Source: a virus. From it: a DNA stretch of 44,686 bases. Below, one piece after another: positions 1 through 44,686 of the stretch. Below the pieces are notes generated by a model. It did no database searches and was not told the origin of the DNA. It saw nothing but the letters and a program-made list of their open reading frames with translations. The position numbers and the translations under genes are program-made. Location: IMG/VR virus record IMGVR_UViG_3300032285_001187, positions 1 to 44,686 of that record; one strand, written 5' to 3'. Position 1 is the stretch's first letter. Every line of letters begins with the position of its first letter.

Positions 1-137
1 TCTTCAAAGCTACGCTCAGATGTCTCTGTTTCGTAGATCTCTTTGTGCTCTTCGCCGTACTTAGCGTACTCAAGACCGAACAATGCGTTCAGACCGGGGA
101 GCAACTCTTTCAATAGTTGTGCGCGTGAAATAGCCAT
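1..137 (-). CDS. Major capsid protein, N-terminal fragment
   Basis: Only the first 45 codons are present; the gene runs off the left edge. The protein begins MAISRAQLLKELLPGL, continues through LFGLEYAKYGEEHKEIYETE and reaches SERSFEE. This matches the start I know for major head proteins of many aquatic podovirus-like phages (MAITRAQLVKELEPGLNALFG type). A good ribosome site (GGAGTAAC) precedes the ATG. It is the last head gene of the minus-strand packaging operon, 13 bp after the 204-aa structural gene, which is where a capsid gene is expected after the scaffold. Family assignment is from N-terminal similarity and position only; the fold-bearing part lies outside the window. Confidence 0.8.
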   Translation of the reverse strand, partial: MAISRAQLLKELLPGLNALFGLEYAKYGEEHKEIYETETSERSFE

Positions 138-150
138 GGTAAGTTACTCC

Positions 151-765
151 TTAGATACCAGTAGTGTTGTTGTACTGGTTCGTATTGAACTTAACGAGAA
201 ACTCGTAATAAGTTGTAGCAGCCACTGATGGGTTGCCAGTCGCTGTGTCGGCCACAACGTCAATAACACGAACGGGAAGAGTTGCAGTGGTAGCGGCGGA
301 AGAACCGTCAATACCGTAGTAGGAATCACCAGTGGTGGTGGAACCGACGTTAGCAACCAAAGCTACGTTAGAACCAACAATCGAACGGCTATAAGCTGTA
401 GGAGTTGTGGAACCAGCAACTGTAGCGCAAACCTTGAAGGCTGCCATAGGATCATCCACAACAAAAGCAAAAGCCATTGCAGTAGAAGTAGATACACCAG
501 CTGGGTAAGCCTGACTAAAAGTAGGCTGGCTCAAAGAGTTGATGTAAGAACATCCAACCAAAACACCAACAACGTTACCTGAGTCAGTTGTACTAGCAGC
601 CACAATGTAGCCGTTAGTGTCAACCTTAACGGTGTCACCGTTCAGGATTGCTGTTGCGTAGGAAGGCGCGATTGGGATTTGACGGATCGCTCCGGCGTAG
701 GGTAGGCCGTCAATGCGATTGACAGGCTTGAAACCATACGTCTTATCAATGGTAGGGTATGCCAT
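151..765 (-). CDS. Virion structural protein, putative head decoration
   Basis: 204 aa, starting MAYPTIDKTYGFKPVNRIDG. The N-terminus carries the pattern YGxKPVNxxxGxPYxGAxRQxPIAxxYATAIxxGDxVK that I associate with a small structural protein encoded beside the capsid gene in many aquatic phages. The rest is rich in Ala, Ser, Thr, Val and Gly with alternating beta-type segments and almost no charged runs, as expected of a beta-rich capsid surface or decoration protein. It lies between the 152-aa gene and the capsid gene in the head operon. A decoration role is inferred from position and composition; no catalytic motif is seen. Confidence 0.6.
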   Translation of the reverse strand: MAYPTIDKTYGFKPVNRIDGLPYAGAIRQIPIAPSYATAILNGDTVKVDTNGYIVAASTTDSGNVVGVLVGCSYINSLSQPTFSQAYPAGVSTSTAMAFAFVVDDPMAAFKVCATVAGSTTPTAYSRSIVGSNVALVANVGSTTTGDSYYGIDGSSAATTATLPVRVIDVVADTATGNPSVAATTYYEFLVKFNTNQYNNTTGI

Positions 766-783
766 CTATAGACTCCAAAAAGT

Positions 784-1242
784 TTACTGACCTTTACCGA
801 AAGTGACCGTGGACTTACGTTCTTTGAACATAGGCATCCTCGGATCATTTTCGCGCATGAAAGTGTTATCCACTGAAGCCATTTGCGCCTCCGCTTGTTT
901 GCGGTAATACGCATCTCGCTGCTCAACGAATTCCACAGGTGTTTTGCAAAGCAACAAACCGCCTACTTCCACACTGTCAGGAAACTTTCCATTGGAAGAA
1001 CCAAACAGACGGATTTCGGGATGGTCAGAAGCCTTAACGGGTTCCCAGCCTTCGCGTAACTTGCCGGAAATGTTAGTGGCGTCATCTTTTCCTAGCGATG
1101 CAATCCTGATCCAACGATAAGCGTAGCCCGGTTCCGGATTGGGATCGGGCAAAAGCTGTGGTGGCATCCATTGTTTTGGACGTTCCATTTTTTCACGTGT
1201 ATCAAGCTCGCGTGGTGCGCGGATAGTTTTTTCCATTTTCAT
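784..1242 (-). CDS. Conserved head-module protein of unknown function
   Basis: 152 aa, basic and proline-rich at the N-terminus (RPKQWMPPQLLPDPNPEPGY). The middle part (YRWIRIASLGKDDATNISGKLREGWEPV) looks like a small globular domain and recurs in head operons of related phages. The C-terminus is charged. The start codon overlaps the end of the scaffold gene by 4 bp (ATGA), so the two are translationally coupled. Its place between scaffold and capsid genes suggests a head assembly or completion role, but no recognised domain is visible. Confidence 0.6.
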   Translation of the reverse strand: MKMEKTIRAPRELDTREKMERPKQWMPPQLLPDPNPEPGYAYRWIRIASLGKDDATNISGKLREGWEPVKASDHPEIRLFGSSNGKFPDSVEVGGLLLCKTPVEFVEQRDAYYRKQAEAQMASVDNTFMRENDPRMPMFKERKSTVTFGKGQ

Positions 1243-2213
1243 TTCCTCATTTCTTCAGCTACCTTACGCGCATAGAGTTCCAATGGAACACCTAGCCGCT
1301 TGGCGAGATTGACCTGTGTTTGCGTAAGCACGATTTTTTTAGGCGCTGTGCTACGGGTTGCAGGTGCAACATTGTTGGATTTTGCTCGTTGAGATTTTGC
1401 TTCAACGGAATTTGGTTCGGCTCCAAACTGTTCCGAAAATCTTTCCCTCATGTCAGAGTCAATACGTTTATAGTATTCTTCACTTCCACTCGGAATTCCC
1501 TCTGCAACCAGATCCTCGTGCAGACCCAAGGCGTAGGCTGTCATCCGTTTATTCTGACCAAACCACTGATTTTTGTCTTGCCAAGCTAGTAGTTTTTCGT
1601 CAACGGGTGCAGCTTTTGATTGCTGTGGTGTGATTTGTACAGGAGTTTCATCTACCTGTAAAGGGGCAGGTTTAAAATTGTTTACTTTATCAGCACGGAT
1701 CTTCGCATTTGTAAGCGCTTCTTGTGCCTCAACCAATTTTTCAGAGTCCCCAGACTCGTATGCTTCACGATATAAACGCTTTGCATCCTCAATTTCAGAG
1801 TTAACAGCCCGTTTTGCCTGCTCCAAAAGTGCGGTTTGACCCTGATTTACAGAGCCTTTTAGGCGTTTATTCTCCTCAAGAATGGACTGAGCTAAGCGCA
1901 AAGCCTCTTCTTTTTCGCGTTCAGCAGCTTCTTTTGCACGTCTTTCGGTGTGGTAGCCCTCGGCAAAACGCTTCATGCGCTTCTTTACACCTTCGTCGTA
2001 CTTAGATAGCTCTTCGTCAGTTATATCTCGTACTGGTTCATTGAGATTTTCGCGGCCACGATCCTTAATTGGCGTGTCATCTACAATTTCAATTTCAGCA
2101 TCAGCTGTTTCAATCTCAATTTCAGGCTCCGGCTCTACAACTTTTCCACCTTTACGTGAATTAGTTTCAGCCTCGTCCGGAAATTCAAATTCTGTTTTTT
2201 CAATTTCGGCCAT
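1239..2213 (-). CDS. Scaffolding protein
   Basis: 324 aa. The first 60 residues are very acidic (PEPEIEIETADAEIEIVDD). From about residue 65 to 170 there is a long charged coiled coil (KYDEGVKKRMKRFAEGYHTE, then EKEEALRLAQSILEENKRL). The C-terminal third is basic and ends RKVAEEMRK. Acidic start, central helix and basic C-terminal helix are the usual composition of phage scaffolds, which fill the procapsid and contact the coat protein through the C-terminus. Position between portal and capsid genes agrees. The start has TAAGGAGTGAATC upstream. Called from composition and synteny, not from a sequence motif. Confidence 0.7.
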   Translation of the reverse strand: MAEIEKTEFEFPDEAETNSRKGGKVVEPEPEIEIETADAEIEIVDDTPIKDRGRENLNEPVRDITDEELSKYDEGVKKRMKRFAEGYHTERRAKEAAEREKEEALRLAQSILEENKRLKGSVNQGQTALLEQAKRAVNSEIEDAKRLYREAYESGDSEKLVEAQEALTNAKIRADKVNNFKPAPLQVDETPVQITPQQSKAAPVDEKLLAWQDKNQWFGQNKRMTAYALGLHEDLVAEGIPSGSEEYYKRIDSDMRERFSEQFGAEPNSVEAKSQRAKSNNVAPATRSTAPKKIVLTQTQVNLAKRLGVPLELYARKVAEEMRK

Positions 2214-2223
2214 GATTCACTCC

Positions 2224-2634
2224 TTAAAATGGTCTTTGAATGCCGCGAGGATCTTCAACCACCGCTTGCACCGAGTCATCGTTAATGAGTCTCCACTCTG
2301 TTCCATGAATCTTCATGCGAGTACCAGTGTTGGGTCTTACCAACACAAAGTCACCCACCTTGCAAGATGCACCAGAAGGGAATCTAGCCGGATCTTTAAA
2401 AGCATCTGGGCCAATTTTTGCAACGAATAAAACGGGGGAAAGTAGCTCCTCGTTGTACATCATCTGTGCCGATTTAACCAAACCAGATTCACCAAGCTCT
2501 TCTTCTGCTTTCGGCAACATGCAGAGAAGGTGATAAGTGACTGGATCTGGGACTTGCTTGGCTTTCTCTTCGGGGGAAGTGTTGAGCACCCCGGAAAGAT
2601 TAACCGCGCTAACGTCAAATTTATCCATCTTCAT
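2224..2634 (-). CDS. GroES-like (Cpn10) phage co-chaperonin candidate
   Basis: 136 aa. The C-terminal half, beginning KVGDFVLVRPNTGTRMKIHG and continuing through EWRLINDDSVQAVVED, follows the order of conserved elements of the GroES beta barrel (VGDxVxF-x-GT/Gxxx-I-x-G-E-x-LI-x-xxDI-AxVE). The N-terminal part, with a possible mobile-loop region around residues 60-75, is less conserved. In cells Cpn10 caps GroEL; phage versions such as T4 gp31 alter the chaperonin for capsid protein folding. Position between portal and scaffold genes fits help in head protein folding. The match is by eye and moderate; an unrelated small head protein remains possible. Confidence 0.5.
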   Translation of the reverse strand: MKMDKFDVSAVNLSGVLNTSPEEKAKQVPDPVTYHLLCMLPKAEEELGESGLVKSAQMMYNEELLSPVLFVAKIGPDAFKDPARFPSGASCKVGDFVLVRPNTGTRMKIHGTEWRLINDDSVQAVVEDPRGIQRPF

Positions 2635-2827
2635 AGTCTTTCATAAGTTTTTTAACAAGGTCATTGATTTCTCTCTGTGCGGATTGCAGACCTCGTATTT
2701 GTCCACACAGCTCTCGATAGTGATCGTAGGTTTTTGCTCCACCATCACACACGACTTGGCGCAAGTCTTGGACTTGCTCATCAAGCTTTCCATGCAGCAC
2801 TTCAAAGATTTTGGTTTCCATGCTCAA
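2621..2827 (-). CDS. Small conserved helical protein between portal and Cpn10-like genes
   Basis: 68 aa (or 66 aa from the second Met). It is helix-forming throughout, with a CDGGAKTYDHYRELCGQIRGLQSAQREINDLVKK core. Two cysteines flank a Tyr-rich segment. It overlaps the end of the portal gene by 4 bp and the start of the next gene by 14 bp, so it is part of the same translationally coupled head operon. Similar 65-70-aa proteins occur at this site in related phages. No known domain; function unknown. Confidence 0.6.
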   Translation of the reverse strand: MSMETKIFEVLHGKLDEQVQDLRQVVCDGGAKTYDHYRELCGQIRGLQSAQREINDLVKKLMKDYEDG

Positions 2828-5286
2828 ACTCCTTGGTTACGTTGTTGCGTTAACGCTTTCAACCGTGCCGCCTCTTGGGCTTGATTTAATTTTTGTTGAT
2901 GCGATTGCTGAGACTGCATCAACTCCATCTGGTGTCGCTGAAGCTGCTGTTGCAACTCCTGCTGGTGACGCTGGGCAATCATCTCCGGCGTCTCACCAGT
3001 TTTGGCCTGCATCTCTTGGGCCTTTAACTGTAATTCTTGCGCTCTAAGTTGCAATTCACCCTGCACTTTTTGAGCCTTGATCTGTGTTTCCTGCTGTTTA
3101 ATTTGCAACTCTGCTTGCTGCATTTGAACAATAGGATCTTGCGCTTGCTGTTGAGCCTGCTTTTGAGCTGCTTCACCTTGATGAATTTGAGTCAACTGTG
3201 TTGCTGCTTGAGCCACCAACTTAGACAATTGAACTTCAACTTCTTCTGGCATCTCCGTATTTGGAGCTGGCAATGTAGCGCCCAAACGTTTTTCCAATTG
3301 AACTCGGTACTGGAATGCAACGTGCTCGGCAATGTGAGCCATGATTGCACCCTGCATTTGTTGAGCCATTGGATTTTGACCAATCTGTCCCATAACCATT
3401 GGGTCTTGCATCATGGCTGTATGTGTAGCAATGTGAGCATCATGATCTTGATAGATAAATGCTTTTGTTGGTTTACCAGTTAAGAAAGCCATGTTCTCAG
3501 ATACGGGATCTCTTGGTGTTTGATCGTCTTCAACTGGAACCAACTTGTCCGCATTCTTAATGCCAAGCACTTCAATCATTTGACGATGCAACTGCGGCAA
3601 GTCATAAATCTGCGGGGCACCTTGAGCCAGCTGAATAACAGCTTGGTACTGCATGATGCGCTGAGCCATCGTTGCACTGTTTGGATCCGACACTGGAATG
3701 ACGGATACCATGTCATAGTCTTCTTGCTTTGCCTTGCGGTCGCCTTCGACTGGATCAAAACTGTAATCTTGTGGCGTGTAATCACGAATAATGTCACGCA
3801 AAAGCTTAAACTCTTGACGCATTGAATAGTGAATACGAGCCTGAACAGCTGACATTGTTTTAAGCTGTCGCTCAAGCAAAGCAAGCGTAGTTCCAACTGG
3901 GGAATTAGCACTCATATCGCTGATATTCATGTCAGCAATAGAGCCAAGGCGGCGGCCTTCATCAGTAATTTGATTTAAAAGCGCCAAAAGAACTTGTGAT
4001 GGTTCTTTATATGGAAGCGGCATGATGTTGTCACGAACCGCACCACTTGGAATATCTACATCGCGCCATTCTCCGGGATTAATTGGGGTATCGTCATCTT
4101 TAATCCGCAAGCCGCGAGTTTTTAAACCGCCGGGCAAGTTAGATAACGTACCAGCATCCACCAATTGACGAATAATTGATGTTCCTGCGCGTGCATAACC
4201 ACCAATCAGGTGAATTAAGCCCAAACCATACGCGCCAAAACCGGGAACATACGTATATTGAACAAAATGATCGCGCTTTAACTTGCGTTTATCTTCTGGA
4301 TTCCAGTTTCTACGAATGGCCAGCACTTTATTTGTGCCACGATCAATCGTAATTACGTAAGGAAGAGCAATTCCATCTTCATCTTCATATCCGGGCAGGT
4401 CATAGTCCGCATGGATTTCCAAAATTTGGTAACGATCATCGTCAGTTAAGCTGTAACCTTGATCTTCGGCTTTCTTTTTCTCTACATCAGTGTGAATTGC
4501 CTGCGGTTCACCAAGTTCAATGTCAACATAAAAGCCTGAAACTTGTAATTTCTTAATATCATTCTTGGTTTTACGCATGATGTGCGTAACACGCTCAGAA
4601 TTTTTAAGACTAGAAGCGCCATAAGGAATAATGACGTCTTCAGCTGGAATAAAAATAGCAACTTGACGATCCAATCCGGGATCAAAATACACTTTTTTAA
4701 ACGCTGCTCCAGCCAAACCAAGCGAGTAAAGCATTCTTTCATGCTCTGGTCGGTACTCAGTCATCACCTCGGTGAGCTGGTAGTTCATGTCATCACGAAC
4801 TCTTTCAGCCGCCTGCTCTTTAAGTTTGTCAATTGCACCAATGATTTCCGTCTTGACTGGGCCTTGAGCCGGGAATGTCTCAATGATTGTCTCGCTTTGA
4901 AAACGAACTGCGGCTTCAGTCAGAACGGTAGAAAATACTCCGCAAGCGCCGAGCCAAGGCTCCGTTCTTTCTTCATATTTCATCCCCAAAACGTCAAGAC
5001 CTTTGACGTACATATCTACCCAGTCTTTGCGGGAAGCAATGTCCGCATCAACCATGCCAACTAAATCACTGGCTACTTTTTGCAGCTCGCCCTGATCCAT
5101 TATCTCGGCCAAGTTATCGTCAAAGTTTTCTTCGTCGGCTTCAGGCATCATGTCTATTTCCATGCCATCAATTCCGATCTTCACACCCTCTGGGTTTTCA
5201 ATTTCAATTTCAATGGCTGGTGTGTCATCCATGACAATGCCATCTAAACCCAATGGTGCTTGACTGAGAGATTGTTCGATACTCAT
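2824..5286 (-). CDS. Portal protein
   Basis: 820 aa. It follows the large terminase with 8 bp between them, the standard place for the portal gene. The N-terminal 60 residues are acidic. The core includes PWLGACGVFSTVLTEAAVRF and VFSTV/IIETFPA segments and the ALLNQITDEGRRLG region found in portals of this phage type. The last ~150 residues are extremely rich in Gln in heptad-like register (QQAELQIKQQETQIKAQKVQ), a probable coiled-coil crown or tail inside the capsid. The portal forms the dodecameric ring through which TerL packs DNA. Length is above average for portals because of the Gln-rich tail. Confidence 0.85.
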   Translation of the reverse strand: MSIEQSLSQAPLGLDGIVMDDTPAIEIEIENPEGVKIGIDGMEIDMMPEADEENFDDNLAEIMDQGELQKVASDLVGMVDADIASRKDWVDMYVKGLDVLGMKYEERTEPWLGACGVFSTVLTEAAVRFQSETIIETFPAQGPVKTEIIGAIDKLKEQAAERVRDDMNYQLTEVMTEYRPEHERMLYSLGLAGAAFKKVYFDPGLDRQVAIFIPAEDVIIPYGASSLKNSERVTHIMRKTKNDIKKLQVSGFYVDIELGEPQAIHTDVEKKKAEDQGYSLTDDDRYQILEIHADYDLPGYEDEDGIALPYVITIDRGTNKVLAIRRNWNPEDKRKLKRDHFVQYTYVPGFGAYGLGLIHLIGGYARAGTSIIRQLVDAGTLSNLPGGLKTRGLRIKDDDTPINPGEWRDVDIPSGAVRDNIMPLPYKEPSQVLLALLNQITDEGRRLGSIADMNISDMSANSPVGTTLALLERQLKTMSAVQARIHYSMRQEFKLLRDIIRDYTPQDYSFDPVEGDRKAKQEDYDMVSVIPVSDPNSATMAQRIMQYQAVIQLAQGAPQIYDLPQLHRQMIEVLGIKNADKLVPVEDDQTPRDPVSENMAFLTGKPTKAFIYQDHDAHIATHTAMMQDPMVMGQIGQNPMAQQMQGAIMAHIAEHVAFQYRVQLEKRLGATLPAPNTEMPEEVEVQLSKLVAQAATQLTQIHQGEAAQKQAQQQAQDPIVQMQQAELQIKQQETQIKAQKVQGELQLRAQELQLKAQEMQAKTGETPEMIAQRHQQELQQQLQRHQMELMQSQQSHQQKLNQAQEAARLKALTQQRNQGV

Positions 5287-5294
5287 GTTTGGCC

Positions 5295-6788
5295 TTAATA
5301 GTAACTATGCTTGCGGCGAAAACTCTGGATTTCTTCGCGCTCATCTGAATCAAGACGCAAGAAACCACCCTGCCTAAATCTTATCAGCGCTTGTGTGCTT
5401 GAGTCCACCAAGTCATCGTGCTCACCATTTGGAAACGATGCCATCTGCTCAATCACTTCACTCGCCCACCGAGTCTCCGGCGCCCACACTTTACCACTAC
5501 TGAACAAATCAGTCACGGAATTCAAGCGCACAAATTTGTCATTTCCCCTGACCGGCGTGTAGTCCTGAACATATACACCCATCGCCCGTAACTCATAAAT
5601 CAACGGCGCTCCAGCCGCCTTCGCCTCAATGATGCAAGTGTCCGGCTGCCACTCCTGATAATGACTCAGCGCCTTCTCCTTCAATTCAGGAAACTCCATC
5701 CGCCGCTGGAAAGCATCTAATAGAATAACGTTCACATCATTGGGATCTTCATTCATGTGAAAAACACCCCAAGTCGTACAAGCCGAAAAGTCAGACCTTG
5801 TATTCTTTGTAAACGCCGTATCCCAACTCTGAATAATATATTCGCACCGAGGCGGATCTTCTTTAGGCCAGATCTTCCACCACTCCCTTTTTACCAAAGC
5901 ACCCTCTTCTCCAGTCGGTGCCTGCTGGTACTGAGCATTCCACTTTACTGGGGGAAGCTCTTCACGCAGCGCAGTCAATTCTTTTAATGACCAAAACTCC
6001 GGCCACAAAGGATTACCACTCGGCAAAATAGCTGGGAACTCAATGATCTCCCACTCATCCGAAGAATCCCTCATGGCCGCATCTTTAATAACTCGGCCAG
6101 TTAAATCCCTCTCCGCCCAGCGCGTCATCACAACAACAATCGCACCACCCGGCTGCAAACGCTGACGAGGCCCAGACGTATACCACTCATACACCCGATC
6201 AAATACGCCCGGATCACCAGAAGCCAAAGCAGCCTCCTGCTCAGAATGCGGGTCATCAATAATCAAAAGATCCGCGCCCTTACCCGTCACCGTACCGCCA
6301 ACACCAATAGCAAAGTATTCCCCATTCTGATTAGTCGCCCAACGACCAGCCGCCTTGCTATCCTGCCTCAAACTTACATCCGGAAAAACAGTCGAATACT
6401 GCTCCGAATCCACCAAGTTCCTAACCTTGCGCCCAAACCCAACAGCCAAATCCGCCGTGTTCGAACACTGAATAATCTTCTTCCCCGGATACTTACCAAG
6501 AAACCACGACGGCAACAAATAAGAAGCAAACTCACTCTTAGTGTGACGCGGCGGCATATTAATAATCAACCGCTTCAATTTCCCAGACGCTATATCCTCA
6601 AACTTCTTAGCCATGATCGCATGATGCCGACCCGCCACAAACCCCGGCCACATCATCTTAATGTATGAAATAAACGAAGCCTGCGCAGTTTCCCGCTCTA
6701 CCGCCCGCCTATATTCCTCAACCTCAGCCAACAATGCCTCCTGCTCTGCAACAGGTAGCTTCGACAGCAATGTATCTATTTCATTCAT
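5295..6788 (-). CDS. terL: Terminase large subunit
   Basis: 497 aa from the ATG at 6788. An in-frame GTG at 6800 would add four residues, but it sits inside a 16-bp palindrome, so the ATG is preferred; neither has a clear Shine-Dalgarno. The ATPase half carries a Walker A-like INMPPRHTKSEF near residue 80, a Walker B LLIIDDPHSE near residue 175 and a VVMTRWAERDL coupling motif. The nuclease half has the RNase H-type acidic residues in SWDTAFTKNTRSDFSACTTW, CIIEAKAAG and HDDLVDS. It cuts and pumps DNA through the portal encoded just downstream. All key motifs are intact. Confidence 0.95.
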   Translation of the reverse strand: MNEIDTLLSKLPVAEQEALLAEVEEYRRAVERETAQASFISYIKMMWPGFVAGRHHAIMAKKFEDIASGKLKRLIINMPPRHTKSEFASYLLPSWFLGKYPGKKIIQCSNTADLAVGFGRKVRNLVDSEQYSTVFPDVSLRQDSKAAGRWATNQNGEYFAIGVGGTVTGKGADLLIIDDPHSEQEAALASGDPGVFDRVYEWYTSGPRQRLQPGGAIVVVMTRWAERDLTGRVIKDAAMRDSSDEWEIIEFPAILPSGNPLWPEFWSLKELTALREELPPVKWNAQYQQAPTGEEGALVKREWWKIWPKEDPPRCEYIIQSWDTAFTKNTRSDFSACTTWGVFHMNEDPNDVNVILLDAFQRRMEFPELKEKALSHYQEWQPDTCIIEAKAAGAPLIYELRAMGVYVQDYTPVRGNDKFVRLNSVTDLFSSGKVWAPETRWASEVIEQMASFPNGEHDDLVDSSTQALIRFRQGGFLRLDSDEREEIQSFRRKHSYY

Positions 6789-6897
6789 TAGGGTTAACAC
6801 CTATAGGTGTTCCAACGTTGCAACACTTTGAAGAAAATTGAATACCTTTGTTCCTCATAATAGCCATCTTGCGGAGCGATATTTTTATTTTTTTCAC
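6781..6897 (-). CDS. Possible 38-aa ORF overlapping the terL start
   Basis: A GTG codon overlaps the stop of the upstream 35-aa gene (GTGA) and opens a frame of 38 codons (MKKIKISLRK..., ending VGVNPNE-like PIGVNPNE) that stops 8 bp inside terL. The overlap style matches other micro-genes here. Against it: the frame runs through two palindromes that look regulatory, and the peptide has no recognisable features. Recorded as a low-confidence alternative to a 100-bp untranslated spacer. Confidence 0.25.
   Translation of the reverse strand: MKKIKISLRKMAIMRNKGIQFSSKCCNVGTPIGVNPNE
6796..6811. repeat. Perfect 16-bp palindrome AACACCTATAGGTGTT
   Basis: The 16 bases read identically on both strands. 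It abuts and overlaps by five bases the CAACGTTG-centred site at 6807-6826 and lies 8 bp upstream of the terL ATG. It could be an operator, or fold in the mRNA and modulate terL translation. A single copy was found in this exact form; the half CACCTA also occurs in the 15-bp element at 8152-8166. Confidence 0.7.
6807..6826. promoter_or_regulatory. Palindromic site A, GTGTTCCAACGTTGCAACAC
   Basis: Twenty bases that match the palindrome GTGTTGCAACGTTGCAACAC with one mismatch. Its reverse complement is identical over all 20 bases to site B (8128-8147). It lies between the small membrane-protein gene and terL. Other copies are at 22228-22247, 27714-27733 and, as a 15/16 match, 16717-16732 inside the parB-like gene. 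A ParB-type or repressor binding site is inferred; binding is not shown by the sequence alone. Confidence 0.6.
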
Positions 6898-7001
6898 TTG
6901 AACACCCACATCAAAATATTTATAAGTCCCAAAACAATCAGAACAAGATAGGTATAAGCCAACCAATCCGGACAATAAAACCTGCCAACGTTTCTTTTCA
7001 T
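6894..7001 (-). CDS. 35-aa single-span membrane protein
   Basis: The ATG overlaps the stop of the LexA-like gene (ATGA). The product is MKRNVGRFYCPDWLAYTYLV followed by LIVLGLINILMWVFK: a short basic N-terminus, then a continuous hydrophobic stretch of about 22 residues and a final Lys. This is a clear single transmembrane segment with N-terminus likely cytoplasmic. It sits between the LexA-like gene and terL. Possible roles are an auxiliary lysis or membrane-targeting peptide, but nothing specific can be read. Too short for most gene callers. Confidence 0.55.
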   Translation of the reverse strand: MKRNVGRFYCPDWLAYTYLVLIVLGLINILMWVFK

Positions 7002-7306
7002 TCCAACGTCCTAAAGTTAATGTAAACAGGTCTGATCGTCCTACCCCTACCCGCCTGCTTCTTTAAAACACCAATTTCACAAAGCCGGTTAACAATCTTC
7101 ATCGTATTGGGCAACGAACTCTTGCCCCTCTGATAAGCAATATCCCTCAAGCTCGGGCTAAACCCAAACTCTTTCCACCACTCATCCACAATTAAAAACA
7201 CTTCCCTTTGCACCTTAGTCATATCCTTCTCCCAACACTCCTCAAACGTCGGCATCTTCCTCGGCGCAATCATTTTCCGATTTAAATATATATCCCCCCA
7301 TTTCAT
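6998..7306 (-). CDS. LexA-type winged-helix DNA-binding protein without protease domain
   Basis: 102 aa. Residues ~28-95 (MTKVQREVFLIVDEWWKEFG, then FSPSLRDIAYQRGKSS, then IVNRLCEIGVLKKQAGRGRTIRP) follow the LexA N-terminal domain pattern: LTxxQxxVLxxI, G-x-x-PSxRDIA, kS, VxxxLxxLxxxGxLxRxxgRxRxI. The Ser/Lys autoprotease domain of full LexA is absent, so it cannot be cleaved in the SOS manner. It lies between terS and terL with 4-bp overlaps on both sides and would be made with the packaging proteins. It may bind host SOS boxes, phage operators, or act in DNA recognition for packaging; these are guesses. Confidence 0.65.
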   Translation of the reverse strand: MKWGDIYLNRKMIAPRKMPTFEECWEKDMTKVQREVFLIVDEWWKEFGFSPSLRDIAYQRGKSSLPNTMKIVNRLCEIGVLKKQAGRGRTIRPVYINFRTLE

Positions 7307-8052
7307 TTTTCATCACCTACCGGGGGGTCTTCCTGTATCAAAGGGGTGGGGTTTGGCTGATTGGAAAAAGTTGCTGACTGTTCGAGTGGATCTGAAAAAT
7401 CATCTGACACTTCGAGTGGGATAGTATGCAAATGTAAATGGGACTCCTGCTCGTCAGCTTGGGGGGTCGGGGCGGGGTGGGGTTCATCCGCCGCCGTTTT
7501 TCCCGAAAGCTCAGCCATCAGCGTATCAGCTTCAATCACGGTCGCATCAGTCGCGTTGGCCTTCATCATGTCGCGCAGTTTGGCCAATAGTTTTGCCTTC
7601 GTGTCTTCGCTAGATGTGATTACCTTCGTTTCGCGTCTCTCAGTAAAGGCCGCCACTTCTGTAACAGTGCCAAGGGTCTTGGCCGCCGCTACTTTTACCG
7701 AGTCCTTCGCCTCCGTATCGGTGAGCACGTTGACCAACGTTTGTATTACTAGCGCCCTTAAGCCCGCAGGGGTTTGATATGCTTGAGCCTGAATGGCCGC
7801 TTCGTAAGCCTCAATGGTTTGTGCAATGCTAGGTTTTGCCTTCAGCTTACTGGCTTCGACTGCGACCGACTTTGGTTTGGCCTTGCTGTTGTATGCCTTC
7901 CTGTATGCGTCAGCACCTGTTGAACCCATGGCCACTTCTTTGGCGAATGTCTTTTGTTTATGGGTGAGAGCCTTATCGGAAACGCCTAGTATTGTCTTCA
8001 TGGGTATCTGTTCTAACCCTTGCTTGATCTGTGAGCGTGTGAGTGTTTTCAT
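7303..8052 (-). CDS. terS: Terminase small subunit
   Basis: 249 aa. Residues ~28-75 (ALTHKQKTFAKEVAMGSTGA then DAYRKAYNSK) carry the LTxkQxxFaxexxxGxxaxxAYrxAY signature of small terminases, a helix-turn-helix DNA-recognition region, followed by helical segments for ring assembly. The C-terminal ~80 residues are acidic and low complexity (Pro, Glu, Asp, His) and probably disordered. It is the first gene of the minus-strand packaging operon. The promoter at 8061-8090 would start transcription within a few bases of the ATG, and there is no Shine-Dalgarno, so it may be translated from a leaderless mRNA. Confidence 0.8.
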   Translation of the reverse strand: MKTLTRSQIKQGLEQIPMKTILGVSDKALTHKQKTFAKEVAMGSTGADAYRKAYNSKAKPKSVAVEASKLKAKPSIAQTIEAYEAAIQAQAYQTPAGLRALVIQTLVNVLTDTEAKDSVKVAAAKTLGTVTEVAAFTERRETKVITSSEDTKAKLLAKLRDMMKANATDATVIEADTLMAELSGKTAADEPHPAPTPQADEQESHLHLHTIPLEVSDDFSDPLEQSATFSNQPNPTPLIQEDPPVGDEK

Positions 8053-8060
8053 GGTATGCG

Positions 8061-8090
8061 ATTATGGGGTAACAAGAAGTAAAACTGCAA
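8061..8090 (-). promoter_or_regulatory. Sigma70-type promoter for terS
   Basis: On the minus strand TTGCAG (8090-8085) and CATAAT (8066-8061) are separated by 18 bp. Expected start of transcription is about 8053-8055, directly at the terS ATG (8052-8050), implying a leaderless transcript. Site B lies 38 bp upstream of the -35 box. Confidence 0.5.
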
Positions 8091-8127
8091 GCCTTCGGCA
8101 ATAAACCCGCCCGCTTTCCGGCTTTGG

Positions 8128-8147
8128 GTGTTGCAACGTTGGAACAC
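8128..8147. promoter_or_regulatory. Palindromic site B, GTGTTGCAACGTTGGAACAC
   Basis: One mismatch from the perfect 20-bp palindrome and identical to the reverse complement of site A. It lies in the divergent region between terS (minus) and the plus-strand micro-gene operon, upstream of promoters for both, which is a natural operator position. Confidence 0.6.
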
Positions 8148-8151
8148 CTCT

Positions 8152-8166
8152 AAGGGTTTTCACCTA
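8152..8166 (+). repeat. 15-bp element AAGGGTTTTCACCTA, copy 1
   Basis: The same 15 bases occur inverted at 20904-20918, directly upstream of the promoter of the minus-strand early operon. Here they sit between site B and the putative promoter of the plus-strand operon. One chance 15-mer match somewhere in the window would not be surprising; both copies falling in promoter regions makes a shared regulator plausible. Confidence 0.4.
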
Positions 8167-8182
8167 TAAAATAATTACTTTA

Positions 8183-8212
8183 TTGCGTAAAAGTGCTTAA
8201 AAGTGTGATATT
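8183..8212 (+). promoter_or_regulatory. Possible promoter of the plus-strand micro-gene operon
   Basis: TTGCGT (8183-8188) and GATATT (8207-8212) are separated by 18 bp in an AT-rich stretch, about 48 bp before the first ATG at 8260. Both boxes are imperfect, so the exact promoter is uncertain. Confidence 0.35.
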
Positions 8213-8259
8213 GTCGGGCTTCACTGAATGACCAGTGACCAACCATAGGAGAGCAACCA

Positions 8260-8484
8260 ATGAAATCATTACCAACAGCCCTCACCACTTCGCAGGTGAA
8301 TGACTTGATCGCTGGATTCCCTACCGATTCCCGCTTGATCGTTCGACGCTTTGACACGATCGTTACTGTGTCGCTCGCGCTCAAAGATCGCACCGTCAAG
8401 CTTTTATCCGCCGCTACCGCCGACGGCCAACGTTGGCACGTTATGGCCAAAGAAGGCATTGTCTCAACTACTTTCACCAACTAA
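8260..8484 (+). CDS. Hypothetical protein, first gene of plus-strand array
   Basis: 74 aa with a strong ribosome site (AGGAGAGCAACC) before the ATG. The sequence alternates short hydrophobic beta-like segments (RLIVRRFDTIVTVSLAL, RTVKLL, QRWHVMAKEGIVSTTF), suggesting a small all-beta or alpha+beta fold. No recognised family. It opens the early-type operon of about 25 micro-genes. Confidence 0.65.
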   Translation: MKSLPTALTTSQVNDLIAGFPTDSRLIVRRFDTIVTVSLALKDRTVKLLSAATADGQRWHVMAKEGIVSTTFTN

Positions 8485-8496
8485 GGAGCAACCACA

Positions 8497-8685
8497 ATGA
8501 CCACCTACGAAGTAACAGTTAAATATTTAGACGGCGAGATTGTGACCGCTGATTTTGACAACGCACGCAAGGCCGAACGCTTCGCTCGTGAAGAGATCAA
8601 ATGGGAAACAACCGCCCGCGTAATTTGCCCAGCCCTCGGCCTCGAATTGGTCGGCGACTTCGCAAGCTATCACCCAACCAACTAA
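8497..8685 (+). CDS. Hypothetical 62-aa protein, beta-alpha micro-protein
   Basis: Begins MTTYEVTVKYLDGEIVTADF, then DNARKAERFAREEI: two beta strands followed by an amphipathic helix, then a beta hairpin. The same plan (M-x-x-Y-x-V ... V-x-A-x-x-x-x-EA-x-x-x-A) recurs in the products at 12082, 12476 and 13479. Preceded by AAGGAGCAACCACA; 12 bp after the first gene. Function unknown. Confidence 0.65.
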   Translation: MTTYEVTVKYLDGEIVTADFDNARKAERFAREEIKWETTARVICPALGLELVGDFASYHPTN

Positions 8686-8697
8686 GGAGAAACCAAA

Positions 8698-8877
8698 ATG
8701 CTACTCATCACAAAAAAACAAGGCTTCGAAATCTGGGCACAGTTCGACCAATCCGCGCAAGTGTACGAATTGTTTTTTGACCGCGAGGGCGAGAGCTTCA
8801 CAGGCTGGGCGGCCGACTCTCTCACCGATGCGCGACACATCGCCCCGCGAATCATTGAAGAAGCAATGGCCGAGTAA
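8698..8877 (+). CDS. Hypothetical 59-aa protein
   Basis: ATG follows AAGGAGAAACCAAA, 12 bp after the previous stop. The product MLLITKKQGFEIWAQFDQSA continues QVYELFFDREGESFTGWAAD and ends with a helix rich in Ala and Glu. Acidic, probably globular with beta strands first and a helix last. No family recognised. A hairpin follows the stop codon at 8883-8900. Confidence 0.65.
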   Translation: MLLITKKQGFEIWAQFDQSAQVYELFFDREGESFTGWAADSLTDARHIAPRIIEEAMAE

Positions 8878-8882
8878 TGCCT

Positions 8883-8900
8883 AAAGCCCTTCGGGGCTTT
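8883..8900 (+). terminator. Perfect hairpin with UUCG loop after the third micro-gene
   Basis: AAAGCCC-TTCG-GGGCTTT: seven base pairs closing a C(UUCG)G tetraloop, six bases after a stop codon. No T-run follows, so it may be a weak terminator, an mRNA 3'-end stabiliser or a processing element rather than a full terminator. A similar hairpin is at 11021-11041. Confidence 0.5.
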
Positions 8901-8935
8901 GGAGATTATTCCACCACCAACCAAAGGAGCAAACC

Positions 8936-9124
8936 TTGAACCAACTCACCCTGACAGTAAAAGCCCGCGAGGTGTACGGCGTCAAAACCTACTACCCCGC
9001 CGACGAAACAGCCCGCACCTTCGCACGCATCGCAGGCACCAAGACGCTAACGTTGGCCACCATCCGCGAAGCTCAGAAGCTCGGTTACATCATCGAGCAA
9101 GCCCGCGAAGAATTCACAATCTAA
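8936..9124 (+). CDS. Hypothetical 62-aa protein with TTG start
   Basis: The start is TTG, placed seven bases after AAAGGAG; no ATG is available at the N-terminus. The product (MNQLTLTVKAREVYGVKTYY..., ending TIREAQKLGYIIEQAREEFTI) has an N-terminal beta segment and a C-terminal helix pair. The YPADETARTFARIAGTKTLT segment recalls a small nucleic-acid-binding fold, but I do not recognise a family. Confidence 0.65.
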   Translation: MNQLTLTVKAREVYGVKTYYPADETARTFARIAGTKTLTLATIREAQKLGYIIEQAREEFTI

Positions 9125-9136
9125 GGAGCAGACACC

Positions 9137-9391
9137 ATGCAACCAAAAACCTACACCTTCAAGATGTCGACTCACTTCGTGAGCGCCCTCATCAATGGCG
9201 ACGAATCAGGCTTGACCGATGAGGACTGCGCCCAGCTTCGCGCCTTCGAGCAAAGCCTACCGCGCCACTACCACTACAAAGCGCCCAAGGTTGGTATTTG
9301 GGACGTGACCGACCACGGCGACGACTTCGCATTGTGCGAAGTGTGCGACCTTCACGCAGACTGCGCGACCCTTACCCTAACTTTTATTTGA
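9137..9391 (+). CDS. Hypothetical 84-aa acidic protein
   Basis: Preceded by AAGGAGCAGACACC. N-terminal beta strand (KTYTFKMSTHFVSALING), an acidic helix (DEDCAQLRAFEQSLPRHYHY) and a C-terminal part with the cluster FALCEVCDLHADCATL, whose Cys and His residues (CxxCxxHxxC) could bind a metal. The arrangement recurs in small proteins of betaproteobacterial phages. Function unknown. Confidence 0.65.
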   Translation: MQPKTYTFKMSTHFVSALINGDESGLTDEDCAQLRAFEQSLPRHYHYKAPKVGIWDVTDHGDDFALCEVCDLHADCATLTLTFI

Positions 9392-9403
9392 GGAGCCGAC
9401 ACC

Positions 9404-9829
9404 ATGAACCGCAAAGAAGCAATCAGACAGACCCACCAAATCGACACCCTCACGGGCTTAGGTTTCAGCACCGACGAAGCCGACAAGCTCCGCCGCATTA
9501 GCATGACCTTGCAACGTTGGTACGAACTAGAGTGCGGCACCGATGCCGGATGCGTCGAACGCGACGAAGAAACCGGCCTCACATATTGGAAGAACGAGCA
9601 CAATGGCCGCCGCTCACGCACAGCCGACCGCGAAACCGGCGCCCTCAAACGCCTGCGCGACATTGTGCACGCACGCAACATCAGACAGCCCCGCGCAGAA
9701 GACCCGCTTTTATCGTTTTATGTGCAGACCGACCCACGCGGAGCCGCCCTCTACATTTTGCGCCCGCAAGACGTGCCCGAGGGCAAAGACCCCGCCGCTT
9801 ACTACTCACGCGGCATTTGTGTTTTTTAA
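9404..9829 (+). CDS. Hypothetical 141-aa protein
   Basis: Preceded by GAGGAGCCGACACC. It is the largest product of the array: N-terminal helix (MNRKEAIRQTHQIDTLTGLG), a central region with CGTDAGCVERDEETGLTYW and a C-terminal half ending YYSRGICVF. The residues ADKLRRISMTLQRWYELECG are typical of a small phage family with the pattern LRRxxxxLxRWxExECG that I have seen beside such micro-gene arrays. No enzymatic motif. Confidence 0.7.
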   Translation: MNRKEAIRQTHQIDTLTGLGFSTDEADKLRRISMTLQRWYELECGTDAGCVERDEETGLTYWKNEHNGRRSRTADRETGALKRLRDIVHARNIRQPRAEDPLLSFYVQTDPRGAALYILRPQDVPEGKDPAAYYSRGICVF

Positions 9830-9842
9830 AGGAGTCAAAGCA

Positions 9843-10043
9843 ATGACATACACCAACCAAAAACAAATCCGCGCCGCATTTTGGGACGCATACCCCGAAG
9901 CAAACCGCCGCAAAATTACCGACCACGCAGGCACCGGAAAAATGCACACCACCGACACCCGATGCGCTTTTGTGGATTTTGTAGACCACCTCAGCCGCTC
10001 AGGAATCATCAGCGAATCATTGGCCAACCGAGTAACACTTTAA
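9843..10043 (+). CDS. Hypothetical 66-aa protein
   Basis: Start chosen at the ATG after AAAGGAGTCAAAGCA, eight bases after the previous stop region; a longer frame exists upstream but overlaps the preceding gene. The product begins MTYTNQKQIRAAFWDAYPEA, has a basic central part and ends SESLANRVTL. The motif IRAAFWxxxP and the tail TDTRCAFVDFVDHLSRSGIIS occur together in small phage proteins. Likely helical and possibly DNA-associated; function unknown. Confidence 0.65.
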   Translation: MTYTNQKQIRAAFWDAYPEANRRKITDHAGTGKMHTTDTRCAFVDFVDHLSRSGIISESLANRVTL

Positions 10044-10056
10044 AGGAGATCACAAC

Positions 10057-10353
10057 ATGACGCACCCAGTACACGCACCAGCCGCCGCGCCTTGGCTTAT
10101 TTATTACAACGTAGAAGGCCATGAGATCGGCTACCGCGCTATCGTTGACGCGGACGGATACACAGTCTGCAACCCATCGCCGATGGGCGAAGCAAACGCC
10201 CGCTTAATAATAGCCGCGCCCGACCTGCTGAACGCCTTATATCTCGCCCTTCCATTCGTCGAAGACCACGAAGGAAGCAACATATACAAGGCCGGAGCCG
10301 TAGCCAAAGCATTGGCCACCATCCGCGCCGCCATCGCAAAGGCCGAAGCATGA
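10057..10353 (+). CDS. Hypothetical 98-aa protein of the EANARLIxAAPxLL family
   Basis: Contains GEANARLIIAAPDLLNALYL and a C-terminal helix ALATIRAAIAKAEA. This pattern marks a very widespread small phage and prophage protein of unknown function. The N-terminal third (APWLIYYNVEGHEIGYRAIV) is predicted beta. Preceded by AAAGGAGATCACAAC. Overlaps the next start by 4 bp (ATGA). Confidence 0.7.
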   Translation: MTHPVHAPAAAPWLIYYNVEGHEIGYRAIVDADGYTVCNPSPMGEANARLIIAAPDLLNALYLALPFVEDHEGSNIYKAGAVAKALATIRAAIAKAEA

Positions 10354-10529
10354 TCTACACAGAAGCCCAAATAATCCGCAAGGGTTACAGCTACGAACGC
10401 TCACCCAATTACAACACCGCGAGAGAGATTAACCAATGGCTTTTAAAAACCCTCTCCCACTACCCTGAACACAAGGCCGAGATTCTCCGCCTATGGGATG
10501 CAGGCCGCGCAGAAGGCCGAGCACGATAA
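10350..10529 (+). CDS. Hypothetical 59-aa basic helical protein
   Basis: The ATG overlaps the previous stop (ATGA). The product MIYTEAQIIRKGYSYERSPN continues to a helical region (AREINQWLLKTLSHYPEHKA) and ends LRLWDAGRAEGRAR. It is basic and likely helical. Last gene before a spacer with a possible promoter, so it probably closes the first sub-operon. Confidence 0.6.
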   Translation: MIYTEAQIIRKGYSYERSPNYNTAREINQWLLKTLSHYPEHKAEILRLWDAGRAEGRAR

Positions 10530-10552
10530 GCCCACGCACAAGCAAAAAACGC

Positions 10553-10581
10553 TTGACGCCTTCCAATATACCTGATAGATA
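10553..10581 (+). promoter_or_regulatory. Possible internal promoter of the micro-gene array
   Basis: TTGACG (10553-10558) is a strong -35; TAGATA (10576-10581) is a weak -10 at 17-bp spacing. It lies in the 82-bp gap before the gene at 10612, the first gap of that size since 8936, so a second transcription start here is reasonable. Confidence 0.4.
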
Positions 10582-10611
10582 GACCATTCACACAACACAC
10601 AGGAGCAAACA

Positions 10612-10839
10612 ATGTACGAAGTGATCGAATCAAAACGCTGGAAACACAACGACGGCCACACCGCCTCTCTTTATGGTGCCGTGCCGTATCTCAACGACAG
10701 CGACCGCGAGGCATGGACGCTGGAAACCGTCGGTTTTACTGTACGCAACAACAAAACCGAAGCTGTGGGCATTGGCCGCGCACCATGGAAAACACAGGCC
10801 GAAGCACAAGCATGGATCAACACACAGGAGAAAAAATAA
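10612..10839 (+). CDS. Hypothetical 75-aa protein
   Basis: Preceded by CACAGGAGCAAACA. Sequence MYEVIESKRWKHNDGHTASL followed by a central acidic part and the C-terminal helix PWKTQAEAQAWINTQEKK. N-terminal beta hairpin and C-terminal helix are likely. No recognised family. Its stop overlaps the next start (TAATG). Confidence 0.6.
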   Translation: MYEVIESKRWKHNDGHTASLYGAVPYLNDSDREAWTLETVGFTVRNNKTEAVGIGRAPWKTQAEAQAWINTQEKK

Positions 10840-11006
10840 TGAACGACTACCAAGCAAACGGATTCGCAAACCGCCGCGCCTACCTTGAGAGCTTATGCGA
10901 GGAATACGACCGCACTATCGTTTTCGCGATGGCCTCAGTACTTGGCCCCAGCGAGGATTTTGATGGCCTCATCACCACCTTGGAAGACTACGCCGAGGAA
11001 TATTGA
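10839..11006 (+). CDS. Hypothetical 55-aa protein (ANGFxxRxxYLExLxEEY family)
   Basis: Start ATG overlaps the previous stop by one base; CACAGGAG lies 11 bases upstream. The product MNDYQANGFANRRAYLESLC ... VLGPSEDFDGLITTLEDYAEEY matches a small helical family common in Gram-negative phages and prophages with the signature GFxSRxxYLxxLAxxY ... LGPxEDFDGLxxxLED. Function unknown; acidic C-terminus. Confidence 0.65.
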   Translation: MNDYQANGFANRRAYLESLCEEYDRTIVFAMASVLGPSEDFDGLITTLEDYAEEY

Positions 11007-11020
11007 GACTGTCACACCTG

Positions 11021-11041
11021 AAGCCTCGCGTGTCGGGGCTT
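11021..11041 (+). terminator. Hairpin after the 55-aa gene
   Basis: AAGCCTCG-CGTGT-CGGGGCTT gives eight pairs with one T.G wobble, 15 bases after a stop codon and followed by TGGG, without a T-run. It resembles the hairpin at 8883-8900 in stem sequence (AAGCCY.../...GGGGCTT) and position, suggesting a shared RNA-stability or attenuation function. Confidence 0.4.
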
Positions 11042-11075
11042 TGGGTGGAATAGTCCACGCACAGGAGAAAACACA

Positions 11076-11393
11076 ATGCTAAAACTTGAAAAATTCAACG
11101 TGAGAATTGTCAACAAGGGCGACCGCTATGGCCGCGCCGACTGTCTTACACACGACGAAGATCGCCCTATGGTGGAATTCTACGACCACAGATACGAGAG
11201 CGAAGCATGGCCACGAGGCCAGTTTGTCAGCCGCTACTACGTTGGCACGCTATTGGGATACGAGGGATTTTATGGCGGCGAACCCACTGGCGGCCTTTGC
11301 TTGGATGGTGGAAACGCTAACGAGTGGTCGGTTTCAGCCGATGGCATGGCACTGGTTCGCGCTTATCTCAAAGCACAGGAGCAAACAGCATGA
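11076..11393 (+). CDS. Hypothetical 105-aa protein
   Basis: Preceded by CACAGGAGAAAACACA. It contains GDRYGRADCLTHDEDRPMVE and the motif QFVSRYYVGTLLG, then GLCLDGGNANEWSVSADGM and a closing helix. Similar to a family of ~100-aa phage proteins with VEFYDxRYxxxxxPxGQFVSRYYVxTLL. Probably one alpha+beta domain. Function unknown. Overlaps the next start (ATGA). Confidence 0.7.
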   Translation: MLKLEKFNVRIVNKGDRYGRADCLTHDEDRPMVEFYDHRYESEAWPRGQFVSRYYVGTLLGYEGFYGGEPTGGLCLDGGNANEWSVSADGMALVRAYLKAQEQTA

Positions 11394-11524
11394 AATATCG
11401 AGTATTGAACCACAACGGCACATTTTTAGCCGAGTTTGACAACTTTTCACAAGCCTATGCAGAAGCTCAGTATTACCGCGAACAAACAGGAAACGCGGCT
11501 TACATTGAGGAGCAAACAGCATGA
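11390..11524 (+). CDS. Hypothetical 44-aa protein
   Basis: The ATG overlaps the previous stop; AGGAGCAAACAGC is just upstream. MKYRVLNHNGTFLAEFDNFS then a helix QAYAEAQYYREQTG. Two beta strands plus one helix, a minimal version of the beta-alpha plan seen in other products of this array. Four-base overlap with the next gene. Confidence 0.6.
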   Translation: MKYRVLNHNGTFLAEFDNFSQAYAEAQYYREQTGNAAYIEEQTA

Positions 11525-11715
11525 GGATTAAGTTTAAAAACATAGAAGTAGGCGAACGTTTTTTTGACCCGAACACAGCGGAAGACTACTCAAAAGTTTG
11601 TGGCAATGCCGCTGAGTTTTTGGTCGGTGGCAACTATCACAGCGGCCAGCTTGCAACGTTTGAAGACGATGAATTTGTAGAAATAACACAGGAAAAAACA
11701 ACATGGCAAGAATGA
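11521..11715 (+). CDS. Hypothetical 64-aa protein
   Basis: Starts MRIKFKNIEVGERFFDPNTA; the pattern IKFKxIxVGxxFxxxxxxxYxKV is shared by small phage beta-barrel-like proteins of unknown function. Acidic C-terminus. The gene ends 12 bp inside the following gene. Ribosome site GAGGAGCAAACAGC upstream. Confidence 0.65.
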   Translation: MRIKFKNIEVGERFFDPNTAEDYSKVCGNAAEFLVGGNYHSGQLATFEDDEFVEITQEKTTWQE

Positions 11716-11921
11716 TAAACACTGAGCACGGATGGGTTTTGCGCGATGACTGGGGTATTGACGACATTCAAAGCGTTGCCGAATGTATGGATGTCACGTT
11801 GACCGATGGCCAATGCGTCGAAGTTATGGAGGCACTATGCAAAAGTTACGACACCAACTACGGCATTACATGGGAAGGTATCGAGAGCGAAATTGAATCA
11901 TTGATGCAGGAGGCCGCGTGA
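11703..11921 (+). CDS. Hypothetical 72-aa acidic protein
   Basis: MARMINTEHGWVLRDDWGID followed by two acidic helices (SVAECMDVTLTDGQCVEVME, then a Tyr- and Gly-containing loop and ESEIESLMQEAA). The segment DDIxxxAxxMxVxLTDxQxxxVMExLxxxYDxxxGITWExIE is a recurrent phage micro-protein pattern. Starts 12 bp before the preceding stop, preceded by CAGGAAAAAACAAC. Confidence 0.65.
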   Translation: MARMINTEHGWVLRDDWGIDDIQSVAECMDVTLTDGQCVEVMEALCKSYDTNYGITWEGIESEIESLMQEAA

Positions 11922-12085
11922 AAACATTAACCCAAGCACAGATAAACGCACTGGCGCACGCAGTAGAACTAGCCCGATATTTTGTTGAAGAACACGAAGG
12001 CGGCATCAGTGACGAGCAGTGGCAAAAGGACAAGAGAACCTACGAAAACGCATTGAAGATTGTTCAACGACTGGAGGCAGTATGA
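11918..12085 (+). CDS. Hypothetical 55-aa helical protein with GTG start
   Basis: GTG overlaps the previous stop (GTGA); CAGGAGGCCGC lies immediately upstream. MKTLTQAQINALAHAVELAR continues YFVEEHEGGISDEQWQKDKR and ends with a short helix. Two or three helices; acidic. Too short and non-ATG, so easily missed by gene callers. Function unknown. Confidence 0.55.
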   Translation: MKTLTQAQINALAHAVELARYFVEEHEGGISDEQWQKDKRTYENALKIVQRLEAV

Positions 12086-12258
12086 AAACATACAGAGTTA
12101 TTGCATCTTACGTTTCATATTGCTATGCAGATATTGAAGCTGAAAACCAAGAGGAAGCCGAACGCATTGCCGAAAACATGGATGGCGGCGACTTTAATGG
12201 CGACCACTACGGTGGCGATGATTGGAAGGTTGAACAGGTTAAAGAGGTGGAAGCATGA
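12082..12258 (+). CDS. Hypothetical 58-aa beta-alpha micro-protein
   Basis: Start chosen at the ATG that overlaps the previous stop and follows TGGAGGCAGT; an in-frame upstream ATG at 12019 would overlap the previous gene widely. MKTYRVIASYVSYCYADIEA, then ENQEEAERIAENMDGGDFNG. Same strand-strand-helix plan as the products at 8497, 12476 and 13479. Acidic. Confidence 0.65.
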   Translation: MKTYRVIASYVSYCYADIEAENQEEAERIAENMDGGDFNGDHYGGDDWKVEQVKEVEA

Positions 12259-12479
12259 ACGACGAACTTACGCACATGGAATGGGCTTTTGTCGATTCCT
12301 ACCGCATGAACTGCGCCGCCGTACCAAGGCTAAGCGTTATCAAATTCCTACAAATGGAGCGAGCAGGCATCGACCACGATGTCATTGACGACGAGATGGC
12401 AATGGGCGATTACACATCAGTGTGTGACGCATGGCTTATTTGGAAAGATGCAATCAATTATGCAAGGAGCGCAAAATGA
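12255..12479 (+). CDS. Hypothetical 74-aa protein
   Basis: Helical and acidic: MNDELTHMEWAFVDSYRMNC, then RLSVIKFLQMERAGIDHDVI and SVCDAWLIWKDAINYARSAK. Overlaps both neighbours by 4 bp. Contains three Cys/Met-rich segments but no metal-binding spacing. No known family. Confidence 0.6.
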   Translation: MNDELTHMEWAFVDSYRMNCAAVPRLSVIKFLQMERAGIDHDVIDDEMAMGDYTSVCDAWLIWKDAINYARSAK

Positions 12480-12661
12480 AACCGTATGAAGTAATTATAA
12501 GAGCAATCATTGTGAAATCTGTCCGCGTTTTAGCCGACTCACAGGAAGAAGCTATCGAATCGGCTCACGATCTATTTACCTGCGACCCCGAGGGCGACGA
12601 GCTACGTTACGAGCAAGAAACGGTAGAAGTTTTGCAACCCGAAGCATTAACAAAGGACTGA
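12476..12661 (+). CDS. Hypothetical 61-aa beta-alpha micro-protein
   Basis: ATG overlaps the previous stop; AAGGAGCGCAAA upstream. MKPYEVIIRAIIVKSVRVLA, then DSQEEAIESAHDLFTCDPEG: two strands then a helix starting with EEA, like the product at 12082. Acidic tail. Likely a paralogue within this array. Function unknown. Confidence 0.65.
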   Translation: MKPYEVIIRAIIVKSVRVLADSQEEAIESAHDLFTCDPEGDELRYEQETVEVLQPEALTKD

Positions 12662-12662
12662 T

Positions 12663-13082
12663 ATGACCATCAAACATTTTGACGTAGAGCTTCGCACGCA
12701 CAAGCTGGAATTAATCGTTGATCTTGAACGCAATCATTGGTACGTTCTATTTCCCAAGTATGGCCAATACGCCAGCGGCGACATTGGACACGGCAGTTTT
12801 GAACGCAATCATAATTTCCTGATGATTGGATCGCGACCGTACTCGCTTGTCATTGACTGCGATGATGAGCGAAAACACTGGGAGGGCTGGTCATTCTTTG
12901 ATGAGAACAAACAAGATTACATGCCGGACACTGGACGACTGGACGGCGAACCAGTTTGGAAAGTTTACAAAGAGAATGGCAAGCTATTGCAAACTGTTTA
13001 CTCACAGGAGCAGGCAGAGTTTGAAGTTGTTTTTCAGAAGCAACAAGGCAAGACTGTCACATTTAAAAAGGTAGAGCAATGA
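12663..13082 (+). CDS. Hypothetical 139-aa protein
   Basis: Starts directly after the previous stop. A beta-rich sequence with many aromatics (NHWYVLFPKYGQYASGDIGH, KHWEGWSFFDENKQDYMPDT) and a C-terminal part QTVYSQEQAEFEVVFQKQQG. Looks like a compact beta domain. No recognised motif. Four-base overlap with the next gene. Confidence 0.65.
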   Translation: MTIKHFDVELRTHKLELIVDLERNHWYVLFPKYGQYASGDIGHGSFERNHNFLMIGSRPYSLVIDCDDERKHWEGWSFFDENKQDYMPDTGRLDGEPVWKVYKENGKLLQTVYSQEQAEFEVVFQKQQGKTVTFKKVEQ

Positions 13083-13303
13083 ACTACGAAAAGATAAAGC
13101 AATGCGCCAAAGAGCTAGGTTATGAACTAGATGATCGCGACTGCGAAGACATACTCAAAGACTCATATATGGGTGAGACTGTATGGAACGCAACGACTGA
13201 CTGGCTTAACGCATGGGAAACCTGCGCCGACTTTACAAGATCAAAATACAACCAAGCCTACGCCAACTGGGGCAAGGCATTAACGATGGAGACACAAGCA
13301 TGA
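13079..13303 (+). CDS. Hypothetical 74-aa helical protein
   Basis: MNYEKIKQCAKELGYELDDR then DCEDILKDSYMGETVWNATT and a Trp/Tyr-rich helix. Acidic, all-helical prediction, with three Cys residues scattered. Overlaps neighbours on both sides by 4 bp. No family recognised. Confidence 0.6.
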   Translation: MNYEKIKQCAKELGYELDDRDCEDILKDSYMGETVWNATTDWLNAWETCADFTRSKYNQAYANWGKALTMETQA

Positions 13304-13482
13304 ACGAGATCAACGACACAACACGAAGCTACCCCCGCACACTCAACGAGGCATTTCCAAACTCGACAGAGTACGCACAAGCTATCGAGCACTACCCGCA
13401 TGGCGGCTCAGGTCTGTTTGAATTTATCTTGGTCATCATTGGATTGGGTATGCTGTCCGTAGCAATCGGCGTGTTCCTATGA
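13300..13482 (+). CDS. 60-aa C-terminal membrane-anchored micro-protein
   Basis: Start at the ATG overlapping the previous stop. The N-terminal half (TTRSYPRTLNEAFPNSTEYA then QAIEHY) matches a common phage pattern R-x-x-P-R-T-x-x-x-A-F-P-x-x-x-E-Y-x-x-A-I-E. The C-terminus FEFILVIIGLGMLSVAIGVF is a single transmembrane helix reaching the end of the protein (tail-anchored type). The only clear membrane protein of the array. Role unknown. Confidence 0.7.
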   Translation: MNEINDTTRSYPRTLNEAFPNSTEYAQAIEHYPHGGSGLFEFILVIIGLGMLSVAIGVFL

Positions 13483-13658
13483 AGTACAAGGTAAAACTTC
13501 AAAGAACCTATGAGTTTGAGATGGAGCTGGACGCAGAATCCAAAGAGGAGATAATGCGCTTAGTTCTATCATCAGACCACGACTCAGCCAACGCACACTC
13601 AACTAAGATTGTCAGCATCCATGAAGAAACAAGCACTGTTCGCGATCTTTTTGCATGA
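13479..13658 (+). CDS. Hypothetical 59-aa beta-alpha micro-protein
   Basis: ATG overlaps the previous stop (ATGA). MKYKVKLQRTYEFEMELDAE then SKEEIMRLVLSSDHDSANAH: again two beta strands followed by an EE-initiated helix. It belongs to the same structural plan as products at 8497, 12082 and 12476. Function unknown. Confidence 0.6.
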   Translation: MKYKVKLQRTYEFEMELDAESKEEIMRLVLSSDHDSANAHSTKIVSIHEETSTVRDLFA

Positions 13659-13659
13659 G

Positions 13660-13818
13660 ATGGAAGATGGCACTGTCTATGTCACATCAGATATTGTTGG
13701 TGAAGGGGACAATATCTTTGACATAGGCAGTGACATTCTTCAAAGCCTAAAACTCATGAGCCAGCTTGATGACAACGTAAACCTAATCAAGCCTCAAGTA
13801 TCACAATACTTTCAGTAA
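13660..13818 (+). CDS. Hypothetical 52-aa protein, last of the plus-strand array
   Basis: The ATG at 13660 follows the previous stop after one base; alternative in-frame ATGs at 13609 and 13621 would overlap it by about 40-50 bp. MEDGTVYVTSDIVGEGDNIF then DIGSDILQSLKLMSQLDDNV. Acidic alpha+beta. The last 18 bp overlap the end of the convergent primase-like gene and no terminator is visible between them. Start site uncertain. Confidence 0.5.
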   Translation: MEDGTVYVTSDIVGEGDNIFDIGSDILQSLKLMSQLDDNVNLIKPQVSQYFQ

Positions 13819-14616
13819 AGACTGGCCAAACGCAAACACGCCCATCCTTTGGCACGCATCGTTTGCGTCTTCTCCAAGCACAGGAGACATCCAGTAAGGC
13901 CAACCTATTTCTTTGGCCACCCGCTCCCCCGTACCGCTCGCGTCATTGTCCGCAATCACAACACCACTGGGCAAAGTAGCCGCCACCTTCTTCATGTTGC
14001 CTGCACTAAAGCACACATGAATCACATAGCGCCGCTTGAACTTCTTAAGAGTAGTCTGCACTGACAAGGCCGTGGCATAACCTTCGCACAGGATATGCAC
14101 ACCCTTGTTGTCGATAGTCAGAGTGGCACCACTGGTTCGCTGGCCGTAGAGAAACTTCTTACCGCCCTCTTGGTCAATCATCTGACAGCCCACCAAGTGA
14201 TGATCCACACGCATTGGAAGAATCAAGAACTGTTTGCCGTCGTTGACCCACACATAGCCCTCGCCATCGGGAAAGCCCTTACGTTTTAGATAGTCATGCC
14301 GCGCCAGCTGGGACTGACCAATGATGTAGGCCGCACGCTTGGCCGCCTCAGCTTGGTCATACTTTCTTTTGTCTTCAGCTGCCTGAACATCACGGGCTAT
14401 CTTGGCATGGTCAATCTTGACCGCTTCGTCTGGCCGCCACAGTGAAATCTCGGTGTTTGTAGCATGGTTTTGGACGAACGCATGGTCGCCCATGTACTTC
14501 ACAGCTCCGTTGCGTTTATGCGGATGATCCTCGGTCGGATACCTGCGCCACACACCTAGCGGAGGCACACGATCAATCAAAATCCCATGCGCTTTACAGA
14601 ATAAGAGTAAGTCCAT
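13801..14616 (-). CDS. Toprim-domain primase-like protein
   Basis: 271 aa. C-terminal half has the Toprim signature: HILCEGYATALSV with the catalytic Glu near residue 190, and SGVVIADNDASGTGERVA with the DxD-type acidic pair near residue 225. The middle contains DYLKRKGFPDGEG and FLILPMRVDHHLVGCQMIDQ, typical of primase Toprim_3-type proteins of phages and plasmids. The N-terminal zinc-ribbon of DnaG-type primases is not evident, only a HKRNGAVKYMGDHAFVQNH segment with His residues. Encoded directly after, and overlapping, the SF2 helicase gene: together they form the replication pair (primase plus helicase). Confidence 0.8.
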   Translation of the reverse strand: MDLLLFCKAHGILIDRVPPLGVWRRYPTEDHPHKRNGAVKYMGDHAFVQNHATNTEISLWRPDEAVKIDHAKIARDVQAAEDKRKYDQAEAAKRAAYIIGQSQLARHDYLKRKGFPDGEGYVWVNDGKQFLILPMRVDHHLVGCQMIDQEGGKKFLYGQRTSGATLTIDNKGVHILCEGYATALSVQTTLKKFKRRYVIHVCFSAGNMKKVAATLPSGVVIADNDASGTGERVAKEIGWPYWMSPVLGEDANDACQRMGVFAFGQSLLKVL

Positions 14617-16094
14617 CAGCGTTTCCTCTTGATCTGACGGATGTACTTACGTATTCCATCCTGCACAAACTTGGCTACTGCTTCGCTTGGCATCACAGGG
14701 GTATCGGACAAACCTCTTGGCCACACGCCGAACTTATCCTTATACACATGAGCCGCACGCCCGTTCGACCAGCCTTGAACTCTGACGTACCACTGAAGCA
14801 TTGACCACCACTCTTGCTTACTGTCCCGACTGGCCATTGATGCGCCCAGCTCCACCATCTCGCCCTCGACCTCGGCGATCTTGTTCTTACGCTCACGCAC
14901 ATGACCGCAATTGAGGCAAGAATCCAGCCTTGGAGGGAAGTAAGCCTCGCACTGCGGGCACTTGCACTCTTTCTTTTCTTTGTCGCTGGGTTCCGACTTG
15001 GCTTTCTCTTTGCCATCGTCCAACTCATGCACACCGTTCTCATAGACCTCATCCCAGTCACCACGGAATCGGAGATAGTTGCCTGAATGATCCAGCCAAA
15101 CAGCGTACTCTTTGGATGGATGGCCACGCATGATGCGACCCATCTGCTGAATGTGAGAAGACAATGACTTGGTGAACGGCCTAGCAGATATACCAATCTT
15201 GACATCAGGCACGTCAAATCCTTTGGTCAGGATGTCAGTGGCAATCAGTCCATGTATCTCCGTATCCGGCCTACTGAAGTCCTCGATAACTTGCTTCTTA
15301 AAATCATCGTCGTCACGGTAGCTGATGCTGATGAAGTTGAATCCCACCTTGGCAAACTCTTGCGATAAGTGTGTGCCGTGCTCCACGCCCGAGCAGAACA
15401 CGATAGTCTTCTCCGGCTTACCGAATATCTCATTCGTCTTGGCCACCCATGTAGCAACGATGTCACCCGTGATCTTGATGCCGCGCTCAGTGGTTTCTTT
15501 CTGCGACCACTCGCCAGCCACCTTCTTCGCTCCCGTCATGTCAATCTCTTTGGAGATAAACACACGCAGGGGAACCAGCACCTTGGATTCGACCAGCTCC
15601 TTCGTCGTAATGGTAGAGATAACATTCTCATACACACGACCCAGCCCTTTGGTGAATGGCGTAGCAGTCAGGCCAATCACTCGGATGTCAGGATTGTTCT
15701 TAATGAACTCAACCGTAGCCTCGCGGGTTTGATGCGCCTCGTCCACAATCATCAGGTTTAATCCGGGAAACTCACCCCTTCGCTCCAACGTTTGAGCAGA
15801 GCAGACTTGGATGTTTTCATAAGGCCGATCCCGCCAGTGACCAGACTGAAGAACGCCATGGTCGATGTCATACTTGTCTAGCCGCGCACTGGTTTGATCG
15901 CACAGGATGATCCGATCAACGATCATCGCACCTTTGTTTCCCTTTTTGTTTGTGGCTTCGAGCAAGGCAATAGCCATCTCAGTTTTGCCAGCTCCCGTAG
16001 GCGCATAAAGAATCTGCCGCCTCAAGCCAGCCACGAATCCTTTACGCAAAGCCTCCAGTGTTGCCGATTGATACGGCCTAAGTTCTAGTCCCAT
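14616..16094 (-). CDS. SF2 DEAH-box helicase with zinc ribbon
   Basis: 492 aa. Motif I APTGAGKTEMA near residue 33; motif II IVDEAHQT near 128; motif III GLTATPF near 155; motif IV TIVFCSGVEHG; motif V IATDILTKGFDVP; motif VI HIQQMGRIMRG near 330. After the helicase core, CPQCEAYFPPRLDSCLNCGH forms a four-Cys zinc ribbon, then a DNA-binding-like tail with WGRAAHVYKDKFG-type residues. This architecture is that of phage replicative/origin-opening SF2 helicases paired with a Toprim primase. Ribosome site GTGGAG eight bases before ATG. Confidence 0.9.
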   Translation of the reverse strand: MGLELRPYQSATLEALRKGFVAGLRRQILYAPTGAGKTEMAIALLEATNKKGNKGAMIVDRIILCDQTSARLDKYDIDHGVLQSGHWRDRPYENIQVCSAQTLERRGEFPGLNLMIVDEAHQTREATVEFIKNNPDIRVIGLTATPFTKGLGRVYENVISTITTKELVESKVLVPLRVFISKEIDMTGAKKVAGEWSQKETTERGIKITGDIVATWVAKTNEIFGKPEKTIVFCSGVEHGTHLSQEFAKVGFNFISISYRDDDDFKKQVIEDFSRPDTEIHGLIATDILTKGFDVPDVKIGISARPFTKSLSSHIQQMGRIMRGHPSKEYAVWLDHSGNYLRFRGDWDEVYENGVHELDDGKEKAKSEPSDKEKKECKCPQCEAYFPPRLDSCLNCGHVRERKNKIAEVEGEMVELGASMASRDSKQEWWSMLQWYVRVQGWSNGRAAHVYKDKFGVWPRGLSDTPVMPSEAVAKFVQDGIRKYIRQIKRKR

Positions 16095-16139
16095 AATTTC
16101 TCCACTACCAGCACATTAGCCTGCTGGCTTAGGCTTTAC

Positions 16140-16946
16140 TTACTTCTTTAGTTGCCTTTGCATGGCCGCGATCTGCTTCTTTAGCTGACCGTTTTCCGTC
16201 TGGTATGAGTTGCGCGTTACCTTGATGGCCTCAAGCTCAGCCTCAAGCACACGAATACGCTCACGTAACTCTGCAATAGTTGCGGATGCCTGATCTTTGT
16301 CCTTACTGGTGCCGCCCATGTTAGCAACTGCCAGCTTGTCCTTCAGCTCCTCGTTTTCAGCGGCCAAAGACTGCAACAATTCCTCTTGCGGATCGTACTT
16401 AAACTCTGGCTCCTCTTTCTTTACCGCAATAGGCTCAGCTTTATTGTTGATCTCGTTCGTTGACTTGCGTTCATAGACCTTTTTGCCCATCTTGTACTTG
16501 ACTGTCTCGGTCTGCACACCCTTCTCAGCTTTGATCTTACGCACAAACTCAGCCGACACACGACAAGCCTTGGCAATCTCAGTGTTAGTCCAGAACTGCC
16601 ATTCAAAATCCTCAAGCATATCGGTTACACACTTGCGCTTGGTAGCGTTGGATCGGTGCAGTCCGTTATCCGCGTTGGCACCCTTTGAATAAAGGATGGC
16701 GTCGCGAAGCGTGCCTGTTACAACGTTGCAACCTATTGACGTCTTGCCCAGCTTCTTTGTCGCGAAGTACCGATGGAATCCGTCAGCAAGATAATACTCA
16801 AGACCATTAAAAAACACCGTGACTTCTGGAAACTTATCGCCAGCCGCCATCGCTTCGGCATAAGTGTTGATCGTGTCTTGGTCAATGATGTCCCGTGACT
16901 GCGTGCCTCCATCTATGCGGAGTACATTGATGTTAAGTGTAGTCAC
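16140..16946 (-). CDS. ParB-like partition/nuclease-fold protein with HTH and coiled coil
   Basis: 268 aa from a GTG at 16946 that overlaps the stop of the upstream gene and has GAGGGGATACAA before it; an open frame extends upstream but overlaps that gene. Residues ~1-90 form a ParB/sulfiredoxin-like domain: RIDGGTQSRDIIDQDTINTY, then FPEVTVFFNGLEYYLADGFHR (the DGFHR box). Next comes an HTH (TNTEIAKACRVSAEFVRKIK) and a C-terminal coiled coil. ParB proteins bind 16-bp palindromes (parS) and hydrolyse CTP. A 15/16 match to the window's recurrent palindrome lies inside this gene (16717-16732). It may regulate or organise phage DNA. Confidence 0.8.
   Translation of the reverse strand: MTTLNINVLRIDGGTQSRDIIDQDTINTYAEAMAAGDKFPEVTVFFNGLEYYLADGFHRYFATKKLGKTSIGCNVVTGTLRDAILYSKGANADNGLHRSNATKRKCVTDMLEDFEWQFWTNTEIAKACRVSAEFVRKIKAEKGVQTETVKYKMGKKVYERKSTNEINNKAEPIAVKKEEPEFKYDPQEELLQSLAAENEELKDKLAVANMGGTSKDKDQASATIAELRERIRVLEAELEAIKVTRNSYQTENGQLKKQIAAMQRQLKK
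16717..16732. promoter_or_regulatory. Palindromic site E inside the parB-like gene, GTTACAACGTTGCAAC
   Basis: Matches GTTGCAACGTTGCAAC at 15 of 16 positions. It lies within the coding sequence of the only ParB-like protein in the window, as parS sites often lie in or near parB genes. Because it is inside codons, some of the match could be coincidence; the density of five such sites in the window argues otherwise. Confidence 0.4.
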
Positions 16947-17107
16947 TTGTATCCCCTCAAAGTCCAGCCCAGTTGGAAGTAGTGCCACTTGGTTTGGATG
17001 TTTGGATTGGTGTACCGCTTGCCATTCCACAAAGAAGCAATGTCCTTAGACTTGGTGCCCATGAAAGACTCAAAGGCGGCTCGTATGTTTTCGTTATCTT
17101 GTTTCAT
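16943..17107 (-). CDS. Hypothetical 54-aa basic protein
   Basis: Found by reading the frame: MKQDNENIRAAFESFMGTKS, then KDIASLWNGKRYTNPNIQTK, ending WHYFQLGWTLRGYK. Its ATG overlaps the stop of the gene above and its TGA overlaps the GTG of the parB-like gene, the standard coupling of this operon. Basic and aromatic at the C-terminus. Similar short sequences (ending ...YxxxxVQxxWxxWxxG) are common in phage operons. Function unknown. Confidence 0.6.
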   Translation of the reverse strand: MKQDNENIRAAFESFMGTKSKDIASLWNGKRYTNPNIQTKWHYFQLGWTLRGYK

Positions 17108-17220
17108 TCTCTAGTTTTCCAGAAGTTAATTTCTCGTTGGTAGTGGCAGATCAAATCTTCCAGCATATCAATGTACTTAGCGTGCCATGCCAGCTTGTCT
17201 TTCATTTCTTTCAGCGTCAT
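17104..17220 (-). CDS. Hypothetical 38-aa helical protein
   Basis: The long open frame reaches 17340, but the zinc-ribbon gene occupies that region in another frame. The ATG at 17220 overlaps its stop exactly (ATGA), giving MTLKEMKDKLAWHAKYIDML and then EDLICHYQREINFWKTRE. A single amphipathic helix with Trp/Tyr residues. The start is inferred from the overlap rule of this operon; a start at 17265 or 17340 is possible. Confidence 0.45.
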   Translation of the reverse strand: MTLKEMKDKLAWHAKYIDMLEDLICHYQREINFWKTRE

Positions 17221-17405
17221 TGCCTCTGCTTCAGATGGCGTGTCGCTGACCTCTTCGCCCAGCATCCCGCGCAATACCACTTGGTGTGGTTCATTTGTAT
17301 CCCGCCCTCCGGCGCTCTCATTTCGTTGCATTTGTTGCACTCCTTATGTTGATGTACTGGCTGGCTTCCGCCGATTGCTAATTGTTGTTTTACAAACCCA
17401 TTCAC
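17217..17405 (-). CDS. Small zinc-ribbon protein
   Basis: 62 aa from a GTG that overlaps the previous stop (GTGA). Contains CNKCNEMRAPEGGIQMNHTK followed by WYCAGCW: two CxxC knuckles about 22 residues apart, the layout of a four-Cys zinc ribbon. The PEGG linker between knuckles is typical of a small phage zinc-finger family. Probably a nucleic-acid or protein-binding module. Basic C-terminus KRSATRHLKQRQ. Confidence 0.6.
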   Translation of the reverse strand: MNGFVKQQLAIGGSQPVHQHKECNKCNEMRAPEGGIQMNHTKWYCAGCWAKRSATRHLKQRQ

Positions 17406-17656
17406 AAGACGTTTCCCGTTAACAAATTAAGCTCGATCAAATCGTATTTATGGTTGTCGCACTCTTCACGCAACGTAGTCCACACATGGAAAGCTACATC
17501 GTAGTGGTCGTATGCAGTCCCACCGACTATGAATGGCCCATCTCCATTTCCATGCTTCTTGGTAATGAACCAAATACATTTGGGCTTAATGACATTGAGA
17601 TCAATCTCATCTTTAAGTCTTTTGCTTTTTAAATAGTTTTCAATTTCATCATTCAT
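17402..17656 (-). CDS. Hypothetical 84-aa protein
   Basis: MNDEIENYLKSKRLKDEIDL then KPKCIWFITKKHGNGDGPFI and GGTAYDHYDVAFHVWTTLRE. An alpha start, a central beta strand pair and a helix with acidic C-terminus. Overlaps neighbours by 4 bp on both sides. No family recognised. Confidence 0.6.
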   Translation of the reverse strand: MNDEIENYLKSKRLKDEIDLNVIKPKCIWFITKKHGNGDGPFIVGGTAYDHYDVAFHVWTTLREECDNHKYDLIELNLLTGNVL

Positions 17657-17850
17657 TTTTTTAATCCCCTTACAAACGCCGCGAAGGATGCCGCCGTATC
17701 ACCGAATGGCATCTTGTCAAACTCTCTAGCTACCTCTTCCAATACCCTGTTGCGTTGGGATGGAGATACATACACATCGTCGATCTGAGTCTCGACCATC
17801 TGCCGCTTACGCCAGCCCATAGCTTTTTCCCATAGGTTTAGTTCAGCCAT
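17653..17850 (-). CDS. Hypothetical 65-aa helical protein
   Basis: MAELNLWEKAMGWRKRQMVE then QIDDVYVSPSQRNRVLEEVA and a closing helix ending FVRGLKK. The KMPFGDTAASFAAFVRGLKK tail (with Phe, Asp and Gly) is a known small-phage-protein pattern. Shine-Dalgarno AAGGAGAAAAACA lies within the end of the upstream gene. Function unknown. Confidence 0.6.
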   Translation of the reverse strand: MAELNLWEKAMGWRKRQMVETQIDDVYVSPSQRNRVLEEVAREFDKMPFGDTAASFAAFVRGLKK

Positions 17851-18052
17851 TGTTTTTCTCCTTAAGTGTTGACTGCGCCATCAAGACTGCCCACTCTGTG
17901 GTTTGCGAATTTGAAACAATTGTTTTTACCTCTGAATCTTTTAAGTCCTGCCAACCTGTTGTCTTAGTGATTATCGGATTAGTCAGCGCCATCACGATCT
18001 GCTCGTTCATGGCAAACACTCGGCTCAAAAGTTCCATTTGATCTTTTGTCAT
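17843..18052 (-). CDS. Hypothetical 69-aa protein
   Basis: MTKDQMELLSRVFAMNEQIV then ALTNPIITKTTGWQDLKDSE. Mostly helical. Its final residues LKEKNNG are the translation of the next gene's Shine-Dalgarno and start region (CTTAAGGAGAAAAACAATGG), so they should not be read as a conserved protein motif. Overlaps neighbours on both sides. Confidence 0.6.
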   Translation of the reverse strand: MTKDQMELLSRVFAMNEQIVMALTNPIITKTTGWQDLKDSEVKTIVSNSQTTEWAVLMAQSTLKEKNNG

Positions 18053-18291
18053 GTGTTCTTCTCCTTAAGTTTGGCTTCAACTGCCATAGCAAGTGTTGTT
18101 GGCAAAACCATTTCGCCATGTTTGTCAAACAATTCTTTTTGCAAACCAACCATGTCCTCATACGTCAGTCCAACCCACTCACGCTCAGGATACAAAGGCC
18201 ACACCTGACCAAGCGGTGTAAACAAAGAACAGTCTTGATCTGTACTGACCATGCCGTTGCTTGGGTCGTACCATGCTATTGGTTTATCCAT
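18049..18291 (-). CDS. Hypothetical 80-aa protein of the WVGLTxED family
   Basis: MDKPIAWYDPSNGMVSTDQD, then LYPEREWVGLTYEDMVGLQK and a helix. The Ala-Trp start, the LYP...REWVGLTxEDM segment and the C-terminal helix resemble the C-terminal half of the product at 18546 (PPQRTWVGLTEEDLKPI), so the two look like diverged copies. Found widely in betaproteobacterial phages; function unknown. Ends in SD-encoded KLKEKNT. Confidence 0.6.
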   Translation of the reverse strand: MDKPIAWYDPSNGMVSTDQDCSLFTPLGQVWPLYPEREWVGLTYEDMVGLQKELFDKHGEMVLPTTLAMAVEAKLKEKNT

Positions 18292-18562
18292 TGTTCTTGC
18301 TCCTTAATTTCGCTTCAATGCTTGCGGCAAAGTCAACCCACCCGCTGACGCCCATGTCTTCAACTTGATGCTTGGCGTGCTGGTCATAGGCTTCCTCAAC
18401 TTCGGCAAGGGTCAGTTCTTTCCAACCAAAATCCCTTTGTGGCTTACGAAAGATCGCCTTGTCAGGATCGGTCGGGTGCCCTTCAAAGTAATACGGTTGT
18501 CCCTTTATCTTGGCTTCATGGGCTATGCGTTCAAACTCATCGTCTTCATCTGTGTGAATCAT
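18284..18562 (-). CDS. Hypothetical 92-aa protein
   Basis: MIHTDEDDEFERIAHEAKIK then GQPYYFEGHPTDPDKAIFRK, a GWKELTLAEVEEAYDQHAKH helix and GWVDFAASIEAKLRSKNNG. The C-terminal third parallels the WVGLTxED proteins (WxELTLAEVEEA in place of WVGLTEEDL, then FAxxIExKL). Start follows AAGGAGCAAAA. The last residues come from the following gene's ribosome site. Confidence 0.6.
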   Translation of the reverse strand: MIHTDEDDEFERIAHEAKIKGQPYYFEGHPTDPDKAIFRKPQRDFGWKELTLAEVEEAYDQHAKHQVEDMGVSGWVDFAASIEAKLRSKNNG

Positions 18563-18935
18563 TTTTGCTCCTTAGTTTGGATTCAATGGCTCGGGCAAAG
18601 TCTTCCGCCCACGCACCATAAACAATTCGCCATTCATTACATATTGGTTTTAAATCTTCTTCTGTCAGCCCTACCCATGTGCGCTGTGGTGGGGTGGTGT
18701 AGAGTTTTGTGCCCATTGGCAAAGCAGGTTCATGCCACCAAGACATTGTGATCTCTGCGCCCGTTTCGCTTGTTACTTCTGCCACAGGGTCATCCTTCGC
18801 TTCTAGTGCGGCTTTAATGGCGGTGATGGTTGTTTCAACTTGACTAATGTCTTCTTCTGTTGCTTCTGGAACATAGTTATCCAAAAGCATTACCAACGCC
18901 TCCAATGCAAGGCGTAATGCTTCGTCTTTAGTCAT
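18546..18935 (-). CDS. Hypothetical 129-aa MTKDEALRxALEAL / WVGLT family protein
   Basis: N-terminal helix MTKDEALRLALEALVMLLDN, a TAIKAALEAK helix, a low-complexity linker, then ALPMGTKLYTTPPQRTWVGL and TEEDLKPICNEWRI. This is a mosaic protein family of betaproteobacterial phages: helical EAL head, LPxGTxLYTxPPQR linker and WVGLTxED tail. No enzymatic motif; function unknown. It shares its tail with the two genes downstream. Confidence 0.65.
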   Translation of the reverse strand: MTKDEALRLALEALVMLLDNYVPEATEEDISQVETTITAIKAALEAKDDPVAEVTSETGAEITMSWWHEPALPMGTKLYTTPPQRTWVGLTEEDLKPICNEWRIVYGAWAEDFARAIESKLRSKNDSHR

Positions 18936-19216
18936 ACATCCCCCGTTCTAATTAGCTTTGCATAGTCATCGAGTGCTTGCTCAACACTGGCAACCAGCTC
19001 GGCTTTGCTGACGGATGCGGTCTTGTCAAAGTGGTAGAAGTGAAGATCGTCGCGCAACTTGGCGCACGCCTCACGCTCTTCTTTAATTGCCTTGTTGACC
19101 ATGCCATACGCATCAAGCAGATTGATTACAAGGATTGATCTTCCTTCACTGTCTTCGTAGATTGTTTCGTGCATACACTTAGACTGCACAAACTTTACAA
19201 ACTCTTCGTAGGTCAT
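18932..19216 (-). CDS. Hypothetical 94-aa protein with EREACA helix
   Basis: MTYEEFVKFVQSKCMHETIY with a central KAIKEEREACAKLRDDLHFY. The EREACAKL box and the C-terminal VEQALDDYAKLIRTGDV (ending like AxxIRxRG) relate it to the two proteins encoded upstream at 19213 and 19559. Helical and acidic. Function unknown. Confidence 0.6.
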   Translation of the reverse strand: MTYEEFVKFVQSKCMHETIYEDSEGRSILVINLLDAYGMVNKAIKEEREACAKLRDDLHFYHFDKTASVSKAELVASVEQALDDYAKLIRTGDV

Positions 19217-19431
19217 GATTGTCCCCTTGCTCGGATGGCGTTGGCATAGTCATTTCCAATGGCTTGCATTTCTTCAGCACGACCATAGTCTTCACATACC
19301 ATTGCACACGCCTCACGCTCATGCTGTGCTACTAGCTTGGCAAAGGCTTCAAGCCGAACTTGGAAATCAAAACTCCAATCAGTTTCAATTCCGGCTTGTT
19401 TGGCAATTTCAACAATTTCATTGTGTGTCAT
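19213..19431 (-). CDS. Hypothetical 72-aa LVAQHEREACA family protein, copy 1
   Basis: MTHNEIVEIAKQAGIETDWS, then LEAFAKLVAQHEREACAMVC and a C-terminal NDYANAIRARGQS. This helical family (MTxxEIxxMAxxAG ... FAxLVAxxEREACAxxCE ... AxxIRARG) is one of the commonest small proteins of beta- and gammaproteobacterial phages; function unknown. The paralogue at 19559 shares FAxLVAQHEREAC. Confidence 0.7.
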   Translation of the reverse strand: MTHNEIVEIAKQAGIETDWSFDFQVRLEAFAKLVAQHEREACAMVCEDYGRAEEMQAIGNDYANAIRARGQS

Positions 19432-19562
19432 GTTTGTCCTTTTGCTTTGATGAAATCAGGATTACGCCACCACAAAATAAGTTTTCCGTTTTTACGCATC
19501 CACATCCAATGTTTTTGATATGACAACAAAGTCCGATGCTTTAACATTGTTCGTACTCTCAT
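19428..19562 (-). CDS. Hypothetical 44-aa very basic protein
   Basis: Both ends overlap neighbours as ATGA. MRVRTMLKHRTLLSYQKHWM then WMRKNGKLILWWRNPDFIKA. Strongly basic with five Trp residues, unusual for this otherwise acidic gene set; possibly a nucleic-acid-binding peptide. It sits between two LVAQHEREACA paralogues. Short but supported by exact overlap at both ends. Confidence 0.5.
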   Translation of the reverse strand: MRVRTMLKHRTLLSYQKHWMWMRKNGKLILWWRNPDFIKAKGQT

Positions 19563-19792
19563 ACACCACTCCTTTTCTGGATAGCTTTAATAGCGGTAGA
19601 TTCAGGGTCATCTAAATCCCACGCAATCTGTTCTTCAATTGCTTTAACACACGCCTCACGCTCATGCTGTGCTACTAGCTCGGCAAAGGTTTTTATGTAC
19701 TGTTCAAACATTGAATGTTGATAAACAACATTGTTTTTTTCGGGCAAAAGACCAGTTTCTTTAGCCATCTCAATGATTTCATCTTGTGTCAT
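19559..19792 (-). CDS. Hypothetical 77-aa LVAQHEREACA family protein, copy 2
   Basis: MTQDEIIEMAKETGLLPEKN, then YIKTFAELVAQHEREACVKA. Paralogue of the 19213 product: the two share MTxxEIxExAKxxG and FAxLVAQHEREAC, with a longer insert between. Start overlaps the stop of the 32-aa gene upstream. Function unknown. Confidence 0.7.
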   Translation of the reverse strand: MTQDEIIEMAKETGLLPEKNNVVYQHSMFEQYIKTFAELVAQHEREACVKAIEEQIAWDLDDPESTAIKAIQKRSGV

Positions 19793-19887
19793 ATAGGTGC
19801 GTCCTCGTAGTTGTCAGGATTGAACTTCGGATCTCGCTTGTCATTCTTGTCCTTTGGGTTTGGGAATGGGGGGAAAGGCCATGTCAT
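19789..19887 (-). CDS. 32-aa proline-rich micro-protein
   Basis: Read from an ATG that overlaps the stop of the upstream gene, to a TGA that overlaps the downstream ATG. MTWPFPPFPNPKDKNDKRDP then KFNPDNYEDAPI. Proline, Asp and Lys rich, surely unstructured. The MTWPFPPFP start is familiar from phage operons of this kind. Coupling at both ends is the main support. Confidence 0.45.
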   Translation of the reverse strand: MTWPFPPFPNPKDKNDKRDPKFNPDNYEDAPI

Positions 19888-20081
19888 ACATCCCTCTCTT
19901 TCAACATATCGTCAGCGTACTGATAAGCTGTTGTTGTGATTTCGTTGATAACTCCGCTGTGGTCTTTACCTTCTCTAATGATGAGAGCTTGCAAAGCCTT
20001 AGCCGCAAAGTAGTCACGCAGTGTCATGCCGCCTTCTAGTTCTCCAATCATTACTGTTGGAAATGCGGGTGCGTTTTTCAT
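19884..20081 (-). CDS. Hypothetical 65-aa DYFAAKA family protein, copy 1
   Basis: Start set at the ATG after TCAGGAGGAACT; the longer frame lacks a ribosome site. MKNAPAFPTVMIGELEGGMT then LRDYFAAKALQALIIREGKD. The GMTLRDYFAAKAxQ box followed by a helix ending YxxADxMLxxR defines a widespread small phage protein family. A paralogue is encoded at 20423. Function unknown. Confidence 0.7.
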   Translation of the reverse strand: MKNAPAFPTVMIGELEGGMTLRDYFAAKALQALIIREGKDHSGVINEITTTAYQYADDMLKERDV

Positions 20082-20260
20082 AGTTCCTCCTGAAATGAAA
20101 TGGGAATGTAGAAGCAAGCCTTGCTCTTGCTGTCTTGCACATTGACCACGCCGTTGCCGCGCGTCTGCTCTGGGTGATCGACCCACCGCTTACAGTTCTC
20201 GCACTTGGAGCTGACAAGCTGTGGCTTACACCGCGTGTATTCATAGAGAAGCGGGGTCAT
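20078..20260 (-). CDS. Hypothetical 60-aa Cys-containing protein
   Basis: MTPLLYEYTRCKPQLVSSKC then ENCKRWVDHPEQTRGNGVVN and a tail with CFYIPISFQEEL. CxxC plus a His and a distant Cys (CxxCxxxxxHP...C) could bind zinc, as in small phage zinc-binding proteins. Stop overlaps the ATG of the DYFAAKA gene; start overlaps the HTH gene by 20 bp. Confidence 0.55.
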   Translation of the reverse strand: MTPLLYEYTRCKPQLVSSKCENCKRWVDHPEQTRGNGVVNVQDSKSKACFYIPISFQEEL

Positions 20261-20426
20261 TTCTTTTGATCCTGTCTATTGCAGATCGAATGACCGCCGC
20301 GGTAACGCCAAACCGCTCCGCTATCTTTCGCATGGATACGCCCTCTTTCCTTAAGGCCACCAATCGTTTCTCATTGACTGGCGTAGGAGGACGACCGGCT
20401 CCCTTGCGTGTGCCGCCGTGCGTCAT
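20241..20426 (-). CDS. Small HTH DNA-binding protein
   Basis: 61 aa. MTHGGTRKGAGRPPTPVNEK is a GRPP AT-hook-like basic start, followed by LVALRKEGVSMRKIAERFGV, a helix-turn-helix of the resolvase/Hin type (R-x-L-x-x-x-G-x-S-x-x-x-I-A-x-x-F-G-V). A candidate transcription regulator of this operon, encoded third after its promoter. Basic overall. No catalytic domain. Confidence 0.65.
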   Translation of the reverse strand: MTHGGTRKGAGRPPTPVNEKRLVALRKEGVSMRKIAERFGVTAAVIRSAIDRIKRNDPASL

Positions 20427-20626
20427 GCTTCCCTCGCTCTCAACATTGCATCTGCCATTTCAAAGCACCACTTTGCCACTGCATCCTTGTCTATGCCGTA
20501 GTAGTCTTTGATTTCGTTCATCCCTACATCCATAGCCTTGGCCGCAAAGTAATCACGCAAGCTCATGCCAGTGGTGTATCCAAGACCGCCCAATGCTTGG
20601 GCTGGGAATGCTGTTTCGTCGTTCAT
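20423..20626 (-). CDS. Hypothetical 67-aa DYFAAKA family protein, copy 2
   Basis: MNDETAFPAQALGGLGYTTG then MSLRDYFAAKAMDVGMNEIK and a helix ending MADAMLRAREA. Paralogue of the 19884 product (AFPxxxxGxxxxGMxLRDYFAAKAx... ADxMLxxR). Overlaps both neighbours by 4 bp. Function unknown. Confidence 0.7.
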   Translation of the reverse strand: MNDETAFPAQALGGLGYTTGMSLRDYFAAKAMDVGMNEIKDYYGIDKDAVAKWCFEMADAMLRAREA

Positions 20627-20844
20627 TTGCCATCCTTTATTTCTGTTTCAATGTCGGCCAGCAGGTCAGGATCAAGCAGATCCATAACGTCCACGCCCTC
20701 GTGCATCACCGAAGTGATCTCAACAGTGGCCGGATAGTCTGGCTCCATCTGAATGCCGTTGACACGCAAGGCAATATCTTCAGGCTCGTAGTCGTAATCA
20801 ACCGTCAACATTCGCCCCTCGCCAGCGTCGTATAAAGTCCTCAT
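20623..20844 (-). CDS. Hypothetical 73-aa acidic protein, first gene of the early minus operon
   Basis: MRTLYDAGEGRMLTVDYDYE then PEDIALRVNGIQMEPDYPAT and DVMDLLDPDLLADIETEIKD. Very acidic. The ATG follows AAAGGAGTGAGCG, 32 bp downstream of the TATAAT box, so it is the promoter-proximal gene of the operon that runs to the primase. Similar openings (RxLYDxxEGRxLxVDYDY) occur in phage proteins of unknown function. Confidence 0.6.
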   Translation of the reverse strand: MRTLYDAGEGRMLTVDYDYEPEDIALRVNGIQMEPDYPATVEITSVMHEGVDVMDLLDPDLLADIETEIKDGK

Positions 20845-20868
20845 CGCTCACTCCTTTGTTGTAAGTAT

Positions 20869-20884
20869 GTGTAGTATTATACAC
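20869..20884. promoter_or_regulatory. Inverted repeat over the -10 box (GTGTA-N6-TACAC)
   Basis: GTGTA (20869-20873) and TACAC (20880-20884) are perfect arms separated by six bases, and the TATAAT box of the minus promoter lies between and within them. A dimeric repressor bound here would block the early operon. The small HTH protein at 20241 is a candidate, by position only. Confidence 0.4.
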
Positions 20885-20904
20885 TAAGTTACAGAAAGTT
20901 GAGT
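20876..20904 (-). promoter_or_regulatory. Promoter of the early minus-strand operon
   Basis: Perfect TATAAT on the minus strand (20881-20876); the -35 region at 17-bp spacing is ACTCAA (20904-20899), which is poor, so activation or another factor may be involved. The 15-bp element shared with 8152-8166 abuts the -35 region. Confidence 0.6.
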
Positions 20905-20918
20905 AGGTGAAAACCCTT
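20904..20918 (-). repeat. 15-bp element AAGGGTTTTCACCTA, copy 2
   Basis: Same bases as 8152-8166, here on the minus strand directly upstream of the early promoter. Orientation relative to the transcribed operon is the same in both cases. Confidence 0.4.
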
Positions 20919-20945
20919 GCTAACCTGTTATTTATATCGAGACAT

Positions 20946-20973
20946 TTGCTGACGTCTACGCATGATGTATTAG
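20946..20973 (+). promoter_or_regulatory. Weak candidate promoter for the large structured RNA
   Basis: TTGCTG and TATTAG at 16-bp spacing on the plus strand, just upstream of the first stable hairpins. Both boxes match the consensus only partly; offered because the base-pairing pattern favours a plus-strand transcript. Confidence 0.25.
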
Positions 20974-20984
20974 TAGAGTGTGGA

Positions 20985-21730
20985 GTAATGTGGCGTTTAC
21001 CTGACTCCGAGTGAAGTGAGTGGGCTTCGGAAGGCAAAGATATGCCTAGGGGAGAGCAAGCCCTCCACCTATAGCCTTACCTGACTCGTCGCTCGTTCGA
21101 TCGCCATCTCAGGGGGTGCGTAAAGTTGTTCGCCGCACCCTATCTCCCAGTGTTATCCGCCCAACAAGCGGCATTCCCTAACCACACCACCGGGAGGCAA
21201 CTTTACCCTCGCCACCGTGTACCGTCTCAATGAAGGACTGGATTGGTATAGCTACTCTATGGTCACGCTATCCCTATGCGCTCGGAGGGGGAGGCTTCTG
21301 TCCGAGATACGATACAAGCCAGAACTGTAGTTGACTCTGCTCCTTGGGGACTACGCTTTCTTAACCCTCTCGGGCTACCGATACCATGACGTATGACGGC
21401 TACTCGCTTCCTCTACCCTCAGTATGAAATCTTTCCCGATAGACTCTTGTATCGGTTGTCGTAGGAGGTGGAGACTAGAACGGCTCACATAGAGCAGTGT
21501 TTTTCAAAACGTTTACCCGCAAGCTGTGGGTTGTGGTGGCGCTAACCCATCCACCCGTTCTAGTTCCAAAAACAAAAAAGGCCATTTACAACTACGTTCC
21601 GGTTGTGACCTTGCCTAATATCTCTCCCACGAAAGTATTGGGTAAGGCGGAACGTATGTGTAAATGGCCTAACTTGTCGCTCACAACAGCAACACCGCGT
21701 TTATACCAAACGTTTGTCGCTGTGTCAAGG
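20985..21730 (+). ncRNA. Large structured non-coding RNA (about 750 nt) with pseudoknots
   Basis: No credible protein gene lies here, yet the stretch is dense in complementary segments. Seen: AGGCA/TGCCT (21032/21043); TAGG-GGAG/CTCC-A-CCTA (21047-21071); GGGTGCG/CGCACCC (21114/21134), whose loop TAAAGTTG pairs with CAACTTTA at 21198, a pseudoknot; CCGC/GCGG (21157/21168); CTCGGA/TCCGAG (21281/21301); CCGATA/TATCGG (21436/21450); ACTAGAACGG/CCGTTCTAGT (21474/21555); a 92-nt arm with 12-, 9- and 12-bp helices (21579-21670), whose bulge GTTGTGA pairs with TCACAAC at 21681. G.U pairs in the last helix and in 21516-21532 exist only in the plus-strand RNA. Size and tRNA neighbours recall GOLLD or ROOL RNAs; family not established. 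Confidence 0.6.
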
Positions 21731-21738
21731 ATTATTTT

Positions 21739-21811
21739 GGGGTGGACGGGGGAGTCGAACCCTCGCTGACGGAATCACAATCCGCCGTGCTACCACTACA
21801 CTACGAACACC
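21739..21811 (-). tRNA. tRNA-His (anticodon GUG)
   Basis: Anticodon arm GCGGA-TTGTGAT-TCCGT with anticodon GTG, D-arm with AGTGGTAG, T-loop TTCGACT. The acceptor stem is irregular: GGTGTTC against GTCCACC leaves two mismatches, the T-stem has one A.C mismatch, and the 3' CCA is one base short or absent. It may be partly decayed, or rely on host repair and processing. Confidence 0.75.
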
Positions 21812-21826
21812 GTAGCGGTCAATGAT

Positions 21827-21904
21827 TGGTCTGGGTGGCAGGATTTGAACCTGCGGCCTCCGCCTTCCAAGGGCGGCCGTCTACCGGGCTGACAATACAC
21901 CCAG
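21827..21904 (-). tRNA. tRNA-Pro (anticodon UGG) with encoded CCA
   Basis: Perfect seven-pair acceptor stem CTGGGTG/CACCCAG, followed by A and encoded CCA. Anticodon arm CCGCC-CTTGGAA-GGCGG gives anticodon TGG. T-arm GCAGG-TTCAAAT-CCTGC is perfect. It lies 15 bp upstream of tRNA-His in the same direction, so the two are probably cotranscribed. Confidence 0.9.
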
Positions 21905-22135
21905 AGATAATCGGTCGAGGAAGTGAGGTTTTCATGATGAACGGATTGTAAACTTAAAAACGTCGATTGGATACTTAAAAATTGTTGGTGGCCATAACCG
22001 ATTTCTTCAAGCGAGAGAACGAGTCCGTTCGTCGGCACCCAAGGCGGGGTGAACTTAGTTTCACCAACACGGCTGAGGACTGTTCCGGGCCTCCGGGTAC
22101 TCCCAGAGGACAATCCCCATGCGTGTTGTCTCCCG
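21905..22135 (-). other. Second structured non-coding segment upstream of the tRNAs
   Basis: No protein gene. Pairing segments: TGTTGGTG/CACCAACA (21983-21990 with 22062-22069), GAACG-AGTC-CGTTC (22017-22030), CACCC/GGGTG (22036-22051), GGTGAA-CTTAGT-TTCACC (22048-22065), and on the minus strand CCTCTGGG-AGTA-CCCGGAGG (22093-22112), whose T.G wobble favours a minus-strand RNA. The second-last hairpin and the first long stem use the same bases, so they exclude each other, as in a switch. It would be the 5' leader of the tRNA transcript or part of a larger RNA. No family recognised. Confidence 0.4.
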
Positions 22136-22163
22136 AAAAAAGTGGCCCCAACTAAGGAGCCAC
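22136..22163 (-). terminator. Intrinsic terminator after the VRR nuclease gene
   Basis: On the minus strand GTGGCTCC-TTAGTT-GGGGCCAC (eight pairs, one wobble) is followed by six T. It lies 55 bp after the stop of the nuclease gene and separates it from the tRNA region. Confidence 0.75.
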
Positions 22164-22218
22164 GAATCCAACCTAAGGAGAAAGCAACGAAACATCCAGC
22201 CCTCTGGTTGGCCGGATT

Positions 22219-22506
22219 CTAATCGCAGTGTTGCAACGTTGCAAGACTTTCTTCAACAGAATTTACGATTACCAACATTCCGCCAGTCCATTCATCAAAA
22301 AACTTCTGCTCCGCCTCCGTCAACTTACGCGCCGACGGTGGTTTATTCCCGTCTTTCACTTCCATCAAGATCGTGTATCCCTTGTACGCCACCAGCAGAT
22401 CCGGTATGCCATCACCCTGAGAGATGATCCTTACCACCGCGCCCGCCTTGCGTAAAGCCTTGACTATTTCATTTTGATTCTCGTCAATCCGGTTTGCGTA
22501 TCTCAT
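22219..22506 (-). CDS. VRR-NUC type PD-(D/E)XK nuclease
   Basis: 95 aa from the ATG at 22506 with TAGGGAAGACC before it (an ATG at 22527 would add seven residues but overlaps the -10 region). EIVKALRKAGAVVRIISQGD, then GIPDLLVAYKGYTILMEVKD and a final helix with LTEAEQKFFDEW. The GIPDLL Asp and the EVK of LMEVKD are the catalytic PD and ExK of VRR-NUC domains, structure-specific DNA nucleases related to Holliday-junction resolvases. Probably resolves recombination or replication intermediates, acting with the divergent recombination operon. The last codons overlap palindromic site C. Confidence 0.85.
   Translation of the reverse strand: MRYANRIDENQNEIVKALRKAGAVVRIISQGDGIPDLLVAYKGYTILMEVKDGNKPPSARKLTEAEQKFFDEWTGGMLVIVNSVEESLATLQHCD
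22228..22247. promoter_or_regulatory. Palindromic site C, GTGTTGCAACGTTGCAAGAC
   Basis: One mismatch from the perfect 20-bp palindrome, located over the last codons of the VRR nuclease gene. The 14-base core TTGCAACGTTGCAA is perfect. Confidence 0.55.
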
Positions 22507-22529
22507 GGTCTTCCCTACATATTGCATTT

Positions 22530-22558
22530 ATTTTAACAGACCTATTGCATTTCTGCAA
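22530..22558 (-). promoter_or_regulatory. Promoter of the VRR nuclease gene
   Basis: Minus strand: TTGCAG (22558-22553), 17-bp spacer, TAAAAT (22535-22530). The start of transcription would be about 22523, leaving a short leader with a ribosome site. Its -35 box shares the inverted repeat TTGCA-TTTC-TGCAA with the divergent plus promoter. Confidence 0.65.
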
Positions 22559-22573
22559 TGTAGCAGGTACAAT
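22545..22573 (+). promoter_or_regulatory. Promoter of the recombination operon
   Basis: TTGCAT (22545-22550), 17-bp spacer, TACAAT (22568-22573). Start expected near 22580, giving a ~540-nt leader before the first ATG at 23123. The -35 boxes of both divergent promoters lie in one inverted repeat (22545-22558) with the same arms and spacing as the CAACGTTG palindrome. Confidence 0.65.
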
Positions 22574-22604
22574 CGGCCTCAACCTAACTGGTTTCTTGTG
22601 GTTT

Positions 22605-23074
22605 GGCTCGGCGTATTGCGGTCAGGCTCGGTCGGGCAAGGTAGGGCGTGGAACTGGAAACAGTCGATAGGTGATTGGAAACAGTCATCCTTCGAGTGCT
22701 GATAAATAGCGGCAAGGCACGCTATGGTCAGGCGGGCACGGGAGAGGTACGGTCGGGTAAGGATCGGCACGGCGAGGAGAGGTGGGGACTGGTGAGGCAT
22801 GGAACTGGCAACAGTCGATAGGCAATTCAATGAGTTGTCCTTCGAGTGTTTCGGCTGGGAAGGCTTCGGCTGGGTATGGCAGAACGCGGACTGGTGTGGA
22901 ATGGCTCGGTGTGGAAGGGTAAGGCTTGGAACTGGAAACAGTCGATAGGGTATTGGCAACAGTACCACTTCGAGTGTTGTGGCAGGCTCAGGCAAGCAAG
23001 GGTGAGGTCTGGTCGGGCAGGGTTAGGCGAGGATCGGCGTGGGCTAATGTAGCGGCTATGGAATTGGAAACAGT
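22605..23074 (+). repeat. GGNNN pentamer array with tandem GNRA mini-hairpins in the operon leader
   Basis: Four stretches of degenerate 5-nt repeats (GGCTC GGTCG GGCAA GGTAG and so on) each end in a conserved block. Three blocks begin GGAACTGGMAACAGTCGATA (22650, 22801, 22928) and carry CTTCGAGTG 39-40 nt later (22690, 22840, 22968); the fourth is partial (23060). Each block holds one or two copies of AYTG-GMAA-CAGT: 22653, 22674, 22804, 22931, 22952 and 23063. As RNA each is a four-pair stem capped by a GNRA tetraloop (GAAA or GCAA), with a stem position varying between C-G and U.G. Block spacing is 150, 127 and 132 nt. No convincing gene is present. Function unknown. Confidence 0.7.
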
Positions 23075-23122
23075 TTCATATCCGATACAAAGTGTGTATC
23101 AAATAACTTAAAGGAAAAGCAA

Positions 23123-23692
23123 ATGAAAACTATCCCAGTGAAAATCACAGGCTCGTCATCTTTACTCATGCACTCTGATCGCTTTGCGAACCCGCTTGAC
23201 CCTATGGCCAAGGCTCACAAAGAACTGACCAGCAAGCGCAAGAAGACTGACGACGACCACTTTGCTATCGCACGAAGCGAGTTTATCGGTGGGTGTTATT
23301 GGAATGAAGACAAAGGATTCTTTATCCCAGCGCAGAACCTTGACTCATGCCTGATCGCGGCGGCCAAGTTACAAAAGCTCGGCGTTAAGTTTAAGCAGGG
23401 CGTTCAAGTATTGGAAGATGAACTACCCATCGACGGCTTCAAAAACATGACGCCAGAGAAGCTATGGGAAAACCCAAAGAACATTGATGCACGCGGCGTG
23501 AAGGTTGGCATGGCCAAGATCATTCGCTACCGCCCCATCTTCCGCAACTGGTCGCTGTCCGCCACCGTTGTAGTGAATGAAGACGTAGTGAACATTAACG
23601 AAGTTAAGAAGGCTCTTGTCGATGCAGGTGCACTCATTGGTTTGGGTGACTACCGACCACGCTTTGGCCGCTTTAATGTGGAGTTTGCATGA
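23123..23692 (+). CDS. RAMP-like phage protein of the recombination cassette
   Basis: 189 aa. It opens MKTIPVKITGSSSLLMHSDR, has a central EFIGGCYWNEDKGFFIPAQN (strand leading to a helix DSCLIAAAKLQKLG) and ends VKKALVDAGALIGLGDYRPR-FGRFNVEF. The last part resembles the glycine-rich loop of RAMP/Cas7-Cas5-type ferredoxin folds (GLGxxRxxxxGxxxV). A family with this layout (GxGRFRPRNxGxYGRF ending) is common in phages next to annealing proteins; its function is not known to me. A single-strand nucleic-acid-binding role is inferred. AAAGGAAAAGCAA precedes the ATG, after the long structured leader. Confidence 0.65.
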   Translation: MKTIPVKITGSSSLLMHSDRFANPLDPMAKAHKELTSKRKKTDDDHFAIARSEFIGGCYWNEDKGFFIPAQNLDSCLIAAAKLQKLGVKFKQGVQVLEDELPIDGFKNMTPEKLWENPKNIDARGVKVGMAKIIRYRPIFRNWSLSATVVVNEDVVNINEVKKALVDAGALIGLGDYRPRFGRFNVEFA

Positions 23693-24168
23693 GCGATCCA
23701 AAACTCTTTCCCGCTTGGAAGCAGGCAGTTAAGACTTTGCTGGATAGCGGATTGACATACGGCAGTGTACTCAAGCGCAGTTACTTATCGGAGCTGTGCG
23801 AAGTACCAAAGCCAGTGGACATTGCAGACGTTCGTAGGTATGACCTTGAGGTGTTGCGTTGCATTACCGAGATCAAGGACATCCTGCTTACAGCTCACTG
23901 TATGTTGATGGTAAGTGACCATGCCGGTAACTACATCATCATCCAGCCTGAATCTCAAACTCAACACGCTGTTGACATGGGCGTCAAAGCTATTGGCCGC
24001 GAGATGAAGCGCATGGCTATGGGCGTTAGCTTTACTAAGACCGAACTCTTAACCGACGAAGGCCGCAAGAAGAATGCTGACGCGCAAGCAAAGATCTCAA
24101 AGCTGGCAGGGATGCTAAGCATTGAGAAGCGTGAACTACAACGTATTGCAGATCGGGATCAACCATGA
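23689..24168 (+). CDS. Conserved phage protein of recombination cassettes, unknown function
   Basis: 159 aa, overlapping the previous gene by 4 bp. Pattern: SGLTYGSVLKRSYLSELCEV, then RYDLEVLRCITEIKDILLTA, NYIIIQPESQTQHAVDMGVK and ADAQAKISKLAGMLSIEKRE. A family with a FGI/LCEV start and GYxxVxPxEQTxxA middle is frequent next to phage exonucleases. Mostly helical with one beta strand pair; no catalytic motif. Probably an accessory of recombination. Confidence 0.65.
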   Translation: MSDPKLFPAWKQAVKTLLDSGLTYGSVLKRSYLSELCEVPKPVDIADVRRYDLEVLRCITEIKDILLTAHCMLMVSDHAGNYIIIQPESQTQHAVDMGVKAIGREMKRMAMGVSFTKTELLTDEGRKKNADAQAKISKLAGMLSIEKRELQRIADRDQP

Positions 24169-25061
24169 AACTGACGAACAAGTTCAACTTACCGCAGACC
24201 TTTGTTAACGTAATCGACCGCCCCACTTATTCAAAAGGTAAGGCGCACATTTCGGCAACAGAGATCATCAACTCACCCCGAATTGTTCAGCTTAAGAAGA
24301 AATACTGGGATGAGATAGAGCAAGACGCAAGCGAAATGGTGTGGTCATTGTTCGGCTCTGCTGTACACAATATCTTGGAGCATGGCAAGGATGACCACCA
24401 CGTTGTTGAAGAGCGACTGCATCTGCAATACGAAGGTTGGAATATCTCAGGTGCGATTGACCTACAAGAGATTGAGCCAAACGGCACGATCACAATCAGC
24501 GACTACAAAGTTACTGGTGCATGGGCAGTGATGAATGAGAAGGACGACTGGCACCGTCAGCTCAACATCTACGCATGGATGGTAGAGAAGGTTAAGAAAG
24601 TTCCGGTAGGAAAGCTTCAGATCATTGCGATCATTCGTGATTGGTCTGCACGCGACGCCGCTACCAAAGAGAGCTATCCACCATCACCAGTGGCCACGAT
24701 TGACATCCCACTGTGGACATTCGAGGAGCGTGAAGCATTCATCAACAAGCGCATCTACGACCATGCTACTGCATTGTTTGAGATGGAGACTGATGGAGAG
24801 ATGCCTGACTGCACCGCCGAAGAAATGTGGGAGAAGAAGACCAGCTATGCACTCAAGAAAGACGGCAACGTCAGAGCCAAGAGTGTTCACGAAACGCAAG
24901 AGGATGCTGACAAGGCTTTGGCCAAGGCGGAGGAGTCTGCGAAGAAGGGCGAGAAGTTCGTCATCGAGATTCGCCAAGGCGAAAGAACGCGCTGTAAGAA
25001 CTACTGCCAAGTCGCACCGTTCTGCACGCAGTATCAAAACTATATGTCAACAATGGAGTAA
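24165..25061 (+). CDS. RecB/Cas4-type PD-(D/E)XK exonuclease
   Basis: 298 aa. GSAVHNILEHGK near residue 65 is the His motif; SGAIDLQEIEPNGTITISDY then KVTGAWAV gives the D and D-x-K active site near residues 98-115; WHRQLNIYAWM near 130 is the QxxxY motif of RecB-family nucleases. The C-terminus has TRCKNYCQVAPFCTQY, three Cys that with an upstream PDCTAEEMW could hold an Fe-S cluster, as in Cas4/AddB. It resects ends to make single strands for the annealing protein encoded two genes downstream. Overlaps the previous gene by 4 bp. Confidence 0.85.
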   Translation: MKLTNKFNLPQTFVNVIDRPTYSKGKAHISATEIINSPRIVQLKKKYWDEIEQDASEMVWSLFGSAVHNILEHGKDDHHVVEERLHLQYEGWNISGAIDLQEIEPNGTITISDYKVTGAWAVMNEKDDWHRQLNIYAWMVEKVKKVPVGKLQIIAIIRDWSARDAATKESYPPSPVATIDIPLWTFEEREAFINKRIYDHATALFEMETDGEMPDCTAEEMWEKKTSYALKKDGNVRAKSVHETQEDADKALAKAEESAKKGEKFVIEIRQGERTRCKNYCQVAPFCTQYQNYMSTME

Positions 25062-25064
25062 GCA

Positions 25065-25328
25065 ATGTTCATTTCATACGCAGAGAAGAAGTTTTTACAG
25101 TCTGAATTAAAGGGAGCGTTTCAATTGATTAGCGCCTTATCCACAGACATCACAATGCTCAAAGCCAAGATTAAAGTCTTGGAAGCAAAGCAAACCGATA
25201 CCAAGAAGCCCAAGAAGCCAATGACCGCCGCGCAGAAAGCAAAGCAACGCCAGTATCAGAAGGCATACAACGACCGCCAAAAGGCAAAGAAATTAGCAGA
25301 ACAAGGAAAAACAAATGTCAGTCCATAA
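25065..25328 (+). CDS. Hypothetical 87-aa basic helical protein
   Basis: MFISYAEKKFLQSELKGAFQ, then a helix with TMLKAKIKVLEAKQTDTKKP and a very basic tail (KAKQRQYQKAYNDRQKAKKL). Coiled-coil N-terminal half and Lys-rich C-terminal half suggest DNA binding or a partner of the exonuclease/annealing pair. It overlaps the ERF gene by 14 bp. No named family. Confidence 0.6.
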   Translation: MFISYAEKKFLQSELKGAFQLISALSTDITMLKAKIKVLEAKQTDTKKPKKPMTAAQKAKQRQYQKAYNDRQKAKKLAEQGKTNVSP

Positions 25329-26010
25329 AAAACTAATGGCCGCTCGGGTCAAGCTTCAATCCACCGAGATGAAGAAGTCTGGCCTCAATAAGTTTGCAGG
25401 CTACTCATACTTCGAGCTGGGTGACTTCATCCCTCACATCCAAACAATCTTTAATGAGATTGGATTGTGCGGCGTTGTTTCATTCAATACAGAGTATGCC
25501 CAGCTGTGCATCACAGACGTCGATGACGGAACAGTCATTGTTATTCAAAGCCCAATGGCTGAAGCAAACCTTAAAGGTGCTCACCCCATTCAGAACCTAG
25601 GCGCGGTCGAGAGCTACCAACGTCGCTACCTTTGGATGACGGCCATGGAAATTGTGGAGCATGACATCATTGACTCTGCACCTGCCGCAGAAGAAAAGCC
25701 AGCTCCGAAGGCCGCACCGAAAGCAGAGCCGAAGGCAACAGGCAAACCGCCAGCTAAGATTGAGGGCAAGGACGATAAGTCTTGGCACTTAAAAGTATCT
25801 GCTGATCCCGGAACAGACATCGAGGCATGGGCATCCCTTGTCACCGACGTCACCAAGATGGGTCTTGCCGAAGCCGGATCAGAAGCAGACATCATGAAGT
25901 TGTTCACCAACAACCGCGTCATCTTTGACAAGTTGAAGGCAGAAGACGAAGCAAGTTACACAGCACTCATGCTGGAATTTAAAACCGCTAAAGAAAAATT
26001 GAAAGGCTAA
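25315..26010 (+). CDS. erf: ERF-family single-strand annealing protein
   Basis: 231 aa. The N-terminal ~125 residues carry the ERF domain: KKSGLNKFAGYSYFELGDFI, then IQSPMAEANLKGAHPIQNLG and AVESYQRRYLWMTAMEIVEH. A linker of AP/AK repeats (PAPKAAPKAEPKATGKP) and a C-terminal helical domain follow, matching the two-domain layout of P22 Erf-like proteins. It anneals single strands produced by the exonuclease and can circularise the injected genome. Central gene of the recombination cassette. Confidence 0.9.
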   Translation: MSVHKKLMAARVKLQSTEMKKSGLNKFAGYSYFELGDFIPHIQTIFNEIGLCGVVSFNTEYAQLCITDVDDGTVIVIQSPMAEANLKGAHPIQNLGAVESYQRRYLWMTAMEIVEHDIIDSAPAAEEKPAPKAAPKAEPKATGKPPAKIEGKDDKSWHLKVSADPGTDIEAWASLVTDVTKMGLAEAGSEADIMKLFTNNRVIFDKLKAEDEASYTALMLEFKTAKEKLKG

Positions 26011-26011
26011 T

Positions 26012-26302
26012 ATGTCACAGTACCCAAACTCAGGAATCTTAGGTAAAGCACGCCAACCAAAGATCAATCCAAAGTCACCAGACTACAACGGCCACCTTGA
26101 AGTGGACATTACTTTGCTGAAGGAAATGATTTCCGAGGCAGAAGAAGTCGGCAGTGACTTTGTGAAGATCAACATGGGAGCATGGATCCGCGAAGGCCAG
26201 AACGGAAAGTTCTTCAGCATCAAGGTCAGCACATACAAGAAGCCTGATGCCCCTCGCTCCAACCCAGCTCCTCAGATTGACGATTCTGATGTGCCATTTT
26301 AG
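26012..26302 (+). CDS. Small protein with SSB-like acidic tip
   Basis: 96 aa, one base after the ERF stop. MSQYPNSGILGKARQPKINP, a central helix (ITLLKEMISEAEEVGSDFVK), two beta strands (VKINMGAWIREGQ, KFFSIKVSTYKKP) and a tail ending DDSDVPF. Bacterial SSB proteins end DDDIPF, which recruits RecO, RecQ, PriA and others. The body is not a standard OB fold of SSB length, so it may be a single-strand-binding substitute or a mimic of the SSB tail. A family of ~90-aa phage proteins starting with the YxNxGxLxxN/KxxK pattern is known. Confidence 0.65.
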   Translation: MSQYPNSGILGKARQPKINPKSPDYNGHLEVDITLLKEMISEAEEVGSDFVKINMGAWIREGQNGKFFSIKVSTYKKPDAPRSNPAPQIDDSDVPF

Positions 26303-26311
26303 GAGTAAGAA

Positions 26312-26539
26312 ATGATTGAAATTGCACAAGATCCTTGGGCGCACCGCTCAGAAAACATGAGTTGCAAAACTTGTATGTGGTTTGTAGAAAAACAACGCAC
26401 CGTGATTCATAACTCAGAAACGGTGCCAGATAAGATTGTTGGCCGTTGCCGTCGTCATGCTCCAACCATGAGCGGCTATCCAGCGGTTTACATGACTGAC
26501 TGGTGCGGCGATCACAAGCTTGACGAAAACAAGGCATGA
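26312..26539 (+). CDS. Small zinc-binding protein
   Basis: 75 aa. Contains CKTCMWFVEKQRT, then CRRHAP and a final WCGDHKLDE: CxxC, Cx2H and WCGxH. This spacing of Cys/His is a common phage zinc-binding micro-protein (CxxCxxF... CRxxP... WCGxxK). Probably structural zinc, with DNA- or protein-binding role. Preceded by AGGAGTAAGAA. Confidence 0.7.
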   Translation: MIEIAQDPWAHRSENMSCKTCMWFVEKQRTVIHNSETVPDKIVGRCRRHAPTMSGYPAVYMTDWCGDHKLDENKA

Positions 26540-26955
26540 AAACTTCACAGTTTGAGGGCGTCAAGGTAGCCATCAAGCAGGACAAGACGGGCTACGTGCT
26601 CACCTTGTCCATCCATCCTGACGAGATTCCAGAAGAAGTCATGCGTGACTATGTGGGATCTCGTTATCAGGTGGTAATGGTTCGCCTAAATACAGACGAA
26701 AAGCCAATGGATAGGGAGCAAGATCTTTCCATGGACTATGTTCGTGTAGCTGGAATGCTTTGCCGCGATACAGCTTTTCACAAATTCCTACATGAAGGCG
26801 GCCACATCTTCATGATGAACGAGGAAGAAGCAACAGACTGGCTCAAGGAAACATTGGGCGTCGAGTCAAGAACAGAAATTAAAAACAATGCGCGTGCAAT
26901 AGAACAGTTGCGCGGCATTTATAAGGAGTTTAAAACATGGCAGATAACCGTTTAG
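26536..26955 (+). CDS. Conserved 139-aa protein of recombination cassettes
   Basis: Sequence pattern LSIHPDEIPEEVMRDYVGSR, then VRVAGMLCRDTAFHKFLHEG and a tail TLGVESRTEIKNNARAI. The LxIHPxDxPxxLxxDxxGSRYxxxxVRL...AGMLCRDxxFxxxL pattern is familiar from phage genomes but has no known function. Overlaps the previous and next genes. Helical at the C-terminus. Confidence 0.65.
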   Translation: MKTSQFEGVKVAIKQDKTGYVLTLSIHPDEIPEEVMRDYVGSRYQVVMVRLNTDEKPMDREQDLSMDYVRVAGMLCRDTAFHKFLHEGGHIFMMNEEEATDWLKETLGVESRTEIKNNARAIEQLRGIYKEFKTWQITV

Positions 26956-27260
26956 TACCGTACTCAGTTCACTTGCGTCGCGAGGTATACGACAAGCTGA
27001 AGCTGGCGGCAGGTGAGCGCAAAGCCTCATCGTTGGTGCGCGATGCCATTACTCTTTTGATTGAGGGTGATGATGAATTCAACGGCGGATACAACAAGGC
27101 CATCCGCGATGTCATCTCCACAATCTATGAGGATGAATGGATGAAGAAACTTGGCATTGAAGGACAGAGCATTGCGTATTACCTTGAAGAACTAATTGCG
27201 CCAATGATCGTGGCACAAAACACAAAGGGGAAAAGCAATGGTGTTAAAGAAAAAAAGTGA
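26937..27260 (+). CDS. Ribbon-helix-helix DNA-binding protein
   Basis: 107 aa. PYSVHLRREVYDKLKLAAGE, then RKASSLVRDAITLLIEGDDE follows the RHH/CopG layout: one beta strand with alternating residues (YSVHLRREV), helix A (YDKLKLAAGE) and helix B (SLVRDAITLLIEG). The rest is helical and may form a dimer or oligomer arm. A likely autoregulator of the recombination operon. Overlaps the previous gene by 19 bp and the next by 23 bp. Confidence 0.65.
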   Translation: MADNRLVPYSVHLRREVYDKLKLAAGERKASSLVRDAITLLIEGDDEFNGGYNKAIRDVISTIYEDEWMKKLGIEGQSIAYYLEELIAPMIVAQNTKGKSNGVKEKK

Positions 27261-27444
27261 TGGCATCAAAGCCCTAACGCCAAAAACGGAACCAATATCA
27301 ATCCAAGAAATAACCATGCTTGACTGGTACGCCATGAGTGCAACTATTGGATTAATCTATGAGGACGATGACCCCGAAACCGCCGCAACAAAGATCTTTG
27401 ATTTGGCCGAGGCACTGATGGCCGAACGGGAAAAACGTTTGTGA
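27238..27444 (+). CDS. Hypothetical 68-aa protein
   Basis: MVLKKKSDGIKALTPKTEPI followed by a helical half (MLDWYAMSATIGLIYEDDDP then ETAATKIFDLAEALMAEREK). Basic N-terminus, acidic helical C-terminus. The MLDWFAxxAL... EDxxxxAYxxADAMLxERxK pattern is shared by many phage micro-proteins of unknown function. Overlaps the next start (GTGA). Confidence 0.6.
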   Translation: MVLKKKSDGIKALTPKTEPISIQEITMLDWYAMSATIGLIYEDDDPETAATKIFDLAEALMAEREKRL

Positions 27445-27704
27445 ATAACAAACTTACGGCCAAACAACGTTTGCATATCGGCAAGGTTAAAGAGTTGCCC
27501 TGCTCAGTATGCGACGATCCCGGCCCTTCGGACGCCCATCACATCAAGCAAAGCTGTCAGTACACGGTTGTAGCCCTGTGCAAGTCATGCCATCAAAGCT
27601 CAACCCTTGGCTGGCATGGCCAGAAAAGAATGTGGGCAATCAAGAAAATGGACATGGATGACGCACTAAACGTCACCATAGAAAGACTATTAGATAAGGG
27701 TTAA
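27441..27704 (+). CDS. Ref-like HNH zinc-binding nuclease
   Basis: 87 aa from a GTG overlapping the previous stop. KELPCSVCDDPGPSDAHHIK, then QYTVVALCKSCHQSSTLGWH: CxxC, DAHHI and CxxCH, the layout of the HNH fold of phage Ref/recombination-associated nucleases. His residues of AHHIK and the CH pair would coordinate metal and catalyse. In P1, Ref works with RecA to cut displaced strands. It closes the recombination operon. Length and motifs fit the short Ref-like type; catalysis is inferred. Confidence 0.7.
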   Translation: MNNKLTAKQRLHIGKVKELPCSVCDDPGPSDAHHIKQSCQYTVVALCKSCHQSSTLGWHGQKRMWAIKKMDMDDALNVTIERLLDKG

Positions 27705-27713
27705 CCCTGATGG

Positions 27714-27733
27714 GTGTTGCAACGTTGCAACCT
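27714..27733. promoter_or_regulatory. Palindromic site D between convergent operons
   Basis: Contains the perfect 16-base palindrome GTTGCAACGTTGCAAC (27716-27731), ten bases after the palindrome GGGTTAACCC (27698-27707). It lies between the ends of the recombination operon and the late operon. Followed by CTTTTT, so as RNA it could also fold as a short hairpin and terminate plus-strand transcription; both roles are possible. Confidence 0.6.
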
Positions 27734-27736
27734 TTT

Positions 27737-30700
27737 TCAGAGTTTTGCCATTGCTCTTAGTTCTTTGGTATTGATAGCCTTGAGCATATCCAATTCAACC
27801 GCCCTTAGTTCTTTGATGGTTGCCTGCTTCTCGTCGGCTGTCATCACATTTCTTGGGGCGTTGGTGATCTGACTGATGTTCTTACGAATCTTCCCAAGCT
27901 GCTCTGTAATTTTAGAGACAGACTTAGACAATCCGTAACGCGCCATGATCTCTTCGCTGGACAAATACTTTTCAATCTGCTCAGGATTCTTCTGCTTCAG
28001 ATCTGACATGGTGTTGGCAACCTTGGCCACTTCATCACGCAGAACATAGAAGTCATTCTTAAGACCTGACTCATATTCGCGTGACACAAAGCCACTGGTT
28101 CCGGGCAAAGCGGCGGCGGCATCTTTCCATGACATCGTTGGACGATCAATGTTTGGATCGCTGTGCAACAACGGATTGGTGATGTAAACAGCCAAGCCGC
28201 CAGCAGAGCCGAACATACCGCGCAGGATGTGGTCGATGGCGATCGGTGACATGATGCCAGTGCTACCCATCAGCTTGGCCAACTCAGAAGTTGTATCCGT
28301 GAACTGGCGCTCAGTCTCTTTCATCTTCTCAAAGTGACCAATCAATGGACGGCCAGAGTAGAAGTCATAGTTAATGCCGATCTCCACCAAAGGCTTGAAC
28401 GCCTGCGGCACAACAGTCGGGCTGAACAAAGCAGACTTCAGCACTGCGGCCATAGAGTCACGGAACTTACGGCCATCCTCATAACCCTTGTCAGTCATCA
28501 TCAAGTACATGTGCTCGGTGACGATCTTTGGAACGGAGAACAAGTCACTACGAATTGGAATGCTCAGGCCGCCAGTGCCGGGGATCATGAGCAAGCGGTC
28601 ACGCACAACAGCTGGCTTCTTCAAATAGTCATCATCATCGCCATTCATCATGGCATAGAGCAGAGAAAGCACCATGACCGAGGCGGTAGTACCGGCCAGA
28701 GTTTTAATTGCTTCTGAACGCTCTGTTGGAGATGTGCCTGCGCCGCTGATTGTTTTAAGTGCAACGTTCTGGGCGGCAAGGTAAGCGCTAAAGAATGGGA
28801 TGACCTGACCAGCAATCGCCAAGGACTTGCTTGTACCCTTGCGGCGCACGTTCCAGATCTCAAACGCTTTCTCAATAGCCTCACCACGGCTCATGCCCTG
28901 AGACATCGCGGCTTCATAGGTAGCCTGACGAACAGCATTGTCGGAGGCCATAGCAATGTGAGACAGAAAACCTTTTAGCTTGCCACCAAATCCGGGAGGA
29001 GCTTTCAGACCTGCATAAACTTCAGCATCCAAACGAGCCATCGCGGAGGTAAAGTCGCGCACGCCGACAACACCAAATGATTTCAATTCCTCATGCGTTT
29101 TGCTTGTCTTGGTCAGTGTTCTTAAGAACTCTTTGGCCGCAAGAGCTGGGATTCTCAGGGCGTACTGAGCCTTAAGACCAGACGAGAACATAGCAGCAAA
29201 CGAGTCTTGTGGTAGCTGAGCAACAGAGAACAGCGGATACATCACCACTGACTGGCGAAGCATATCGGAGAGCTTAGACGCCCACTTCCATGTTGGGATA
29301 GCAATAGATTCCAAGCCGGTAAAGGCTTCCACAAACATGGGATCGGCCATGCTGTAGAACTCTTCCTTACCATTACGCCAGACGCGAACAACGTTGTCGC
29401 CTTCTGCACGTTTGGCAATCTTCTTAGCCATGCCCGAATCAACAGCGGTATCAGTCAAAGCCAAAGCGGAGCGGTTACGAACAGCACGGTTAACCGAATA
29501 CTGCATCCAGCGAGCCATGTTGTCGAATACATCGTTAACTGGCTTGGCAGAGCCGGTAAGTTTCTTTTCTTTAGCCTGAACCATCAAGCCACGGATATAT
29601 TCCTTGGGGCCTTTGCCTTCTTCAATCTGCTCTTCTCGGAAGAACGGAACATAGTCAGCATTGTCCAGCAAGAACTCAGCTTCTTCTTTGCTCCATAACC
29701 CCGTTTCCACCAAGATATTGGCAGTGTTCTCCCGCATCTGATTCCAGACGCCAGAAATCTTATCCAACTCAGGCATCAGCTTGAACAATGAATTGCCTTC
29801 ATTGATCTGTGCATCTGTCATGTGGATAAACTTCTTATCCTTTAGGCGATTGGTAGCCTTCTCAAACAAAGCGCTGGCCGCGACAGGACTGCCACGCTTA
29901 CGCAAATTGGCCGCCTCGGCACGCATGGCCGCAACTTCCTGCTCAACCTGCAAATTAAAACTGACCATTGACTTCAAGCGACGGGCTTCGAATGCAGTGT
30001 GTGCAATCGTGTCAGCCATCTCTTTATTCAAGCCATGGTTCTTAGCCAACTCATCCAAACCTTTAGACAAGGTCACAAAGTTAGCATCGTCCTTTACGGC
30101 AACCCACTTGTGAAGATTTTCGTCATAACGCAGATTACCCTCGGTCATCAGCAAACTGGCCAAGGCATCGGCGTGAACAGTCTGGCTCAAGCTAACATTC
30201 AGCAGCGTGCCAATCTTATCGGCGCTATCCTTGTCCGAACTCATGATCTCTTCGCGAATGCGGTTGTTTAAAGCTGCATCGCTAGAGAATGACCATGTTT
30301 GAACGCGATCATTGAAGCGTTTGATGGCGGCAATGGCTGCGTCTTTGGTTGTCTTTGGATTGTCCAGAGCGTTGTCCCAAGACTTACGAGCCTTCTGCAA
30401 GTAACTCTCCGTGGGCTTCTCAGCCTGACGACCCATGCGGGTAAGCGTATCCAAAGCCTGCTGACCACTAGATGCAGGAATAACACCTTGCTTGGCGGCA
30501 AGAGTTTCTCTTACGGCCTTACTAAACAATGACTGCTGTGCACCAGAAGTAGCGCGTATCTTGCCGGGGCCAAAGTTGTAGCCCTCTAGGTGTGCGCCAT
30601 CTCTGGTATCTTCAATTGAAATGTCAATGATCTGATCGGCTGTGCGAACCAAGCGGTCAAGCGCAGTCTCAAACGGCTTAGCAATACCAAGGACTTGACG

Positions 30701-33700
30701 AACCAAATCAATCAGCTTGCTAAATACAGTCTTATCTCCAACCTTTATATCGGTCAAATACTTCTGCATCCGCTCGTCTGTCAAACCCCAAGACACCAAT
30801 TCATCCGGCGTGGCAAAAGCATTATTGCGATTTTGGAAGAACATCTTGCCAATCTCTGGCAATGTCCCAGCTTTCTTTTCTTTTAAAACGTTTGCGGACA
30901 CTACCTCATAAAGCGCACGCAACTCTTTGACGATTGGATTGCTACCACTTAAGAAGCGCAACTGGCCGCGAGTGGCAACGTGCAAAAGCTCATGCAAAAC
31001 AATCGTATATGTACATCCGGGCGGGAAGTTGGTTTGCTGCTTTGCATTTGTCGCACCATTCAACTTGATGTTGATGGTTGTATCTTCGCCCTTTGCCCGT
31101 CTTCCAAAATAAAAGTTGGTAACACCATTGGCAAACTCAAGCTCAGATGAACGTCTATTACCAGTGGCAATATCAAACCCAAAGCGAACACCACTTCGCT
31201 CCATCTCACGAATCTTTTCGTAAGCCTTCTTAGCAAAGTGCTTGGCAAATGCGTTGGGAGCATTGTCAACAGCCCACTTCGCAACCTGCGCCATGGTCTT
31301 GCCGGTCAGCTCTTTCTCAACCCTGATGTTTTCTGCGGTTGTGACGTAATGGGTACCGTCTTGACTGAGTGCAGGCAGAACATCTGTCTCGCTATTCTTA
31401 ATTGCATCGCGAGTCAACTCACTTACGCGGTCATGGTAAGCATCTTCAGGTTGACCCCTCGTTTCCTCAAAAGCCTGCTCAGTAATAGCGGATGTATCAA
31501 TGCCAAGATCAGCAGCTTTGTCCAAATGATTCTGGGCAATCTCTTGGGGCGTAACGGGATAACCCATTTCCTCAGCCACGGGAGACTTTAGATTTTCAGC
31601 AGCCTCTTTAAGCTCAAAAGCTTTATTCTGAGTTTTAGTTTCTCTTTCAGCAGAAGTCTCTTCGCCCTCTGCGGACAGAGCATTTTTCTTAATGGCATCA
31701 ATAACTTCACTGTGACTAGCTTCTTCTGGCAAATATCCAGCGCTAACCAAGCGTTCTTTTGCTTGCTCAAAGCTCATGCCGGTAGGGGAGAACATATAAG
31801 CCATACCATGCTTATAGTTTCCGCCTGAGTTCATGTCGGACATGGTGTCCATGCTCAGGCCGCCGTATCTAGCAATGTATTGGCCAGCGCCAAGCGGCTC
31901 ACCCGCCTTGCCACCAACATTTACAACAGCACGATTCCTAGCAACTTCAGCTTCTCTATCCAATTCCTCTTGCGTCTTTGGAGTAAGGACATAACCCTGA
32001 TTTTTCTCCAGCTTCAACGGCTTAAGTGTCGGCTGAAGCTTTGCAGCCGCGACAGCCTGACTGCGATCCGAGAAAGGTGCGGCACCCTCTGAGATCAATT
32101 GATTGTCAATGCCAATGTTCTCAGGATTGCTTGCCCGATCAGCTGGCTTAACTGGCTTTGGAGCCTCCTGAATACCAAGGGCAGCACGCTCTTCTGGAGT
32201 CCATTTACCTTTAAACCCAGCTTCTTTCTTTGGCTTGCCAGCAGCCTCAGCAGCGGCATCTTCAATTCGTTGACGCTCTTCAAGCTGAGCCTTTACAGAA
32301 GCGGCATCTTTTTCCTCTGGCGATAAAGCAGACCATTCTTCAGCGGTAATACGCTTAACTTGCGGCGCATATTTAGCTTGAAACTCTTGCTCTGGATTGA
32401 GAAGGACTACTCCTTCTGAAGTAATCTTTGGAACGCCGGGCAATGGTGAATAGCCAAGCTGAGGTGGAACTTCAGAAACTTTTGCCTGATTTAAGTTTGG
32501 CTGAGCTGCATACTTCTTCTCAAACTGTTCTTGCTCGTAAGCATCCAAGTCTGATTTAGTAAGAGCAACAGATCCATCAGGCAACGCAACGGGAGTAAAC
32601 GGCTCAGACAAACCAAGCGCCAGCGGCGGCCTCTCGTCGGCTGGTTGAGCTTCATATTTCTTTCTGAACTGCTCTTCTTCGTAACGCTTAATATCTTCTG
32701 GCGTCGTGGCAACAGAGCCATCTGGGAATACGCGAGGAGTAAATGGCTCAGATACGCCAAGCGCCAATGGTTTCTTTTCTGGCTCTACTATCTTTTCTGC
32801 TTCTGGTACGGCTGGTGCTTCTGTTATTGGGCGACCACTACGAATACCACCAAGAGCACCAAGACCACCAGCGCCAATAGTTGCCTGAGCCGCAGTCTGA
32901 CCCAAGCCCTCAGTTAATGATTGCTCTGGGTTAACTTGCTTCATTGCAATGTTCTGCAACAAGCGACCACCAACTTCCTCAACGTTCTCGCCGGGAGCTT
33001 CTTTGGCCGCGCCAATTACAGCGCCAGTTAAACGACCCATGCCGGTACGCTCACCAGCCAACGCACGTTCAAATGCCTTGGCACCGGGTAACTTCTGAGC
33101 CAACAAAGACAATCCAGCACCACCCAATCCGGCAGCACGAGCATAGTTAATTGTTTCGTCCGCCGCCTGCTCAGGACTCATGCGCTTAGTCTCGGTCAGG
33201 TACTTATACATAGCATCATAAGTACCAGCACCAACGTCAGCACCTTGCTGGACGGCGGCAGTGCGAACAGCGGCAGTAGCGCCACGCTCAATAACATCCT
33301 GCTTACCCTTGTTAATAGCGGTAGCAAGCGCCTGTTCAGCAGCTTTCTTAACAACGTCGTTAGTGGCAGCCTTGGCGGCCAGTTGCAAACTCTTGATTTC
33401 AGCGGCAGCTTCAGGGCCAATGCCGGGGATCAGCGCAGCAACCAAAGATGGAATGGCTTGAGGAACCTGCTCAACCAAGAAAGAACTAAGCAATGCTGGA
33501 TCTTTGACAGTCTCAAGAAAGCTGGTTTTAAACGCACCAAGCTCACCCTCTTTTTGAGCCGCTTCTTTGGTCTTTGCTTCAACTGCGGCTTCTTTTGCAA
33601 GCAATGCCTGAGACTTATTAGCTTTGGCATAGTCTTGCATTTCTTGACCGATGCCATACAGACCCGTCTTAGCAAAGTCAGGCTCTTTGATTGCACCAGT

Positions 33701-33901
33701 GGCTAGGCCATAGATCTGACCGGGGAACTGCGCTAAACCACCAAGACCTGAGATGGCGCTGGCCGCCAAGTCAGTAGGCACTTCGCTCCAAGAACGCTCT
33801 GGGATTGGCTCTTCCTTTTTCTTTCCAGCAACTGGATCGTTAGACCACCATGCGTTGTCGCTTTTAGCAACCGCATCATTTTCCCAGAAATTCTTTGCCA
33901 T
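27737..33901 (-). CDS. Giant 2054-aa virion/ejection protein with zincin motif
   Basis: The largest gene, last of the late operon. Residues ~1-350 are Ala-rich and helical; ~350-800 are low-complexity with repeated EPFTPxxxPDGS segments. Near residue 970 TIVLHELLHVATRG is an HExxH metallopeptidase motif, followed about 70 residues later by ATPDELVSWGL with an acidic residue that could be the third ligand. The C-terminal 500 residues hold hydrophobic segments (GQVIPFFSAYLAAQNVAL, TTASVMVLSLLYAMM) of the type found in large polyvalent, DNA-ejected proteins. It probably enters the cell with DNA, opens a path or protects DNA. It is not a tail fibre: no receptor-type repeats are seen. Confidence 0.65.
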   Translation of the reverse strand: MAKNFWENDAVAKSDNAWWSNDPVAGKKKEEPIPERSWSEVPTDLAASAISGLGGLAQFPGQIYGLATGAIKEPDFAKTGLYGIGQEMQDYAKANKSQALLAKEAAVEAKTKEAAQKEGELGAFKTSFLETVKDPALLSSFLVEQVPQAIPSLVAALIPGIGPEAAAEIKSLQLAAKAATNDVVKKAAEQALATAINKGKQDVIERGATAAVRTAAVQQGADVGAGTYDAMYKYLTETKRMSPEQAADETINYARAAGLGGAGLSLLAQKLPGAKAFERALAGERTGMGRLTGAVIGAAKEAPGENVEEVGGRLLQNIAMKQVNPEQSLTEGLGQTAAQATIGAGGLGALGGIRSGRPITEAPAVPEAEKIVEPEKKPLALGVSEPFTPRVFPDGSVATTPEDIKRYEEEQFRKKYEAQPADERPPLALGLSEPFTPVALPDGSVALTKSDLDAYEQEQFEKKYAAQPNLNQAKVSEVPPQLGYSPLPGVPKITSEGVVLLNPEQEFQAKYAPQVKRITAEEWSALSPEEKDAASVKAQLEERQRIEDAAAEAAGKPKKEAGFKGKWTPEERAALGIQEAPKPVKPADRASNPENIGIDNQLISEGAAPFSDRSQAVAAAKLQPTLKPLKLEKNQGYVLTPKTQEELDREAEVARNRAVVNVGGKAGEPLGAGQYIARYGGLSMDTMSDMNSGGNYKHGMAYMFSPTGMSFEQAKERLVSAGYLPEEASHSEVIDAIKKNALSAEGEETSAERETKTQNKAFELKEAAENLKSPVAEEMGYPVTPQEIAQNHLDKAADLGIDTSAITEQAFEETRGQPEDAYHDRVSELTRDAIKNSETDVLPALSQDGTHYVTTAENIRVEKELTGKTMAQVAKWAVDNAPNAFAKHFAKKAYEKIREMERSGVRFGFDIATGNRRSSELEFANGVTNFYFGRRAKGEDTTINIKLNGATNAKQQTNFPPGCTYTIVLHELLHVATRGQLRFLSGSNPIVKELRALYEVVSANVLKEKKAGTLPEIGKMFFQNRNNAFATPDELVSWGLTDERMQKYLTDIKVGDKTVFSKLIDLVRQVLGIAKPFETALDRLVRTADQIIDISIEDTRDGAHLEGYNFGPGKIRATSGAQQSLFSKAVRETLAAKQGVIPASSGQQALDTLTRMGRQAEKPTESYLQKARKSWDNALDNPKTTKDAAIAAIKRFNDRVQTWSFSSDAALNNRIREEIMSSDKDSADKIGTLLNVSLSQTVHADALASLLMTEGNLRYDENLHKWVAVKDDANFVTLSKGLDELAKNHGLNKEMADTIAHTAFEARRLKSMVSFNLQVEQEVAAMRAEAANLRKRGSPVAASALFEKATNRLKDKKFIHMTDAQINEGNSLFKLMPELDKISGVWNQMRENTANILVETGLWSKEEAEFLLDNADYVPFFREEQIEEGKGPKEYIRGLMVQAKEKKLTGSAKPVNDVFDNMARWMQYSVNRAVRNRSALALTDTAVDSGMAKKIAKRAEGDNVVRVWRNGKEEFYSMADPMFVEAFTGLESIAIPTWKWASKLSDMLRQSVVMYPLFSVAQLPQDSFAAMFSSGLKAQYALRIPALAAKEFLRTLTKTSKTHEELKSFGVVGVRDFTSAMARLDAEVYAGLKAPPGFGGKLKGFLSHIAMASDNAVRQATYEAAMSQGMSRGEAIEKAFEIWNVRRKGTSKSLAIAGQVIPFFSAYLAAQNVALKTISGAGTSPTERSEAIKTLAGTTASVMVLSLLYAMMNGDDDDYLKKPAVVRDRLLMIPGTGGLSIPIRSDLFSVPKIVTEHMYLMMTDKGYEDGRKFRDSMAAVLKSALFSPTVVPQAFKPLVEIGINYDFYSGRPLIGHFEKMKETERQFTDTTSELAKLMGSTGIMSPIAIDHILRGMFGSAGGLAVYITNPLLHSDPNIDRPTMSWKDAAAALPGTSGFVSREYESGLKNDFYVLRDEVAKVANTMSDLKQKNPEQIEKYLSSEEIMARYGLSKSVSKITEQLGKIRKNISQITNAPRNVMTADEKQATIKELRAVELDMLKAINTKELRAMAKL

Positions 33902-33904
33902 GAC

Positions 33905-35875
33905 TTAGCCTTTGACTCTTTGCGACCCGTCTGGAGCTGTGTAAGAAGCGCCTTTTGGTAGGGCATCATACTGCGCTTTTGTAATGGGCGCACCAACCGT
34001 CGGTGTCGCACCGGGCTTGGCTTGATTGGTAATGTCCATCATGTACTTCACATAGTCTGAAGCATTGTTAACGTTATCTTTCTTGAGATTGTTTTTCTCA
34101 ACAATGTCCATCTTATTCCAGTCGGACGCATACTTTTCAATCATGCCAACGCGAGCCTGCTCTGGACGGAAACCTTGACCAGCCAGCTTGAATGCGCTGT
34201 ATGCGTCGGACACAGTTTTCCCTGTGTTCTCTGGTTTTGACAGCCAGTCTTTTGAGAATACATTAAACTCTTTTTGATCGCTTGATGGCATACCTGCCAC
34301 AGCAATACGGTTTGCACGATCCAATGCACCTTCGGCAGACTGGTGAGCAAACAACTGTTGCTGACGAATATCCAGACCCTTGGCTTTTGCAGCCTCCAAG
34401 CCATTTCTGAATGCGTCGTCGTACTCTTTCTCGCCAAAGCTGAGTGCTTCTTTTCTGTAGTTGCGATTGATGTCGGCAACCTTAGCTGATTCACCCATCA
34501 ACTCACGCAAAGTTTCAATATCCTTCTGGGCATTGCCTTGTTTGCGGGCTTCTTCAAGTGCCGATGTTCTAGCACCAGTCTCAAACCAGTGACGGCCACC
34601 AGCATTGGCGGCAGTGCGAAGCCAGTTACGCAACTGACCCATAGTGTCCTCTGGCTCAGCAAATCTCTTACGGCTTTCTTCAAGCTGTTTGATGTAGTTC
34701 TGTTGGGCAGAAGTATCTGGTGCACCAATCTGCTCTTTGTAGCGTGCAAGAGCTTCATTACGACGTTCTTCTGGAGTCTTGGCCATAGCCATATCAAGAT
34801 ATTTGTCGTAAGCGGTTTGCTCTGCTGGAGCAGCGGGTGCAGCTGTTGCGGCAGGAGCAGCTGGCTTTGTCGCAGCAGGGTTAGTATTTGTGGTCAACTG
34901 TTTTTGTGCAGCAAGCTGAGCCAAATCTTTGGTTTGAGCAGCTGGTTTATTGCTTACTACTTCTTGCTTTTGAGTAGCGCCAGACTCAGGATATGTTGCA
35001 CCTTGCTGAACAACCAAGTTCTCAATACCAGATGGTTCTCTGCGTGGCTTGTAGAACTCTTTCATCTGTTGCAAATACTCTGGAGAAATTTGTGGATTCT
35101 GCATTTGTTGCAAACGCAGTTTCTGCATATCACCAAGTCTTTGAGCATTTGCTTGCGTGGCAGAAATTGCTTTATTACGAGCAATTACTTCCGCCTGTTC
35201 GCTGCGAGAACGAGGAAGTCCTTCGGGCGTAAATTCTACATTTTCTGCTTTTGGAATTTCTGCTTGTGAAATGCTTTCTTTGGATGGCTTTCCAAATCGC
35301 TCGCCAGATTCATTCAACAAACGATTGCGTCTGTCGTATGGCGTTTCATAAGGCTCAGAAGTGGAGTCATCTTTTACATCTGGGTCATTGACCAAGCTGC
35401 GATTGTTTTCATCAGTTGGCTTAGCGAATGCAATGATCCCTCCGCCAGCATAATGCTCACCAAGATTAGCGGTCAACTCATCAAGACCAGAAGGCTGACG
35501 CTGTGGCTGAGGAACGTTATCTGGAACAGCTCCAAACAAACCTTGTTGCTGTGCCAATGCTTGCAAACCTTGTTGTTGACGTTGTTGCTGAACCGCCAAT
35601 TCCTTGGCTTTCTGCGCCGCTTGCTGTTGAATTGTCTGGGCAACAGTGGGAGGCTCACCAGTTGGGCTTTGCTGTTGCATCTGTTGCAAACTAGCTAACG
35701 CCGCCTGACGTTTTGCCGCGTCTTGCTCCGTCAAATCAATGTTCAATGCCATTACCTTGGCCAAATCGGCAGGCAAACCAGCTGGGCCTTTCGGCTCTTG
35801 ATTGACACGCTGCTGAAGAGCTTGTGGATTGCCTTGATACAAGTTGGCAATTTGATTGGCGCTAGGTTGATACAT
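33905..35875 (-). CDS. 656-aa internal virion protein candidate
   Basis: Gln/Ala-rich N-terminal third (VAQTIQQQAAQKAKELAVQQ), the insert AGGGIIAFAKPTDENN, then Pro/Ala linker (NPAATKPAAPAATAAPAAPA) and a helical C-terminal half (AANAGGRHWFETGARTSALE). The insert HYAGGGIIAFA is a recurrent motif in internal proteins of such phages. Three bases separate it from the 2054-aa gene. Composition and position suggest an ejection or internal head protein; no enzyme motif. Confidence 0.6.
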   Translation of the reverse strand: MYQPSANQIANLYQGNPQALQQRVNQEPKGPAGLPADLAKVMALNIDLTEQDAAKRQAALASLQQMQQQSPTGEPPTVAQTIQQQAAQKAKELAVQQQRQQQGLQALAQQQGLFGAVPDNVPQPQRQPSGLDELTANLGEHYAGGGIIAFAKPTDENNRSLVNDPDVKDDSTSEPYETPYDRRNRLLNESGERFGKPSKESISQAEIPKAENVEFTPEGLPRSRSEQAEVIARNKAISATQANAQRLGDMQKLRLQQMQNPQISPEYLQQMKEFYKPRREPSGIENLVVQQGATYPESGATQKQEVVSNKPAAQTKDLAQLAAQKQLTTNTNPAATKPAAPAATAAPAAPAEQTAYDKYLDMAMAKTPEERRNEALARYKEQIGAPDTSAQQNYIKQLEESRKRFAEPEDTMGQLRNWLRTAANAGGRHWFETGARTSALEEARKQGNAQKDIETLRELMGESAKVADINRNYRKEALSFGEKEYDDAFRNGLEAAKAKGLDIRQQQLFAHQSAEGALDRANRIAVAGMPSSDQKEFNVFSKDWLSKPENTGKTVSDAYSAFKLAGQGFRPEQARVGMIEKYASDWNKMDIVEKNNLKKDNVNNASDYVKYMMDITNQAKPGATPTVGAPITKAQYDALPKGASYTAPDGSQRVKG

Positions 35876-35884
35876 ATTAGATCC

Positions 35885-38179
35885 TTAAATCTTTTTAGCT
35901 GGAGCATTGCCAGATAGGATATTAAGCAAATCCGAGGCAGTTGTTGCACCACCAGCGGCGGCAGCCAAGGCATTCGGCTGAGTCATGGCGTAGTTAGTTG
36001 CAGTTATTGGCAAGCCATTAAGCAATGATTGTTGGAACTGAACCATCTTATATGGGTTATCTCTAGCCGCTGCAAATGCGGCCTGATCTGCTGCAATACC
36101 TTCGGCTTCAATACCACGCTGTTGAGCACCGGCGGCAAGTTGTGACTGCAAGTTTTGCAATCCAAGCTGACCAGAAGAAATGCCCAAATTGCCTTGCGCT
36201 TGAGCAGCTTGAAGTCCAGTATTCAAGCCCTGCAAACCAAGATTTGCACCGAACTGACGTGATGCTTCTCCAGCCTGCTGACCTGCAAGGCCATACTGAG
36301 CTGCTTGTTGAGCACCAGTCATTGCTTGGTTTTGTTGGAACTGACGCGCAGCTTCTTGAGCCTGCTGTGCAGACATACCATACTGCGCCATCATCTGAGC
36401 AGCCGTCATACCTTGCTGAGCACCAAACTGCTTGGACTGCTCCGCCATTTGTTGAGCCTGCAAGTTACGGGCTTGGTCTTGGTTGTATTGGTTCATCGCA
36501 TTTGTGTATGCGGTGTTGTAGCCCTGACCAGTAATATCAGCCAGTTTAGTTCCCAAATTGCGCTGGTTCTCAGCTGTCAAGATAGCCTGACGACCGCCGC
36601 CAAAAGCACCAGCCTTTGTCATTGCCGCGTTATTTTGAGCAGCTGTAATGTCAGCCTGTCTACGAGCTTCAGCCAATTGAGGGTTCAATGACTGTTGCAA
36701 GTACGGATTCATGTACTGCTGAGCCTGTTCATTACCAAAAATACCGGCATTAAAACTGGTGTTCTGGTAAGGAGTTGGTGCTTGGTATTGATTGGTAAAG
36801 TTTGTGGCAGCCGTTTGTGTGGGTGCTTGGAACTGATTACCAAAAGTTGCGGGTGTGTAGGATAGGTTCTGCGCTTTGTTTGAAATGTCGCCAGCTGTTT
36901 GCATGGCTGTACCAACACCAGCGGGAACAGATAAATTACCAGCAGTTTGGAATGCTTGGTTCTGCAAATCAGAAGCGCCAGCAGTCAATGGGCCACCATA
37001 TTCTTGGTAAGGCATCTCAGACAAAGCCTGACCTTTTCCTAACATATTTGTAATGTAATCGCCAGCCCAGCTTGATGGAGCTTGCTCTGTACCAGTAACA
37101 CCGGCGGCGGCAGCAGTACCAATTCCAGTATCCCCGCCAGTTACAAAATGCTTAACGGATCCGCCATCTGCATAGGCTTTTGCCAAGCCACCGGGCATAA
37201 ACTTATCTGGGTTGATTTCTCTACCCTGTTTCTTTGTGCCAGTACGAGCTTCGCGAATCTTATCCATCATGCTGTACAACTTTTTAGCGCCAGCATCAGA
37301 GTTGCCATTGCCCAAGTGGGACACAACATCAGCGGGAATAACAAACTCACCATGACTTAAAGCCGCAGGTTGATCTGCACCAATCTTTGCTGGAATCTTG
37401 TCGGCCATACCATCAGTATCGCCCTGCAAATAACGGCCACTTGCCAAACCACCACTGGCAAAAGCCGCATTCCAATCTACATTTCTATCCATTGCATTTC
37501 CTTCGTCTTGCGTTGGAGACATGGTTGGCTGTGGTGTTCTTGCATCACCTATTCTGGTAGATACATAATCAGTGGTTACGCCTTTAAATGGATTGTTTTG
37601 ATCGCCTAAATACTGGCTGGCCAAATAACCCAAGCCGCCAACACCAGCCACCTTTGCGAGATCATTAAGTGTAGAACTTCCGCCACTTGAAGGTTGAGTT
37701 GCGGCAAGCCCTGCCATAGTTCCTTTGGGCACGTAAGTTACATCGCCACCGTAATGAGTACCACCAGCGCCGGGACGACGACCAGCAACGGGTGCAGTAA
37801 CCATATTACGCACTGCATCGTATTTGGGAATGCCACCTTGGTATCCAACTTTATTTATTTTGGGGTTTAGGCCACCCATCAATCCAGCAAGACCACCGCC
37901 AGCAACGCCAGCAAGTGCGGCTAGTTGTTTGCCAGTTAGGTTTGAGCCAAAAAGTTTATTAAGAGCACTTGTAATATCTGATCCGCCACCAAGAGTACCA
38001 ATACCACCGGGTGTAAAAGTACCGCCGTCGTATGGCTGTTCGCCAGAATATGGATCAAATGTTGTGTTTACGCCACCGGAAACAGTGCCACCATAGTAAG
38101 GCTGTTCTCCAGAATAAGGGTCAAAGGAATAAGTTGGTTCATCAACAATGTTTCCATATTCATCAACTGTAGTAGCCAT
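35885..38179 (-). CDS. 764-aa internal virion protein candidate
   Basis: Begins with two near-copies of the motif TFDPYSGEQPYxGGT. The middle has ADQPAALSHGEFVIPADVVS and HLGNGNSDAGAKKLYSMMDK, a conserved segment of internal or tail-associated proteins of aquatic phages (often xPGEFVIPADVV). The C-terminal 350 residues are Gln/Ala/Asn-rich helices with QFGAQQGM-type repeats, including AGAFGGGRQAILTAENQRNL. Likely a virion structural or DNA-ejection protein acting with its neighbours. Confidence 0.65.
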   Translation of the reverse strand: MATTVDEYGNIVDEPTYSFDPYSGEQPYYGGTVSGGVNTTFDPYSGEQPYDGGTFTPGGIGTLGGGSDITSALNKLFGSNLTGKQLAALAGVAGGGLAGLMGGLNPKINKVGYQGGIPKYDAVRNMVTAPVAGRRPGAGGTHYGGDVTYVPKGTMAGLAATQPSSGGSSTLNDLAKVAGVGGLGYLASQYLGDQNNPFKGVTTDYVSTRIGDARTPQPTMSPTQDEGNAMDRNVDWNAAFASGGLASGRYLQGDTDGMADKIPAKIGADQPAALSHGEFVIPADVVSHLGNGNSDAGAKKLYSMMDKIREARTGTKKQGREINPDKFMPGGLAKAYADGGSVKHFVTGGDTGIGTAAAAGVTGTEQAPSSWAGDYITNMLGKGQALSEMPYQEYGGPLTAGASDLQNQAFQTAGNLSVPAGVGTAMQTAGDISNKAQNLSYTPATFGNQFQAPTQTAATNFTNQYQAPTPYQNTSFNAGIFGNEQAQQYMNPYLQQSLNPQLAEARRQADITAAQNNAAMTKAGAFGGGRQAILTAENQRNLGTKLADITGQGYNTAYTNAMNQYNQDQARNLQAQQMAEQSKQFGAQQGMTAAQMMAQYGMSAQQAQEAARQFQQNQAMTGAQQAAQYGLAGQQAGEASRQFGANLGLQGLNTGLQAAQAQGNLGISSGQLGLQNLQSQLAAGAQQRGIEAEGIAADQAAFAAARDNPYKMVQFQQSLLNGLPITATNYAMTQPNALAAAAGGATTASDLLNILSGNAPAKKI

Positions 38180-38180
38180 A

Positions 38181-41100
38181 TCAACCCCTCAAAATTTGTA
38201 ACAAGTCATCGACACTAATATCATTTATGTGTCCACCTCTGAATAATTGCTCTTCTCCGGCGCTTACTTCGGATTCTGCGGGAGCTGTCGGCTGTGTCAA
38301 ATCTTCGCCAAAAAGCTCTTTGTAAGATTTTATATGAGCAACATCATTATTGCTACCCATCATGTTTAACAAAGCAATAAGCTGTGCGTTTTGCCGAGCA
38401 GCTGCATCCGCCCTAGCTTTGGCAGCCGCATCAGCCTGAGCTTTTGCCGCCGTAGCCGCTTTAACTTTGGCAGCAGCCGCTGCATTTGTAGCCACTGCTT
38501 TCTTAGCTTTTGCAGCAGAAGCATTGATCTTTGATTTTTCTTCATCAGTGCCTTCTTCGTCTACTTGAGGCTCTTCTATTTCATCCGTGGGGACAAAGTC
38601 CTCATCGGTGTTTAAATACTCAAGGTCTGGCTCCTCCATTTCATTGGTAGGAACAAAATCCTCGTCTGTATTTAAATATTCCGGCTCTGGTTCTTCCATT
38701 TGATTGGTCGGCACAAAGTCTTCGTCAGTGTTTAAGTAATCAAGTAATTCTTCCGGCGTTTGTATTTCGCTGGTGGGCACAGATTCTTCATCGGTGCTTA
38801 AATACTGCGGTTCTTCAGATGGTTGGAGTTCATCTGTTGGAACAAAGTCTTCGTCTACACTTAGAGGGGTAGGCTCAGGTTCGGGTGCGGTAATACCAAT
38901 CTCTTCATCGGTTAAGCCCGCATCCTGCAAACTCTTAATAATTTCATCAACAGTGGGTTCAGGGGTAGGCTCCGGCTCTGGAATACCGATCTCTTCATTA
39001 GTTAGTCCAGCATCCTGCAAACTCTTAATAATGTCATCAATATTAGGTTCTGGAGCAGGTTCTGGTTGAGGCTCAGGTTGTGGTTCTGCGGCAGGTGTTG
39101 GCTCAGGTGTTGGCCCCACAACTGGCTCAGGTTCTGGAATGCCAATTTCTTCGTTAGTTAAACCCGCATCTTGCAGGCTCTTGATAATGTCTTCATCTGG
39201 CTGCGTTTGTTTAGCCGCCTCAGCAGCAGCGCGGTCTATAGCATCTTGCCGATCTTTGGCATCCTGCTCTTCTTTTGCAACTTGTTCCTCATGCGCTCTT
39301 TGATCCGCTTCAGCTTGCGCTCTATCTCTATCAATAGCCGCCTGCCTTTCAGCAGCAGCTTGCTCATCCCTAGCCAATTGAGCATCATGCTCTTCTTGGT
39401 CAGCCTTAGCTTTTGCAGCGGCTTCTGCATCTGACTTTGCTCTAGCCTCTTCGGCGGCTCTGTCAATTTCGTCTTGTCTTTCTTTGGCCGCCTGCGCTTC
39501 TTGAGCTACTTGCTCATCGTGCGCTTTTTGTGCAGCATCAGCTTCTTCTTTTGCTTTTTGAATGGCCGCTTGACGGTCTGCCGCATCTTGAGCTTCTTTG
39601 GCAAGCTGGTCTTGATGGGCTTTTTCTTCAGCCGCCCTTGCATCGTCAGCCGCTTTTTGCTCAGCAGCTCGCTTGGCTTCCGCTTCTTGTGCAAGTTTCT
39701 CGTTGTCAACTTGAGTCTCTTGCTCAGTAACCTTGGGAGTTACTGTCGTCGCTTGCTGTTTATATGGATCAAGCTGATTCAACAACTCATCAATTCCAGT
39801 AGGCTGCTGCTGAACTGTAATTGGATTTTGAGAATCATCAATTGGTGGGTTTTTAAAGTAATTAGGAATCAGACTATTCCTAAACTCATCCATGTCACCG
39901 GGGCCAAGCGATGTTGTTCCGTCGGTCTTTGGTAAGTTTCCAGCAATTGCACTAACAAGAGCCAAGGGGTTGCCGCTCTGCAACGCTTTTACTGTGTTCA
40001 GCCCCTTTGTTATGTCTGAAACATCTATGCCGCCAATATCGGTAGTGCCTGTAAGTCCAGTACCAGCGCTGAGCATCCCTAAAATATTTTTATTTTGCGC
40101 TGCGTTGGCAAAATTTGCCGCACTAGCCACATCCGAAAATCCACCAAGACCCGCGATACCAGCAATTGCACCCAAAGGATTGCCTGTTTTAGCAGCAATC
40201 AAAGCGTTAGCAGCTTGTGCAAATGGAGCCGTAGGCGGGAACAACGATGCAATAGCCAAGATCGGTGCAAGTTTGCCAATATCACTACTGGACGCGCCTT
40301 GTGTGTAGAAAAGCGGATTACCTTGCGCATCAAACTGCACACCATAACCAGTGTTGCCTTTACCGGCAAATGTGCCGCCCCAGAAGTTTCCAGTCTGGCG
40401 TTCGCTGTAAGTGTTAGGAACTACCTGCCCCGTTTTCTTATTACCGTAGGCATCGTTAATTTGGACTTTGGTGTCTTTTATTTGGCTTGGGTCATCAATG
40501 GCTTGATGTACCATTTCTTGATTGCCGTAGTCATCAACCCCAGCACCGGGAACAGTAATGAATGGGCTGCCATTTTCATCATAACTAACTGGCTGGCCCT
40601 TATAAACTTGTTGCGTTTGGTATTGTGGAATCTTGCCAAAATCTTTAATGTCCGTAATGCCGATACTGGACAAGATCTTAGCCATGTCAGCAGCATTTGC
40701 TTCGGCGGATCCGAACCCTTCACCCGTCCACTTGCTTGTCAGGTTTTGACCAAGAATTTGTTTAACCAAAGCATCTGTTGGTGGCGGGCTAGATGGCGGA
40801 ATACTTGCAGCAAGCGCAGCTATACCGGTTGCATTTTGAGGTAACGCTTTATCCGCAAGCAGTTTTTCAGGCAACTGAGTAGGTGTTGCTTTAGCTACTT
40901 CAGGCGTGTATGTTTCTTTAACAATATTGTCGGGGGCTTTAAGTTCAGCAGGTTCGGAGCCATTATTAAGATTCAGCAATGGAGAAGTGATAGCGGGTAA
41001 TCCTCTATCCAACTCAGGCGTGTATGTTTCTTTGATGATGCCATCATTTGCCCCAAAAGGGTCGCGCTCAACAATAGGTGGCCTTAAAAGAAAATCTGGT

Positions 41101-41330
41101 ACGTTTGGAACTGTAGGCGCTTGATACGCAGCTGGTTGTGACGCAAATAACGCAGCAACAGGGTCAATTACAGGAGCTTGAGGTATTGGCGCAACGGGTG
41201 CAATTGGCGCTGGCTGATAAACAGGCTGTGGATTAATAATGCTTGCCAAAAAATCATCTTGAGACAGGCCATCCATGCCGCCATTGTCTTCAAAATCCAT
41301 GTTGTAGAAATCTTGCATTGGGCGCATCAT
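38181..41330 (-). CDS. 1049-aa repeat-rich virion protein
   Basis: Start at the ATG at 41330 that overlaps the previous stop (ATGA) and follows GGAAGGTCGG. Three repeat families: four ~31-residue Ala/Lys/Glu/Asp coiled-coil units (AHxxQxAxExQxAxxRQxxI) encoded at about 39230-39720; three copies of IIKSLQDAGLTxEEIGI (38896-39201); and five TDEDFVPTxExxEP units (38580-38860). The N-terminal ~400 residues are Gly/Ala-rich with alternating hydrophobics. The repeats are near-identical at DNA level, so their number may vary. Probably a long internal or tail-tube-associated virion protein; no enzyme motif. Confidence 0.65.
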   Translation of the reverse strand: MMRPMQDFYNMDFEDNGGMDGLSQDDFLASIINPQPVYQPAPIAPVAPIPQAPVIDPVAALFASQPAAYQAPTVPNVPDFLLRPPIVERDPFGANDGIIKETYTPELDRGLPAITSPLLNLNNGSEPAELKAPDNIVKETYTPEVAKATPTQLPEKLLADKALPQNATGIAALAASIPPSSPPPTDALVKQILGQNLTSKWTGEGFGSAEANAADMAKILSSIGITDIKDFGKIPQYQTQQVYKGQPVSYDENGSPFITVPGAGVDDYGNQEMVHQAIDDPSQIKDTKVQINDAYGNKKTGQVVPNTYSERQTGNFWGGTFAGKGNTGYGVQFDAQGNPLFYTQGASSSDIGKLAPILAIASLFPPTAPFAQAANALIAAKTGNPLGAIAGIAGLGGFSDVASAANFANAAQNKNILGMLSAGTGLTGTTDIGGIDVSDITKGLNTVKALQSGNPLALVSAIAGNLPKTDGTTSLGPGDMDEFRNSLIPNYFKNPPIDDSQNPITVQQQPTGIDELLNQLDPYKQQATTVTPKVTEQETQVDNEKLAQEAEAKRAAEQKAADDARAAEEKAHQDQLAKEAQDAADRQAAIQKAKEEADAAQKAHDEQVAQEAQAAKERQDEIDRAAEEARAKSDAEAAAKAKADQEEHDAQLARDEQAAAERQAAIDRDRAQAEADQRAHEEQVAKEEQDAKDRQDAIDRAAAEAAKQTQPDEDIIKSLQDAGLTNEEIGIPEPEPVVGPTPEPTPAAEPQPEPQPEPAPEPNIDDIIKSLQDAGLTNEEIGIPEPEPTPEPTVDEIIKSLQDAGLTDEEIGITAPEPEPTPLSVDEDFVPTDELQPSEEPQYLSTDEESVPTSEIQTPEELLDYLNTDEDFVPTNQMEEPEPEYLNTDEDFVPTNEMEEPDLEYLNTDEDFVPTDEIEEPQVDEEGTDEEKSKINASAAKAKKAVATNAAAAAKVKAATAAKAQADAAAKARADAAARQNAQLIALLNMMGSNNDVAHIKSYKELFGEDLTQPTAPAESEVSAGEEQLFRGGHINDISVDDLLQILRG

Positions 41331-41674
41331 CCGACCTTCCAATTTGTGCCGTCAGAATATACAGGGACAGCAACCGTACCACCAGTTACTACAGTAGCGC
41401 CAAAGACAGGAGCCAAAGCATCCGTGACAAAAGCCCGAGCACCCTTTCCGGCATCTACTGCAAATGGCAGTGTTGCAACCGTGTAGTTTGTCAGCGGAGG
41501 CTCAATACCACTGGACTCCAACTGGTTAAGAATGTTTTGAAGACGATTAAAGTACAACCGCAAGATGTTGTTCAACTGGTTTTGATACTGCTCATCGTAA
41601 TCATGGGTAGCCAATGGCAAAGCAGGCGGCTGGATACGCTGAAGTGTAAACTTTGAAGTAATAATCACACTCAT
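41327..41674 (-). CDS. 115-aa virion-associated protein
   Basis: The C-terminus GARAFVTDALAPVFGATVVT, then GGTVAVPVYSDGTNWKVG is a pattern (ARAFVTDAxxxxFGxxxxGGGxxxVPVYxDGTNWxxG) found in phage tail and fibre-like proteins, often as a C-terminal tag. N-terminal half is helical (NQLNNILRLYFNRLQNILNQ). Overlaps both neighbours by 4 bp. Likely a tail-tip or connector piece. Confidence 0.65.
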   Translation of the reverse strand: MSVIITSKFTLQRIQPPALPLATHDYDEQYQNQLNNILRLYFNRLQNILNQLESSGIEPPLTNYTVATLPFAVDAGKGARAFVTDALAPVFGATVVTGGTVAVPVYSDGTNWKVG

Positions 41675-43539
41675 GAGTTACCCCTGCGACCGTCTTGACG
41701 GATGTCCAAACGGGGAGAACCCAACTGCCATGTGCATCCAATCTGGTTTGATTCCAGCTTCAAGATCATCTGGCGGCCACGAACACGGATGTAAACCTGA
41801 CCCGTGAACTGCTCAATAGGCACGATGGCTGTTCTTGTGATGGTCGCGTTTGAGTTACCACCTAGAGAGATAGGATCGTTGTAACCTGAGCCAGAGTTCT
41901 GCATCGGGATCAGAGTCATTGTGCATTGTGGTGAGTCAATCGTAGACCCACGGAATGTAATATCAGGCAGGATACGCCAGACAAACCCAAACCTATCGCC
42001 GTCATCAATGTCAAACTCAGCTGTCTCAATGATGGCATTAATTGCCGCCGTAGTTCCAGTCATATTGTCATCAACGCCGTACTCATGGTAAACCACGTTG
42101 TAGTTGTACGTTGCTGCCATTGGGTAGTTACGCAGGCCAGAGTCCAGCCATGCTGTGCGACCCATCGTGCCGTAAGCCCAGACATCTTCTGCGTAGTTAT
42201 ATGTAACATACCTGTCGATAGCAATCGAGTTGGCCGAACAATAGAAGAACCAAACCTCGTTAAAGCCCTCATTGGTGGATGCAAAGATTTGTGAGGCTTG
42301 GCTTAAGTTAATGTCTTCGTAGATAAACTGGCGTAAGTCACAGCGCAAGGTCTGCACACGGCCATCGTATTTGTAGAACTTATCCACGCCCATCCAGTAA
42401 GAAACACCAGACGCCAAAGCTGTGGCGTTAGGCCCAGCAAGAGATACGTTGTCACCAAGCAACTGAGAACCCCAAACTGCGGGTGGGCCTTGGTATTGGA
42501 GAGAATAGAGGGAAGAGTCCGTCCAGACCAAGATCTCCTGACGGGACTGCATTATTGCAACAATCTTGGAGCCGTGAGATAGGAGCAAGCTACCGGCTTG
42601 ATTAGTCGCAGAAGGCGTCCAGTTTAAGTAATCCTCTTGGTCAGACCAGCGGATCAGCATTGGATTCAGCGTTGAGCTACCGTAATCATTTGTACCGAAA
42701 GCAAAGGTAAACCGTGAAGCATCAGACACCAAAAGAAGATTCTGGTAAAGCGGCACATCAGAAGCGCCAGACAAACCAGAGATCAACACACCCCGAGTTG
42801 TCAAAGATGTTGTGGCTTTCCAGATGTAGAACGGCCCACCGTTAGGGCCAAAGATCAAGTCTTGACCAAAGTTACTCTGGTTCCAGATACGCATCTGGGT
42901 GTTACTTGCCGTACCAATACCCCACGCGCCAGAACCCCAAGCACCAGCGCCCCAGCCAACCAAGGGAATCTCATACGCAGAACCAACATTAACTTGATAA
43001 GCCGCTAAGACAGAAGAGCCGCCGCCAGTCGTATTCGCATTAGCAGCTGTTGCCGCTTGGATTGAGTATGTGGTTGTGCTTGTACCAATAGTGGTGATCT
43101 GATATTCACCGTTTAAATCAAGGCCAGCTACAGTTGTAGCACCGCTAAAAGTAACGTAGTCACCGTTAACCCAGCCATCCGTGGAGTCCGTAACGACCAC
43201 AGTTGTAGACAGATTGGTAGTGGCAAAAGGGTTTGCACCAAGAGTAGCCGGTGTTTTACGCAGGGGCGTCACATCGTTGTACGCACCGCCAGACTCGATA
43301 TAGAACTTCAGGTTAGTGCCAACACCCAGTAAGTTTGCACCGCCAAGGGTGACCCAGTTCCACAATGACCGGCAAACTCCGATGAATGTTGTAGAAGAAA
43401 TTCGTTGCCAGCCACCGATGCACTCAGGCGTCCCCTGACGAAATCTTATTTTGTCAGATACATAAAACCCATTCTCATTTGTATATCGTGTGTTTTCACG
43501 ATTCACACCAGCTTTTAGGGTTAGCTTTTTAAGCGGCAT
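41671..43539 (-). CDS. 622-aa tail/virion structural protein
   Basis: Starts MPLKKLTLKAGVNRENTRYT, then ENGFYVSDKIRFRQGTPECI and GVCRSLWNWVTLGG, a strongly conserved opening (KxGVNxExTRYxxEGGWYxxDKIRFRxGxPExIGGW) of a virion protein common in aquatic podovirus-like phages. The rest is beta-rich with Trp/Gly/Ser/Thr. It resembles tail hub or stabilisation proteins in the P22 gp10 position. No enzymatic residues. Encoded directly after the HNH gene, which overlaps it by 11 bp. Confidence 0.75.
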   Translation of the reverse strand: MPLKKLTLKAGVNRENTRYTNENGFYVSDKIRFRQGTPECIGGWQRISSTTFIGVCRSLWNWVTLGGANLLGVGTNLKFYIESGGAYNDVTPLRKTPATLGANPFATTNLSTTVVVTDSTDGWVNGDYVTFSGATTVAGLDLNGEYQITTIGTSTTTYSIQAATAANANTTGGGSSVLAAYQVNVGSAYEIPLVGWGAGAWGSGAWGIGTASNTQMRIWNQSNFGQDLIFGPNGGPFYIWKATTSLTTRGVLISGLSGASDVPLYQNLLLVSDASRFTFAFGTNDYGSSTLNPMLIRWSDQEDYLNWTPSATNQAGSLLLSHGSKIVAIMQSRQEILVWTDSSLYSLQYQGPPAVWGSQLLGDNVSLAGPNATALASGVSYWMGVDKFYKYDGRVQTLRCDLRQFIYEDINLSQASQIFASTNEGFNEVWFFYCSANSIAIDRYVTYNYAEDVWAYGTMGRTAWLDSGLRNYPMAATYNYNVVYHEYGVDDNMTGTTAAINAIIETAEFDIDDGDRFGFVWRILPDITFRGSTIDSPQCTMTLIPMQNSGSGYNDPISLGGNSNATITRTAIVPIEQFTGQVYIRVRGRQMILKLESNQIGCTWQLGSPRLDIRQDGRRGNS

Positions 43540-44149
43540 CTAACACCTCAAATTTATTTTGTTTGGACGTATTCACTGATGCTGGTATAACTTGCAGATT
43601 TGACGGCACATGCAAACCAGAAACAATCTTTCCTTGTAACGGTATTATGTGGTCTACATGCCATGAAAAACCAAACAGTTGTGTTCGTTTGGCCGCAAGC
43701 TCGTAAGCTTGTTCAATTAACCAGTAATCGTCTTCTGTTAACCACAATGGCGTCCGGTGCAACTTTGCTGTTTTACGCTTTGCTTCTTTTGCGTTAACTT
43801 TTTCTGGATATTTTTGACGAAACTGCTTGTAGTAATCTGGATTTTTTATGTAAAACAACTTTGACTTAAGCTTGCTTTCTTCAGGTCTAGCAGCTGAATA
43901 AGCCCGTTGATATGCGCGTTTTTGCTCGGCTGTTTTAATGTAACTCTCCCGCTTACGCGCAAGCAACAAATCTTTATTGCGTTCGTAATGGTTACGTTTT
44001 TGCGCTTTAATTACATCAGTTTTTTGTTCGTTCGCCACTTTTCTGCAAGCCAAGCACCGATATGTCAATCCATCATGCCGTGCGCGATCTTTGCCAAACT
44101 CAGAGAGTGGCTTTTTACACTGGCATTTGTTACACATCTTTAATGGCAT
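43529..44149 (-). CDS. HNH endonuclease with N-terminal zinc finger
   Basis: 206 aa. N-terminal CNKCQCKKPLSEFGKDRARH and CLACRKV form a four-Cys zinc finger typical of free-standing phage HNH homing enzymes; a basic helical linker follows (EQKRAYQRAYSAARPEES). The C-terminal FSWHVDHIIPLQGKIVSGLH, then PSNLQVIPASVNTSKQNK is the HNH core (DHIIPL with catalytic His, N of SNLQ, and the NxxKxNK end). It sits between lysozyme and virion genes, a typical insertion site for homing endonucleases. Overlaps the tail gene by 11 bp. Confidence 0.85.
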   Translation of the reverse strand: MPLKMCNKCQCKKPLSEFGKDRARHDGLTYRCLACRKVANEQKTDVIKAQKRNHYERNKDLLLARKRESYIKTAEQKRAYQRAYSAARPEESKLKSKLFYIKNPDYYKQFRQKYPEKVNAKEAKRKTAKLHRTPLWLTEDDYWLIEQAYELAAKRTQLFGFSWHVDHIIPLQGKIVSGLHVPSNLQVIPASVNTSKQNKFEVLDAA

Positions 44150-44157
44150 GGGCAGTC

Positions 44158-44634
44158 CTACGATAGAAACATGGCCCGCTCGTCAATACGACGATTCTGT
44201 AGCCCTTTGAGTATTTTGCCACCAGCCATGCAATACTTCAAGAGTTCTTCAGCAGCACCCTCTTTATCACCCCGAAGCAACTTCTGGCGAAGCGTTGAAC
44301 GCTGGAGTGTTCCCAGACCGACGTTAAAGCTAAAAGACACAAGACCATCAAACTGCCCTTGTGTAAGAGCAACAGGACAGAACTTCTCCACTCCACGTTC
44401 AAACCGATCAAGGTCGCGTCTAAGAATCCCATCTACTTCTTCCATTGTATAAGTACGCATATCTTCAGGATGCGGCTGAAAAGCATCCCGCTGTTCAATT
44501 TTAAGCTTGCCCTGCTCTGGGTACATCACATGACCAACACCAATCGTCCACAGCCTTGCGGGGCACTGATACGGCTTTTGCCGAACACCTTCATGGTGCT
44601 TAATCACGCTGATGGCCTTGGGAGAAACGTTCAT
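44158..44634 (-). CDS. Endolysin, GH24 lysozyme (T4/P22 type)
   Basis: 158 aa. IKHHEGVRQKPYQCPARLWT contains the catalytic triad of the E-x8-(D/C)-x5-T type: Glu15, Cys24 (in place of Asp) and Thr30, followed by IGVGHV. The Cys variant is a known natural form of this motif. No N-terminal signal or SAR segment (start MNVSPKAISVIKHHEG), so it must be let out by a holin, probably the protein whose end lies just upstream. It cuts the sugar backbone of peptidoglycan. Length is normal for the family. Overlaps the upstream gene (ATGA). Confidence 0.9.
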   Translation of the reverse strand: MNVSPKAISVIKHHEGVRQKPYQCPARLWTIGVGHVMYPEQGKLKIEQRDAFQPHPEDMRTYTMEEVDGILRRDLDRFERGVEKFCPVALTQGQFDGLVSFSFNVGLGTLQRSTLRQKLLRGDKEGAAEELLKYCMAGGKILKGLQNRRIDERAMFLS

Positions 44635-44686
44635 GACTTGCCAAACGCCCTGCCGCCAAAGTGAAAAGTAATGATGGCCGCGAACA
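44631..44686 (-). CDS. C-terminal end of a gene upstream of lysozyme, probable holin
   Basis: Only the last 18 codons are visible, ending TFHFGGRAFGKS, and the stop overlaps the lysozyme ATG. Holins of the small multi-span type often end with an aromatic helix and (W/Y)FGxRAxxK. The position just upstream of the endolysin and the ATGA coupling support a lysis role, but the fragment is too short to be sure. Confidence 0.45.
   Translation of the reverse strand, partial: FAAIITFHFGGRAFGKS

Follow-up and report, generated by a model that had tools for sequence, protein, structure and literature searches.

Large structured RNAs of phages are few, and their functions are mostly obscure. GOLLD sometimes has tRNA neighbours and consists of one conserved and one variable half, while ROOL is an RNA of phages and prophages that contains pseudoknots and sometimes lies near tRNAs (PMC12286853). 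On a smaller scale, the putL element of phage HK022 is an RNA element of ~70-100 nt positioned directly after a promoter (PMC9378689).

The RNA described here occurs in a phage genome from freshwater. The window, meaning the whole stretch of DNA analysed, is one virus record, 44,686 bases long, whose virion genes include terminase and portal. It also encodes a large polyvalent protein of 2054 aa that contains an LPD38 domain (27737-33901, minus strand). Judged from comparison of related sequences, a structured RNA of about 700 bases beside two tRNA genes is real and evolutionarily conserved. It adjoins tRNA-His (21739-21811, minus strand) on one side and is bounded on the other by the next leftward gene (start 20844, minus strand). 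Three modules can be recognized in the alignments: a pseudoknotted arm (M3b), an element of ~95 nt (M3a) and a domain of ~450 nt (domain A).

Like GOLLD, this is a large, ornate, many-helix RNA of phage or prophage origin (PMC12286853), but here the shared part is the 5′ part, the exchanged part is the 3′ domain, and tRNA neighbours are rare. With ROOL it shares a similar size, pseudoknots and an origin in phages, and differs in its architecture, its association with HNH genes, its own promoter and an early U tract. M3a resembles the HK022 putRNA in being a short phage RNA element just 3′ of a promoter, and stand-alone copies of M3a do lie just after σ70 promoters; however, putRNA is made of two stem-loops, whereas M3a has a closing stem and two hairpins with fixed loops, as well as stand-alone copies with an immediate terminator. 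Finally, HEARO, the omega RNA of IscB and IsrB (RF02033), is also a structured RNA immediately 5′ of an HNH-domain ORF that is sometimes absent, but the HNH proteins found here are small and without RuvC, the genomic place is fixed, and no guide was seen.

Covariance models gave a consistent answer. Rfam 15 found only two tRNAs in the whole window, and a permissive scan of 20850-22230 added only two weak matches far below gathering scores. The GOLLD model (RF02032) had no match even at E≤10; ROOL (RF03087), OLE, HEARO and the group I and II intron models in Rfam had none either. A search for ROOL by name was also negative, a result that is weak alone since the control genomes lacked ROOL. The initial annotation had left open whether this was GOLLD, ROOL or a new class; the known families named in it (GOLLD, ROOL, OLE and HEARO) found no match, and the RNA and its relatives form several modules that match nothing in Rfam. 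The style is a known one, that of ornate phage RNAs and promoter-proximal leader RNAs, and the RNA matches neither the GOLLD nor the ROOL model. Proximity to a tRNA island of the GOLLD/ROOL kind is seen only in the window and in 4 of the 46 loci scanned: a tRNA Pro/His pair adjoins the element in the window, L012, L030 and L035, other tRNAs do so in L021, and the remaining 42 loci have none beside it. The tRNA neighbours that had been pointed out are therefore genuine in the window and a few loci, and are not a conserved feature of the RNA element.

Conservation and strand of the RNA

The expectation that the region would fold better than shuffled sequence was borne out, as 20985-21735 beat 20 of 20 dinucleotide shuffles on each strand (z = -4.13 and -4.14); such scores alone give no choice of strand. 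The region is retained, without coding for protein, by dozens of related phage contigs, and compensatory changes in it are abundant. Its lack of a credible gene was likewise upheld, given that gaps between relatives in alignment A2 (1 and 16 nt) are not multiples of three, and no conserved protein is present.

Relatives were collected through a small nuclease gene at 22219-22527 (minus strand), here termed VRR-NUC, which is the syntenic upstream neighbour and retrieved 80 related viral loci. Its PHROG match is an endonuclease, and a Pfam match to Hjc fell below cut-off. Conservation at the DNA level is piecewise, with M5/domain A in few loci and M3a and M3b in ~40 loci each, and since the pieces occur in varying combinations, the make-up of the region is modular. 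Exchangeable RNA parts of this kind recur in many uncultured phages. Among cultured phages, blastn with the whole region found only short stretches, which among the matches listed lay over the tRNAs, and domains A, B and C (B and C being alternatives to A, described below) had no match in the collection searched. A full-text literature search with the loop sequences returned only unrelated subjects.

A second structured stretch lies nearby on the minus strand (21981-22128). It contains a hairpin, CAACACGCAUGGGG..CCUCAGCCGUGUUG, at 22065-22128 and a GUUGGUG..CACCAAC element; the two have GUUG in common, so only one can be fully formed at once. The same hairpin is seen again beside M3a in many loci (L026, L066, L154).

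The initial annotation had read the RNA from the plus strand, opposite to the flanking genes, and this had to be reversed. In M3b, the minus strand has 157 G.U against 32 A.C pairs. With G.U and A.C given equal treatment, the plus strand of M3a has 117 G.U against 256 A.C pairs in P1 and 39 against 143 in P3. Domain A gives 114 G.U against 5 A.C on the minus strand, although that strand was also the one used to predict its fold. A plus-strand RNA is now scarcely credible: two plus-strand G.U pairs do occur in the inner helix of the window's arm, and at the position on which that reading had relied (pair 72/104 in alignment A3) many relatives have a minus-strand A.C, but the counts for M3b and M3a favour the minus strand, and the promoter and gene order disagree with the plus strand as well.

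The promoter is a near-perfect σ70 sequence on the minus strand at 21700-21728, immediately ahead of the first hairpin (H1), with TTGACA at 21723-21728, a 17-nt spacer and TATAAA at 21700-21705 (11 of 12 consensus positions). A consensus promoter scan overlooked it because the scan requires T at the last -10 position. Promoters matching at least 10 of 12 positions precede domains A, B or C in 46 of 73 relatives, as opposed to 19 of 397 random stretches. Taken together, the minus-strand excess of G.U and this promoter place the predicted start of the RNA near 21693, from which it would run leftward, the same direction as the tRNAs and VRR-NUC. By pair statistics, promoter and synteny, then, the RNA is read from the minus strand. 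It is extremely improbable that the conserved structures instead act in DNA, as origin hairpins would. The location between leftward and rightward gene blocks and the strong inverted repeats could suit such a role; against it stand the strong one-strand bias of G.U over A.C, the placement of the promoter and the conservation of unpaired loops, and the GC skew tracks gene direction.

The 5′ modules M3b and M3a

M3b begins with hairpin H1 (21676-21693, minus strand), a GUUGC-loop-GCGAC structure with 99.5% of cells paired and double changes. There follows an arm at 21580-21669 (minus strand), in which covariation supports an outer helix, GGCCAUUUACA/UGUAAAUGGCC, a middle helix and an inner hairpin. 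The arm, originally drawn at 21579-21670, is paired in 97.1% of cells, and 15 of its 19 pairs show double changes. The H1 loop (21681-21687) forms one strand of a 7-bp pseudoknot with the arm strand 21602-21608, a pairing that was correctly anticipated: it is Watson-Crick in 301 of 301 cells, or 100% paired, among 43 sequences, with as many as four pair types at one site. Over the named M3b fold, 95.7% of cells in the 43 sequences are paired and 34 of 43 pairs show double changes; the covariation score of 0.440 exceeds both the 0.206 of shuffles and the values for slid partners, which reach 0.114 at most. An exact pattern made from the window's arm had no matches, because the arm's sequence varies while its pairing is maintained. 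In fact, even at loci with dissimilar arms, loop-to-arm complementarity of at least 7 was found in 18 of 26, compared with ~21% with shuffled tails, in a test whose automatic choice of hairpin was rough. Directly 3′ of the arm is a terminator-like U tract, U6GU5 (21568-21579, minus strand), three T columns of which are invariant in the alignment of 43 sequences.

M3a (21467-21565, minus strand; model R1 61.6 bits, E 5.7e-17; covariation in alignment A1) is a three-helix element of ~95 nt. It consists of P1, a hairpin with GGGUUAGCGCC (21538-21548), a linker and a hairpin CACUGCUCUAUGUG (21486-21499), both hairpins on the minus strand; GGGUUAGCGCC and CACUGCUUYAUGUG are near-invariant. At least 120 viral contigs contain the plus-strand pattern CACATRAAGCAGTGN{18,48}GGCGCTAACCC, as do 8 contigs of bacterial genomes. 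In an alignment of 84 diverse copies, 86% of cells in the three helices are paired, and the covariation score reaches 0.531 against 0.161; in four copies the CAC/GUG helix has become CGC/GCG, both sides changing together. The conservation of the loops is partly imposed by the search pattern, and copies found independently of it, via VRR-NUC, have the same loops.

In many contigs a TTGACA-N16-TATAAT-like promoter precedes M3a, and a start codon follows 24-52 nt 3′ of the element. The genes that follow are unrelated and, as named by eye, include a recurring IKIRDK protein, Cro-like and glutaredoxin-like proteins, and others. The int-alpA RNA (RF02996) lies near M3a in L142, L141, L129 and L116, scoring above the gathering threshold only in L142.

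Bacterial copies of M3a are sporadic, occurring in 2 of 151 genomes of the Curvibacter genome's family and 2 of 399 of its order. The Curvibacter copy (L206/L234) occupies the gap before gyrA, in the orientation opposite to that gene. One bacterial genome has three copies (L233, L235, L236), each followed directly by a GC-rich hairpin and a T run, and these are apparent stand-alone RNA genes of ~100 nt. Three M3a-like matches with one common core (L202, L203, L204) come from MAG and genome contigs whose assigned bacteria are unrelated; they are possibly contamination and do not form part of the M3a alignment.

With a promoter, a hairpin and a U tract, M3b has the parts of a complete sRNA gene, and M3a and domain A are each found without the other. 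It is conceivable, then, that two units adjoin here: an sRNA of ~125 nt (M3b) terminated by its own U tract, and a separate, weaker transcript containing M3a and domain A. This is improbable, as no promoter was seen in the stretch from M3b to M3a/A, and the order is conserved, with M3b ahead of A, B and C alike.

Exchanged 3′ domains and neighbouring HNH genes

Domain A (20996-21458, minus strand) is ornate, ~450 nt long, and has at least eight covarying helices in alignment A2 (19 sequences). Across eight of them, 96.1% of cells are paired and 29 of 48 pairs show double changes; the domain also includes a near-invariant stretch of ~20 nt. The GGGTGCG hairpin singled out at the start does covary, as helix 7, but the second proposed pseudoknot, between its loop at 21121-21128 and 21198-21205, did not hold up as a conserved pairing: it is kept in close relatives and broken in others, with 113 Watson-Crick and 17 G.U pairs against 29 mismatches and 12 A.C. 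With the covariation of the remaining structure, the broader claim of a large, pseudoknotted, non-coding phage RNA is supported. Domain C has 53 predicted pairs, with double changes at 38, in 20 sequences. Domain B is kept in ~34 loci, some of them partial, and its fold is less well resolved than those of A and C. In some members of type C (L039, L037 and others) there is a T-arm-like hairpin, GUGGGUUCAAGUCCUGC.

All three domains share a strand with VRR-NUC and nearly always lie 0.4-2.2 kb downstream of it, the order being different in L072, L081 and L082. Between the constant flanks, VRR-NUC upstream and the HTH gene c20241 downstream, are found A (the window, L010), B (L011, L006) or C (L003, L007, L014, L005). 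The same flanks with different domains indicate that the 3′ domain has been exchanged between phages.

A same-strand HNH ORF (PF01844) lies after domain A at 12 distinct loci and after domain C at 9, and in many loci its start codon abuts the 3′ edge of domain A. The HNH proteins are 117-200 aa long; Pfam gives HNH only, and no RuvC domain was found in them. No HNH gene follows domain A in the window, and B loci are also without one. Together with the swapping of A, B and C, this linkage might suggest a selfish cassette, HEARO-like or intron-like, whose large domain would serve as a ribozyme or as the partner of a protein, with the HNH protein responsible for the spread of the RNA. Such a cassette is rather unlikely, however. 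The HEARO and intron models do not match, and the RNA does not lie directly upstream of an IscB-family ORF, the ORFs at A and C loci being small and of HNH type only. Moreover, no variable guide stretch was seen beside domain A, B loci do without the gene, and the element keeps one syntenic place; an inverted repeat follows the HNH gene in L022, but no 3′ intron half was seen.

In the 220 nt that follow the domains, terminator-like sites were seen in 0 of 18 cases for A, 3 of 19 for B and 4 of 23 for C, with a background of 58 of 300. A stand-alone type B transcript with a 3′ terminator had been suspected by eye, and such sites are not above background.

A possible leader with a built-in attenuator

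What comparison among relatives establishes is the minus strand, the pseudoknotted arm, the three-helix M3a, the covariation within domain A and the swapping of 3′ domains as modules. The most likely role, with a probability of roughly 0.4, is that of a structured leader that acts in cis and contains its own attenuator. The RNA's own σ70 promoter would drive leftward transcription from near 21693, and the product would act mainly in cis as the long 5′ leader of a leftward transcription unit. Within its first ~125 nt, the pseudoknot-braced hairpin and the U tract would form an intrinsic terminator, such that M3a and the large domain would be made only by polymerases that get past the U tract, and their target would then be either the polymerase as it passes or the message downstream. 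The 3′ domain and its optional HNH gene would be swapped as a cassette, probably via HNH-driven homing, and in the window phage the HNH gene of the cassette would be missing.

Several observations support the leader: the U tract follows the arm in all 43 sequences, M3a elsewhere follows strong promoters and precedes the first start codon of unrelated genes, and the HNH start codon is at the edge of domain A in many loci. The absence of any excess of terminators after the domains would also fit transcription that runs on into the next gene. Against this, a domain of ~450 nt with a near-invariant stretch of ~20 nt far exceeds what attenuation requires. The need for a leader is not obvious in the window, as the next gene, which starts at 20844, has a predicted early promoter of its own after domain A (TATAAT, 20876-20881, minus strand). 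Nor is a two-state switch evident, since the pseudoknot and the terminator hairpin can coexist, and an antiterminator role for M3a fits poorly with the terminator directly after it in one bacterial genome.

The close rival of the leader, somewhat less likely, is a stand-alone ornate RNA of the GOLLD/ROOL type. It would be a discrete and abundant molecule of 400-700 nt, acting in trans or as a particle, with M3b and M3a as its 5′ domains. Its size, pseudoknot, many helices, phage origin and tRNA neighbours at a few loci all suit it, as does the window's retention of domain A without an HNH gene. Less compatible are the lack of enrichment of 3′ terminators, the strong U tract ~125 nt from the start, the many loci with an HNH start codon directly at the 3′ edge of A, and the failure of the GOLLD and ROOL models to match.

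A bolder proposal, and quite an unlikely one, would have modular phage RNAs with a promoter-pseudoknot 5′ module and interchangeable, ribozyme-sized 3′ domains that travel as HNH-linked selfish cassettes, the RNA being either catalytic or an obligate partner of HNH; M3a would then be a general leader element that modifies RNA polymerase or the fate of the RNA.

This group of RNAs combines strong covariation with a defined strand, a predicted start, constant flanks, natural domain swaps and no match in Rfam, and these features make its function testable by comparison and by the swapping of parts. M3a in particular, being compact, having near-invariant loops and preceding unrelated phage genes, would lend itself readily to reporter and binding assays.
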